DNA from: Sphaerosporella brunnea
Taxonomy: Eukaryota > Ascomycota > Pezizomycetes > Pezizales > Pyronemataceae
Length of the DNA stretch: 64,000 bases
Direction: 5' to 3'
Assembly (NCBI GenBank): GCA_008704415.1
Contig: VXIS01000125.1
Coordinates: forward strand, 57,253 to 121,252
The position numbers were made by a program, and so were the translations under genes. Shown one piece after another: positions 1-64,000 of this stretch (positions are counted from its first letter, which is position 1; every line of letters starts with the position of its first letter). The notes under the pieces are model-generated. The model was not told the DNA's origin, made no database searches, and was given only the letters and a program-made list of their open reading frames with translations.

Positions 1-1165
1 GCGGTTACAGCAGAGGCGAGAAGGCCGCCCTATGCGATGTCAACAGCAGGAACCGCAGCCGCGGCTTCCGATGGACTCTATACGATCAGAGAAGCGAAGT
101 TTAGCTCCGACTGCTTGTGTTCAAGCCATTTCACCGTCCGCGATGATTCGGAGCCTGGAGGTCCTTGCCCGAGCTGCTCTATTGTGCAGTACGTCTTGAA
201 CCATGTGTAGCCGGCGATATGCAAAAGCGCGAGCATCACGCGTTTCGCGGCAGTAATGAGTACTGGTTCTCGGGTTGGTGCGTCCATCGTTGATCGCAGA
301 TATCGTGAGAGTTGGAGCACGTGAAAGGTTTTGCCGTTCGAGGGATCCGTGGTGTTGTACTGTGCCATCACGCCCAGGCGGGAGGACGGGAACTATGTAA
401 GGCGCCACTTGTCGAGGCGGAGCGCTAAGCCCTGGGGTGTTGGCTGGTGAAACATGCATGGCCGCGATTAATCGATTCGGTAGGCGCTTAGCTGCGCCGA
501 TTTTTATATAAGTTATCGCGCCTTCCTACGAAGCAGACCCTAAAAAAGACTATCCCGCATAGTGATGGTGAGATATAAAGCCCATTCCAATCGCTCAGAT
601 GCACACTCGCTTTGGAAACCGGTCGTCAGCCGTGACCCACTTCCCTGGGTGACGCACCATGACCAGAAACCCGAAAATCTGTGTTATTTTGCTTTTCCTT
701 TCCCGCCACTCTAGATCTGTTAGATCACCCGATTCTATAGCAATAAAAAGCAAACAGAAGGACCCACATTCCAAACCGGAGGCAGCGAGGGGGGACAAGC
801 CAGGGTCGGAGCGCCTGATAGAAACATCTCCGTGGCGCGCCGCCATTGGTACAACCACCCGCACTACCGAAGGTGGGTTTCAAAGATGCGGATGCTCCGG
901 CAAGCAGAACACGCCGACCCCAAATAAGACGCCCAAAAACACGGTAAATGTTCAAGTAAAGGATGTAGCAAAGCCACATTCAACAAATGCGACTTTTGTG
1001 GTCTCCCATCTGGCCACAGATTGACCACCTGTGCTAGGATGCGCGGTGTGGGCCTTCCAGGCTAGCACTCCCGTGCGTTTGTACGTTAATTGTGCACATC
1101 CTTCCTTTGCCTTTTTTTTTCTTTGGCAGATATGTACCCGTTCCGGAAATTCTTTGGTTTGAGGG
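1..1165. other. intergenic, no supported gene
   Basis: No gene model can be supported here. A 97-codon open frame on the minus strand (371 to 78) reads like protein in places, but it overlaps an equally long open frame in another minus-strand frame and has no recognised motif, splice partner or family. The rest holds AT-rich promoter-like sequence around 500-560 and nothing else I recognise. Confidence 0.4.
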
Positions 1166-1660
1166 TCGATTGTTTGTTTGTTTTAATCATTTTGCATTCG
1201 GCCGCTTGCGGCCATGGCATATAGGTACAGACTCATTGCCACCCCTAGGCATGTGGCCTACTCTGGGGCCCGCTCCTCTGAAGAAAAAAGAAATAAGGAA
1301 ATCATAAACATCGCACCAAGGAAATTCGTGATGTAATAGACAAAGGAAACAGATCTAGGCCCTATCTGGCCATATTGCTACACTTGTGCTGTCCAAGAAA
1401 GCCAACACCGCTTCCGTGCACCGGTCATCCGCCAGCAAGTCTCTCACCGACGTATTCGTCTTCCGCCTCTTCTTTCCCTTCTCTTGTGTGGCCTCCGCCA
1501 CCGTCCTCCACAGGGTTATTTGTTCTTTTCGCCACTTCCGGCACGTCTTAAAGAGATGGTCTCTGGTCTGACTTGGCTTGGAGGTGCAGAACCAACACTT
1601 GTTGTCCCCGCGTGGTTTGAGGGTCGAGTGCGCACTGAGATGTCTGAGCTACACAATTCT
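1166..1660 (-). mobile_element. LINE (non-LTR retrotransposon) 3'-end relic, copy A
   Basis: Read on the minus strand, about 1620 to 1383 encodes the terminal part of a fungal LINE polyprotein: a CWFC pair, then QTRDHLFKTC, a Trp-rich helix (RKWRKEQITLWRTV), and a closing segment RDLLADDRCTEAVLAFL. This matches the C-terminal cysteine motif and tail of Tad1-like LINE ORF2 proteins. An in-frame TAG lies upstream of the CWFC, so the copy is dead and 5'-truncated. The 3' UTR follows, with the palindrome GGCCGC-TT-GCGGCC at 1200-1213 and then a short CAAA-repeat tail at about 1170-1186. Copy B at 13.3-13.8 kb has the same order of parts. Confidence 0.75.
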
Positions 1661-2493
1661 CTGTTGAGCGAGTGACCCACCATGATTCACTCCTTCAAAG
1701 CCCCCCCAAAAAAAAAAACAGTTCAGCAAAAGCTCATGGGAATATTCCAATTCTTTTTTATACCACTACATCAGCAGAGCGTTTTTGCATCTGTTTGATA
1801 TTATACAGAATTATGAACTGCTTAGAGAAAGAGAGGACTATCACCACCTGCAACGTGAAGCTACCTACGTCCCCCCCCCCACTGTAAGCATGCCCCGACA
1901 AACCCCGCAGGCCAAATCCAAAAAGGACCGAGGTGGTGGTGTACGCGTGTACGTACTACATGTGCTTCCTATAGGCCCTCCATAGAACGACGGGAATTCG
2001 AGTAAGAGGAGAGAGGGAGTGTTATTTTAGTCAGTGTCTAGAGGATGATTACACGAGACGAGTCCGGGGCGGGAAACAATCACGTATTTTAGCTGGCAAT
2101 TCCAACTCCAACTTCCAGCTTCTCCCGCTCGGCCGCACACACCTTTCACCACAAATCGAAGTTCCACAAATCTAACCTCCACAAATCCGCACCCCCAAAT
2201 ACGGGCCCACCACAGAGAGGCCAAACCCACCAGCCCAACGCCATTACACATCCCCTTCACTTACACATCGCTCACTGACACCTCTGCACCCATCTCGACG
2301 GCTCGAGTGATGTCCCATGAACCCAACCAACAACTAATAACTGCAACAAGCTCCTGTGCTAGGGCCTGTAATACACGCTCCCAAGGTAGGTGTTTCCTCG
2401 GGTGGACTGGTAAGCCTAACCGAGTGATACATCATGAGCCATCGGAAAGGTATCGATAGAGTTTTTTGCATATCTACAGCCACCAGCAAGTAT
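1661..2493. other. intergenic, no supported gene
   Basis: Nothing coding is recognised. The segment holds homopolymer runs (C-run near 1868, A-run near 1705) and the presumed 3' flank and terminator region of RMT2, which is transcribed toward it. Confidence 0.4.
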
Positions 2494-3681
2494 CTACCCC
2501 ACAAACGTGCAAACCGGCAAGCGATACACGCCGCCGACATCCCAATACCTCCGCCTCACGCCGGTCCACGTCTGCTCTGGGAGTTCGATCTCGACGTCCG
2601 TCCAGATGGTATCCAACCCGGCCTCGAGTAGATCCAGCTCCACGACGCGGGTATATACATCCCAGCTGACCCTTCTATCTGCGCCCAGCCCGTGGAAAAA
2701 CGAGAACCGCCCGCCGTCCGGCGAGAGCAGCGCGAGGACGTATTCGGTAAAGAATTCTTTGAGCGCCGTGTACTCCTCCGCAAAGGTGTCGAAGTAGATG
2801 GCGTCGAAGGTTGTGCCGGCAGCGATGATAGGGGCGAGAGCCTGTCGTGTCAGTTGTTTGTTGGGAGTGGGGTTTTTGGGGTAGGGGAATACCTCTTGCC
2901 ACCGACCCTCAAGCACCTCCACGCCCCTCTTCTCATACCACCCATCTTGCCGCAACTTCTTCAACACATCCGGGTGCGCTTCAACGATAGTATGCCGCAC
3001 GTCCTCATCCTCTCCCCACATCTCGCGTAACCGTTCCTGGAACGCAGAGTCGACAATCCCCATGCCAAAGCCGACGTTGAGCACCCGCTTCCCCGTCGCC
3101 CCGGTAGGCAGAAGCTCCGCAACCGACCGCTGCATAATCTTCGCCTCCCACGCCATCATCACACCGTTGTCGTCTGCGTCCAGTAGCTTTGCGTCGTCGT
3201 AGTGTAGCGACGAGTCGAGGTATTGCGAGGAGGTCACATCTTTCTCCCCGTCCTCGGCTTCCGACTCGGAATCGGACGCCAACGCATCCCACCCCCCACC
3301 CAGCCGCCCCATCAACAGCTCCGCCCTCACTCCCGCCTCGACAAGGAGCTCGTACAGCTCCTTTACACTCCCGCCAAGGCGCCACGCCACACAGCCCGGC
3401 GTCTCGCCGTTGGCGTCGAGGTCATTCCATATCGCACCGTTTTGCAGCAGTAGGCGCACGGTGTCTTCGGCGGCAGTGACTTCGGTGTCGCTGGCGGACG
3501 GCGAGAGCGAGGCGACGGCGGCGTGCAGCGGGGTGGTGAGTGTGATCGGGTGTTGGAGTGTTGCCGGATGGGTCTTGAGGAGGAGTGTGAGGCGCGCGAG
3601 GTCATGGGATGCGGCGGCGGAGAGGAGGGAGGTGGTGGCTTCGTCTGGGACATCTGCCGGCGGTGGGGCGTCGCTGGACAT
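2494..3681 (-). CDS. Protein arginine N-methyltransferase 2 (Rmt2 family), 2 exons
   Basis: S-adenosylmethionine-dependent enzyme; in yeast Rmt2 methylates the delta nitrogen of an arginine in ribosomal protein Rpl12. Seen here: an ankyrin-like N-terminal half (about residues 15-115, with LHAAVASLS and NGETPGCVAWR), an acidic linker near 137-147, then the methyltransferase fold with the SAM loop LNVGFGMGIVD (201-211), the acidic post-I motif VEAHP (233-237) and FDAIYFDTFAEEY after the splice. The start chosen is the Met beginning MSSDAPPP; an in-frame Met 29 codons upstream would add a low-complexity leader. A 51-nt intron (2892-2842; GTATTC donor, CTGAC branch, CAG acceptor) is in phase 0, so the unspliced frame stays open (395 versus 378 residues). 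Its 17 encoded residues are Pro/Asn-rich and interrupt the conserved block, so splicing is favoured. It lies 233 bp downstream of LSM12, same strand. Confidence 0.92.
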   Translation of the reverse strand: MSSDAPPPADVPDEATTSLLSAAASHDLARLTLLLKTHPATLQHPITLTTPLHAAVASLSPSASDTEVTAAEDTVRLLLQNGAIWNDLDANGETPGCVAWRLGGSVKELYELLVEAGVRAELLMGRLGGGWDALASDSESEAEDGEKDVTSSQYLDSSLHYDDAKLLDADDNGVMMAWEAKIMQRSVAELLPTGATGKRVLNVGFGMGIVDSAFQERLREMWGEDEDVRHTIVEAHPDVLKKLRQDGWYEKRGVEVLEGRWQEVFPYPKNPTPNKQLTRQALAPIIAAGTTFDAIYFDTFAEEYTALKEFFTEYVLALLSPDGGRFSFFHGLGADRRVSWDVYTRVVELDLLEAGLDTIWTDVEIELPEQTWTGVRRRYWDVGGVYRLPVCTFVG

Positions 3682-3914
3682 GCCTGGTGGGGTGGGATGA
3701 TGCAAATTGAGTCGTGAGTTGTTAGTTAGAGTAGAGTTCCGGGTAACTTTCAGATCACGCGATATCACTCATAGGTAAGGGATCACACGTATTGAACCCA
3801 ATTAGCAACAAACAGAAGACCTCCCATGCTAAGAAGACCCCCAGACATCACTCCTCCATGTCGGAGCCTTGCGACATTGCTCTCCGATTGTCCGAACTAT
3901 TTCCACCCGCACGA

Positions 3915-4653
3915 CTAACCGCCCTTTCTCTCAGCCGAAACCGGCGTCGCAGTTCTCCGCCCGCTCTCGAGCTTCCGTCTCTCTCCTTCGAGCTGGGATT
4001 GTTAGTACGAGACTGAAGATCGATTTCCTCAATACGTACCACCTGCTTGACCCTCTTGACCGCCTTCTGGTCGTTCCCCTTGACGTCGCTGATGCCGTAC
4101 GGCTCGGCGATGATGACCGTCTCCAGAACAACAATCTGCTTCTCAGCCCATCTGCACGGCATGCTGTCCTGTAGTCAGCCAAAGCATCCACAGCTCGGCC
4201 GCGAAACTCACGTGCGACTCAACGCATCGAAAATATCCTGGCCCTCCTTGGTGACGCCCTTCCCGATCCTCGCCAGCCTCTTCGCCTCTTCCGCCACCAG
4301 CTGCGCCTCGGTCTTGCCGGCCGGCGCAGCACCGACACGGCCGATCCTGGGCTCGGCAGCGGAGAAGCCTTTGCTCTGCGGCGCGCCGCCGATCACGGAG
4401 ACGTCTTTGAGAAAAGAGATCTTGACGATGCGGATGTCGTGCTGGTTCGCCGGGGTCGACGCGGTGAGCAGGGTTACGGTCGAGGTCAACGGGTCGTACG
4501 CGTAGATTGTGCCGGTGATGGTGTCGTCGAGGATGGTGGTCACCTTGACGCTGCAATCGATTAGAGAGAAGGAATAGCAGTCAGACTCCGGTGGGAGACG
4601 TACCGCAAACCTAAGGCCCAGTCCAGCGCGGACAGGCTCGGGTTGTAGCCTGC

Positions 4654-4701
<48 letters not shown>

Positions 4702-4743
4702 GCGGCTCGCGGCGGACGCGGCGGCGGTGGTGCGGCGGTCCAT
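3915..4743 (-). CDS. LSM12 homolog with polyglutamine N-terminus, 4 exons
   Basis: Lsm12 proteins carry an Lsm fold followed by an anticodon-binding-like domain and act with the ataxin-2 homolog Pbp1 in RNA metabolism. Exons 4743-4604, 4550-4212, 4163-4040 and 3992-3915 splice to 226 residues. The introns are 53, 48 and 47 bp; intron 3 has GTACGT, TACTAAC and CCCAG. Residues 15-30 are 16 glutamines from a CAG-type repeat (plus-strand CTG/TTG). The Lsm part reads LGLRVKVTTILDDTITG and continues through YAYDPLTSTVTLLT. The second domain reads IFDALSRTMPCRW and ends in RVKQVLEGERRKLESG. Splicing brings LGLR next to VKVTT and RVKQV next to LEGERRKLE, which supports all three introns. Upstream (4861-4890) lies a GTC/GAC trinucleotide run, probably in the 5' UTR. 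Confidence 0.9.
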
Positions 4744-5580
4744 TTTCGTGGACGTGTCGTTGAGGGGGAATTAGGGAGGGAGAGTTAAAGAGCGACTCGA
4801 TCGGATGGACGGGATACCACGACGGACCCGGGACGTGAGAGCTGGAGTCGTGTCGTCGTCAACTCGTGTCGTCGTCGTCGTCGTCGTCGATCGCGAGACG
4901 GGGGGGTTTTAGGGGGTGAAGGTGGCTTGGGTGGGGTGGGGGGTGGTGGGATTAGGCGATGACGCGGGTAAGAGAGAGAGTGTGTGAGTGAGAGCCGCAA
5001 AAGAGAGAAATACAGAAGAGCAAGAAAAAGCAGCAATAAAGATCGAGATCAAGATGAAAATGAATTCGCGATGAAATGATGGATTGCTGCTGTCAATTTC
5101 TGCTGAGCTGAGTTGGTCGCTGAGCATGTGCACGTGGAAGAGGAGACCAAAGGGAATCCGTAGAGCAAAGGCAACGGAGATGTCAATTGTGTTCTATTCA
5201 CTCCATCAAATGTGTTCATATATTCGTATATATGTATATGTAAGTACTTTCAACCCTTCCTTCCACCCAGCTCTCTACCCGTCGCGCTACTCCGCAGCCA
5301 CTCCGAATACACCTATGTACATACTTTATGTATATACCCCGGATTTGAGGGGCTCTACTCTGCGTGAGTGTAATAAATAATACTTGTCGGAAGAATAGTT
5401 GAAGAATTGAATTCATTGAATTCATTATGTATGTACATTCGCCGGCGAGTGATGCACGTGACAAACTTAGCTTCATGAGATTCGTGTGTTGATTCGTTTC
5501 ATTCAATCTCTACATCAATAGAGTATACGTATCTACATAGTTACTCTCTCCTCAATTGCATGCGGCCCGCTGAAACACGT

Positions 5581-5721
5581 GAGATCACTCGACTTTGATT
5601 CTTTGAACCCAGCTTTAGTTTATGTCTAACTATTATATAAGGATTACTTGAGGAGAGGTTTTCGTCCGGACACGGTTTTTTTTGAGAAAACACCAGTGTC
5701 CGATCGATCATGGTGTTTACT
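5581..5721 (+). repeat. dispersed repeat, copy 1
   Basis: About 140 bp starting near ATCACTCGACTTTG and ending near GATCATGGTGTTTAC. A diverged direct copy lies at 7593-7892. The two copies share the start block, a TTTATG(T/C)CTAAC block and the end block. Copy 1 has no hairpin insertion and shows the empty site. Confidence 0.6.
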
Positions 5722-7592
5722 AAACAAATCTGATATCACTACTAGTATTTCCCCTAGGCGTGAAATAGTCATTTATTTATACATTACTGTTGGGGAAACG
5801 CCAGTTGGAAAGGCTAGGTGACAAGTAGGACTTGCCGACTGAGTTGCTCCTCTCAGCAAGCTTCTAACGTCGGGGGAATGGCCACGCCACCATGCTCATG
5901 CTCATATGAGCATGGCTCCTCCACACTCTCCGTCTCCCAAAATAAAGGGACCAATGTATATATCTGGTCATACATAATCCTCACGCGCACGGAGAGCTAT
6001 CCCTTTGCTTGTTAATTCAGGCTAACGTAGGGCGATTTTTGGTTGGTGGTGATGAATTAAAATCTGATCCCTGAAATGGTGCGTGCCAGAAAAACATCGA
6101 GCAGGTAGGTGCATATGCAGAGACAATGGAGACAACATCGTCCTTGACCACAAATAGCCAACCCCGTCATCCTAGGGCCTAAATCCGTGCGAGAGCCTGA
6201 ATCCAAGTACAAGGATGATTTTTGAATCCTGTGGCGTTTGGCATGACGGATTGGACGGTGACACCTTGTCGCGGTGATGGTATGGTATTCACGCAAAGAG
6301 GCGGGACTGGAGGGCGATACTTTAACATTTCTGGATGAATTGCCCTAACATAGGTTTCACCAGGGAACCTTTCTCAGAAAACGTTTTCCTACTACATATG
6401 CCAGCATGTTAGTATTCCCATTATCAAGATAAGCACTTGCCGGCCGTCCTCAAGTGCACTACTTTCCTGCTGAGCATGTCCAGTGTTCGCAATAACCGGC
6501 CATTCCCACGGGCTGGGTCATGGGGCTGCCTTGGCAGCAGGTCATGGCTCTTTGACTGCAAGCCCTTCGGTCCGGCTGGGCTGGGTCATGAACACAAAGT
6601 CTAACCATTTCTCGCACTACCCCTGCCGAGTTACAGGTATAATTGTATATGACAGCTAATATGTATGCCGTAATGAGCACTCTGTGACTCAAAGTTGATG
6701 CAGCAAAGAACTGGTTCTGCGGCTACTCGCCCACTGCGTGCAGATATTTTTGTCGATGGAAATCTCCTGGGCAGCGCCCTGCGTTGCTCTGATCATTCAA
6801 GGGAGTTCTCGATCACGACCGGGCTTTTTTGGTCGGCCTGGGCCGAAGCGGGTTTTTAGTTTCACCAGCCGACCCGATCTCAGAGGTCAGCGCAGGCTGG
6901 CTGTTGAGAACACTGGGCATGTCACGGAGCAAGTCTCATAGGCAAGCCTATGAGCTAGAAACCTGTGCATGTGCCATGTGGAGAGGTCGTGGATAGAACA
7001 TTGAGATTAGACTGTATCGGTGAGTGGTACGTTGGTGGGAGGAGAGGATCAAGGGTGACGCTGGGAAAATGCTTTCTTGTTGCGAGTGAGAGGGGGTTTA
7101 TTCCATCTTGAAGGAAGGATCCACGCTGGAATACAAGAATGTGGGGGCTTATCGGCCTTTACGTATTCCCCACATGGAGCAGCCAGGGGTTCCAGTAGCC
7201 TTACCCAACGACTGGGCGGGCTATGGCTGTCACCGGCGGTCGAGAAAGTCGGACAGGCAGTTGGACGCCGCTGTGGAAACTCCAGCTATGCTGCCACAAA
7301 GCGAGAATTTCTAGTGGCAACAGTTCTAAGTACTGAAAGGACGTGTTAAATGATGAACTCGGGTTTCTCCACCGTGACCTTACACTACCCGATTCTCTCG
7401 TCGCATGTCATTCACCGTCGCTAGCTCAGTTATGTACCTCTCAAGTTCACATTTTATGCGGGCTCCATTCTGCAAGAGCAAGCGCCATCTGCAGAGCCCC
7501 ACCTTGAATCGGAATTTTAAGAATTGGGGTTTACAGCTTCTTGAAAAACTCAACACCATCGCTGCGAGGGCTGGTGAATAGCTGAAGCATGC

Positions 7593-7892
7593 GATATCAC
7601 TCGACTTTTGAATCAGACATCAGTTTATGCCTAACCATTACATATATAATTGTTCTATCCTGCTGAACAAACATCTTGGCGACCAACTGGCCGGCCGGCC
7701 GAGCAAACAATCGACAAAAACACCACAACACGATTCACTATCCATTTGCTCGGCGGGCCGGCTAGTTGGTCGGCGGTACAGTTTGCTCAGTAGGATAGAA
7801 CATTATCATTAACCATTATTTGAGCAGAGAGGCTTTTGTCCAAATATGAATTTTGCGCAAACACCGGTTTCTAATTGATCATGGTGTTTACC
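7593..7892 (+). repeat. dispersed repeat, copy 2, interrupted by a MITE
   Basis: Diverged copy of 5581-5721. It shares ATCACTCGAC at the left and TTGATCATGGTGTTTAC at the right. The central 150 bp (7652-7801) is an inserted hairpin absent from copy 1; removing it leaves about 150 bp, close to the length of copy 1. Confidence 0.6.
7652..7801. mobile_element. MITE-like hairpin element (150 bp)
   Basis: The ends are inverted copies. The left arm starts GTTCTATCCTGCTGAACAAAC and the right arm, reverse-complemented, starts GTTCTATCCTACTGAGCAAAC. Similarity continues inward for about 55 bp through a GC-rich GACCAACT...CCGGCC block. It has no coding capacity. The empty-site comparison with 5581-5721 defines it as an insertion. 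AT-rich target sequence lies on both sides, but a clear target duplication cannot be fixed. Confidence 0.7.
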
Positions 7893-8429
7893 ACCGGATA
7901 TCCTTTTTGTGGCGACTGTTTTCTAGAAAACCCGTGATTATAAATATATTTCCGCCGTACGAGCACCATGTGACGGTCGTAGTCTCATTGATGCTCTGCC
8001 GTCTGAGAAAGCGCCACGCAATAGTCATATGACGATTTTTAAAAAATACCTCTCAGGTACCGCGAGTAATGGACGTGGCTTAGTGACTTTGCCTCTGCGG
8101 CTTAGCGACTTCGCCAGGTGGCCAAGTGACTTTGCCACTATCCCATCTATCTACCCGAGATTCTACGGTGTGTACCAGGTTGTGAACAAAAGTAACCGCT
8201 GTGACACAAGCCCACACCCGGACCCAACCACTACCAAGTGCTTGAACCTATCGTCGCACCCGCCTTCGCTGGTGCACTAGGCTGGGCCATTCAGCAGAAG
8301 AGGAGGACTGCGGATTATACGTTGGAGACCATGCGCCATATCATGGCACATGGAAAATGCTGGTTGATGTGAAGAAGCAGCTGGGGATGTCCCACGACTT
8401 TTGTCCATAACCTCGTATATGTAGGTATG

Positions 8430-8699
8430 TGTCAGTCACTACCGATGTGCACATCACGGGCTTGCTGGGTTGTCTGAGTGCGAGGCTGTGACGCACGATG
8501 AGAGGATCTAGACGGCCAGTTTTATAAGTGAGATTGCACCGAGAGTATGGAAAGGCTATATAGGTGCTATTGTGGCTTTTCTGTAACTCTCAACTGCCTC
8601 GCCCCCCCCCCCCCCGAGAGATTTCCACGCGGTATTGCTTTCAATTACTCTATGTACACTTGTCACTGCCCTTGGCGCCGGCTGCCAGAACGAAAAAGC
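8430..8699. repeat. 3' flank of the deaminase-like gene, duplicated at 13.9-14.4 kb
   Basis: Blocks here (GTCACTACCGATGTGCACATC near 8436, GGCTTGCTGGGTTGTC near 8459, CACCGAGAGTATGG near 8535, CGGTATTGCTTTCAA near 8630) recur in the same order at 13.93-14.38 kb. A C-homopolymer lies at about 8602-8616. This is the downstream flank of the gene at 8700-9774. Confidence 0.7.
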
Positions 8700-9774
8700 T
8701 TATACTAGCTGAAAGTTTGCGAGAGTGCCACCGTTGGTGTTGATGAGCTCCGCGCAGTTATCACAAGGATGCATGCGCGCGGTATCCCATAGTGTTGAGC
8801 CAAATGCAGCATCGTATGGCGTTTGCGGCGTGCGCGGGGTGCATTTCGCCACCTTGACCGCAATACCCTGCGCATTGCCCCTGGTAAAGGTCGAATTCTG
8901 GCTTCTCGGGGCATCAGCACACCATTCAATACTTTCAGCAGCACGAGGAGGGTATACGTCAAAATGTAAAGAAACGGATACGTTTCCCCACAATTCCCAA
9001 AATGCGTGCCGGCGGCCCCGTCGGCATGGATTTTTGGAGAGTCATTGAAAGCTCCCCACGGCGGATGCAACAATCCTCCCCCATTGACGTAGTTGAACCG
9101 CGTCTGCTTCACCAAGTTCGGCCAGTTTCCGCCGTTGTCATACCCCTGTGCACTTGCGCCTAGGAATGAGTGGGTTGCACCGCCCACCACCCCCCAGGTT
9201 ATTTGTGCCACTGTGGGTGTTTTGCCCTTGGAGGCGGCGAGCGTTCCACACCAGCGGGCATAAACCGCGACGAGAGGGAGGTGGTAGTTTCGGGCAGTGG
9301 CGTTGGCGGGTGCCGGGCCGCAAAGCGAAAGGAACACGCCTAGAAGGTCGAACATTAGGAAGTACCGCTCCTGCTTTGCGACCCAGGGGATGGCGTTGGT
9401 CGGGCTGAGGGCTACTACGCCCTGTTGACGCAGGAGCTGTTGCCGTGGCGTGTCGCGTATATAGAGGGCTCCGTCAGGGACTCTGTTGATTCGCTGAGTA
9501 TGTTGTTATGATGCACTGGGGGATGGAGAGCTCACCCTAAGGCAACGATGTTGTCTCGTAACATCGCCAGGTGCTGCCGGTTCGCGTCGGGTACGCCATA
9601 GTTACCGGGATTGGCGACAACGGCGTTGAGAAACCCGTAGATCTATCGTAGTCATTAGAGAGGCTGGGGCCCAAGGGAATGCGAGTGCAGACGAACCTCT
9701 TGTTTTGTGTATACGTACGCCGTGGAAAGAGGTAGACGGCCATTGAACGCCGTGAGAGGAGTGAAAGCTTGCAT
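8700..9774 (-). CDS. Putative zinc-dependent deaminase-fold protein, 4 exons
   Basis: Exons 9774-9697, 9642-9536, 9482-8982 and 8931-8700 give 305 residues. The introns are 54, 53 and 50 bp with GT...AG ends, and every junction keeps the frame. The last two exons bring NCGET (Cys226-Gly-Glu228) and HPCDNC (Pro284-Cys285-x2-Cys288) into one chain. CxE plus PCxxC is the zinc-binding and catalytic signature of the cytidine deaminase superfamily. The N-terminal half (IYGFLNAVVANPGNYG, then PWVAKQERYFLMFDLLG) matches nothing I recognise. The start is the Met of MQAFTPL in exon 1. There is no clear signal peptide or membrane span. The substrate is unknown. The gap of about 56 residues between CxE and PCxxC is long for the family, so the assignment is inferred from the motif alone. 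A deletion relic lies 5 kb away. Confidence 0.7.
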
Positions 9775-11204
9775 TGTGCTGGTGGAGGAGATGGAAGTTT
9801 GAAGTACGCACACCGGGTTAAGCAGAAGCTTGAGACGGGCTGTCACGCTGACGGACTGAATATACAGGGTGGTTTTTATATGTTGGTGTCTCGAGGGACA
9901 AAGCCTCCAGCTTTGGCAGCCATTGGGGAAGGTGGGGTTGAATGAGCTGACAAGGAAGAGTGTAGGAACGCTGGACGAAATGATTGGTCTGCGGTTGTGG
10001 ATTCAGGTGATGATAGCATGCAAGTGGATCTCGATTCTTTCTCTTTCAGCTGTTCTTTCTTTCAGCTGTTGTTACTTTCAGCTGTTGTTACTCTCAGCTG
10101 TTGTTACTTTCAGCTGTTGTTACTTTCAGCTGTTGTTTCTTTCAGCTCGTCGATGATGATAGGAAGTTGATGCGACCCCACTCGGCAGATGAGGGATTAT
10201 ACTCGGATATGGATGTTCCAATTGGAACTCGATCTGGAATGAAGAATAAGCGCAGCGGAACAGCGCTACCGACCTATATGCAGATATGCACAGAAAGCCA
10301 GAAAAATACACTGTCTTGACATTTATACCTTCCTTAATTCTGCTATATACTGATCTCTAGACCTCACCCTGTTGATTTAGAACCCCTGTAGTTGTCCAAT
10401 TTTCGCTTCCCTCTCCGAGTAGCATGGGAAGTCGTTGATCAGGTCGGAGCGGCGATGTGAGCAAGTTGCCGGCCCTCGTTGCTTGAATGCACCCTTTGGC
10501 TCGGTGGACGCAAAGTACTAGTACCAGATGGCGTTTCCGGGATAAAGGTCCTTGCGGGGAAGCGGCCATCACTGCATGCAAGGGCAAGTAACCAAGGGAT
10601 TCATTGGCTTCTTCAGCTTCTCCTGGCAGTTTCTTGTTCGGCGAGCATTTTCGTTTGCGCACATTTGACGATCTAGATCGTCGACCGCTTTCAGCCGACG
10701 GCATCGCGGAGCACTTATAGGCTCACATATTGCATGATGTTGCCGCCCCCGCTTCCGAGTGAGCAAACAAGTAACACCTGGCGAATTGATTGGCGCTAAA
10801 TCCCGCACATGCAGAGCGGGTCGGGAAACGATATCTTAGACAGTCGTGCAGCAGCTGAGAAGCGAGCTGAGATTTTAGTTGAGCAGCGGCCGACGAAAGC
10901 AGGCGGGGCCGCCTGTGGTATGATGAACCGAAAAAAAAAACAAAAAAGAAGCATCGGCTGACGCGTTCCGCATCAAGTGGTCGCCATTGCGTAATGTCGT
11001 CGCAAACTCTGTGCGAGCTGAAGAAGTGGGGTCATAGCCAAGCTTTTGCATCTCAAAAAAATGGGGGGCAGCTAATCCGGAGGAGACGACGGTCTGTTAA
11101 ATATATCGCTCCAAATCCAAATTTTACCCTATCGACTGCTTTTCAAGCGTGTGTCGTTCCGCGCTCAACATCCACGTTTCCCCAAATACACTTACTCGCG
11201 CATC
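9775..11204. other. intergenic with a short minisatellite
   Basis: No gene recognised. It holds the promoter side of the deaminase-like gene (9775-9870), the TTTCAGCTG minisatellite (separate entry), and the upstream region of the small orphan at 11205, including an A-rich run near 10930. Confidence 0.4.
10043..10147 (+). repeat. minisatellite, period about 16 bp (TTTCAGCTGTTGTTAC)
   Basis: About seven tandem units of TTTCAGCTGTTGTTAC with one-base variants, bounded by TCTTTCTC at the left and CTCGTCGATG at the right. Each unit carries a pyrimidine tract plus CAG. It lies in non-coding DNA upstream of the deaminase-like gene. Confidence 0.85.
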
Positions 11205-11672
11205 ATGGTATCGGTATGCTCATAACCCCCCTCGCTCAATGCCACATTCTCTAACATTTCCGGATTGCAGGGCGACCCAACCCGTGGCGTAGAGCCTTTT
11301 CTGACTCAGGAGGCGGATTTCTTCCGCATCGACACCACCAAGGCCACCATCCCAAAAGGCTGGTCGAACAACCCAAAAGATCTCGATCTCGAATATTACT
11401 GGCAAGGCAAAGGCGACACGAAGCAAGAACTCGCGACCGACTATGGTCTCAAGGACGCAAGCCCGCTCATCACAAAACCTCCCCCGTCCGGCGACATCTA
11501 CTTTCTTTTCAGATCCAGCAGTAAATATTACATCTGGAATGGAATCGAGAACTCGGTTTGCTTCATCGCCGGCCCGGAAACTCTGGAGGAGATTTTCGCT
11601 GCGATGGACAAGTTCGGACTGGAGGGGTTGAGACTTGAACTCCTGAAGCCCAATCCCGCCCCTGGTGGTTGA
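11205..11672 (+). CDS. Orphan small protein, 2 exons
   Basis: ATG-GTA-TCG (11205-11213) is followed by a 57-bp intron (11214-11270: GTATGC donor, CTAAC at 11251, TTGCAG acceptor) and a 402-nt second exon. The product is 136 residues. Its sequence is acidic and aromatic-rich (LDLEYYWQGKG, GDIYFLFRSSSKYY, FGLEGLRLELL), contains one Cys, and has no signal peptide, membrane span or family that I recognise. Splicing removes the need for a start inside the intron and places the Met 5 nt after the TATA-poor upstream region ending CGCGCATC. The very short first exon is the least certain part; an additional upstream exon is possible. There is no function to propose. Confidence 0.6.
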
Positions 11673-13344
11673 AGGCAAACCGGTTTTTGTAATTGTTTTA
11701 TTCGTGCTATTGTGCTTTCTCAGGCTTGTATCGGGGATGTACATCGGTTCAAATGAATGAAAATGCCCTGCAGTTCCGTTTTAATTCTTGTTACCTATTA
11801 TCCCGTGAACTCCTCCCTCAATTGTGGACAGTCAAATCATGACTCCCCTTAGGAGGAACTAGCGTTCTTCCATGCTGTCCCATGACCGTTTTTGTTCCAT
11901 CCGACAGACTCTAGACGGGCGAGCAGCTTCAAGTGGTGGCCAGTCCAGGCTACCACCCACGCTTTTCCGGAGCAAATTCGATTTTTCGCTCCACGATGAG
12001 AGATATTTCCCAGTCTCCGAAGGATGTGTGCTGCCCTCTTTATCAGTCGCCGAAAACCGCTAGCATCTAACCCAAGATGGGCAAGCTCAGTCCCGGAACA
12101 AAGCGGCGCCTCCCTTCGCCTGATTGGGCGCCTAGGCGGTTAAACTATTCAAGGGCGGCAGAGCGGCAAGCACCTCCCCACAAGACGTGCTTGAACTATC
12201 GCTCTCTACCCAGCAGATCCCCACGATGCACGATTAAGGATAAAACCTGCTCTTTGTCGAATCCATTATGTGGAAAATTTGACACTAGCAGCGAGGTGAA
12301 GGGTCAAACAATGAAGCCGCGGTTTCAGCCCAGGCTGTGAACCAAGCGAGTGATATAGGCTGAAGCAACCACTAGTTCGGCTGACCGCGGATAAGAAGCT
12401 GACAGAGGCTGACCCCAATTCAACATTAGTAGCTCCTTTGGTGGTGCCTAGATCGCCCGCTATCTCGTCGGCTTGTTTGTTTTCACCTGCTGTGGCCTCC
12501 ACGCCTGAAAGCGAAAACAAAGCTTCACCATTAGCAGCAATGACCCAGCCGCTGCTGTTTGGCATGGATCGTTGCTTCCGGTGTGCATGTCGTGCTGGCC
12601 GTTTTCATGTTTCTGCCAACTATCCCGACTATCCCGGCATCCATAATCTGCATAGCATAGAGTTTCAGCACCTGGCAAGTGAGCACGCACCGCAACAAAA
12701 TCCATGCCAAATGAGCAATTCCTTCACGCTTGGAATGCCAACCGGCGTGTCGGTTTTGTCCCAGCACCCAATCGTATGTCATGTGTCCAGACACTTTAGA
12801 AGTCCCTCTGACTCTTTGTGAAGCGTACCCGTAAAGAACTTTGCCAAGTGATTGTTAACCGGATGTTGCCACCTTCATCGCGCTGCTAGTTGAGATAATT
12901 TACGCAAGAACCTCCGTTAAACTCAAGCACTTCTGCTTGTGGCCACTAAGGCTGCATATTTGTTCAGCAGACCCCGCACCACCGCCGAGCTGGCTTTCGG
13001 TTGTGTCACCGGTGATCTTCTCAATTTTATCTATAGAACTCGCGATAGGAACCTGCCCCCGTGGCTCTCCAACACCTCCAGAGTCCCCCATGCTCTTGCC
13101 TATTTTGGTTAGATTTTACTTTTGAATACCTATATCGTATTTTTTGCAGCGAAAGTCTGGCTTTTTGGTCGGGCGGAAACAAAAAACCTCACAGCCTACT
13201 GGCCTTCCAGGACCTGGCAATCGAAAAACTCATTATCCTTTTGCCTTCCCTCAATTTCCTGACCTCAGCCAGCACCCAGTTCCTCCGAGTCCTTTGAGTC
13301 ATCATGTGTCACTCATACCTAACTCACCCCCTAACCCTCCCCCC
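11673..13344. other. intergenic, no supported gene
   Basis: Only overlapping short frames are present, none with splice-consistent partners or motifs. The right end runs into the decayed 5' side of LINE copy B. Confidence 0.4.
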
Positions 13345-13835
13345 GTACCTGCACAAGACCGGACGCCGCGACGGTGACAAGTACGAAAAAACCAATCCAA
13401 ACAAGAGAGAATCTGTTCAAGTCCTGCGCACGATGGCGGAAGAGGCAAGCAGTGCTGTGGAAAGAAGTGGCGTCGGCCACGGGGGGTTACAAGAGAAGGA
13501 GGATGAATTCCTCCATCAAGGTCTTGTTGTCCCATGAGCGCTGCACGAAAGCGGCGACGGCTTTCCTGAGCAGCACCCAAGTTGGACTATGGCTTGCTAA
13601 GGCCTAAAATGCTTTGATCCTGTATCTTCTTTCATTTGTTCAGTCACGAATCTCCTTGGTGCGCATATATATCTGGTGCGAATTCCCTTGATTCTTTTTC
13701 CTGTGGAGGTGTAGGCCCCACAGTAGGACTTTTGAGCCTAGGGGTAGCATTACCTCCACTTCTACATATGTCATGGCCGCATGCGGCCGAATACAATAGG
13801 ATTAAACAAACAAACAAACAAACAAACAAACAAAC
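13345..13835 (+). mobile_element. LINE 3'-end relic, copy B, with (CAAA)n tail
   Basis: Plus-strand reading gives IQTRENLFKSCARWRKRQAVLWKEV in segments, then the closing IKVLLSHERCTKAATAFLSSTQVG, the same C-terminal LINE ORF2 region as copy A. An indel separates this frame from the preceding RDGDK remnant, so it is a pseudogene. The 3' UTR shares GCCTAGGGGT and the palindrome GGCCGC-AT-GCGGCC (13775-13788) with copy A. The element ends in about eight CAAA units (13804-13835). It is 5'-truncated, as is usual for LINEs. Confidence 0.78.
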
Positions 13836-13924
13836 CCCTCACCCTCGCGGAAAACTCTCAACTTTTGCATGGGCGCTCCGCCTTTCGTTCCAAAAAGTAT
13901 GGAACGTACTTATTCTAGATAGAT

Positions 13925-14450
13925 GTATTGGTCACTACCGGTGTGCATATCGTGGGCTTGCTGGGTTGTCACTTGTGTGAGTGCGATGCTGTGATGCAGT
14001 CCCTTTGGTTGCTAGGATCGAGGCGGCAGGTTGTATGAGTGAGATTAGAGCCGCCCCGACTTGAAAAGTGGGTTAAAGAAGGCTATGATTATGCAAATTC
14101 TGTCCACACCAGCGCCAACCATCACGGAACCCGCTGATCATGACGCACCTATCCCTACGTACATACACCCGTAGTGTCGAGCGCTTTGACAAATTGGCTT
14201 GAAAAGTACCTTTTTACGGCGGGGCAGGACGGCGCTATTGCACCGAGAGTATGGAAGGGCTAATACTGATATACAGGTGCAATTGCGGCTTTTTGCAACT
14301 GCCTCGCACCCCCGAGATAAGTCGACACGGTATTGCTTTCAAATACTCTATGTACAACTGTCCTGCCAGAACCAAAAGCTTACACCAAGATTTAGGCGGC
14401 CGTTGAAGGCATCTAGAGGAGTGAAAAGACCTGCCATTATTGCTGGTGGT
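13925..14450 (-). pseudogene. Internal-deletion relic of the 8.7-9.8 kb deaminase-like gene
   Basis: From 13925 the 3' flank of the deaminase-like gene is repeated in order (GTGTGCATATCGTGGGCTTG, CACCGAGAGTATGG at 14241, CGGTATTGCTTTCAA, ATACTCTATGTACA). At about 14385 it jumps directly to an exon-1 counterpart: minus-strand LFTPLDAFNGRLNL, matching AFTPLTAFNGRLPL of the intact gene. All of exons 2-4 is missing. Relative to the intact flank, about 190 bp (roughly 14050-14238) is extra and unexplained. The relic cannot encode the deaminase motifs. Confidence 0.7.
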
Positions 14451-14636
14451 AACCCAATATGAGCGATTGAGTACAAACCATTTGAGGGCCATAAAAAGTT
14501 GCAGCAAGCTTTACTCAAGATAAAGACCAAGACAAATACGTAGTCTCTACAAAAGAAACCCCATCAAAAGCACAACAGACCGGTCCTAACAATGCCGCAT
14601 CATCGCCTCGAAAAGAAAAGAAAAGAGCAACCAAAT

Positions 14637-15794
14637 CTAGCCTCCTGCAGCAGCGCCAGTCGTGCTCACAGCCCCTCCCTCCGCGGCTCCCGGAGGAAGC
14701 CCTCTTGTTTGCATCGGATCCAGGTGCCTTAACAACGCGTCAACGAGCCTGTCAGATCCTCCTTCAGATGCACCGATATGCGCTTCTGGCGCGACCGTGA
14801 ACCCGCAGTTGCAGCTCTCGTATATAGTGAACGCGACGTGTTTCCACCCGGCAGGAATCCACAGCGCTTGTCCATGTTTTGCCATCACGGAAGCAATCCA
14901 CGGATTTCGCAGCGATGTCGCACGTGACGCGAGCCACTGCAGCGGGTCGGCCTCGTACTGCTGGGTTTGCACGGCTTCCTTTTCGGCGATGGTGACGTTG
15001 AGAGGCCTAGGCCGGAATAGTAGCACTATTTTCCAACCAGATAGCGGCAGAAGCAGGGCGCTTGAGCCGGCGTCCATTTGCGCTTTGGTTATGGCGCCGG
15101 CCGGCGTGATGTCGATATGGAAAGAGCGGGACTCCACGCCTAGTGCCGCGTATTCCGGTGGCACGACAAGCCCGAGGGTCTCCATGATATCAGCCGACGG
15201 CTTGAAGCCGGTGATGGTATTGACGGTGCTGGCGGAGTGCGTCGAGTCGCGCGACATCTGCGACATCAGCGCGGCGATAGTCGCAGCCGGAAAGCTCGCC
15301 TTCGTAAGCTGCGCCGTAATCTCGGCAATAACATCGTGCTCAGCCGGTACGCCGGCAGGAAACCACTCGGCCACGTCCACAATGGCGGGAACATCCGGAA
15401 CGCGTGTACGGTCGGTAAACAATTCCGCTGCCTTCATGTCGCGCCAACAACCTAGCGATTTTCCTAGGTTGAGCTCGGGATGGTACCTAGGGGTGTGGAT
15501 GAGCAGGCGCGAGTACAGCCTCACCGCGTCGGGAGACATGTGGTCAGGCGGCTTGCGGGAGCAGACCGAGATGTGGTCCCTAATTCTCGCTTTGTTATGC
15601 CTGATCAGAAGCGCGGAGCAGCCGAATCGGCGGAAGGGACAGGCATAGAACTTGCGGTTGTTGTGTTCGACGGTGGTGCGGTGGCCATATGTCATGGCGT
15701 GATGGTGTGGGTATGAGGTATGTGATGTTTGATTATAGTTGGTGCTATGGGAATAGTACACGGTGGTCATTACATTATAATTGTTTATATACAT
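14637..15794 (-). CDS. JmjC-like protein with degenerate N-terminal zinc finger
   Basis: Single exon, 385 residues from the first Met; Met9 or Met34 are alternative starts, and the His/Tyr/Asn-rich leader before Met34 may be untranslated. Residues 52-78 form a C-x6-C...H-x3-C finger (CPFRRFGC...HISVC) resembling degenerate fungal C2H2 fingers. The C-terminal half looks like a JmjC/cupin dioxygenase core: FHIDITPAG supplies an H-x-D pair (His226, Asp228), GWKIVLLF a candidate 2-oxoglutarate lysine (Lys255), and WIPAGWKHVAFT the distal His319. Family knowledge: HxD...H binds Fe(II). The fold is inferred from motif order; overall similarity may be low. The tail is Gly/Ala-rich. It probably acts in the nucleus on chromatin or RNA, but the substrate cannot be told. 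Confidence 0.7.
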   Translation of the reverse strand: MYINNYNVMTTVYYSHSTNYNQTSHTSYPHHHAMTYGHRTTVEHNNRKFYACPFRRFGCSALLIRHNKARIRDHISVCSRKPPDHMSPDAVRLYSRLLIHTPRYHPELNLGKSLGCWRDMKAAELFTDRTRVPDVPAIVDVAEWFPAGVPAEHDVIAEITAQLTKASFPAATIAALMSQMSRDSTHSASTVNTITGFKPSADIMETLGLVVPPEYAALGVESRSFHIDITPAGAITKAQMDAGSSALLLPLSGWKIVLLFRPRPLNVTIAEKEAVQTQQYEADPLQWLASRATSLRNPWIASVMAKHGQALWIPAGWKHVAFTIYESCNCGFTVAPEAHIGASEGGSDRLVDALLRHLDPMQTRGLPPGAAEGGAVSTTGAAAGG

Positions 15795-16780
15795 AATCGA
15801 GTAAGCTGCTTACGTATGGGAGGCTGCGGTACGCGCCGAGGCTGCACAGATAAGGCTGTCCTCCAGTACAAGCGGATTGGCGAGGCGATGGATAGTATCT
15901 AGCATGACTGTCGGACGCGACTTCACGGTTTTAGGCTTTCTGGAATCCCGCGGGCACGGCTCTGGAAGAGGTCCGGGATATCAGGCACGGCGCTACAAGA
16001 CGACTGAAGCATTGATGGCTCCTGAGGAACGAACTTCAAAACACAGTGACGGTAAAATTGAATGAAACAGTTGACGGATGATGAAAAGAAGAAACACAGA
16101 GATAACCCCATGGAACAGTCAGTACCAATGGCAAAGCAGCGAGTAAGAACATTCAATTGCCAACGAGTGAAGTAATGTCGGACGACGAATTAGACGCTTT
16201 GTATGACCGGTTGGCTGAGGCTTAAGGAGCCGTCTCCGAGTAGCCAGCCAGTTCGTCGGGCTGCAATTTGGCTGCTTGGGCTGCTAAGAAGACGGGCCGG
16301 CTGGCATGGCGAGCAGTAAAAATAGAACACGTTCAGTTGATGTTTAAACGATAACTCTCTTTGCTCCGCCGATTGCAGGTGGCCCGCCATTCACCACACC
16401 GCCACCATTCATTTGTCGCTGCCTCCGAGTCTCTTGAATTCCACTCTGTAGAGGCAGATATGTGATTTGATCAACCTCTTCTCGACCACCTTCCGTCAAC
16501 AGGTCGGCAGTGACGGTTCCATAAGCGGCTGGCTCTCTTAAGCAGCCAGCCGAAGGTTGCAGTCAATCGAGTTCGAGTGAGATCTCGTGCCTACTGCAAG
16601 ATTAAGGTTTGACTGGCACCACTTAGGCCGTGTTTGATCGTTCCGTTCGCCCTAACAAAATGACCGTTGGCGGACGGTCGCCCGTTTTGGCACGAGTAGG
16701 GTGTTTAAGTTGACACTGATAGCTGTGAAGTTGTTGGGATGCAGTCAAACACCTAACCCTTCCCATCACACTCGGCGTGG
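15795..16780. other. intergenic, no supported gene
   Basis: Promoter side of the JmjC-like gene, followed by about 900 bp with no recognisable gene. Short GGCTGGC-type inverted words near 16240-16310 and 16540-16555 could be decayed repeats but do not form clear arms. Confidence 0.35.
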
Positions 16781-17575
16781 AGTGCCGGACACTTAGTTAG
16801 CGTCTTGGCAGGACTTGGCGAATGCCATGAGCCGTTACTAAGCATCGAGTGATGTGTAATGAGTGTGTGTTGTCATGCCGCTCCGCCAGCTTGCGACCCG
16901 TCCGCGCAGTTTTTTCGCCAAAACTACGAAGCACGGACGGCAGATCAGTGCTAGTCTGCTGTAAAATGCGTATTCTTGAAGCCGAACGGGACTTTCAGGA
17001 AGAAAAGTCCATGCTCAAACACATTATCACCGCCGCTGGTCACGAAGTCATGTTCTACCCCAAGTTTCATTATGGGCTCAACTATATTGAATATTACTGG
17101 GCTGCTCTGAACAAGTATACGCGCGATAATTGCAAATACACCTTTCTTGAACTGGAGAAAAAGTCCTCGAGGCAATGGATTCTGTAAATCTAACCACCAT
17201 TCAAAGTTTTGCAGAGCGGAGCAAGAGAGGGATGATGGCATACATTAATGGTTTGTCTGCGGAGCCACGTGCTTATGCTGAAAAGCAGTACAAGTTAGGA
17301 GATGTGTTTGTGTAAAATCATTTACTGTCACTCGCCCTAAGTTATTCCTAAATAGGTCGTCGAGCCGCGGTCCAATGCAACCCACCAAAAACTAGTAATT
17401 TTCAAACTCCACCACCACGCCGCCAAGCTGAATTTCGCGACACAGTGCTTATTCTTTGAGTTCTATTCTATCGTTTTTGGGTCTTTAAATTAACTATTTT
17501 CTTATTGGAAGGTGGTGAAAAGGTCGGCGTGGGGTTATTCTGCGGGCGACCTACCCCAGCTAAGTGTCCAGCACT
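16781..17575 (+). mobile_element. Tc1/mariner-like DNA transposon relic (795 bp)
   Basis: Terminal inverted repeats: left AGTGCCGGACACTTAG at 16781-16796, right CTAAGTGTCCAGCACT at 17560-17575 (one mismatch). Between them lies only the C-terminal third of a transposase, so the element is internally deleted. No convincing target duplication is visible (flanks GG and CT). Confidence 0.65.
16963..17315 (+). pseudogene. DDE transposase C-terminal fragment, frameshifted
   Basis: The frame from 16963 reads CCKMRILEAERDFQ and then FYPKFHYGLNYIEYYWAALNKY. The LNxIE..W block contains the third catalytic acidic residue of Tc1/mariner/IS630-type DDE transposases. Near 17160 the conserved reading moves by one frame (VLEAMDSVNLTTIQSFAERSK) and ends at TAA 17313-17315 after KQYKLGDVFV. 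The first two catalytic aspartates are missing with the deleted N-terminal region. This is a fossil, not a functional enzyme. Confidence 0.7.
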
Positions 17576-18942
17576 CTAGTAGTCATCCTCGGCCATTCAA
17601 ACTTGATTAACGGAGTATACAAGCCGCTGTTGCTGCATGTCAATCAGTGTGATTATATGGCCGGCGGTGACAGTTCCTCATCTTACAAAACCTCAAAGTA
17701 GCCTCCCTCTCCGTGAGGAGTAAGGCAAGCAATCAACACGCGAGCATGACGCAGTCAACGCCCAGCATCGGCCAATCCAATGCTGCCTTTTTTTTTTCTC
17801 ATCTGACCTGGCCTGCCTGCTTCACGTTTTACTGAAAATCGACTGCAAAAGTATTAAATAATTATTTTCCTCTATATATTCGTGAAGCTACCTGATGATC
17901 TGGCTTTCGCTTGAGAGGCTTCTTTCTCCGCTTCCGGCAGCCCCATGATGTAGGCTCTGGGGAAATTGACACGGAGGGGGCTGGCGTGTGTGTGTAATCA
18001 AGTGTATTGTCCGCATGCTACCTTTATAGATTATTGCAGACCCTCCACTCATCCCCACATAAATCCTGTCCGCCGCCTCATTGGTATCATCTCATGCGGC
18101 CACCCACTTCCCCGCCCCTCCGCCCGGGGCCGAAAGCGAAAGCAAAAATAAAAACAAAAACGGACGTCATGAACTCCCTTGTTCACCCCTCCAGGAGAAG
18201 CCCGCTGCTTCTCCGTCCCCTTCCCGTTCTCCTTCTTCCTCCCCCCTCTGAGGAGGAGGAGGCTGGCTGGTGGGGGAGGGGGGATCCATCATGTGTCGGG
18301 TGTGAAAAGAGAGTTTCACGATTGAAAACAGGTCGGGAATTCCCTTAGGGCTCGAACTTATCTCCAATCTCACTCAAGCATTCCATACATAGAATTATTT
18401 CATTTTACGATCCCGGCCACAATCGGGCCCTAGATGGAGCCCAGCCCGCAACAGTTCTCTCCAAGGATGGCAGGGATTGGTCCACAAAATGTAGGCCCGG
18501 CCTGTCTGCAGGTCGGCCGGACACATATCGGGTGTTGAGTCACGGAGTCTGGGAAGGGAGGGGGGATGGGGATCATGTCGCGCGATATTTGGATTTGGGG
18601 GCATCGTAAACATAAACCGAACGAATAACTCATTAGACGAAAAGGCGTGGAAGTTCTTCAACAATGATGCTGGTTTTTGCCAAACCTTGGCTTGGATGCG
18701 GAGCGACCAATTATACTTATATAAGACACCGCCGAGGATTCTCTTGTGCAACGGAAAGGAACGGATGAGCTTTCCAATTGCCGGAACTCCCAATTGTATC
18801 CGATTCTAAGTAAGCTTTTCCTCCACGACCGCTTCGCTGCAAATTTTTTTCACATTGACCTCGCCCGCAAGTCTGTCCAAGTGGCAACGTCGGGGGTGGG
18901 TTGGACCGCGGTAATCGGCGCAAGCCCGGCTGCGGACTGCGG
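17576..18942. other. intergenic, contains one copy of the (AC)n-ended repeat
   Basis: No supported gene. A 132-codon minus-strand frame (18793 to 18395) has no recognised family and lies in a purine/pyrimidine-skewed stretch. The repeat at 17985-18105 is listed separately. Confidence 0.35.
17985..18105 (-). repeat. (AC)n-terminated dispersed repeat, copy 1
   Basis: On the plus strand it starts with a TG run (GTGTGTGTGTAATCA), then ATTGTCCGCATGC, and a block CTCATCCCCACATAAATCCT followed by GTCCGCCGCCTCATTGGTAT. Two further copies lie inverted at 22872-23005 and 23890-24015. Read on the minus strand, the element ends in ATTACACACAC. Confidence 0.65.
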
Positions 18943-20219
18943 CTAGGGTGGCGGCTTCATCTTTTGGAACAGCAGAGCAATCGGTTTGACCTTCTTATCT
19001 TTGATTTCCTGCGTAACCTGACGTGTCACAGCAAAGCGGCAGTGCACGGAGGGGAACGTCCCATCGTTATACACGTAAGATCTAGCCACCTCGTCGCGGC
19101 GAATTGTCATCATGACCGGGTCGGACTCCGCATCGTTTTTGTCGTCCGTTGTGACCAGGGCCGCCGAAAGCTGCAGTTTTTCTTTAGTCCCGTTGACAAG
19201 CCGGACGGTAATCGGACACAACAACGATGCCAAGGTTTGCTCGACTTGGTAGTCGACCAAGATCAGACAGAAGTCTTCTAGGCTTGCAACACCTCGGACT
19301 CTCAGAACAATATATTGTTCGCACTCAGCGCAAGTGTCCAGAGGACAGCAGGTGCCAGGGATCGCAGCGAGGGCATCGCAAACCGTCGCTCTTCTGGGAT
19401 CGTATATGTTGTGCCCATGATGCAGAACTCAAGCCTCTCTAGGTCCTCATCCTCATCTTTGCAGCCGCAGCCGCATTCTTCGTGCAAGACTATTGCCATA
19501 CCGAACTTTTTTTGGCACTCCTCGTCGTCAACCAAGCGGCTTAGAATTTTGTGTGGATCGCTTGATCTTCTGCCCAGGCCTCTGACACAATCGCTGAACT
19601 GCAAGGCGCTACAGCTGTCCACCTGTGGCGGGGTGCACGCAAATGCGTCTTTCCAGCCCTTGACCATGCGATCCCATGGCTGGGTTCCCTGCCAGCACGC
19701 CGCCAACGCCTTTGAAAACTCTGGACAGCATAGCAATGTGAAGTCGAGGACAGCGGCCGCGGCCATAGATATCCGGTCGGCGGCGGACCACGAAAACCCC
19801 AGCAACCCTTGGACGGCGCCGGTTTTGGGGGTGAAGACCGACATACGCATAGCGAGCGGGGATATGTCCACACATGTCATCCACTGACACCCGATCATTG
19901 GCTCGATGGCAAAAAAGAAAAAATCCGGCTCAATCGCTTCAATGCCTCCCACACAGTTCAACATCTCTTTAAACTGCCTGCGGCGCGCTTCGTCGCACTC
20001 GGAGAGCCTCCCAATGGGCCACTCATGGTTTATCTGCATCCGCGCGATTATCAGGATATCCTTGTCGGGATGTTTCCTCCGTGTTTCTTGGCGCAGCGCC
20101 TTGTTGCTGCTGAGAAGCCCACGCAGCACGTCACCGTAGTGTGTGTTGAGGGCGAACCTGGAGGGGTAAGGACCACCATCACAATTGCTGACACAACGGA
20201 GGGCTACTTTTTCCCGCAT
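18943..20219 (-). pseudogene. Orphan protein with disrupted or mis-spliced reading frame
   Basis: Two long minus-strand frames lie end to end: 20219 to 19302 (305 codons, starting MREKVALRC) and a second frame, open from about 19450 to the stop at 18943. The second frame is open before its Met: it reads TCCPLDTCAEC and QYIVLRVRGVASLEDF into VDYQVEQTLASLLC, so it looks like the continuation of the same protein. No GT-AG pair that joins them in frame could be found, so a one-base indel (biological or assembly) or an atypical intron is likely. The first part is Cys-rich (LHEECGCGCKDEDEDLE) and neutral to acidic. No known domain was recognised, and there is no signal peptide. Function unknown. 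Confidence 0.5.
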
Positions 20220-21421
20220 TGTTCGTTATTCAACTAGAGACACATCAGCGGCGGCGTCGATGAGCAGATGGGCAGCGCACAATTGAAACGTAGTAGTCGC
20301 TATCAAGCGGGCGGAGAAACACGTCGGTGGGGACGGACGGAGGATTGGGGGGGATAGCTGTGATGTGTGAGATGAGACTCGTTGGATGGGATGGATTAGA
20401 TTCAACTGTGAGCGAAATCTATAGCCGATCATATCTATGTTGGGTTAGGGTTAGGGTCTGGATGATCAGGCAAGTGGCGCAAGTGGCGGCGAACCTTAAT
20501 CTCAATGCGGCACCGTTTGCGTTTGATTGAATTCGATCAAACGTGGGCGGTGAAACACTCTCCTGGGTAATGATTCGTCGCGTTGCCAGAACAAAAGGGG
20601 TCAGTAAGCAGGGTTGTATTGAAAAGTTTATCCACAACGGCCTCCACCACATGTTGTACTCTACGACAGCCCTGTCTGATCTACAAAGACTCGTTCGCAA
20701 TGCTCTCCAAAACTGTCACTCTCTCCTTCCCGCATGCTCTTTTCATAGCAGGCGGAACCTCGATCGCAGTGTCTCTTGATCGTTCCACAATCTTTCGAGG
20801 AAGTAGACACTGAATACTTGTTATTAGTGGCGGTGAAATGGCAGTATCTTGACTTGCAGTGTCTTGACTTCCATCAGCAGCCATCTGATAAAAGGAAACG
20901 CACGGGGACCGCAGTATCTGTGGGTACGTGCGGCCTTGACGTATATTGACTTGCAGCGCGGCCATCTGATGGACATGGACTTGAATACAGCGGTATGAGG
21001 CGATCGGGTGACAGCGAAGGGGAATAGGGTTGTCCGGGCTCACAACCTGTTGGAATCGGAGCGTAGATGAGCAGCACGCGAGTGATTTGATACGATATAG
21101 GGTTGTGCGGCACGCTCCCTACTCTAGAGTTAGCGAGGGAGCGAGTCTGTTCTCCTAAATCAACATACTACTTCAGCGAGGTTTCACAGTATGTGTATAG
21201 TGTGAAGTATGAAGAGTATGAGGCAGAGAGAGCGCACACTGAATAGCACCGCCAGCGCCGCCACAACCAGCCACAACTACTGGCCTGTGCAATTGCGAAT
21301 GATAGTTCCTGATCGGCCTCCGGCCCCGTATCCTACATGACATAATCATCTGTAACCTATACCCCCGGCTGTCGCACAATTCTCTCGCTTCGGACTCTCT
21401 CCACGCCTTCTCTCATGCTCG
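20220..21421. other. intergenic, with short telomere-like repeat
   Basis: No gene. At 20441-20457 there are two and a half TTAGGG units (GGGTTAGGGTTAGGG). This is too short to be more than an interstitial telomere-like motif, possibly a binding site upstream of the orphan at 20219. Confidence 0.4.
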
Positions 21422-21733
21422 AGTACCGATCGGTGTGTCAGCGAATCCGTGAGATAACGAAAGATAAGATCAAACCTAATCTTGATGACAGCGACTCCCC
21501 GACAGCCCAGACCTCAAATGAGTGTACTATCGAAGACAACTTCCTAGGAGGAAGGAATTCATTTGTTTGCGTCCTGAGCCTGTATCTTCGCAATTTTGGC
21601 CGCCTCCCTTCGTCCGCGGGCTGCCGACGCGCTGGGAAATTTGGTAGTCACTGAAAATCACTTTCACCATCAAGATTAAGTTTGATCGTATCTTTCGTTA
21701 TCTCACGGATTCGCTAACACACCGATCGGTACT
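21422..21733. mobile_element. MITE with about 66-bp terminal inverted repeats (312 bp)
   Basis: The left arm begins AGTACCGATCGGTGTGTCAG and the right arm ends in the matching inverse ACACCGATCGGTACT. The arms pair for about 66 bp, through AACGAAAGATAAGATC and TTAATCTTGATG blocks, with about four mismatches. The 180-bp core has no coding capacity that I can support. No clear target duplication. Confidence 0.8.
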
Positions 21734-22380
21734 TTACAACGGTCCTGGCATTTTATCTACCAGCACAGTGTCGCCCCGAAGTGTGTCGGACCCTAACCCG
21801 GGTTATGTGACCCTGGGTTAGGGATGGAATCCGAGCATGATTAGGGCTTGGCTTGGCACCAAGACATCAAACCTGGGCTAGGGGAAAATAGGGGCGAGTG
21901 ACTTGCGGTGATTCCAGGCCTTGCAAACCAGCCCCGCCTCCCCTCGCTACTAGTACCGCTTACTGCCGCAACCACATTTGAGCAATGCTGGTGAGAGGAT
22001 CACGAAGATTGTTTTAAGCGATCCCGGGAGTGAGCAGCGCAACGGCAAGCAAGTATTGACCTGAATGGTTACAAGGGCACAAAATGGCGCGCTGTCACAG
22101 GGTGCCCGCGATTTAGCCCTCGAAGGTCCAGCTGTGCACCATAAAAGGCAGAAATGCGAGTGCAATTGGACACCTTGAAACCTACACATCACAAATCCTC
22201 CTCAACCTCTGTTTGTGATCTAGATCTGCTGCGGTGCTTGCAACAGGGTACAAGTCGTTGAAGTCCGCCGGATAAAGGTCAACCTGGTGCACGTTTCAGA
22301 GTGCGAGCACCACTGAAGGAGGCGCTTGGTGGTGTAGCGAAACCCTCGCAGTCGACAAAGACACAATCCCAGAGCAAGTT

Positions 22381-22919
22381 ATGAAAGCTATCTTTAGCGC
22401 CCTGTTGATCTGGTGCGAGCTCATATCTCACCGAAATCATATCACACCGACGGGTACTTTACACTTTAATGTCGCTATCAACGTTGCAACTGCCGGCGAC
22501 AAAGACATCGCAAACGCCGTGGTCGCATCAGCGGATCCTAAGCTAAATAGTGGGGACGACGTTGTACCTGACAAGAGGAGTGGCTCGAATGACATCGACC
22601 CAGATGTGGTAAGTCTTGCGGCTTCCCGCATTTATTCGATCCCGTCTCTACCGTTGCTAACCCTTGATTGATGCAAAAGCCTCCCTACGGCATGACATGG
22701 CTGGAGAGTCGCGCCAATGCGGCGGACGAAGAGGCCGCTCAGTGGCACGCGATCGCAAACTTCATCTCCATCTGTCTCTGGCTCCAGAGGGGTTTACGGA
22801 CCTGTTTCCTTCCCTTTATCACCTCATTTATACCTTTTCCTTTGTTCAGGTGCGTCCGGTATTTTGGGTTGCCACAGTTGTCCCATGAGATAACACCAAT
22901 AAGGGGGCGGACAGGATAA
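22381..22919 (+). CDS. Putative orphan protein, 2 exons
   Basis: Exon 1 (22381-22608, phase 0) and exon 2 (22680-22919) flank a 71-bp intron with GTAAGT, CTAAC and AAAAG, giving 155 residues. The N-terminus MKAIFSALLIWC is hydrophobic and might be a weak signal peptide. The middle carries one Lys-Arg (VVPDKRSGSND). Exon 2 begins PPYGMTWLESRANAADEEAA and becomes hydrophobic. The last roughly 50 bp fall inside the dispersed repeat at 22872-23005, so the true 3' end may differ. No family recognised; the intron is the main support. Confidence 0.35.
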
Positions 22920-23005
22920 AGGTGGGGATGAGTAGGGCGTCTGTCATGTTCGTTCGCGGTTGCATACAGACAATAAAATGATTACACACACACACACGCG
23001 CGCTC
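22872..23005 (+). repeat. (AC)n-terminated dispersed repeat, copy 2
   Basis: The plus strand reads CATGAGATAACACCAATAAG, then GGATAAAGGTGGGGATGAGT, and ends GATTACACACACACAC. It matches copy 1 (17985-18105, inverted) over about 120 bp. The AC tail is longest in this copy. Confidence 0.65.
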
Positions 23006-24240
23006 CAGGGAGTCGGCAAACCCAACGTGACGCCCGAAAACCTCGGGATACCGGGCCATACCGGCTAGGAGGCGGTGAGCGACGGGGGATCTCCAGGGCG
23101 ACAAGGCACCACTGCAACGACGAGACGAGCCGGCTAGGAGCACTATGAGCACGAGATGAGGAGGCGAGGTGGCGAGGCGAATAGGGGCTCGTGGGACACA
23201 GGGAGGCAGTACGCCCACATATAATGTGCCCCGGCTCCTAGTATGATTAGGGAGCAGCCGGCGAGACAGGATGGCTATATTGCGGAACCTAGGTTCACCA
23301 AGCGACAGCATGCCTACATGCCGTAAGCACTTGGGGTCTACCATACTCAATGAGGGATGTGGCGACTGGCGACTGGAAGCAGAGGGGGGTATGATGGGGC
23401 CCGGAGCCATGGGACGTTCTTGAGGATTGAAGCGTAGACGGATCATGGTCTGTCACTCAGCAAGCTACATAGAGATAAAAATGGTCCGAGGACTTTTCCG
23501 CCCTAGAGGGTAGCGTGAATAATAGTTTTAACATTGTCTATCATCATATCATGTGTCTGAGTCTCGTATTTTTTTCGGGGGCTGATAGCGGAGCTAAGGT
23601 TGCAATCGGACTTCTGAAAAGAATTGAGAGTGATATTTGGTGTGGAGCTTTTCCTTCTCGTCCTCTAGCTCCATTGTTTAAATAGAAAGGAAGGCTTCAG
23701 CGGATTCACCGGCCCGATGCGTAGAAAATATGTAGTACTGGCGTATGAAATGGAAGATGGAGTGGGACCCCCGAAGCGGGCTCGTTAACAACATATATTT
23801 GTTCATGTAAAAGAAAGGACGAATTTGTAAACTGCTGTTTCTTTCATGCTTTGTGTATTTCTATATTTTAAGTTTCCCTGGTGTAAGAGTGGCCACGGTT
23901 AACGCCTGAGATCCTCAACGGACAGGATATGGGCGGCGATGAGAGAAGGGTCTGCCAGGCATAGTCTACATAGACTGCATGCGGATAATAAACATCATTA
24001 CACACAGAGAGAGAGGTACCCACGGAGCTAACTCTGCCCTCCCCAACAGCCATTCTCAGGAGAAATGGCGGCAAATTCACCCCGCTACACTTCATGTCAC
24101 TCCTTGTAAATCACCAAGCGACCTGTGTGAGCCATAATTTTGACCTCAATGAATATTACACACTAAATGACTGGACGCTCACAAGCAAAAAAAAAAAAAA
24201 GGGAAACTTCAAACAAATGTACAAACACACCCTCCGCAAC
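23006..24240. other. intergenic downstream of the Kex2-type precursor gene
   Basis: No supported gene. Contains repeat copy 3 (23890-24015) and the presumed 3' UTR of the precursor gene (AT-rich 24100-24240, A-run near 24188). Confidence 0.35.
23890..24015 (+). repeat. (AC)n-terminated dispersed repeat, copy 3
   Basis: Same orientation as copy 2: GGACAGGATATGGGCGGCGA, then GATGAGAGAAGGGTCTGCCA, GCATGCGGATAATAAACAT and ATTACACACAGAGAGAG. It is more diverged, and its tail is AC followed by GA. Confidence 0.6.
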
Positions 24241-26026
24241 CTACATGCCGCTTGACTGCTTGAGGGTGTCAGGATTCAGTTGGGCATCGATGCACTTCTG
24301 CTCCTGCTTGCATCCAATGAGACGGTTGACTAGTTCGGGGTGGTTTGCCTCGGTAGCCACTTTCGCTGTGCAGTCAACGTTGGTGCCACAGGCCTTCATC
24401 GCCTCGACCACTTCCCTGTCATCACGCTTTTGGTGAATAGGGCCCTTGCCGTTGATGTTCTTGGCGATATCTGGGGACCTCTCAGCACATAAACAAGTGG
24501 TAGAGGGCGAAGAAAAACTTACCAACCTCGTCGAACGAGTTGCCGGCGTTGAGGCCGTTAAACTGGCGCTTCTGGTGGATGGGGCCCTTGCCACCAATGT
24601 TCTTGGCAATATCTAAACGATGTGATGAGCACGACTACACTGCTTGGGGTGTGAAAAGAATGGAACATACCGATGTCGTCAATCAAGTTCCCAGCATTGA
24701 TTCCGTCCATCTGGCGCTTCTGGTGAATCGGACCCTTGCCATGGATATTCTTAGCAATATCCACTTCGTCAATCAGGTTTCCTGCGTTTAAGCCATCCAT
24801 CTGACGCTTCTGGTGAATCGGTCCCTTGCCATGGATATTCTTAGCAATATCCACTTCGTCAATCAGGTTTCCTGCGTTTAAGCCATCCATCTGACGCTTC
24901 TGGTGAATCGGTCCCTTGCCATGGATATTCTTAGCAATATCCACTTCGTCAATCAGGTTTCCTGCGTTTAAGCCATCCATCTGGCGCTTATCCACGGGGA
25001 ACGTCTGCAAGTGGCCATCTTTCTTTTCCTTCTCGGTCTCCTCGGTCTTCTTGGGCATACCGGGAACACGGATGCCGTCATGGGTGCGACGGAAGTTTCC
25101 AATGATGGGAGCGGCAATTGCGTCTCCGTCGTGGGAGAAGACGGGGCCATCGCTGACGGTTGGCTGTCCGCGTGCCAGGAGCTCGTCTAGCTCCTTGGGA
25201 GGTGCCTCGACCGGGCCGGCCTTATTGGTTTTGGGGGGTTCCATCCCCAGTTTCTTGTCCGCGTCCGCTCTCATCTTTGCTGCGTCCTCCTTGGCCTTGG
25301 CCTTGGCCGCCTCATCGTCGTTCTTCTGCGGTTTGGGCAGGAGCGAGCCAGAAAGACCCTCTAGCCCTAGCTGCCGCTTCATGTTGTGACTCTGGCCGGC
25401 CATAGGCAAAAGCTGCCGCTTAGGTTTGTCGGCCTTCTTCTTCTCAGGGACAAGGCCTAGCGATTCGCCGCTGACCTTGCCGACAACGGGGAGGCTAGGA
25501 GCATCGGGGATTTCGTTGTCATCAACCTGACGTTTCGGGTGTTCGGGCTTGGGCCTGGGGAGAACGTTCTTCTCAAGGCTCTTGACGGTCGGGAACTCAG
25601 GGACGTCAGGAACTTGGGGTTTATCCTCTACGCGCTTGCCGAGCAAGCCACCGAGGATAGGAATTTTCTGAGGCTGCGGAACCTCGGGCTTTCCTTCCGA
25701 GTCGGCTTTCGGTTTGCCCTCTGGCATTCCATCTGCACGCTTATAGGGGCGCAGGGTAGGCTTGAGCTCATCTTCCAGGTCACGGGAGCCGAGTTTCGGG
25801 ATTTTGTCGGTGACAACACCACTAGGGTTGGAAGTATCGACACCGGCGATCTGGGCCTCTGGAACAGTAGCCGGGAGCTGTCGGCGTTCAGCTTCTGGGC
25901 AGTGTTAGTAACTTCTCCATAGGAAAGCGAGTTGAACTTACGTGCTCCCTGTCTATCGGACACAGGGGCCGCCAGAGCAGTGGCGGCAAGGGCAAGGGCG
26001 AGAAGGGTAGAGAACGAGGTCTTCAT
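24241..26026 (-). CDS. Secreted Kex2-processed repeat precursor (KEP-type), 4 exons
   Basis: Exons 26026-25942, 25894-24671, 24612-24523 and 24470-24241 give 542 residues. The introns are 47, 58 and 52 bp; intron 1 has GTAAGT and TACTAAC. Residues 1-20 are a signal peptide (MKTSFSTLLALALAATALAA). Residues 21-332 are Pro/Lys-rich and carry further Lys-Arg sites (YKR, GKR, PKRQV, PKRQL, MKRQL). Residues 333-482 are five 30-residue units, each starting QMDG or QFNG and ending GPIHQKR. Residues 483-542 form a tail with two C-x5-C pairs (Cys494/500, 520/526). In fungal precursors of this layout (alpha-factor-like pheromones, repellents, dikaritin precursors), Kex2 cuts after KR. Released units here would begin with Gln and could form pyroglutamate. 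No UstY-type (DUF3328) oxidase gene is visible nearby, so a cyclised RiPP product is not supported. Function unknown. Confidence 0.88.
24714..24983 (-). repeat. three 90-bp coding tandem repeats
   Basis: Units 24983-24894, 24893-24804 and 24803-24714 are identical at the protein level and differ at about one base in the compared stretch. Each encodes one peptide unit. Two further diverged units follow (24713 onward), and each of those is split by an intron at the same codon. Such near identity indicates recent expansion or gene conversion. Confidence 0.95.
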
Positions 26027-28049
26027 CTTGTCCGCTTTGCTGTTTAAATGAAAGAAAGAGAGATTTTGAATGAGTGGATTTTTTAAAGAGTGGATGCGGA
26101 TATCCCGATGACTCGGCAGTGCAAGAGAATGAGGATGGAGTTCGACGAGGAACGGCAGCTCAACTGTCCTTTAATACGGCTGCAGTTTGGGTCCATCCTT
26201 TCTTTGAGGCAATCTCTGTGACAACCCTTCCTCCCGGGAGAGAATACCGACGTCGAGATCACCAGTTCGTGGCGTTGCAGAACGGGCTGCTCACGGGCAC
26301 GATCTGCGGCGTTCCCGTGCGGAGGTCATTGCCAAATTAGGCAAATCGGGCCGGCGCGAATCACGACCGACAACTTTGGAAGGGATTTTTCAGGAACCAG
26401 GGGGGCGATCGACACTCGATAAAATAAGCTTAAACATTTTAAACAGTCCAGGTTTGAAAGCGGGCTATTACTGTGGACAGGACTCGGCGACGCCTTGCAG
26501 TCTATATTGCCATGTCACAGCCACACACTAGCAAAAGGTTAACTTCGTGTGTATGTGTCGAATTTTCATCATCAGGTGGGAGTAGTTATGTGGAAGAGGT
26601 GATTAACCGCAACTAAAGGTTTGAGAGAGTTTGAATAAACATGTTTACACACACAAGTTTGAGAGCATGCGGGGAGGCGGCCCCGATCAATTGTCCCTGG
26701 GTGTAAATCTGTATTACGGAAAGCACGTGGCTCTGAGCTCCCGTTTCTAAATCGAAACTTGCGACAATGGTCTGTGCGTGGCTAGCAAATAAGCCCATGG
26801 CCGCTTGGCCGCGTTTAGAGCATCTTGCGAAGTGGGCGTCAGCGGTTGTGCCGAACGTTCGAGCCCTCTCGAGGAATCAGTCTCTGTGCTTTGTTTCGGC
26901 GCCCAATGGTTCGTGAATACTGGCCCGTGTGTCGACGCCTCACTAGATAATCTAGCATTTGAATCGGTTCCAATGACGCGGAAGAGCTAATGGAAGATTT
27001 CTGGAAGTTGATTAGCGCATTGGAAACATGCTCCTACCCGCTTTGATTTTGGGGCAACGTACCTATAACGCTCGTCCTGTTATGACAGTGGCCACGGGAG
27101 AGATCGGCCTCGACTTTCGTTTACAAACTTACAAATCATCAGATTCTCTTCAACTATCTCCAGAATCGTATCCTTTCCTCGCATACCGGATGATTCAGTT
27201 CAAGCGGGCCTTCTGTGGAGCGGCGATCGAAGAGCTCTGTGCACTGTTCCGATCACGACTGAGACAGCCGCGGGCGTCGTCAGATCTCAGATATCAAGCC
27301 GCCCGCCTCCTTTGAGATGATAGGCCTCCTAGGCCTGTTTTTGCGGATGGACAGAGGAGAAAACCTCCGAGCACGGAGGTTAAACCTACTCGTACGTAGC
27401 AGATTCCGCTGCCGGAGCTATTCCAGGAAGAAAAAGAAAAAAAGAAAAAGAAGCAACAAGGAAGAAGAGGTTAGCCCAGGTAATTGGACATCGGACAGCA
27501 TTGACATGGACTTACGAGTTCCCCGGGTTCGACTGAAGTCCACACTGAGGCTTGCTGCGTTTTGTAGGCTCCGCAACCACCGCAGCCCCGCGCCCGCAGA
27601 AGGGAAAGGCCAGGGCTGGGGCGGGCCTCCGGAAAACAGGCTCATTGGGCGCGGGCTGGAGGGGAGGTCCGGGATCTTAATTTTGCTTACGCACCTTGGG
27701 AAAGGACCAAAAGCAGGGGGTGCGGGGGCGGCGGGAACGGGCTGCACAGGGTTTGGCTCCTGCGGGGGGCTAGCCCTCGCTGGCGTTTGCTCCTTTTCGA
27801 TGCGAGGAAACATCTATCTACCCTTTAATCTACCCTGTTAATCTACTGGCTGGTTCAACAAAGATGAGGACATCTCGGTTACCCAGCTTTGCTGATGTCC
27901 ACCAAAAAAAACGCAGCCGGCAACAACAAAAATCGTAACTCCACCATATGTGTCTCAAAAAAACTCAGAGTATGACCAAAAAAAACGTTCGAGAGTAGGA
28001 GAATCTATCCCATGGACGCGCGAAAGAGGGGTTCATGTCTCTTTTGCAG
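26027..28049. other. intergenic, no supported gene
   Basis: 26027-26200 is the promoter and 5' UTR side of the precursor gene. The remainder has only short frames; a 174-codon plus frame at 27317-27841 is purine-rich low-complexity sequence and has no family. Nothing else recognised. Confidence 0.35.
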
Positions 28050-28460
28050 TGGAGCACTTCCCATAACTCTATCCTTGCCGGATAGAAAGTGGCATTTTTT
28101 AGGTTACAAGCCGAATAGATGGGATGGCTTCCCGTGAGATTGGCCGAAAATGCTACGACTTCTAACGCTCAGAGGTCTAAAGGACAAGGAAGATGCCGGT
28201 CCATGGCGGGCAGGGAGCGGGGGTGGTGTGCGTGGTAAACTGGGCCGTGAACCGTGGAACACAGAGCAAGGGACGGAATTTATTCTTCTAACACTCTTCC
28301 AGCTGGTCACTGTGGAAGAAATTGTTAGATAGGGGGGTCGCGACCCCCCCCCCCCCATCTATCGTTGGATCTGCGGATCCAACCCGCTGGCGTGGATACC
28401 CCTATCCAAATCGCTTGGAATTTTGAATTCGGCAACGATAGAGTTATGGGAAGTGCTCCA
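28050..28460. mobile_element. MITE with 30-bp terminal inverted repeats (411 bp)
   Basis: The left end TGGAGCACTTCCCATAACTC is mirrored by the right end GAGTTATGGGAAGTGCTCCA. Pairing continues through ATCNTTGCCG, 30 bp with one mismatch. The core contains a G/C homopolymer palindrome near 28332-28358 and no supportable gene. Confidence 0.75.
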
Positions 28461-30142
28461 ATAGCTCGCTTTCAAGAAACCTGCAGGACATGGCATTGAG
28501 GACTTTTCCCTTGCCTGCAATGGGCTGCTCTGCATCGTCCGTCCATGTCGAGTGCTCCGATGTGTTCCTCGGAATATCTATTGTTCGACCACTATCAGCA
28601 ACCAGATTATATTTCATTGGTACTGTAGCGAGCGTTAGGTTTGTACGTCGCCGGTCCACGCGGCCTCTGAATGCTGAATTCACAGTCGAAAACGAAGAAC
28701 ACAGTTGAAACACTGAAGGCGGATGAACCACGCAAGATATACATCCATGAGTTTTTGTCATTTTTTTTTTTGGTCTTTGAAAGAGAGAACCATAGTGGAT
28801 CGCTCGTTTGATAGCTGACGACCGTCACGTGACGGCCGGGATGACCCCATTGGAGTAGGTACGGTCATCCTGCGAAATCGTCCCGTTATGCCATGTGAAC
28901 TCGTAACTTAACCCTCATCACCGGTGAACTTTCAAGTTCGCAGCGATTTCTGGTGCAGTAAATCCGCAACGGAAAATTGGCTCTACAGTACACTGACGTT
29001 CCTACTTAAGTACCCCGTGACGTCATGTCCGGTCATTGACTGCCATCGTCGGTCACTAACAGTCGTTCGACTTCCTTATTCAATAGAGGATAGTCTGGCA
29101 GACGTCACAAGCTGCACTCGGTCTTGCGAGCCTCCTCAAACCAAAGGATTTCCAGAACGGAGCGCTTATCAAAGAAAAGAGAGGAAAAGGAAGATGTGCA
29201 CAGTTAACACAAACGCACCGGAGTTTTGGAAGGCATCCTGCAGGTGGTTAATCTGTGGCTAGATGGGGGGGTCACAAAAGTCGCAGTTCAATTAAACCTT
29301 TACGTTGTTGTTGGGGGAACCTTGGACAGAGAAAAACTCATGGGGGCATCTTAGTCATTAAACGTTTTTTTTTTTATATGAGGCCGGTATTGCAGCGCGG
29401 ATAGTCTCGTCTGTACGAGTTGCCGTGTTCATGCTACGGTATTTACTGTCTGTGCTCGCAGCTTCAGGTCTACGATGATCTGCATAATGAGGACAGAAGG
29501 ACTAGCAAGGATGTTCCTAACCGCCACTGAAAAGGCGATCTCGTTGCCGGTCGTTTTCAAAGCGACCTGAAAGTGATAACGCCATCTTACCATCACTCGA
29601 GATATGTATTTAGACAACAGAGCAAAGGCTTTGCACTTGTAGATCGTGTTACGGGGAGATCGCACATTCAGCCAGCTGCCAGACGCTTCGGGCGAAGGGT
29701 TCTGCTGAATGGTGAGCGCGCTCAACTGCACTACTTCACTCATCTTGGGTCGAAGTCGGTAGTTTAGTCTCTATGTACGAGTACCCCCAAGGCAGGCATT
29801 CAGATATGCAGCTCGAAGGCCACCTGCTGATCATGCACCAACCTCGAGAGTTGTTGGTACATGCCTACCTGTAACAGTGCAAAACCGCCACAATCGCCCT
29901 AAGCAACCTACTAATTGCGACTCGAAGTAGCCGATCTCTCATTAGCTGCGGTAGGAAGTGTTTATCTATGACAGAAAGGCAAACAAGCAAAGACATGCAG
30001 AGATAGTAATGCGTTCATTGAGAGATGCTATGATCTGCTGTACTTCTGACGGTTCATTCATGTTGAAAGTGATGTCGCTAGCAGTCCCTAGTGGCCTCAC
30101 AGGCTATCACTCAACCCAAACTCCATCAACTGGGTAGCTCCA
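28461..30142. other. intergenic, no supported gene
   Basis: A 104-codon minus frame (29743 to 29429, starting MSEVVQLSAL) is the most protein-like stretch, but it has no partner exon or family and is not called. The rest is featureless apart from T-runs near 28761 and 29366. Confidence 0.35.
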
Positions 30143-31279
30143 TTAACCTGGATGATAGTGGGTAAGACCATCTCCAAGGTGGCGCTGATCCTGCTCCATG
30201 TTCTGGTCCGGAAAAAGAAAGTTCTGAATGCCATGATAAGTGCCGGGGACATCGCTGGCGTTCTGAGCATCTTTAGTGGCACCATCCTGCTGCGCCCACC
30301 GCTGGTCAACGTCATGAGGAATCTGCTCCATCAGAAGTGAGGTGGAGAGTTTGCGAGCTGCAGCAGGCCCCGGCACTCCTTGAGCCTCTCTCCACGCGTT
30401 GTACATATCCGAATCCACGTGGTCGGTGGGCACAATGCCAAGTGCCATGAACCGCGAGCCCATGAACCGCGGCTGGGGCGGTATTTCTGGCGCTTTAATG
30501 GCGTGTCCGTGGCCGCGACGAAAGGAGCCCCGGGTGGACCGAGCGTTCATGTAGCCATGGCCAGACTGTACGCGGCATGGTCAGTAAGCATTCTGTATTC
30601 CATTGACTATTTGGTCATCACGTACCCTTCCGCGAGCACTATTACCTCGGCCGGTCTGCCAGCGCCCTCTGGTACGGTTCCCTCGCTGCCCAGATTCTGT
30701 CGAGGCGGTTATCCGAAGACTAGTTGGAGACTCCATCGGACCGGGGGTTGTCCTGTTCGGTCCTTGCGCAAACGCCCGCTGCTGGCCACCAGGTGTAGAT
30801 CCTCCGACCTGGGATCGATACAAATGACCTCGATCAGCGGACAAGGCCTTCCACAACAAATGGTATAGGTGCTACACTTACCGGTGGAAAGGCAAGTTTC
30901 ATAGCCTGGAAAGCATGCTTCCGTTTTTCAAAGGTGTAGTTGCGGAGCAACCAGTCAACGCACGCGTGTTTTTGGGTAGGAGTCTCAATGAAATTGGGAA
31001 ACTGCTGTCGAATCCGCTCAAGCATCTCAGAAGGAAACTCGGGCGAGTTGTCTTGAACACGCGGCTGATGCTGTGGTCGCGCAGCAGAAGGGGTGACGGT
31101 CCGTTGCTGGACAAGCGCCCAGTCGGATGAGGTCCTAAATGACAGGCAGATTGTTTAGCTCATATTAAGGGAGAATCGAATGGACGCGTTGACGGCGGGA
31201 CGTACTCGGTGGCGACCGGGGTTGAATTTTCGCCCTCTCCGCGTGGACTGTCCTGCTGGCTGTCTCGCGACATCTGCAT
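30143..31279 (-). CDS. RG-rich orphan protein, 4 exons
   Basis: Exons 31279-31206, 31134-30882, 30808-30626 and 30565-30143 join in frame to 310 residues. The introns are 71, 73 and 60 bp (GTACGT, GTAAGT, GTACGT donors; CTAAAC, CTGAT and CTGAC branches). The N-terminus is a Ser/Gln/Pro-rich leader (MQMSRDSQQDSPRGEG). About residues 65-105 are a folded-looking helical block (EMLERIRQQFPNF, then CVDWLLRNYTFEKRKHAF). About 148-195 are Arg/Gly-rich (TRGRWQTGRGNSARGR, STRGSFRRGHGHA). The tail is Asp/Gln-rich. RG-rich segments commonly bind RNA and are substrates of arginine methyltransferases, which would fit an RNA-associated role, but this is inference. The start is the first Met of exon 1; Met3 is an alternative. 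No family recognised. Confidence 0.72.
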
Positions 31280-33435
31280 TGACACTTTTTGATGGCTGTG
31301 GTCTCTCGTTCAACCCTCGGGGAATTAATAGAATACCGCAGCTCACTAAGATCGCTGGCGGTGGTAGAGGGTAAAAAGGGGTTGGTAGTGAGGAGGCGGT
31401 GGAAGAGATGAGACGTAAGCAGGGGGGGAGTGGGTCGGTGTCGAGTGATCTGATGAGAGGCGGGGCAATCGAGTGCGAGGAGAGTAGATCTTCAGAGTAC
31501 GGTGGGTTTCTTGTCACGCAAGCTGGTCATCGATATTCTCGTCGATTCCTTCCATTTTGGAGGACTAGCAAGGACATTTAATTACGACACCCGATACTAC
31601 ACCGGAACGGACTTTTCAGTTACGGCTTGCTGGAGCCGGAACCAAAGTCATCGTGTCGTTTGTCGGGCTCAACTAATACAGCATCATATGCAACTTCCAA
31701 CGCATGAGACCACCACTGGGTTTATCTAAGGAATATCCGCGCAGACTCCAGATCTAGAAGCATATAGCGCCATCGTAACAGGTCCGACGTCTTTATCTTA
31801 ATAAATGACGTTCAGAAATGTTGTGTTTCACTTTAGGGCGGATGGAAAGTACGAGTGCTATCGCATGATTATGTTCATGACGCGTCACTCGATTTATCTT
31901 ACGCCACATTTGGAGACGTAGCCAGGCGATGCAACTTTTCAAGATGTTATTGCTCGTTAGGCAAAAATGGCGCACCGTAAAGCTCCACTCCTAGCTCGGA
32001 TAAAGCCCCATCGACAAATAAGTGTGAGCATTGATGCGACTCGTCTGTAGCGGATGGTATCCCCAGTGGTATGTATTGTAGCCACATACCATAGAAACGC
32101 AGTCGCGCGGCCGGAAACGTCTGCTAGGGGTAGGAAAAGTATCTGTTTTTGGAGGAAAATCGAAGTCTATGCAGACAGAAGGAGACGGATTGGCCTCACA
32201 TTCATGTCGCAGCCCCCGCGTCTCTCTCTATTTAGGTTTCGTCGGGGCCTCGACCTCTCGCCTGCACTATATACAGTACACTTTTGGGGACCGAGCAACT
32301 GCGTTTCTACGGTATACCGCACCGGTGCACCAGTAAAACGGTCGTTTCGTCTCGTCGTCGTGCGTCGGTAGTTCACGAACACCCATCAGCAACCGCGGTG
32401 ACCTCGACCCTAGCTTTTGTACAAAGATCCATTTCTATTTGGGTGGGTGGGAGGTGGGGAATCATCTGCAGCACCCGTGAGCTTTTCTGCTCCGTTGAAC
32501 TACCGCCGCAACTTCATGCGAGAGATTTGTCGAAAGAAGGGAGGAGTTTCTAGAATACTGAGCTCGGGTGCGCGCTATTGAGAGGATCCTCCTAAGGCGA
32601 TTGTGCATAGCGTTCCGCAGTGTTGATTCGATGGTTTCCTTTGTCCGCCGCAGTATCCACACACGATGCGCTTGCAGCTTTTTGGTTCTCATCGTGAGCA
32701 GGGGGCGGAGCGATATCAGTCGGTTGCAGGTGCCGTATGGCTCCTCTACCGACATCTTTGAGTCAAGAACAAGATACTGCTTTCCTCATCTTCTCGCTGA
32801 ACAGCCAGAACGACAATGAAAGAAAGGTCGCGTCAACTGGAGACAGTGCAATACCAGCGACACAGTGGGAACCGACATGTGCAAGCACAGCGGCCAGTCC
32901 CCTCGAGACAAAAATTAGATCAATAAATGACGGTCCATATAGAACCATTTCAGATATTAAACTGAAAAGAACAGATACTACACTTGAATGTATACAGTCC
33001 AGTCCAGTCCGGTCCCAATCGGTCATGAACTGCTGCCAATAGCTGTACAAAAAAAATCCAAAAGAGGAGTCGAGCTTCGCGAGGGCCATCTCAAGGCACC
33101 CGAAAGTGGACGTCAAATCGTGGGTTCAGAAGTGGACATCAAAAGTGTTGTACGACGATGTTGCATGTGCTAAGTGCAAAGTGGTACTACTAATTGTGGC
33201 AACATCGTGTTTCCCAACTGGGGGGGTTAGATGCAAATCCTCCCCCTCCCCCCCATAAAAAAGGGTCTATTTGCGTAAGCATAATTCAATTATTCTTGAA
33301 CTGTATTTGGGCATGTACCTCACGGTTCAGCCCTCGTCAAAGGTGGAAAAAAAAAAAAAAAAAAAACTACTCGACGATTTTTTAACTGCCTAAGAAACCC
33401 TAACCCAGGCCAGCATCCGGAAACTTAAAACACCT
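31280..33435. other. intergenic, no supported gene
   Basis: Only short overlapping frames. It ends at the left arm of the foldback element. An A-run of about 20 lies near 33349-33366. Confidence 0.35.
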
Positions 33436-33839
33436 AATGGGTGCCACTTTACTGTCCACTTAGATATTGGGCAAAGTAGGTTTCCCCTGTCTATTTTGAC
33501 AGTGGCATGCTGAGGCGTCGCCCAGCTCTAAAAAAGCAGGTGGTCCCAACAAAAAAAATTATCGATTCAAGTAAATTCTCGTGTACATATATCAACCTCG
33601 CTTTCTCTACTAGTATCGTTTGCGTAGTCGCTGCGTACGAGCAGAATTTTTTTTTTTGGGGTTGATTCTATCCATGTACACGCTTGTACATCGGACTTCA
33701 GGGTGGGTTTAAATCCCACATTTGGTGAAATTTGCCGTGCCACCGCCGCCACCAAACGGCACTTCACAGAACATACCGATCTGTACAGCTTTTTGGTAGG
33801 ATCCATTTTGACCGATTTTGACTGCTGGTGATGTCAGGT
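33436..33839 (+). repeat. foldback element, left arm
   Basis: About 400 bp whose inverse complement is found at 39930-40263 and, after an interruption, 47576-47640. Matching blocks include GCAAAGTAGGTTTCCCCTGT, CGATTCAAGTAAAT, CGTTTGCGTAGTCGCTGCGT and CATGTACACGCTTGTACATC. Element A starts 2 bp after it. Confidence 0.85.
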
Positions 33840-33841
33840 TA

Positions 33842-34259
33842 TGTCACGGCGCAAGGTCAAGTGAAGGCTCGGCGTTAGTGTTAGGGTGTCACGTGACATG
33901 GCGCACTGCGGTCACGTAACGGCGGGGTATATATAGAGCGGCTTTGTTTGTTTTGTTCTTTCTTTCTTTCCTTCTTTCTTCACTGAACCTTTGTACTACC
34001 ATCTAAGCACATCTGTTCACCTTCTCGAACCTTGTCCTTGAATCCCGTGCTTGGCACCTCTTAGTCTTCGTCTCGAACCCCGTCCGATACACGTGCTCAG
34101 CACGCCCGGATCCCGACTCTGATTTCCGACTCCCGTATCCAAACCTCGTTTCCAACTCGACTCCAATCTCCGTGCGCAACCCCCATCTCCGACCCATATC
34201 CTGCGGTTGCACGAGTACTTTGGGTCCCCTCCGACTACCCTCCAACCTATACCGTTACA
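33842..34259 (+). repeat. 5' LTR of element A (418 bp)
   Basis: TGTCACGG...GTTACA. It contains two E-box-like palindromes 23 bp apart (TCACGTGA at 33889, TCACGTAA at 33912), a TATATATA box near 33930, a CT-rich tract, and ACTGAACCT at 33982-33990, the presumed transcript start that is complementary to the primer-binding site. Confidence 0.88.
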
Positions 34260-34261
34260 GT

Positions 34262-34270
34262 AGGTTCAGT
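34262..34270 (+). promoter_or_regulatory. Self-priming primer-binding site, element A
   Basis: AGGTTCAGT begins 2 nt after the LTR and is the exact reverse complement of ACTGAACCT within the LTR (33982-33990). This is the Tf1/sushi-type self-priming layout, in which the transcript 5' end primes reverse transcription. No TGG-type tRNA primer site follows the LTR. Confidence 0.75.
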
Positions 34271-34316
34271 CTACACAAGCCCAACCTACTCATCTTGTCT
34301 TGACACCACATCCTGC

Positions 34317-35537
34317 ATGATGGCTACCCATCGAGCCGTCCTCCTTCCCGCCGAACTCTGGACCGCCATCGAAGTGGGTGATCAAGCACCTACAGGAGAC
34401 GTTTCCCAAGAACAAAGCCGCCAACAACTACATGACTTTCACCACATCGCCCAGCAACTTGTCACCTGCGGACTACCGCCCAATCTGCAGGAGGAATTAG
34501 AAGAGACCCGGGCTGAGCTCCGCACGGCTGAGATTGAATGGAACACAGCTCGTATTACCGTTGCTGAATTACGACAACAGCTACAGACCGCCACAACCCA
34601 GCTCACCCAGGCCTTGGCGATCGCCAATGCTCAGGTCCACGAGAATTAACAAGGTGGCGGTGGACAGAGTGGGTTCCCCGACGTGCCTATTTTTGATGGC
34701 AGCCAGCCTGAACGGTTGCGGACCTGGATCTTACAGCTTCGCAATAAGCTATCTGCTCAGCCTAACCGATACCCGTCGGAGCAAATTCAACTCAGATACG
34801 CGTTTAGCAGATTGGAAGGAGCAGCTCTTGACCAGCTCCGCTCCTACGTTGAAGAAGACACTGGAATCATTACTCTTGCATCCTTGAATGACCTGTTGAC
34901 GATCCGTCAACAAGCTTACGATGATCCCAATCGAGCTCGCACCGCTGTACAAGAGATTCGCCGCCTGCGCCAGAAGAACCAGGCCTTCTCAACTTACCTA
35001 GCCAAATTCCGTTGGCTGTTGGCTGACCTCGACTGGACAGAATCAGCAGAAAAAGAACAGCTCTATGAAGGGCTGTCAGAAGAGATGAAGGACGCTCTGC
35101 TCTACCTCAAGGCCAACGACGACTCCCTTGCAGCCTTTGTTACCCTCTGCAAGGAGATTGACAACAGGATTTGTGCCCGAACAGCTGAACGCAAGGCGAT
35201 AACTTCCCGCACTACCGTTCAGCAGCGCAACATTACCCTTCCTACACCTCGGGTTGCCGCTCCTGCCACCAAGGCCCCTACGACCAACCACCCTACCAAC
35301 TTCAATAGTGGAAACTACGATTCAGCTCCGATGGAGCTTTTGGGTGCTCAACGCGATGCCGAACGCAAGAGGGTTAAGGAAGAAAGGTTGGCCAAGGGAC
35401 AGTGCACGTACTGTGGATCCGACCAGCACTTCCGCCTTGAGTGCCCTCGCCGCATAGCTGCTGAAGCTCGTCGTCTCCGTGCTGCGGAAGCATCTATTGC
35501 GACCGCCGTACCCGCCCTCGAGCTTTCGGAAAACTAA
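34317..35537 (+). pseudogene. Gag of element A, one internal stop
   Basis: Starts at ATG 34317 (MMATHRAVLLPAELW). A TAA at 34647-34649 interrupts an otherwise open frame that resumes through FDGSQPERLRTWILQLRNKL and ends at TAA 35535-35537. The nucleocapsid knuckle CTYCGSDQHFRLEC (C-x2-C-x4-H-x4-C) is intact. It belongs to the same family as the gag of R2 and R3. Confidence 0.85.
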
Positions 35538-35573
35538 CTGTCCCATGCCGCAAGGTTGGCACCGCCATGGGAC
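35528..35573 (+). promoter_or_regulatory. Predicted gag-pol -1 frameshift signal, element A
   Basis: GGAAAAC (35528-35534), spacer TAACT, then an 8-bp hairpin GTCCCATG (35540-35547) with CATGGGAC (35566-35573). The spacer begins with the gag stop TAA, and the pol frame is -1 relative to gag and open through this site. The heptamer is an imperfect X XXY YYZ (G GAA AAC). Confidence 0.6.
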
Positions 35574-38500
35574 ACTCAGCATCTTCTTCGTCGTCTTTTT
35601 CTTGTCATAAGGGCCCTTCAGCCCACCTTTGCTTGTCTTCGGTAGCTCTCTCAAATCATTGTATAGGAGAAGAATCAATGGATGAGAACCACCTCGTTGT
35701 TATGTGTTCTCTATCCGATAATGATAACAAAGTTCCTACTCATGCCCTGATTGATTGTGGAGCTACCGGTTTTGGCTTTTATCGACGAAGAATTTGCCCG
35801 CCAACCCCATTTCCCCCAGTACGCACTACGCGCTCCCCGTACCATCGAAGTTATCGACGGAAGGCCTATTTCGTCTGGAGACATTACCCACATCGTCAAG
35901 GTGGAAATGTCTGTCGGAGACCACCACGAGACGTTACCCGCCTTCGTCACTAAGCTCGGCCACTACCCCCTTGTCCTCGGCATTCCTTGGTTGAGACACC
36001 ATGGAGTGTCTATTCGATTCGCCTCAAACGATCTATCCTTCGACTCCCCCCGCTGCACCACCCACGCGTCATCCCATCGAACCGCCGTTCCACCTCGAGC
36101 CCCTGCACCCCACCAGCCTACAAAAGTCAAAGGAGTGAACCCGCCACCCTTAAACATCGCTATGATCTCGGCTACCGCCTTCAAACGCCTCGCCAAGAAT
36201 GAGAAACAACGATACTGGCCGACTCCAGCTCTTCTCCCTATCACTATACGAAATCAATAGGGCATTAGAGCGCAAAACCATCGACGAAGGAGACCTCAAG
36301 TCATTGGTCCCTGAACAATACCACGAGTTCCTACCCTTGTTCTCGGAAGCTGTAGCAAATCACCTTCCTCCGCATCGACCCTACGACCACAAGATACCGC
36401 TGAAGGAAGGATTTAAACCACCTTTTGGTCCGCTTTACTCATTGTCTCGCCCAGAACTGGAAGCCTTGAAAGCATGGTTGGAAGAGAACCTGTCAAAGGG
36501 GTTTATCAGGGCCTCTTCGTCACCTGCAGGAGCCCCCATACTTTTTGTTAAGAAGGCAGACGGATCCCTACGCCTGGTTGTCGATTATAGGGGACTCAAC
36601 GAAGGGACAATTAAAAACAGATATCCGCTCCCGCTGATACGAGAAACGCTGATGAGGCTTTCAAAAGCCAAGTGGTTTAGCAAGCTGGATGTCCGTGGAG
36701 CATACAACCTGATCCGGATGAAGGAAGGTGAGAAATGGAAGACCGCCTTCAGAACGCGTTACGGACTCTTCGAATTTCTGGTAATGCCATTTGGACTCAC
36801 CAACGCTCCCGCCGACTTCCAACGTTTTATCAATGACACGCTATCGCCCTTTCTGGATCGTTTTGCTTCTGCATACCTGGATGATATTCTGATCTACTCC
36901 GATACACCAGAAGAGCACCAAGACCATGTTCAACAAGTTCTACGTCAACTTTCAAAAGCCGGTCTCCACCTGAAACCGGAGAAGTGCGAATTCCACCAAC
37001 GAGAAGTCAAGTATCTAGGACTCATCATTGGGGTCGACGGAATACGAATGGATCCTGCCAAGGTGGAAACGGTTAAAAATTGGCCAACGCCCGAGAAGCT
37101 GAAAGATGTTAGAGCTTTCCTAGGGTTTGCCAACTTTTATCGCCGGTTCATACGCTCATATTCTCAACTCGCCCAGCCGCTTACACGCCTCACTCAGAAA
37201 GACGTACCCTTTCAATGGACCAAGACCGAACAGGAAGCTTTTGACAAGATGAAAGAAAGCTTCACTACAGCCCCCATCCTCCAACGCTTCGATCACGACC
37301 GCGACATCGTAGTGGAAACGGACGCATCCGACTACGTCTCCGCCGGCATCCTATCTCAATACGACGATAAGGGTATACTTCACCCTGTGGCATACTTCTC
37401 CAAGAAACACTCACCTGCAGAATGCAATTACTGAAATCTACGATAAAGAACTAATTGCTATTGTTCGGGCCTTTGAGGAATGGCGACCCAAACTACAGTC
37501 TGTGGAAAATCCGATTCAAGTACTTACCGACCACAAAAACCTGGAATACTTCACCACTACAAAGCTCTTAACCGCCGTCAAGCCCGCTGGTCCCAGTTCC
37601 TATCGCAATTCAACTTCAAGATTGTCTACCGACCTGGAAAGTCAGGAGGGAAGCCTGACTCGCTGACACGCAGATCCGGAGATCTGCCTAAGGAGGGGGA
37701 TGAACGCACAACCGAAAATTTTTCTGTCGTCATAAAACCCCATCAGATTGTCCACCTTCTCGCTGACGGACCAGCAATACCACCTCCAGCTGACGAACCG
37801 AGAAATACCACCCCCAGCTGACGAAGCAGTAATGCTCGCATGACTTTTCCGGGAAGCTTACAATGAAGACCCTTGCCCGTCCAACGTCCTTCGTATGCTA
37901 CGAAGAGGGCGTCCGTCACAATCGACAGATCACGCTGGCAGAATGTGCTGAAGTAGGAAGACCGCCTCACCTACAGGAATAAGCTTTACGTGCCCGAATA
38001 TGAACCCTTACGCCTACACCTGATGCAACAACACCACGACACCCCCGTAGCTGGGCATCCAGGAAGATCCAAGACTCCTTGAATTGATCTGCCGCTCCTA
38101 CTACTGGCCTGAAGATGCGACAAGATGTGGAGCGATATGTGGCAAACTGCCATACTTGTCGAACGATCACGGACTGGCCGACACGCACCCTACAGGCATC
38201 CTACGCCCCCTCCCCATCCCAGAGCGCCCTTGGCAAGACATCTCGATGGAGTTTGTTAACGGACTCCCCTGGTCGCATGGTTTCGACGCTATCTAGGTAG
38301 TAGTGGACCGCCTCACGAAAGAACGACACTTGATCCCTTGCAGAACCAACATCGACGCAGCAGGATTGGCCGACCTATTCATTGAGCAGATATTTAGGCT
38401 ACACGGCTTACCCCTGACCATAGTATCAGATTGAGGACCCCAATTCGCGTCTGAGTTCTGGGAAAGACTGTGTGAGAGATTGGGCATCGAACGTCGACTT

Positions 38501-39322
38501 TCAACCGCATTCCACCTACAGACCGACGGTCAGACCGAACGAGTCAATGCCATTATAGAACAGTATCTACGAGCACATGTCAACTACCTCCAAGACGATT
38601 GGGCCGAATGGCTACCCTTGGTCTGAATTTGCAACCAACAACCATGCATCGGAAGCTCACGGATCGTCACCGTTCTTCGCAAGTAGAGGCTTTCGACCCA
38701 CGATGTCAGTTTGATTTATCCCCTGCAGCTGCCAACGACGTCAACGATAGGAGAGCCTTAACCACCGCACGCACGCTATCGGAGATTCCACTCACACCTA
38801 CGCACCGAGCTCCTACGAGCCCAAATGAGGTACCAGGACAACGCAGACGAGCACCGTATACCAGCTCCAAACTACCAAGTTGGCGATTGAGTTTGGCTCG
38901 ACGCTCGCAACCTGAACACTCAACGGCCGCCCAGTAAGTTGGACAACAAACGCCATGGACCTTTCGAAATCCCGGAGACGATATCCGCCTACGCTTATCG
39001 CCTTCAGCTCCCCCGGGTTATGCATGTCCACCCTGTCTTCTATGTTTCGTTGTTGGAACCTGCAGCCAACGACCCCTATCTGGGACAGCATCCAGACCCG
39101 CCTCCACCAATGCAAATCGACGGAGAAGAAGAATGGTATATGGACCAGATCCTTGACTCACGACTACATGGACGATGGAAGAAGCTTCAATACCTAGTCA
39201 ACTGGACAGGCTACAACCAACCCAAGTGGGAGCCGGCCGAACTAGTCAACACCCTGGAAGCTGTTGATCGTTTCCATAATGAGTACCCCCACAAACCAGG
39301 ACCATTACCAGAATATGATTGA
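35567..39322 (+). pseudogene. Pol of element A (PR-RT-RH-IN-chromodomain), multiply broken
   Basis: Protease remnant (FARQPHFPQYALR after a one-base insertion near 35770), a long RT/RNase H stretch 36199-37434 (YLDD box, [15 protein letters not shown]), then a frameshift near 37431 and several more in the integrase region. Stops include TAG at about 38296 (a Trp in R3) and TGA at 38432 (an Arg in R3). The chromodomain (EEWYMDQILDSRLHGRW, LVNWTGYNQPKWEP) ends at TGA 39320-39322. It cannot give a functional polyprotein. Confidence 0.88.
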
Positions 39323-39357
39323 GCTTTGTCAGAACTCAGTCCTAAGGAGGGAGATAC

Positions 39358-39783
39358 TGTCACGGCACAAGGTTAAGTGAAGGCTCGGCGTTAGTGTTAG
39401 GGTGTCACATGACGCGGTGCACTGCGGTCACGTGACAGCGGGGTATATATAGAGCGGCTTCGTTTGTTTTGTTCTTTCTTTCTTTCCTTCTTTCTTCACT
39501 GAACCTTTGTACTACCATCTAAGCACATCTGTTCACCTTCTCGAACTTTGTCCTTGAATCCCGTGCTTGGCACCTCTTAGTCTTCGTCCCAAACCCCGTC
39601 CGACGCACGTGCTCAGCACGCTCAGCACGCTCAGATCCCGACTCCGATCCCGACTTCCATACTCGAACCTCGCCTCCGACTCGACTCCAATCTCCGTACG
39701 CAACCCCTATCTCCGACCCATAACCTCTGACCGCACGAGTACCTTAGGCCCCCTCCAACTACCCTCCGACCTATACCGTTACA
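39358..39783 (+). repeat. 3' LTR of element A (426 bp)
   Basis: Matches the 5' LTR with scattered substitutions and an 8-10 bp CTCAGCACG duplication near 39615. The divergence between the two LTRs indicates an old insertion. The first E-box is mutated (TCACATGA). Confidence 0.88.
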
Positions 39784-39929
39784 ATCACTAAGATATGAGT
39801 GGCCGGAACTAATGATTTCACAACGTGATGGTTACCATCACGAGTTTCACTCGTACTTAGTATGTAGAGTATGATCGGGCAGTATGAGCGGCCTGGAGTG
39901 CCGTAAACATGCCCTTCGGTAGCCATTTT

Positions 39930-40263
39930 CACCTGACATCACCAGTGGTCAAAATCAGTCAAAATGGATCCGACCAAAACGCTGCATAGATCTGTATGTT
40001 TTGTGAGGTACCGTTGGGTGGCAGCGGTGGCACGGCAAATTTCACCAAATGTGGGATTTGGAACCACCCTGAAGTCCGATGTACAAGCGTGTACATGGAT
40101 AGAATCAACCACGAAAAAAAAAATTCTGCTCGTACGCAGCGACTACGCAAACGATATAAAAAGCGAGGTTGACATATGTACACGAGGATTTACTTGAATC
40201 GATGAATTTTGTTGTTGGGACCACAGGCTTTTTTAGAGCCGGGCGACGCCCCTGCATGCCACT
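39930..40263 (-). repeat. foldback element, right arm part 1
   Basis: Inverse complement of the left arm (33507-33839). It is broken at 40263 by R1, whose insertion duplicated CCACT (40259-40263 and 47576-47580). Confidence 0.85.
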
Positions 40264-40622
40264 TGTAACGGAGAGGGTCGAGACCAGACTGGAGGGGTCC
40301 AAGGTACTCGCGTACAGAGGGGACAAGAACGAGAGCGGGAACAAGGTCCGAAGGCAGGACAAGAGGTGCGACGCGCACGGTTAGGATTCAGATTGGAACG
40401 AAGGTATTCAGATTGACATACAAAGGTTCAGTAAAGAGGAAAGAAAAACAAACAACAAAGCGGAAGCGAAGGCCCCTGATAGCAATCACGTGATCGCGGT
40501 GCGCCGCGCCACGTGGTAGCCGAACATAACCTCGGCTCGGAGCCATCCCACCGAGCCTCCCTACAGAGCCTCATTACGACACCACAAACAACCCCCACTT
40601 CCGAACCTCACCACGTGACACC
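40264..40622 (-). repeat. Partial 3' LTR of R1
   Basis: About 355 bp of the LTR, from TGTAACGG to CACGTGACACC. The remaining roughly 145 bp (present in 47076-47575) is missing where R2 begins. Confidence 0.8.
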
Positions 40623-41136
40623 TGTCACGGCGCGAGTTTGGATGGAGTTTTCCGACGAAGCTACCGGCTTTTACTCTCAATGAAATCGGCTACAACTCTC
40701 AGATCTAAGGCTTCAAAGGATGCTGATTCATTTGCTGTTCTCAGATTTACCCCTCCGTGGATGGTTGTCACGTGGCGAGGTTCGGAAGTGGGGGTTGTTT
40801 GTGGTGTCGTGATGAGGCTCTGTAGGGAGGCTAGGTGGGGTGGCTCCGAGCCGAGGTTATGTTCGGCTACCACGTGGTGCGGGGCACCGTGATCACGTGA
40901 GTGCTATAAGGGGCCTTCGCTTCCGCTTTGTTGTTTGTTTTCCTTTTCCTCTTTACTGAACCTTCGTATGTCAATCTGAGTACTGTCGTTCCAATCTGAA
41001 CCCTGACCGTGCGCGTCGCGCCTCTCGTCCTGCCTCCGGATCCTGTCCCGGCCCCTCGTTCCTGAACCTGTTCGATAACCCTCTGTACGCGAGTACCTTG
41101 GGCCCCTCCAGCCTGTTCCCGACCCTCTCCGTTACA
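40623..41136 (+). repeat. 5' LTR of R2 (514 bp)
   Basis: Contains CACGTG palindromes at 40768, 40870 and 40893, a CTATAAGG TATA-like box near 40903, a CT tract and ACTGAACCT at 40955-40963. Confidence 0.88.
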
Positions 41137-41138
41137 CT

Positions 41139-41147
41139 AGGTTCAGT
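41139..41147 (+). promoter_or_regulatory. Self-priming primer-binding site, R2
   Basis: AGGTTCAGT, 2 nt after the LTR, exactly complementary to ACTGAACCT at 40955-40963 of the same LTR. Confidence 0.75.
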
Positions 41148-41196
41148 CCACCAAAGCCCAACCTACTCGTTCTATCACCTCGTCCCCCGTTCCACC

Positions 41197-42438
41197 ATGG
41201 TCACCTATCACGACCTCCGGGTCCCTGCCGACCTGTGGGCAGCCATCAAAACAGGTGCACAAGCACCCCCAGAAGGCTTCCCTCAGGAAGAACGCGACCA
41301 ACGCCTGATCGATTTCGCCCATATGGCTCAGCAACTCCTAGCCTGCGAAGCACCTCCAAACTTGGAGGAAGAACTGGAAGAGGCGCGTGCCGAACTTCAA
41401 ACCACTCAGATCGAACGTGATGCAGCCCGCACCGCACTTACCGCTACTACGGCCCAGCTAAACCAGGTCCTGGCTATCGCCGCTGCCCAGGTTCGTGAGA
41501 ACCCAGAAGGTGGTGGTCAGTCAGGAGGGTTCCCCGATGCCCCCACCTTCGATGGTAGCAAGCCGGAGGAGTTGAGGACCTGGATCCTCCAGCTCCGCAA
41601 CAAGCTTGCTGCTCAACCAACCCGTTACCCATCCGAACAATCTCGCCTCCGCTACGCCTTCAATCGCTTGACTGGGGCCGCTCTTAACCAGCTTCGCTCC
41701 TACGCCGATGAAGATACTGGAGATATTGCCCTAAACTCCCTCAACGACCTGTTAGCTGTCCTTCGTCAAGCCTACGATGACCCCGACCGCTCTCGCACCG
41801 CTGTCCGTGAAATTCGTCGTCTTCGGCAGAAGAACCTACCCTTCTCCACCTACCTTGCTGACTTCCGTCGACTGATGGGAGATCTAAACTGGGATGAAAT
41901 CGCTCAGAAGGACCAGCTTTACGAAGGCTTGTCCGAGGAGATGAAGGATGCCCTTCTGCACCGTGCAGCCTCCGACGACGCTCTTGCAGCCTTCGTCAAC
42001 CTCTGCAAGGACGTGGATAATCGGATTCGTGCCCGAGCAGAGGAGCGCAAGCCCCCCTTATCTCGTTCCACCGTCACCACCACCAGCCATAGAAGCACCC
42101 ATCGCCCCTCTGCCCCGGCCACATCTACTGCCCCCGCGACCACCGGCAACCACCCTACCAACTCCAACAGTGGAAACTATGGCCCTGTTCCAATGGAGCT
42201 CTCTGCTGCCCGGCGTGAGGCCGAACGTCAGAGGATCCGTGACGAAAGGATGGCAAAGGGGCAGTGCACCTACTGCGGATCGGACCAACACTTTCGCCTC
42301 GACTGCCCACCCCGGATAGCTGCCGACGCTCGTCGAGTCCGCGCCGCCGAGGCGTCACTGGTGACCACGGTTATCCCTACTGCCCCGCCATTGGGAAACT
42401 CCACTGCTGCTTCCGATGTCCAGCCGTCGGAAAACTAG
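41197..42438 (+). CDS. Gag of R2, intact
   Basis: 413 residues from ATG 41197 (MVTYHDLRVPADLW); the start matches the Met of R3 gag and follows CCACC. An N-terminal coiled coil (about residues 55-100, EEELEEARAELQTTQIERDA) is followed by a capsid-like block (FDGSKPEELRTWILQLRNKL and the region to FVNLCKDVDNR), a basic Ser/Thr-rich linker, and one zinc knuckle CTYCGSDQHFRLDC near the C-terminus. Gag forms the virus-like particle and the knuckle binds RNA. The frame ends at TAG 42436-42438 inside the predicted frameshift signal. Confidence 0.9.
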   Translation: MVTYHDLRVPADLWAAIKTGAQAPPEGFPQEERDQRLIDFAHMAQQLLACEAPPNLEEELEEARAELQTTQIERDAARTALTATTAQLNQVLAIAAAQVRENPEGGGQSGGFPDAPTFDGSKPEELRTWILQLRNKLAAQPTRYPSEQSRLRYAFNRLTGAALNQLRSYADEDTGDIALNSLNDLLAVLRQAYDDPDRSRTAVREIRRLRQKNLPFSTYLADFRRLMGDLNWDEIAQKDQLYEGLSEEMKDALLHRAASDDALAAFVNLCKDVDNRIRARAEERKPPLSRSTVTTTSHRSTHRPSAPATSTAPATTGNHPTNSNSGNYGPVPMELSAARREAERQRIRDERMAKGQCTYCGSDQHFRLDCPPRIAADARRVRAAEASLVTTVIPTAPPLGNSTAASDVQPSEN

Positions 42439-42474
42439 TTGTCCCATGCCGCAAGGTTGGCATCGCCATGGGAC
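42429..42474 (+). promoter_or_regulatory. Predicted gag-pol -1 frameshift signal, R2
   Basis: Heptamer GGAAAAC (42429-42435, zero frame G GAA AAC), 5-nt spacer TAGTT containing the gag stop, then hairpin GTCCCATG (42441-42448) with CATGGGAC (42467-42474), loop 18 nt. The -1 frame is open from within gag into protease. Confidence 0.62.
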
Positions 42475-45400
42475 GCCCCGCTTCTTCTTCGTCGTTTTCT
42501 TGTTGTTCCCCGGCTCGCAGGCCGGGTCGTCTTTCTTTATCTTCGGTAGCTCTTTCGGATCAGGGTGTAGGAGAGGAATCAATGGATGGGAACCACCTTG
42601 TAGTTACGTGTTCCCTCTCCGATAGTGATAACAAGATTCAAACCCACGCACTGATTGATTGTGGAGCTACTGGTTTTGCTTTCATCGACGAAGAATTTGC
42701 CCGCCAACATCATTTTCCCCAGTATGCACTACGCGTTCCTCGCGCCCTCGAGGTCATAGACGGTAGACCCATCTCGTCCGGAGACATCACCCACATTGTC
42801 AAAGTGGGGATGTCAATCGGCGGCCACCATGAAATGTTGCCCGCCTTCGTCACAAAACTCGGCCACTACCCGCTTGTCCTTGGCATTCCCTGGTTAAGGC
42901 ACCATGGAGTAGTCTGTTCGCTTTGCCTCAAACGATGTCTCCTTTGACTCCCCTCGGTGTGCAGCCCACAGGGCAGCACATAAACCGGCGAGTGTCAAGG
43001 GAGTAACCCCCGACCGACCCCTAGACATTGCAGTAATCTCCGCTGCTTCCTTCCGACGTCTTGCTACGAACAAGAAGCAGCGATATGGTCAGCTCCAGCT
43101 TTTCTCCCTGTCGCTCTACGAAATCAACAAGGCATTAGAGCGGAAAGCAATTGACGAAGGGGACCTAAGATCACTGGTCCCTCAGCAATATCACGAGTTC
43201 CTACCCCTCTTTTCGGAAGCTGTAGCCAACCGCCTGCCCCCTCATCGCCATACGACCACAGGATACCATTCAAGGAGGGGTTCGAACCCCCTTCGGTCCG
43301 CTATACTCGCTGTCTCGCCCGGAGCTGGAAGCCCTCAAGGCCTGGTTGGAGGAAAACCTATCGAAGGGGTTCATCAGGGCCTCCTCTTCACCCGCCGGTG
43401 CTCCAATCCTTTTTGTCAAGAAGGGGGATGGATCCTTACGCCTGGTGGTTGACTACCGAGGGCTCAACGAAAGGAACGATCAAGAATAGGTATCCGCTCC
43501 CGTTGGTACGAGAGACACTGATGAGGCTCTCCAAGGCTCGCTGGTTTAGCAAGTTGGACGTCCGCGGAGCTTACAACCTGATCCGGATGGCAGAGGGCGA
43601 GGAGTGGAAAACGGCCTTCAGGACCCGATATGGACTATTCGAATCCCTGGTGATGCCATTTGGCCTCACCAACGCTCCTGCTGACTTCCAACGTTTTATC
43701 AATCGATACCCTCTCACCGTTTTTGGACCGCTTCGCCTCTGCCTACTTGGATGACATCCTGATCTATTCGGACACCCTGGAAGAGCACCAAGACCACATC
43801 CGGCAGGTCCTTCAACGGCTTTCGGAAGCCGGGCTGCACCTCAAGCCAGAGAAATGCGAGTTTCACCAACGAGAAGTGAAGTATCTGGGGCTCATCATTG
43901 GTGTCGACGGCATACGGATGGACCCGGACAAGGTTGAAGCAGTAAAGGCTTGGCCAACCCCGGAGAAGCTGAAGGATGTCAGAGCCTTCCTGGGATTTGC
44001 CAACTTCTACCGTCGATTCATACGCTCCTACTCGCAGGTGGTGCGACCACTCACCCGCCTGACTCAGAAGGATGTGCCATTCCAATGGACCAAGACCGAA
44101 CAGGAAGCCTTCGACAACCTCAAGACGTGCTTCACCACCGCCCCAGTCCTCCGTCGCTTCGACCACGACAGGGACGTCATCGTGGAAACAGACGCCTCCG
44201 ACTACGTCTCCGCTGGCATTCTATCACAGTATGACGACGATGGCATCCTCCACCCTGTTGCGTACTTCTCCAAGAAGCATTCTCCTGCAGAATGCAACTA
44301 CGAGATTTACGATAAGGAGTTGATGGCTATCGTCCGTGCCTTTGAGGAGTGGCGGCCCGAACTTCAATCTGTGGAAAACCCGATCCAGGTGCTCACCGAC
44401 CACAAGAACTTGGAGTATTTCACTACTACCAAGCTCCTGAATCGACGTCAAGCACGATGGTCCCAGTTCCTGTCGCAGTTCAACTTCAAAATCGTCTACC
44501 GTCCGGGAAGTCTGGAGGGAAGCCGGACTCGCTAACTCGCAGATCAGGAGATCTGCCTAAGGAGGGGGATGAGCGCACGACTGAAAATTTTTCCGTCGTC
44601 ATAAAGCCCCACCAGATCGTCCACCTCCTAGCCGATGGCCCTCCTGCAGGGCCTCCTCCGCCACCCGACCCCGTCCCCGATGCTGCCCCACTACCCCCAG
44701 AAGATGAAGCAGTGACGCTTGCCCGCCTGTTCCGAGAAGCCTACGAGGCGGACTTATTCCCTTCCCAGGTCCTTCGAATGCTGCGCGATGGAGTTCGCCA
44801 CAGCCGACGTATCACATTGGCAGAATGCGCTCAGGAAGATAACCGACTCACCTACAGAGGTAAGCTTTACGTGCCCGAATACGAACCCCTCCGGCTGCAC
44901 TTGATGCAACAACACCACGATGCCCCCGTTGCTGGTCACCCAGGAAGATCCAAGACTCTGGAATTGCTTTGCCGTACCTACCACTGGCCAAGATGCGACA
45001 GGACGTGGAACGGTATGTCCGCAACTGCCACGTCTGCCAACGCTCCCGGACTGGCCGCCATGCCCCCTACGGCATCCTACGACCTCTTCCTATCCCGGAA
45101 CGTCCCTGGCAGGACATCTCAATGGACTTTGTCACCGGACTCCCGTGGTCGCAAGGCTGCGATGCTATTTGGGTTGTGGTTGACCGCCTTACCAAGGAGC
45201 GCCATCTGACTCCTTGTCGGACCAATATTGATGCTGCCGGGCTGGCTGACCTCTTCATTCAGCACGTATTTCGTCTTCATGGCCTGCCACTCACCATAGT
45301 CTCGGACCGTGGCCCGCAGTTTGCATCGGATTTCTGGGAGCGTATCTGTGCGAGGCTTGGTATAGAACGCCGCCTTTCGACAGCCTTTCACCCGCAGACT

Positions 45401-46199
45401 GATGGACAAACCGAACGAATCAATGCGGTCATGGAGCAGTACCTCCGAGCATATGTCAACTATCTACAAGATGACTGGGCCGACTGGCTGCCGCTGGCCG
45501 AGTTCGCAACCAACAACCAGGCATCGGAAGCTCATGGTTCATCACCATTCTTTGCCAACAAGGGCTTCGATCCTCGTTACCAGTTTGATCTGTCCCCTGC
45601 AGGCCCCCAACAACGTTGATGACCGCAGAGCCTTGACCACCGCCAGGACGTTGTCGGAAATCCATTCGCATCTCCGTACGGAACTCCTACGGGCACAGAT
45701 GAGGTATCAAGACAATGCCGACGAGCATCGCATACCGGCTCCCGCCTACCAGGTTGGGGACAAGGTCTGGCTCGATGGCCGGAATTGGAAGACCCGGCGC
45801 CCTGCCAGTAAACTGGATAACAAGCGTCCACGGCCCGTTCGAAGTTACCGAGAAGGTCTCGGCATACGCCTACCGACTTCGGCTCCACGAAGGCATGCAT
45901 GTTCACCCAGTCTTCCATGTCTCCCTCCTGGAACCGGCACCCAATGATCCCTATCCGAGACAACGCCAGGAACCCACCACCGCCGGTGGAGATTGAGGGC
46001 GAGCAGGAGTGGTTTGTTGATTGGATACTGTATTCGAGGCTTCATGGACGCTGGCGTAAACTCCAGTATATGGTCAAGTGGACTGGCTACAATCAGCCGA
46101 AGTGGGAACCAGCTGAGCTGGTCAATGGCCTAGAAGCTATCGATCGGCTTCCATGAGGCCTATCCGGACAAGCCTGGGCCTCTTCCCGAGGAAGACTGA
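42439..46199 (+). pseudogene. Pol of R2 (PR-RT-RH-IN-chromodomain), frameshifted
   Basis: Protease with ALIDCGATG; RT with YLDD (near 43741); RNase H with [20 protein letters not shown] and TDHKNLEYF; integrase with ISDRGP-type and [10 protein letters not shown] motifs; chromodomain ending at TGA 46197-46199. Compared with R3 and A, single-base indels lie near 42908, 43250, 43290, 43470, 43705, 44515, 44990, 45600, 45825 and 45970. Several are in homopolymers, so part of this damage could be sequencing error. As written it is non-functional. Confidence 0.87.
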
Positions 46200-46234
46200 G
46201 CTTCGCCGGAGCTCAGCTATAGGAAGGGGGATAC

Positions 46235-46751
46235 TGTCACGGCGTGAGTTTAGGATGTAGTTTTCCGACTAAGCTCCTGGCTTTTACTCTCAATGAAATC
46301 TGCTAGAACTCTCAGATCCTAAGACTTCAAAGGATGCTGATTCATTTGCTGTTCTCAGATTTACCCCCCCGTGGGTGGTTGTCACTGTGGCGAGGTTCGG
46401 AAGTGGGGGATGTTTGTGGTGTCGTGATGAGGCTCTGTAGGGAGGCTAGGTGGGGTGGCTCTGAGCCGAGGTTATGTTCGGCTACCACGTGGCGTGGGGC
46501 ACCGCAATCACGTGAGTGCTATAAGGGGCCTTCGCTTCCGCTTTGTTGTTTGTTTTTCTTTTCCTCTTTACTGAACCTTCGTATGTCAATCTGAGTACCT
46601 TCGTTCCAATCTGAACCCTGACCGTGCGCGTCGCGCCTCTCGTCCTGCCTCCGGATCCTGTCCCGGCCCCTCGTTCCTGAACCTGTTCGATAACCCTTTA
46701 TACACGAGTACCTTGGGCCCCTCCAGCCTGTTCCCGACCCTCTCCATTACA
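46235..46751 (+). repeat. 3' LTR of R2 (517 bp)
   Basis: Close match to the 5' LTR, including the E-box-like motifs, CTATAAGG and ACTGAACCT. A few substitutions separate it from the 5' copy (end CATTACA versus CGTTACA). Confidence 0.88.
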
Positions 46752-47006
46752 CCAGGCAGCGGCAAGGCTGGAGCGAGCGGCATCACGCTCGAGATGGGCC
46801 GTTTGGAGCTCGGCACTGGTCTCTTCCAGCTCCTCCTGCAAGTTGGGCGGAGCTTTGCAGGCCAGGAGTTGTTGTGCCATGTGGGCGAAATCGATCAGAC
46901 GTTGGTCGCGCTCCTCTTGCGGGAAGCCTTCCGGAGGTGCCTGAGCTCCAGTTTCGATGGATGCCCAGAGATCAGAGGGAATCCAAAGATCACGGTGGGT
47001 AGCCAT
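46752..47006 (-). pseudogene. Gag fragment of R1
   Basis: Starts at ATG 47006 (MATHRDLWIPSDLWASIETG), 84-85 codons through the coiled coil ELEETSAELQTAHLERDAA, and is cut by the R2 junction. Same family as R2 and R3 gag. Confidence 0.85.
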
Positions 47007-47075
47007 GGTGTTGCAGGGAGGGTGGCGATGTGGTAGACAGAGCGAGTAGGTCAGGCTTTGGTGGACTGAACCTAG

Positions 47076-47575
47076 TGTAACGGAGAGGGTCAAGAACAGA
47101 CTGGAGGGGCCCAAGGTACTCGCGTACAGAGGGGACAAGAACGAGAGCGGGAACAAGGTCCGAAGGCAGGACAAGTTGCGCGACGCGCACGGTCAGGATT
47201 CAGATTGGAACGAAGGTACTCAGATTGACATACAGAGGTTCAGTAAAGAGGAAAGGAAAACAAACAACAAAGCGGAAGCGAAGGCCCCTTATAGCAATTA
47301 CGTGATCGCGGTGCGCCACGCCACATGGTAGCCGAACATAACCTCGGCTCGGAGCCATCCCACCGAGCCTCCCTACAGAGCCTCATCACGACACCACAAA
47401 CAACCCCTACTTCCAAATCTCACCACGTGACAACCATCCATGGGAGGGCAAATCTGAGAACAGCAAATGAATCAGCATCCTTTGAAGTCTTAGGTCTGAA
47501 AGTTCCAGCCGATTCCATCAAGAGTAAAAGCTGATAGCTTAGTTGGAAAACTCCATCCAAACTCGCGCCGTGACA
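47076..47575 (-). repeat. 5' LTR of R1 (500 bp)
   Basis: Full LTR in minus orientation, TGTAACGG to GTGACA on the plus strand, followed by the target duplication CCACT. Confidence 0.87.
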
Positions 47576-47640
47576 CCACTGTCAAAATAGACAGGGGAAA
47601 CCTACTTTGCCCAATATCTAAGTGGTCAGTAAAGTGGCAC
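47576..47640 (-). repeat. foldback element, right arm part 2
   Basis: Continues the right arm after R1: CTGTCAAAATAGACAGGGGA to AAAGTGGCAC, the inverse of 33441-33503. Removing R1 and one CCACT restores continuity with the part ending at 40263. Confidence 0.85.
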
Positions 47641-47869
47641 CTATTACTATCGCATGGCTACCTATGCCGTTTTTTCACCTGGGTCGCGCTGAAAAGTACG
47701 CTGGCTGGCTCAGAAATACGCTGGCAGCTCTGCCAAGGATCTGCCGCCGCAACCACCCCACCACTCGGCAACGCCGCCCGTTGCCATGCGTATTTCTGAG
47801 CCAGCCAGCGTACCTTTCAGCGCGATATAGGTAAATAAACGACATAAGTGGCCATGCGATAGTAGGTGG
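47641..47869. mobile_element. MITE-like hairpin (about 230 bp)
   Basis: Left arm 47641-47720 (CTATCGCATGGCTACC...GCTGGCTCAGAAATACGC) and right arm 47788-47869 (GCGTATTTCTGAGCCAGCCA...GGCCATGCGATAGTAGGTG) are inverse complements over about 75-80 bp with scattered mismatches. It directly adjoins the end of the foldback arm. Non-coding. Confidence 0.78.
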
Positions 47870-47918
47870 TTCCTATACAAAGCTTGTACCATAGGGCTAG
47901 GGGTCCACTCATGACGCT

Positions 47919-48431
47919 ATGCTTTTGAGGAGAACGCGCTTGATGCGTGTCTTCGACAACACTCCACAAACCCCACAGCAACCCTCACTTACAAATATCG
48001 TTCCTCAACTAATGGCTGACTCTTTCCCCCAGACTCCATCAGGCGTAAAAACATGCCTACGCTCTAAATCCCGCCACCGCAAGTACGCTTGGACGCTTAG
48101 CAGAACTATCGAAAATGGCACCTGGAAGCAACCGCACATCTTGCTCTTTCGAATCGACTTGAACTCTCGTCCAGACACCCCCTACGTAGAGGTCCTGGAG
48201 CCCAACATCGATACATCCGTGTATTCGGCGCTTCTGGCCACGCTCACTGATCCGGTTTCTATTCCTCACGATTATCACGAGGCTCCGTGTCCTCGTCGTG
48301 ATGGCATGCTTTGCGTGTATAGTGCGATACAGCTTTTGGAGGATTACTGTTGGAATATGGGTGGGGGAACTACTACTTTAGTCATCCTATTCCTGTCAGC
48401 TGTGGTCTCATTTGTGGCTGTCACACCCTAA
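47919..48431 (+). CDS. Orphan ORF between transposons
   Basis: 170 codons, single exon, starting MLLRRTRLMRVFD. The central part is protein-like (WTLSRTIENGTWKQPHILLF, VEVLEPNIDTSVYSALL) and the C-terminus ends in a hydrophobic segment (TTLVILFLSAVVSFVAVTP) that could be one membrane span. Later Mets (residue 33) are possible starts. No family recognised; it may be a fragment of a transposon-borne or captured gene. Position between MITE and element E gives no functional hint. Confidence 0.4.
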   Translation: MLLRRTRLMRVFDNTPQTPQQPSLTNIVPQLMADSFPQTPSGVKTCLRSKSRHRKYAWTLSRTIENGTWKQPHILLFRIDLNSRPDTPYVEVLEPNIDTSVYSALLATLTDPVSIPHDYHEAPCPRRDGMLCVYSAIQLLEDYCWNMGGGTTTLVILFLSAVVSFVAVTP

Positions 48432-49011
48432 AACTATGACAATGGGATTTTGGTATAAGAATAGTACGTTTATAATCATTGAATAGTATCAACATCCAAG
48501 ATCAGTCAGTAGGACTATGTGGCCGCCCCCCGAACCGCCCGCGGAGTCATCATTATCCGAGGAGTTGGGACAACATTCCGATACTGCCCGGCCACTTCTC
48601 GTGCCCGGACGCTGACCGGTCCAAGTGCCGCGCGTACCACAGGACGTTCAACCAAGTATCATGAGGGGCACTACCGAGTCGACGGTTGCTGGATCCGAAG
48701 ACTAAGCGCGCTAAGCGCCAAGGACCTCACGAGGGTCGCAATCCAAGAAGCTAGGAATACTGTTAGCCATAGGAGATCAAAGGGACATTCGAAAGGGATA
48801 CTTACAAAACGTTAGTACGAAGCAAGATAGCTTGGTCCCGTTACCGACAAACGACTGGTCAGGATGTTGCAAGAGTAGCATCGCTGGGGGTGGGTGCCTG
48901 CCTTTAGGTGCTCAAGTCGGTACGGTGCGTTGGTAATGAGGATCCGTTCGGTGTCCCAGGAGTAGAGAGGTTAGAGAAGGGATGGAGGAGAAAGAGCGAG
49001 GGGAGCGACGA
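48432..49011. other. intergenic, no supported gene
   Basis: A 98-codon frame at 48519-48815 has no family or splice signals and is not called. Purine-rich DNA leads into element E. Confidence 0.35.
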
Positions 49012-49292
49012 TGTAACGGGACAGGCGCGAGGAAACGTCCAAGGTACGTAGCTTTCGAGGCAAGGACCGGAGGCAGGAGGACAAGGACAAGAGGCAGAAG
49101 AAGACGAGACAAGACAAGGTGGTTCAAGGTTACTAGGTTCGCTAGTATACAAGACGTTCTGTAAAGAAGAGAAGAAGAAAAGAAACAAAAACAAGTGAAA
49201 CCTCGCTATTTATGCTTTCCCGTCACGTGACCGCGCGTCACGTGACACCCTAACCCTAGCGCCGAGCTACCCCTTAACCTTGAGCCGTGACA
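49012..49292 (-). repeat. 3' LTR of element E (281 bp)
   Basis: Plus strand TGTAACGGGACAGG...GAGCCGTGACA; same family as the D LTRs. It contains ACGTTCTGT, the inverse of the D self-priming sequence. Confidence 0.87.
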
Positions 49293-49327
49293 GTATCCCC
49301 CTCCTATGGCTGAGCTCCGACGAAGCT

Positions 49328-51304
49328 TCAGCTGTCATCTGGGAGTGGTCCGGGCTTGTGTGGGTACAATTCGTGGAAGCAGTCGATAGCTTCAAGGCCA
49401 TTGATTCCTTCTGCCGCCTCCCATTCCGGTGGGTCGTAGCCGGTCTACTTTACCAGATATTTGAGGCGTCCCCTTACCAAGCGGGAATCCAGAATGGCAT
49501 CGACGGACCATTCTTTTTCGCCATCGACAACAACAGGGAGAGGGGGTGGAATGATCTGTCCAGGGAGGGGGTTCGGAAGATGCCGGGTTTAGGAGCGAGA
49601 CCGGAAAGGTGCGATGGTTCTTCATGGTGTCGGGGATGTCCAATTCGTAGGCATGGGTACCGACGGCTCGAACCACTCGGTAAGGGCCCAGGTGCTTGTT
49701 TTCGAGTTTCCTAGATGGTCGTTCCGTGCGCAAGTTCCTAGAGTCCAGCCAGACGAGGTCGTTCTCTTTGAACACAGGGGCGGGGGCTCGGGACCGATCG
49801 GCGGCTTCAGTATATCTGGCTTGGACGTACTTCATCTCGGCTCGTAGAACGTCGTGGATGTGTGACATCCGCTGGGCCACCAGCTGCGCGTCGACCTATT
49901 TGGCGTTGTCGGTCCGAATGTCTAGCTCAAAGGAGCACTTAGGGTTACGGCCATAGACGGCGAAGAAGGGAGACAGTGACGTAGTCTCGGAAGCCTGGTT
50001 ATTGGCTGCGAATTCGGCCAGGGGGAGATACTTCTTCCAATCGTCCTGCAGGTATGATACGTGGGCGCGGAGATACTGCTCCGTGACGGCATTGATCCGT
50101 TCGGTCTGACCATCGGTCTGCGGGTGGAAGGCGGTGCTTGGAGCAGTCTCAATCCCAAGACAGGAAGCATGGTGTTTCCAGAAGTTAGCAACGAACTGGG
50201 GGCCTCGGTCGGAGATGAGAACGTCGGGGAGGCCATGGTGCTTGAAGACGTTTTCAATAAATAGCTGAGCGAATCCTTCTGCGTCGATGGTTGTAAGACA
50301 GGGGATCAGGTGGCGTTGTTTTGTTAGTCGGCAGACTACTGCGCAGATTGCGTCGTAGCCTTCCGAGACAGGAAGTCCAGTGACGAAGTCGACGGAGACA
50401 CTTTGCCAAGGATGGTGTGGGACAGGAAGAGGCTTCAGAGTCCCGAACGGTGCGTGTCTTGTTGCTTTTGTCCGTCGGCAGGTATGACAATTGCGTACGA
50501 ATCTCTCAACGTCGTGTCGCATGCTTGTCCAGTAGTAGCGTCGGGATAGGAGTTCCAAGGTCTTTGCACGTCCCGGGTGTCCCATGGTCGGAGGGTCGTG
50601 GTGGTCTTGAATGAGTCGGAGCCGAAGGGGGGCGTAATCTGGGACGTAGAAGCATCCGCGGTACATTAACCTCCCTTGGTGCTCAGAGCAGTCGGCAAGT
50701 GAAATGTCTTTGGAGATTCGGGTGCCTTTTGCCAGCATCTCCAGGACTCGTTGCGGGAAAGGATCCGCTTCGTACCCTTTGTCAAACAGGGTTTCCAGGG
50801 AGGACGGCCCGGTGCTGGGTGGGTTTTCCGCCATCAAACGTAGATTGTCGGGCAGGTTCTGCGGTTTGAGGACTGCCTGTTGGTTGGCCAAAAGTCGTTC
50901 ATCCCCCTCTTTAGGGAGGTCTCCAGACCTCCTAGTGAGGGCGTCGGGTTTCCCACCAGCGACACCGGGTCGATAGACTATCTTGAAGTTGAAGCGAGAC
51001 AGGAATTCGGACCAGCGGGCCTGGCGACGGTTGAGCAGTTTCGTTGTCATGAAATATTCCAGGTTCTTGTGATCGGTGAAAACCTGGATGGGGAACGCAG
51101 AGCCTTCAAGGTGGGGACGCCATTCCTCGAAGCATCGAACGATAGCCATCAACTCCTTGTCGTAGATCTCATAGTTGCATTCGGCAGGGGAGTGTTTCTT
51201 GGAAAAGAAGGCGACGGGGTGGAGGGTTCCCTCATCGTCATACTGGGAAAGGACACCGGCTGAGACGTAGTCTGATGCATCGGTTTCGACAACAACTTCA
51301 CGAT
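49328..51304 (-). pseudogene. Pol 3' half of element E (RH-IN-chromodomain)
   Basis: The long frame from 51304 down to 49896 covers RNase H ([20 protein letters not shown]), the HHCC zinc domain (C-x2-C as NCHTC) and the integrase core ([23 protein letters not shown]). A TAG at about 49896 replaces CAG, judging from the D copy. A frameshift follows in the linker before the chromodomain. It ends at TGA 49330-49328. Confidence 0.87.
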
Positions 51305-51593
51305 TGTCACGGCTCAAGGTTAAGGGGTGGCTCGGCGCTAGGGTTAGGGTGTCACGTGACGCGGCGCGCTGCGGTCACGTGACGGGAAAGCATAAATGGC
51401 GAGGTTTCACTTGTTTTTGTTTCTTTTCTTCTTTTCTTCTTTACAGAACGTCTTGTATACTAGCGAACCTAGTAACCTTGAACCACCTTGTCTTGTCTCG
51501 TCTTCTTCTGCCTCTTGTCCTTGTCCTCCTGCCTCCGGTCCTTGCCTCGAAAGCTACGTACCTTGGACGTTTCCTCGCGCCTGTCCCGTTACA
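51305..51593 (+). repeat. 5' LTR of D (289 bp)
   Basis: Contains CTAGGGTTAGGGTGTCACGTG, two TCACGTGA palindromes 23 bp apart (51352, 51375), a CATAAAT TATA-like box, a CT tract and ACAGAACGT at 51443-51451. Confidence 0.88.
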
Positions 51594-51595
51594 GT

Positions 51596-51604
51596 ACGTT
51601 CTGT
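51596..51604 (+). promoter_or_regulatory. Self-priming primer-binding site, D
   Basis: ACGTTCTGT, 2 nt after the LTR, exact reverse complement of ACAGAACGT (51443-51451). Relative to A, R2 and R3 both partners differ at matching positions, which preserves pairing. Confidence 0.8.
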
Positions 51605-51658
51605 CGAACTATCTCCAACCTACGTAGCTCCCGCTCCTGCTCACGACCTCGACACACC

Positions 51659-52816
51659 ATGCCGATATACAAAGCTATCTCCGACGATCTCTGGGCACAC
51701 CTCGTGGCTGCCAGCGCTCTCACCGATCTTGAAAACAACGACCCTCTCGACTATATCCACAGAATCTGCACCGAAGTCCTCAGCACCCCTGACTATACAC
51801 CTGCACCCACGGACGACAACCTTACCTTGGCCGAAGAAACCGCTCGAGCTGACGCTGCCGAGCAAGAACTGGTCCGTCAACGAGAAATCATCACCCGCCT
51901 CCTGGGCCAGCTGGCACCGGAGAACCATGGAGCACGAGGTGACAAGCTCCCGGACGCCCCTATGTTCGACCGCACCCGCGATAAGCTTCGGTCGTTTGTC
52001 GCCCAGCTCCGTCTCAAGCTGTTCGCAGACACCACACGTTTCCCAACCCCCCAGCTACGGTTGTCCTATGCCATCAACCGATGCGAAGGCCGTGCCATGG
52101 AACAACTCCTCCCCTACATTCGCGATAATGGCACGATTACAGGACTCGACGATGTTGAAGACGTCATCAGCGTCCTCCAGACTGCCTTCGGTGACCCGGA
52201 CCGCGCCGCCACAGCTCGTCACAAGCTCCAAACCCTTCGACCAGGCAACAAGGAATTCTCGCTATACTACGCCGAGTTCTCCAGGCTGGTCTCCGATTTG
52301 GATTGGGATCAACGTGCCACCATGGATGCCCTCCGGCATAGACTCTCAATCGAAATCCTCGAGAAGCTCATCGGCACCCTGAATCCCACCAACCTTAACG
52401 ACTTTGTCAACCTGTGCTAACGTCTTGACTCCCAAATCCGTGCCGTTGAGCACCTCCGCAAACTCCGGTCTAGCACTTCGTCTTTAACCTCCCGCAACGC
52501 CAGTCACCATCCGGTCACTACTCCACAACGACCCCGCATGCCTCAAGGAACCTTCGCTTCCACTTCGGCCCCCCAGCCTCAACCTGACACTACGCAGCCC
52601 GTACCTACACCCATGGACCTTTCCGCCAATCACCGCAAGATTACACCCCAGGAACGAGCTGCCCGGCTTGCCGAGGGTCGCTGTCTCTACTGCGGCGGCC
52701 ACGGGCACTTGGCTGCGACCTGCCCCAATAAGCCGGCCCACCTCCGAGCCGCCGCCACCACTACGACTACCACGCTCACTCCCCTCCCGACCGACAACCA
52801 GTCGGGAAACGTCTAG
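51659..52816 (+). pseudogene. Gag of D, one nonsense codon
   Basis: ATG 51659 (MPIYKAISDDLWAHL). The frame is open to TAA 52418-52420 in FVNLC-stop-RLDSQIRAVE; R2 has Lys here in FVNLCKD, and a CAA-to-TAA change would explain the D stop. It then stays open to TAG 52814-52816. Zinc knuckle CLYCGGHGHLAATC. It is distantly related to R2 gag. Confidence 0.85.
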
Positions 52817-52849
52817 ACCAGCCGCACATTGATGGCTATGCTGCTGGTC
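52804..52849 (+). promoter_or_regulatory. Predicted gag-pol -1 frameshift signal, D
   Basis: Canonical slippery heptamer GGGAAAC (52804-52810, read G GGA AAC in gag frame), 5-nt spacer GTCTA, then hairpin GACCAGC (52816-52822) with GCTGGTC (52843-52849). Pol is in the -1 frame and open across the signal; the gag stop TAG sits at the foot of the hairpin. Confidence 0.7.
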
Positions 52850-55772
52850 ATCCCATCTCGTTGTCTTCGTCTAGCTTAGGATTGACAGCTCTTGGAGTTA
52901 CGGACACAGTTGTGGAGGAAACAGTACTGGAAGGAAAGCACCTTATTGTTTCTTGCACCCTGTCATTCAGCAATAAAACTGTTCGTACTCATGCGCTGAT
53001 CGATTGTGGCGCAACTGGCATATCCTTTGTGGACGAAGACTTCGCTCGCCATCACCAACTCCCCTTACGCTCCTTAAGAAAACCCCGTGCCCTCGAAGTA
53101 ATCGACGGCCGTCCAATCTCTTCCGGTGACATCACTCATCTGTCCGTCGCCCAATGTACCATCCAAGATCACCAAGAACAACTCCCCATGTTTGTCACCA
53201 AATTAGGACACTACCCCATTGTACTCGGAATCCCCTGGCTCCAGCTCCACGACGTCGCGATCCGATTCAGCTCTCGGACTCTCACCTTCGGATCACAATA
53301 CTGCCTGGCTCACTGCAACCCCGTACCAACAACCGTCTCGGCCCTTAGCGAAGAACCTCCAGAGGTCTTTCGGGAACCCATCACAGCAGCGCCAGCAAAA
53401 CTCCACATCGCCTCACTAAAAGCCTCCTCCTTCTGCCGATTGGCCAAGAAAAAGCACCTAGCCGTCTATTCTATATCCCTGTACGAAATTAATAGGGCCC
53501 TTGAAAAGAAGTACGCCGAAAACGACAACGACCTACGCAAAATTGTCCCCGTCGAATTCCACGGCTATCTCCCTTTGTTCAAGGAGGCAATTGCAAATAG
53601 ACTACAGCCGCATCGACCATATGACGATAAGATTCCTTTGAGAGAGGGCTTCGTTCCCCCATTTGGCCCTCTGTATTCCCTCTCCCGAGAGGAGCTGGAA
53701 GCCCTCAAGGCCTGGCTTGAAGAAAACTTGAAAAAGGGATTTATCCGCCGCTCATCCTCGCCAGCCGCGTCGCCCATCCTGTTCGTCAAGAAAGCAGACG
53801 GGTCTCTACGGCTGTGTGTTGACTACCGAGGCCTGAACGAAGGAACTATCAAGAACAGGTACCCGTTACCTCTAATCCAGGAGACACTGATGCAGCTCTC
53901 CAAGGCAAAATACTTCACGACGTTGGACATCCGAGGAGCCTACAACCTGATCCGCATGGCTGAAGGGGAAGAATGGAAGACCGCCTTCAGAACCCGCTAC
54001 GGGCTTTTCGAATCCCTGGTCATGCCTTTCGGACTCACAAATGCCCCTGCCGACTTCCAAGCCTTCATCAACGACGTACTTTCGACCGTTCCTCGACCGC
54101 TTTTGTACGGCCTACCTCGACGACATCTTGATCTATTCAGAGACCATCGAAGAACACCGCGAGCATATCAAGCAGATCCTCGATACTCTCAGCAAAGCTG
54201 GGCTCCACCTCAAGCTGGAGAAATGCAAGTTCTATCAGATGGAGGTCAAGTACCTGGGCTTACTGGTCGGACGCAACGGCATCAAGATGGACCCCAGGCA
54301 AAGTCCAAACAATCATGGAATGGGAACCACCATCCAACCTCAAGGACGTTCAGGAATTCTTAGGATTTGCGAAACTTCTATCGCCGGTTCATTCGCGACT
54401 ATTGAAAGGTGGTTGCCCCACTCACCTCGCTGACCAAGAAAGACAATGGCCAACCCGTGCCCTTTGTGTGGGGTACCGCGCAGCAAAACGCGTTCGATAC
54501 CCTCAAAAAGGCTTTTACAACCGCCCCGATTCTCCGACACTTCAACTATGATCGTAAAGTTGTTGTCGAAACCGATGCATCAGACTACGTCTCAGCCGGT
54601 GTCCTTTCCCAGTATGACGATGAGGGAACCCTCCACCCCGTCGCCTTCTTTTCCAAGAAACACTCCCCTGCCGAATGCAACTATGAGATCTACGACAAGG
54701 AGTTGATGGCTATCGTTCGATGCTTCGAGGAATGGCGTCCCCACCTTGAAGGCTCTGCGTTCCCCATCCAGGTTTTCACCGATCACAAGAACCTGGAATA
54801 TTTCATGACAACGAAACTGCTCAACCGTCGCCAGGCCCGCTGGTCCGAATTCCTGTCTCGCTTCAACTTTAAGATAGTCTATCGACCCGGTGTCGCTGGT
54901 GGGAAACCCGACGCCCTCACTAGGAGGTCTGGAGACCTCCCTAAAGAGGGGGATGAACGACTTTTGGCCAACCAACAGGCAGTCATCAAACCGCAGAACC
55001 GGCCCGACAATCTACGTTTGATGGCGGAAAACCCACCCAGCACCGGGCCGTTCTCCCTGGAAACCCTGTTTGACAAAGGGTACGAAGCGAATCCTTTCCT
55101 GCAACGAGTCCTAGACATGCTGGCAAAAGGCACCCGAATCTCCAAAGACATTTCACTTGCCGACTGCTCTGAGCACCAAGGGAGGCTAATGTACCGCAGA
55201 TGCTTCTACGTCCCAGATTACGCCCCCCTTTGGCTCCGACTCATTCAAGACCACCACGACCCTCCGACCATGGGACACCCGGGACGTGCAAAGACCTTGG
55301 AACTCCTATCCCGACGCTACTACTGGACAAGCATGCGACACGACGTTGAGAGATTCGTACGCAATTGTCATACCTGCCGACAGACGAAAGCAACAAGACA
55401 CACACCGTTCGGGACTCTGAAGCCTCTTCCTGTCCCACACCATCCTTGGCAAAGTGTTTCCGTCGACTTCGTCACTGGACTTCCTGTCTCGGAAGGCTAC
55501 GACGCAATCTGCGCAGTAGTCTGCCGACTAACAAAACAACGCCACCTGATCCCCTGTCTTACAACCATCGACGCAGAAGGATTCGCTCAGCTATTTATTG
55601 AAAACGTCTTCAAGCACCATGGCCTCCCCGACGTTCTCATCTCCAACCGAGACCCCCAGTTCGTTGCTAACTTCTGGAAACACCTTGCTTCCTGTCTTGG
55701 GATTGAGACTGCTCCAAGCACCGCCTTCCACCCGCAGACCAATGGTCAGACAGAACGGATCAATGCCGTCAC

Positions 55773-56289
55773 TGTAACGCAGAGGGTCGAGAACAGACTG
55801 GAGGGGCCCAAGGTACTCGCGTACAGAGGGGGCAAGAACGAGAGCTGGGACAAGATCCAAAGGCAGGACAAGAGGCAGGACAAGAGGCGCGATGCGCACG
55901 GTCAGGATTCAGATTGGAACGAAGGTACTCAGATTGACATACGAAGGTTCAGTAAAGAGGAAAGGGAAAACAAACAACAAAGCGGAAGCGAAGGCCCCTT
56001 ATAGCAATCACGTGAGCTGCGGTGCGCCGCGCCACGTGGTAGCCGAATATAACCTCGGCTCGGAGCCATCCCCACCGAGCTCCCCTACAGAGCCTCATCA
56101 CGACACCACAAACAAGCCCCCACTTCCGAACCTCACCACGTGACAACCATCTACTGGGGGGATAAATCTGAGAACAGCAAATGAATCAGCATCCTTTGAA
56201 GCCTTAGATCTGAGAGTTCCAGCCGATTTCATTGAGAGTAAAAGCCGGTAGCTTAGTCGGAAGACTCCATCCAAACTCGCGCCGTGACA
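55773..56289 (-). repeat. 3' LTR of R3 (517 bp)
   Basis: Plus strand TGTAACGCAGAGGG...GCGCCGTGACA. Nearly identical to 61411-61923. Confidence 0.9.
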
Positions 56290-56323
56290 GTATCCCCCTC
56301 CTACGGCTGAGCTCCGGCGAAGC

Positions 56324-59300
56324 TCATTCATCTTCCGGCAGAGGCCCCGGCTTGTCCGGATAGGCCTCGTGGAAGCGATCAATAGCTTCCAGACCATTGA
56401 CCATCTCGGCTGGTTCCCACTTCGGCCGATCGTAGCCGGTCCACTTGACCAAATACTGGAGCTTACGCCACCGTCCATGCAGTCGGGAGTCCAATATCTG
56501 ATCAACGAACCACTCCTGCTCGCCCTCAATCTCCACCGGAGGTGGTGGGTCCTGTCGTTGTCCCGGATAAGGATCATCGGGTGCCGGTTCCAGGAGGGAG
56601 ACGTGAAAGACTGGGTGGACATGCATACCCTCATGGAGCCGGAGGCGGTAGGCGTATGCTGAGACCTTCTCGGTAACCTCAAACGGGCCGTGACGCTTAT
56701 TGTCCAGCTTACTGGCTGGACGCCGAGTCTTCCAATTCCGGGCATCAAGCCAGACCTTGTCTCCGACCTGATAATTAGGGGCCGGTATGCGGTGCTCGTC
56801 GGCGTTGTCCTGATATCTCATCTGGGCCCGTAGGAGCTCCGTGCGGAGGTGCGAATGGATTTCCGACAACGTCCTGGCGGTGGTCAAGGCTCTGCGATCG
56901 TCAACATTGTTGGGGGCCGCAGGGGACAAGTCAAACTGGTAACGAGGGTCGAACCCCTTGTTAGCAAAGAAGGGAGAGGAGCCATGAGCCTCCGATGCCT
57001 GGTTGTTGGTTGCGAATTCGGCCAACGGCAGCCAATCGGCCCAGTCATCCTGGAGATAGTTGACATATGCTCGGAGGTACTGCTCCATTACCGCATTGAT
57101 CCGTTCAGTCTGTCCGTCCGTTTGGGGGTGGAAGGCTGTCGAGAGCCGACGCTCTATACCCAGTCTGACACAGATGCGTTCCCAGAAGTCCGATGCGAAC
57201 TGCGGTCCACGGTCGGAGATGATCGTAAGCGGTAGGCCGTGGAGACGGAATACGTGTTGGATAAAGAGATCAGCCAGTCCGGCTGCATCGACATTGGTCC
57301 GGCAAGGAATCAGGTGACGTTCCTTCGTAAGGCGGTCGACCACAACCCAAATAGCATCGCAGCCTTGTGACCAAGGGAGCCCAGTGACGAAGTCCATTGA
57401 GATGTCCTGCCAAGGACGTTCCGGGATAGGAAGGGGTCGTAAGATGCCGTAAGGAGCGTGACGACCGGTCCGAGAGCGTTGGCAGACATGGCAGTTGCGG
57501 ACATACCGTTCCACGTCCTGCCGCATCTTTGGCCAATGGTAGGTACGACAAAGCAGCTCCAAGGTTTTGGATCTTCCTGGGTGGCCAGCGACGGGGGCAT
57601 CGTGGTGTTGTTGCATCAGGTGCAGCCGGAGGGGCTCGTATTCGGGCACGTAAAGCTTACCTCTATAGGTGAGACGATCTCTTTCTTGGGCGCATTCTGC
57701 CAACGTGATCCGGCGGCTATGGCGGACTCCGTCTTGCAACATCCGGAGGACCTGAGACGGAAACGGGTCCGCATCGTAGGCTTCTTGAAACAGGCGGGCA
57801 AGTGTCACTGCTTCGTCTCCTAGGGGTAGTGGAGGCTGTGCCGGCGGGCCATCGGCCAGGAGGTGGACGATCTGGTGGGGCTTTATGACGACGGAAAAAT
57901 TTTCAGTCGTGCGCTCATCCCCCTCCTTAGGCAGATCTCCTGATCTGCGAGTTAGTGAGTCCGGCTTCCCACCGGACTTCCCAGGACGGTAGACGATCTT
58001 GAAGTTGAACTGCGATAGGAACTGAGACCAACGGGCTTGACGTCGATTCAGGAGCTTGGTGGTCGTAAAATACTCCAAGTTCTTGTGATCGGTGAGCACC
58101 TGGACTGGATTCTCCACGGATTGGAGTTCCGGTCGCCATTCCTCAAAAGCCCGGACGATAGCCATCAACTCCTTGTCGTAGATCTCGTAGTTGCATTCTG
58201 CAGGGGAATGCTTCTTAGAGAAGTACGCAACAGGGTGGAGGACGCCGTCGTCGTCGTATTGTGATAGGATGCCAGCGGAGACGTAGTCTGAGGCGTCGGT
58301 CTCAACGACGACGTCACGGTCGTGGTCAAAGCGGCGAAGGACTGGAGCGGTGGTGAAGCACGTCTTCAGGCTGTCGAAGGCTTCCTGTTCGGTTTTGGTC
58401 CATTGAAATGGCACGTCCTTCTGAGTCAGACGGGTGAGTGGCCGCACTACCTGTGAGTAGGAGCGTATGAATCGACGGTAAAAGTTGGCAAATCCAAGGA
58501 AGGCTCTGACGTCCTTCAGCTTCTCCGGGGTTGGCCAAGCTCTCACTGCTTCGACCTTGTCTGGGTCCATCCGTATGCCGTCGATGCCGATAATCAGTCC
58601 TAGATACTTGACCTTCTCGTTGGTGAAACTCGCATTTCTCCGGTTTGAGGTGCAGCCCGGCTTCCTGAAAGCCGACGAAGGACCTGTCGCAGGTGGTCTT
58701 GATGCTCTTCCAGGGTATCCGAGTAGATCAAGATGTCATCCAAGTAGGCAGAGGCGAAGCGGTCCAAGAACGGTGAGAGGGTATCATTGATAAAGCGTTG
58801 GAAGTCAGCAGGGGCGTTGGTAAGACCGAATGGCATCACCAGGGATTCGAATAGTCCATATCGGGTTCTAAATGCAGTTTTCCACTCTTCACCCTCTGCC
58901 ATTCGGATTAGGTTGTAAGCTCCGCGGACGTCCAACTTGCTAAACCAGCGAGCCTTGGAGAGCCTCATCAGTGTCTCTCGTACCAACGGGAGCGGATACC
59001 TGTTCTTGATCGTTCCTTCGTTGAGACCTCGGTAGTCAACCACCAGGCGTAAGGATCCATCCCCCTTCTTGACGAAGAGGATTGGGGCACCGGCGGGTGA
59101 GGAGGAGGCCCTGATGAATTCCTTTCGATAGGTTTTCCTCCAACCAGGCCTTTAGGGCTTCCAGCTCGGGGCGAGACAGCGAGTATAGGGGGCCAAAGAG
59201 GGGTTCAAACCCCTCCTTGAATGGTATCTTGTGGTCGTAGGGCCGGTGGGGGGGTAGGTGATTGGCTACCGCTTCGAAAAGAGGGGTAGAAACTCGTGCT

Positions 59301-60030
59301 ACTGCGGAGGGACCAGTGACTTTAGATCCCCCTCGTCGATCACCTTACGCTCCAACGCCTTGTTGATTTCATACAGCGATAGGGAGAAAAGCTGGAGCTG
59401 GCCGTATCGCTGTTTCTTGTTTTTGACCAGACGTTGGAAGGAGGTGGCCGACACTATTGCAATGTCTAGGGACTGGGTAGGGGGCGTCACTCCTTTGATG
59501 CTTGTCGGCTTCAGTGTTGTCCTGTGTGCGACGCAGCGAGGGGAGTCGAAGGAGACGTCGTTTGAGGCAAAGCGGATTGACACTCCATGGTGCCGCATCC
59601 AAGGGATGCCCAGGATCAGAGGGTAGTGGCCGAGCTTGGTGACGAAGGCAGGCAACGTCTCATGGTGACCGCCGATCGACATCCCCACCTTGACAATGTG
59701 GGTGATGTCTCCGGACGAGATGGGTCTACCGTCTATAACCTCGAGGGCGCGAGGAACGCGTAGTGCATACTGGGGAAAATGATGTTGGCGAGCAAATTCT
59801 TCGTCGATGAAAGCAAAACCAGTGGCTCCACAGTCAATCAGTGCGTGGGTTTGGATCTTGTTATCACTATCGGAGAGGGAACACGTAACTACGAGATGGT
59901 TTCCATCCATTGATTCCTCCTCCACACCTTGATTTGACAGAGCTACCGAAGACAAGGAAAGGCTGTCCGGCCTGCGGGCCGGAGAGCCGTGACAACAAGG
60001 AAAAGACGAAGAAGATGCTGGACGTCCCAT
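56324..60030 (-). pseudogene. Pol of R3, 748 codons open but protease-RT junction broken
   Basis: Protease frame 60030-59299 (ALIDCGATGFAFIDEEF) ends at a TAG where R2 has TAT (Tyr). Indels follow near 59275, 59115 and 58675. RT reads 59043-58600 with [11 protein letters not shown]. From 58570 to 56324 the frame is uninterrupted: RNase H ([31 protein letters not shown]), HHCC zinc domain ([14 protein letters not shown]), DDE core ([22 protein letters not shown]) and chromodomain (DQILDSRLHGRWRKLQYLV). The protease uses DCG where most retroviral proteases have DSG or DTG. The break points prevent a full polyprotein unless they are sequence errors. Confidence 0.88.
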
Positions 60031-60069
60031 GGCGGTGCCAACCTTGCGGCATGGGACAACTAGTTTTCC
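60024..60069 (-). promoter_or_regulatory. Predicted gag-pol -1 frameshift signal, R3
   Basis: Minus strand: GGAAAAC (60069-60063), spacer TAGTT with the gag stop, hairpin GTCCCATG with CATGGGAC (60057-60024). Identical layout to R2. Confidence 0.62.
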
Positions 60070-61331
60070 GACGGTTGGGCGTCGGAGGTGGGGGTGAGGT
60101 TTTCCGAGGGCTGAGCAGTAGGGGTAGCCGTGGCTACCAGCGACGCCTCGGCAGCACGGACACGACGAGCCTCAGCAGCCAGCCGGCGAGGGCAATCGAG
60201 GCGGAAGTGTTGATCCGATCCACAGTAGGTACACTGCCCCTTTGCCATTCTCTCCTCCCGGATCCTCTGGCGCTCGGCCTCACGCCGGGCAGCTGAGAGC
60301 TCCATTGGGGCCGGGCCATAGTTTCCACTGTTCGAGTTGGTGGGGTGGTTGCCCGTGGTTGCAGGGGCAGTGGCAGTGGATGAGGATGGTGCATGGGGGC
60401 GAGGGGTGCTTCGGTGGTTGGTGGTAGTGACGGTGGGGCGAGACGATGAGGGCTTACGTTCCTCTGCTCGGGCACGGATCCGGTTGTCCACGTCCTTGCA
60501 AAGGTTAACGAAGGCTGCCAGGGTGTCATCGGAGGCTGCTCGGTGCAGGAGGGCGTCCTTCATCTCTTCCGACAAGCCTTCATAAAGTTGGTCTTTCTGG
60601 GCGACTTCGTCCCAGTTAAGGTCTCCCATGAGGCGGCGGAAGTCGGCCAGATAGGTGGAGAATGGCAGGTTTCGTTGACGGAGACGGCGAATTTCACGAG
60701 CAGCGGTTCGAGAGCGGTCGGGGTCGTCATAGGCCTGTCGGAGGATGGTCAACAGATCGTTGAGGGAGGCCAGGGTGATATCTCCGGTGTCTTCATCGGC
60801 ATAAGAGCGCAGCTGGTTCAAAGCTGCTCCTGACAGGCGGTTGAAGGCGTACCGAAGACGGGCTTGTTCGGTTGGGTAACGGGTTGGCTGGGCAGCAAGC
60901 TTGTTGCGGAGCTGTAGGATCCAGGTCCTCAGCTCTTCGGGCTTGGTACCGTCGAAGGTCGGTGCATCGGGGAAGCCACCCGACTGGGTGCCTCCTTCGG
61001 GGTGGTCACGGATCTGGGCGGCGGCGATTGCTAGGACCTGATTCAGTTGGGCCGTGAGGTCCCTTGCCTGCTGCTGGGCAGCGGCCAGGCCGGTGCGGGC
61101 TGCATCGCGTTCGAGAAGGGCTGTCCGGAGCTCAGCACGCGTCTCCTCCAGCTCCTCCTCCAGGTTGGGTGGGGCTTCGCAGGCCAGGAGTTGCTGTGCC
61201 ATATGGGCGAAGTCGATCAAACGTTGATCGCGCTCTTCCTGGGGGAAGCCTTCTTCCGGGGGCGCCTGGGCGCCAGTTTCGATGGCTGCCCAGAGCTCCT
61301 GAGGGATTCGGAGGTCGTGGTAGGCGGCCAT
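60060..61331 (-). CDS. Gag of R3, intact
   Basis: 423 residues, MAAYHDLRIPQELWAAIETG at the start. Coiled coil (EEELEETRAELRTALLERDA), capsid-like region (FDGTKPEELRTWILQLRNKL to FVNLCKDVDNR), Ser/Pro/Thr-rich basic linker, zinc knuckle CTYCGSDQHFRLDC, C-terminus QPSEN. Closely similar to R2 gag. The start ATG follows the primer-binding site by about 70 nt on the minus strand. Confidence 0.9.
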   Translation of the reverse strand: MAAYHDLRIPQELWAAIETGAQAPPEEGFPQEERDQRLIDFAHMAQQLLACEAPPNLEEELEETRAELRTALLERDAARTGLAAAQQQARDLTAQLNQVLAIAAAQIRDHPEGGTQSGGFPDAPTFDGTKPEELRTWILQLRNKLAAQPTRYPTEQARLRYAFNRLSGAALNQLRSYADEDTGDITLASLNDLLTILRQAYDDPDRSRTAAREIRRLRQRNLPFSTYLADFRRLMGDLNWDEVAQKDQLYEGLSEEMKDALLHRAASDDTLAAFVNLCKDVDNRIRARAEERKPSSSRPTVTTTNHRSTPRPHAPSSSTATAPATTGNHPTNSNSGNYGPAPMELSAARREAERQRIREERMAKGQCTYCGSDQHFRLDCPRRLAAEARRVRAAEASLVATATPTAQPSENLTPTSDAQPSEN

Positions 61332-61399
61332 GGTGTTGCAAGAGTGGGAGGGGGAGGTGGCGATGTGACAGACAGAGCGAGTAGGTTAGGCTTTGGTGG

Positions 61400-61408
61400 A
61401 CTGAACCT
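61400..61408 (-). promoter_or_regulatory. Self-priming primer-binding site, R3
   Basis: Minus strand AGGTTCAGT, 2 nt from the LTR (starting 61410); the matching LTR segment ACTGAACCT (minus) is at 61593-61585. Confidence 0.75.
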
Positions 61409-61410
61409 AG

Positions 61411-61923
61411 TGTAACGGAGAGGGTCGAGAACAGACTGGAGGGGCCCAAGGTACTCGCGTACAGAGGGGGGCAAGAACGAGAGCTGGGAACAAGATCCAA
61501 AGGCAGGACAAGAGGCAGGACAAGAGGCGCGATGCGCACGGTCAGGATTCAGATTGGAACGAAGGTACTCAGATTGACATACGAAGGTTCAGTAAAGAGG
61601 AAAGGAAAACGAACAACAAAGCGGAAGCGAAGGCCCCTTATAGCAATCACGTGAGCGCGGTGCGCCGCGCCACGTGGTAGCCGAACATAACCTCGGCTCG
61701 GAGCCATCCCACCGAGCCTCCCTACAGAGCCTCATCACGACACCACAAACAACCCCCACTTCCGAACCTCACCACGTGACAACCATCCACGGGGGGATAA
61801 ATCTGAGAGCAGCAAATGAATCAGCATCCTTTGAAGTCTTAGATCTGAGAGTTCCAGCCGATTCCATGGAGAGTAAAAGCCGGTAGCTTAGTCGGAAGAC
61901 TCCATCCAACTTGCGCCGTGACA
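61411..61923 (-). repeat. 5' LTR of R3 (513 bp)
   Basis: Plus strand TGTAACGGAGAGGG...TTGCGCCGTGACA. Carries the E-box-like motifs (CACGTGAG, CCACGTGG) and ATAGCAAT/TTATAG promoter side. Confidence 0.9.
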
Positions 61924-62523
61924 GACGCGCAGCTGGTGGCCGAGCGGATGTCACACATCCACGACGTTCTACGAGCCGAGATGAAGTACGCCCAAGTCAG
62001 ATATACTGAAGCCGCCGATCGGTCCCGAGCCCCCGCCCCTGTGTTCAAAGAGAACGAACTCGTCTGGCTGGACTCTAGGAACTTGCGCACGGAACGACCA
62101 TCTAGGAAACTCGGAAACAAGCACCTGGGCCCTTACCGAGTGGTTCGAGCCGTCGGTACCCATGCCTATGAATTGGACATCCCCGACACCATGAAGAACC
62201 ATCGCACCTTTTCGGTCTCGCTCCTAAACCCGGCATCTTCCGACCCCTTCCCTGGACAGATCATTCCACCCCCTCTCCCTGTTGTTGTCGATGGCGAAAA
62301 AGAATGGTCCGTCGATGCATATTCTGGATTCCCGCTTGGTGAGGGGACGCCTCAAATATCTGGTAAAGTGGACCGGCTACGACCCACCAGAATGGGAGGC
62401 GGCGGAAGGAATCAATGGCCTTGAAGCTATCGACCGCTTCCACGAATTGTACCCACACAAGCCCGGACCACTCCCAGATGACAGCTGAAGCTTTGTCGGA
62501 GCTCAGCCATAGGAGGGGGATAC

Positions 62524-62804
62524 TGTCACGGCTTAAGGTTAAGGGGTGGCTCGGCGCTAGGGTTAGGGTGTCACGTGACGCGCGGTTACGTGACGAGAAA
62601 GCATAAATAGCGAGGTTTCACTTGTTTTTGTTTCTTTTCTTCTTTTCTTCTTTACAGAACGTCTTGTATACTAGCAAACCTAGTAACCTTGAACCACCTT
62701 GTCTTGTCTCGTCTTCTTCTGCCTCTTGTCCTTGTCCTCCCGCCTCCGGTCCTTGCCTCGAAAGCTACGTACCTTGGACGTTTCCTTGCGCCTGTCCTGT
62801 TACA
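62524..62804 (+). repeat. 3' LTR of D (281 bp)
   Basis: Preceded by the purine tract AGGAGGGGGATAC. Compared with the 5' LTR it lacks about 8 bp near the second E-box (GACGCGCGGTTACGTGACG) and has a few substitutions. Confidence 0.88.
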
Positions 62805-63321
62805 ATCTGTCGGTTTTGATCCATCAATTAAGAGCAGTAGCGAGGATGACGGCATTTACGACCCTACCGTCGCATTTACCATTCCAGCGACGTCACCTCC
62901 ATACATCTATGCCTGCATAGATAACAAGACGGTTTAGTTGGAGATTGATCCGAACATGCTTTTCAATTGGCGATAAATTGTCACCCGCAGCAGCGTGTGC
63001 TGGAAGGCGCAGCCATACCAGCACCCAGCAGAGGCTTCCTGGCCCTATGTGGTAAAAGACCAGTGGCAAGCCGCCGAGCAACTTTCAGAGTCCGAGCTCA
63101 TTTCATCCTTGCAGCAATCAGGGCGCAAAGGTGATCTTGGACTGCCACAATAAATGTCATATGGGCATTATATTCAGGATGGTTGGCTTGTTGATATTGT
63201 AACTACCGTTCAATGAGATTTGGTTTTTTCGCATGGTGGAAATGCCACTACCACCATGCCACCACTACCGATGAAACCGCAGCGCGGCAATTGAAAATAC
63301 ACTGGCTCTATGGCTCCACCA
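62805..63321. other. inter-element DNA, no supported gene
   Basis: About 500 bp between D and the third gypsy element. Short frames only; nothing recognised. Confidence 0.35.
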
Positions 63322-64000
63322 TCAACCGTTAGTTCCCGGTAGCAGCAGCAGACAGGTCAAACGTAGATCTACTGCTTGCTGGATTGAACCATTCCTGCCC
63401 TTCGGCTGGCTTACCCACTGTGTCTCTGCTGGAACATATAGTTCGCCTGAACGGAGACATCTTGGTAGTCTCGGAGACTGCCGTATTGTAGGCAAACTCT
63501 GCCATCGCAACAGGTCTACCCAGTCGTCCTGCTGGAAGGACAGTAGATGTCTTACATACTGCTCCAACACCGAGTTGACTCTCTCAGTTTGTCCATCTGT
63601 CTGTGATGGAAGCTGTGACATAGACAGTTTTTGACGTCCAAATGTTTCCATCAACTCCTTCCACAAGTGCGACGTGAACTTCGCATCCCTATCAGATACT
63701 ATTTCTGAGGGTAGGCCATGGAGCCTCCAAATCTCCTTTGCACAGAGCTTTGCTAACTCTTGTACTGGGGTCTCTTCATTCGTCTTCAACGATGAAGTGC
63801 GCCATCTTGGTGAGACGGTCTACTATTACCCACACCTGGGTGTAGCCGTCAGACTCTGGCATGCCCACTATAAAGTCCATCGAGATAGACTTCCATGGAC
63901 GGTACGGAATTTCTCTAAGGGCTGCAACAGCCCATACTTCTTATGCCTGCTGGTCCTTATCTCTCTGACAAGTATCGCAGCTTCTGACATAGTCTCGTAC
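63322..64000 (-). pseudogene. Integrase fragment of a third gypsy family, runs off the window
   Basis: From the right edge the minus strand reads YVRSCDTCQRDKDQQ, then [20 protein letters not shown] and [12 protein letters not shown], and from 63789 [18 protein letters not shown] and [17 protein letters not shown]. These are the zinc-finger Cys pair and the D, D, E positions of a Ty3/gypsy integrase. A TAA after DKDQQ, a frame change near 63780 and another near 63490 show decay. It is clearly a different family from A, D and R (VSDRDAKF rather than ISDRGPQF). Confidence 0.82.

Follow-up and report, generated by a model that had tools for sequence, protein, structure and literature searches.

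A probable Kex2-processed repeat protein with five 30-residue units encoded in the genome of the ectomycorrhizal fungus Sphaerosporella brunnea

We analysed a stretch of 64,000 nucleotides (the window) on contig C30 of the Sphaerosporella brunnea genome (50.6 Mb, 640 contigs). The species is described as an ectomycorrhizal member of the Pyronemataceae (Pezizales) that is frequent on truffle-inoculated seedlings, and its genome and transcriptome data are deposited as SRP214822 and SRP215074 (PMC6908789). The minus strand from 26026 to 24241 holds a four-exon gene for a precursor of 542 amino acids, and the spliced product matches the S. brunnea hypothetical protein FN846DRAFT_1022435 of NCBI with 100% identity over 100% of its length. 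Protein and DNA searches agree on one locus in the genome. All three introns are of the GT-AG type and in phase 1, with lengths of 47, 58 and 52 nt, and the five units of a repeat array become visible only once all three are removed. The features of the gene are the following:

24241..26026, minus strand: whole gene; exons 26026-25942, 25894-24671, 24612-24523 and 24470-24241 (including the stop codon)
25970..26026, minus strand: signal peptide MKTSFSTLLALALAATALA, cleavage placed by eye before AP
24984..25969, minus strand: pro-region, including intron 1, with seven KR/RR sites ahead of the KR that would free unit 1
25895..25941, minus strand: intron 1, 47 nt, GT-AG, phase 1
24894..24983, minus strand: unit 1 QMDGLNAGNLIDEVDIAKNIHGKGPIHQKR, 30 residues
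24804..24893, minus strand: unit 2, DNA the same as unit 1
24714..24803, minus strand: unit 3, protein the same as units 1 and 2, two synonymous changes
24566..24713, minus strand: unit 4 QMDGINAGNLIDDIDIAKNIGGKGPIHQKR, interrupted by intron 2
24613..24670, minus strand: intron 2, 58 nt, after base 1 of unit codon 15
24523..24612, minus strand: exon 3, 90 nt, both ends in phase 1, equal to one circularly permuted unit
24424..24565, minus strand: unit 5 QFNGLNAGNSFDEVDIAKNINGKGPIHQKR, interrupted by intron 3
24471..24522, minus strand: intron 3, 52 nt, codon and phase the same as for intron 2
24244..24423, minus strand: C-terminal tail, 60 residues with four Cys, C-x6-C ... C-x5-C (ACGTNVDC, GCKQEQKC)

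Concerning the surroundings of the gene, the ORFs scanned from 16.8 to 34.65 kb give no Pfam family above the cut-off; weak matches are seen to DDE_3 at 16831-17184 (E 0.0056) and to a coil-type domain at 34065-34646. The flank scan took in 29 of 54 ORFs with 150 aa or more and 20 of 28 with 100-149 aa (one of the 28 lies inside the gene), and nothing among these 49 ORFs suggests a biosynthetic cluster. Next to the peptide gene, from 34650 to 61385, both strands carry many ORFs with Ty3-type retrotransposon domains (gag, protease, RT, RNase H and integrase). The window also contains, on the minus strand, an LSM12-like ORF that matches an LSM and an anticodon-binding domain (4211-4858) and an ORF matching the ankyrin repeat (2497-3768), as well as a 16-nt tandem repeat of 6.6 copies (10043-10147).

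The precursor begins with a signal peptide, which an earlier note on this DNA had claimed and which both inspection by eye and hydropathy support: the top 19-residue windows begin at residues 4 and 5 (mean 1.79), compared with 0.75 for the best window past residue 40, and no further membrane span is seen by these two means. The pro-region is rich in Lys and Pro. In the whole precursor Gln stands directly after nine of the 13 KR/RR sites; outside the array it does so at four of seven, whereas only 28 of all 542 residues are Gln (binomial p = 2.2e-4), which agrees with the KRQ junctions that had been noted upstream of the array. A single-copy pro-region fragment of 12 residues, QLLPMAGQSHNM, lies between two KR sites (25374-25415, minus strand). 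The neighbouring fragments 4 and 5 (34 and 38 aa; 25416-25631, minus strand) align with each other above shuffles at p = 0.005, uncorrected for the 55 pairs compared, and are perhaps a decayed second repeat array, although the alignment does not establish this. The tail has no family match, and its model (75 residues) is helical at low confidence (mean pLDDT 51).

All five units are 30 residues long, start with Gln and end in HQKR (pattern Q...GPIHQKR), and the spliced translation of the minus strand bears out the tandem array described earlier. KR is present at every unit junction, and the next residues are QM or QF. Across the five units 22 of the 30 positions are invariant, including Q1, GKGPIHQ and KR. 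For the intronless part of the array (24676-24989), Tandem Repeats Finder gives a period of 90, 3.5 copies and a score of 551, a signal far above chance. The main core has a net charge of -2, no Cys and a largest 18-residue hydrophobic moment of 0.24. Units 1-4 contain no Phe, Trp or Tyr, unit 5 contains two Phe, and Tyr is found in no unit.

Comparing the units with one another, synonymous differences among units 1, 4 and 5 amount to 13-14.5 of about 18 sites and non-synonymous ones to 6-10 of about 72 sites (dN 0.09-0.15), with Fisher p values on rounded counts of 9.6e-9 (1 vs 4), 7.1e-8 (1 vs 5) and 3.1e-6 (4 vs 5). As the peptide is kept while most synonymous sites have diverged, the unit peptide, including Q1, GKGPIHQ and KR, is most likely held by purifying selection; conservation is comparable here only between repeats of one gene, because no homologue was found outside S. 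brunnea. The wide divergence of silent sites around a kept peptide is evidence for function despite the lack of a found relative. Units 1-3 are a recent expansion, as the DNA of unit 2 equals that of unit 1 and unit 3 carries only the two synonymous changes, while units 1, 4 and 5 are mutually old. Introns 2 and 3 share codon and phase, so that exon 3 is exactly one unit. The simplest reading would be that the ancestral unit carried the intron, which was lost in the recent intronless triplet; a gain of the intron before units 4 and 5 split is a possible alternative. Skipping of exon 3 would remove one unit and leave the frame intact.

This layout is that of the Kex2-processed repeat proteins (KEPs), which Le Marquer et al. 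defined in 2019 (1193 KEPs in 226 species; PMC6339444) and of which Umemura listed 7878 in 2020, from 1345 of 1461 strains (PMC7329392). The quoted criteria are at least three repeats of 8-100 aa each between dibasic sites (PMC7329392) and an array comprising at least 15% of the protein (PMC6339444). The S. brunnea precursor has five units of 30 aa, and its array makes up 150 of 542 residues, or 27.7% against the minimum of 15%. With the KEPs of both papers, as described there, it shares the signal peptide, the three or more near-identical units between KR sites and the array share above 15%. We consider it quite likely that the precursor is a KEP. It may differ from the described KEPs in having two units split by an intron at the same codon, with the exon equal to a unit, and in the additional Gln-starting junctions of the pro-region and the four-Cys tail. 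Its core is also unlike any conserved core quoted in the published text that was compared with it.

An extracellular repeat protein that stays uncleaved, in which KR between the units is a structural constraint, is an unlikely alternative reading of the same array. Purifying selection on the units is also expected for such a protein, so that selection by itself is no proof of cleavage, and the tail, with its Cys residues, could fold as a domain. However, dibasic sites split the pro-region too, with the excess of following Gln given above, and the single-sequence model of three units indicates no stable repeat fold (mean pLDDT 45.5, pTM 0.10), such models being weak evidence.

As a KEP, the precursor would be processed by a route to which its anatomy points. 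It would enter the secretory pathway and be cleaved after KR/RR by a Kex2-type protease; a Kex1-type carboxypeptidase would then trim off KR, and five copies of a linear 28-residue peptide (Q...GPIHQ), three identical and two variants, would be secreted. The N-terminal Gln would probably be converted to pyroglutamate, and the peptide would most likely act extracellularly, as a signal or interaction peptide specific to the lineage. Expression, cleavage, trimming, cyclisation and role are all steps that we infer; the product is most likely a linear extracellular peptide, and the chance that its role is in signalling as such we place somewhat below even.

A candidate for the Kex2-type protease and one for a glutaminyl cyclase are found in the genome. 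A match to the Kex2-type P-domain (P_proprotein) on contig C232 has an E-value of 2.5e-14 and covers positions 1-57 of 86, with one stop codon inside, where an intron is possible. Peptidase_M28 has 12 matches, and three of these ORFs were compared with PDB sequences. Two are aminopeptidase-like. The third, on contig C229 (L018:1800-2342), matches mostly glutaminyl-peptide cyclotransferases (best E 3.6e-31), with a 'peptide hydrolase' ranked first (E 3.1e-34). The genome search with the Glu_cyclase_2 family gave no match. Neurospora has two glutaminyl cyclases, homologues of the mammalian ones, which form pyroglutamate on secreted enzymes (PMC5241404). Given the P-domain match and the glutaminyl-cyclase-like ORF, pyroglutamate on the S. 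brunnea peptide would be plausible. Vogt et al. (2022) reported Coprinopsis cinerea KEP peptides with N-terminal pyroglutamate, also when expressed in Pichia, among them a 20-residue product of KEP 497993 that was detected upon Pichia expression (PMC9769878). The S. brunnea product would share with KEP 497993 and others that it is a linear peptide with Gln first; C. cinerea, in contrast, is a basidiomycete, its KEPs have another sequence and its peptides were detected, whereas the S. brunnea peptide is predicted from the gene. Rhizophagus irregularis, a mycorrhizal fungus of another phylum and with another symbiosis, has SP7-like proteins that are likewise described as Kex2-site repeat precursors, and the likeness considered here is one of layout (PMC5293756). 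The route that the earlier note had put forward, with Kex2 cleavage and Gln-starting peptides that could cyclise, thus fits the anatomy, the matched enzyme genes and the measurements of Vogt et al., whereas its suggestion of an undescribed kind of peptide gives way to the class defined in 2019 and listed in 2020.

The precursor itself is apparently lineage-specific, although its kind is already known and common in fungi. Homologue searches, with 8000 and 7998 candidates scored from lists of at least that length and 4 in a third search, list only the protein itself among the matches, and the status of orphan is to be taken as valid at the sensitivity used only. Pfam gives three matches to the precursor, all short of the cut-off (best E 0.035), and the NCBIfam and PDB sequence searches return no family. 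In the literature search, 'FN846DRAFT' occurs in no paper found, and the only one with both Sphaerosporella and Kex2 is Umemura (2020). As the genus is in that survey, the precursor is probably in its supplementary table, and it is probably one of the 2560 KEPs that stand alone there without homologues (PMC7329392), with which it shares being a single-copy gene without relatives. Table 2 of the survey places Sphaerosporella under pheromone type G-2, membership of a type being by reciprocal BLASTP at E < 1e-30 and coverage >70% (PMC7329392). Since the present protein has no found relative, the gene placed in G-2 should be a different one.

This bears on the reading of the locus as the alpha-type mating pheromone precursor of S. 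brunnea, which we regard as very unlikely. The layout is the same as that of ascomycete alpha-pheromone precursors, a Ste2-type receptor gene is present in the genome, and the pro-region fragment QLLPMAGQSHNM contains GQS, as does a Neurospora pheromone, and in this resembles ascomycete alpha-pheromones. The core, however, is with 28 residues longer than known alpha pheromones, it contains neither Cys nor Trp, and the KR at the units is followed by QM or QF and not by Ste13 dipeptides (XA/XP). Known alpha pheromones are given as 9-24 aa in size, and the quoted types have two Cys or PYGxPxG (PMC6339444); the core lies outside this range and has neither. The search for another alpha-pheromone gene in the genome was without success. 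A first DNA motif search gave 2 genome matches (control 1) and a second 14 (control 10), and a precursor-like locus is absent among the 11 of these 14 matches that were read (six on the plus and five on the minus strand); the other three are L027, whose matched letters are those of L026, and two that have no locus. As the fungus's own pheromone gene was not found, the pheromone reading is lowered only. Pheromone genes are described as weakly conserved in ascomycetes and as an exception among the sexual genes found in Pyronema confluens (PMC3778014).

Even less probable is a dikaritin-type RiPP precursor (of the ustiloxin, phomopsin or asperipin kind). It would have the same precursor layout, but the units have no Tyr, and aromatic residues of any kind are missing from units 1-4. 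None of the 49 ORFs of the window covered by the Pfam scan matches UstYa (DUF3328), and the sole match reported in the genome, with three candidates scored, is on contig C334 and not C30. The dikaritin reading is rejected on the missing core Tyr and the lack of UstYa among the ORFs scanned nearby. The UstYa match itself (G000:C334:164772-165161, L004) has five stop codons within the matched stretch. The core thus fails what was tested for both pheromones and dikaritins, in line with the earlier note, to which no matching pheromone or dikaritin core was known. A mimic of plant CLE hormones, prompted by GPIHQ, is also rejected, as its score is not above shuffles: within unit 1, the 12-mer closest to the CLE dodecapeptide motif, AKNIHGKGPIHQ, has a score of -2.7 compared with 40.9 for a CLE, and 10.6% of shuffles equal it, the CLE comparison set being a rough one.

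Concerning other functions, peptides of the Rep1 (repellent) kind would coat hyphae or aid attachment instead of signalling. Several further pro-region fragments would also be released, which would suit a bulk product, but the units have a net charge of -2 and a modest helical moment. The precursor also has no family match. We hold a Rep1-like role for possible but doubtful. An antimicrobial precursor seems less probable still: the authors of the KEP knock-outs propose roles towards the biotic environment (PMC9769878), but the negative charge, the lack of Cys and the low hydrophobic moment of the core speak against it. For the antimicrobial or cell-wall role mentioned earlier we thus have no positive evidence here. 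C. cinerea KEP knock-outs showed no detectable phenotype (PMC9769878), and a role may therefore be hard to show.

Judged from its sequence, the precursor looks made for cleavage that yields a 28-residue peptide in five copies. Tentatively, this pyroglutamate peptide could serve Sphaerosporella as a signal specific to the lineage, from hypha to hypha or to the tree root, and come from a precursor whose copy number changes by whole exons; exon 3 is one unit and in phase at both ends, so that its skipping or duplication would alter the peptide dose with the frame unbroken. The exact masses of the predicted products make a direct search possible: the calculated monoisotopic values are 2979.487 for units 1-3 in the pyroGlu form, 2899.450 for unit 4 and 2979.447 for unit 5, the last being almost isobaric with units 1-3. 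If expressed, this chemically simple peptide would join the few studied products of fungal KEPs, and would do so from an ectomycorrhizal fungus.
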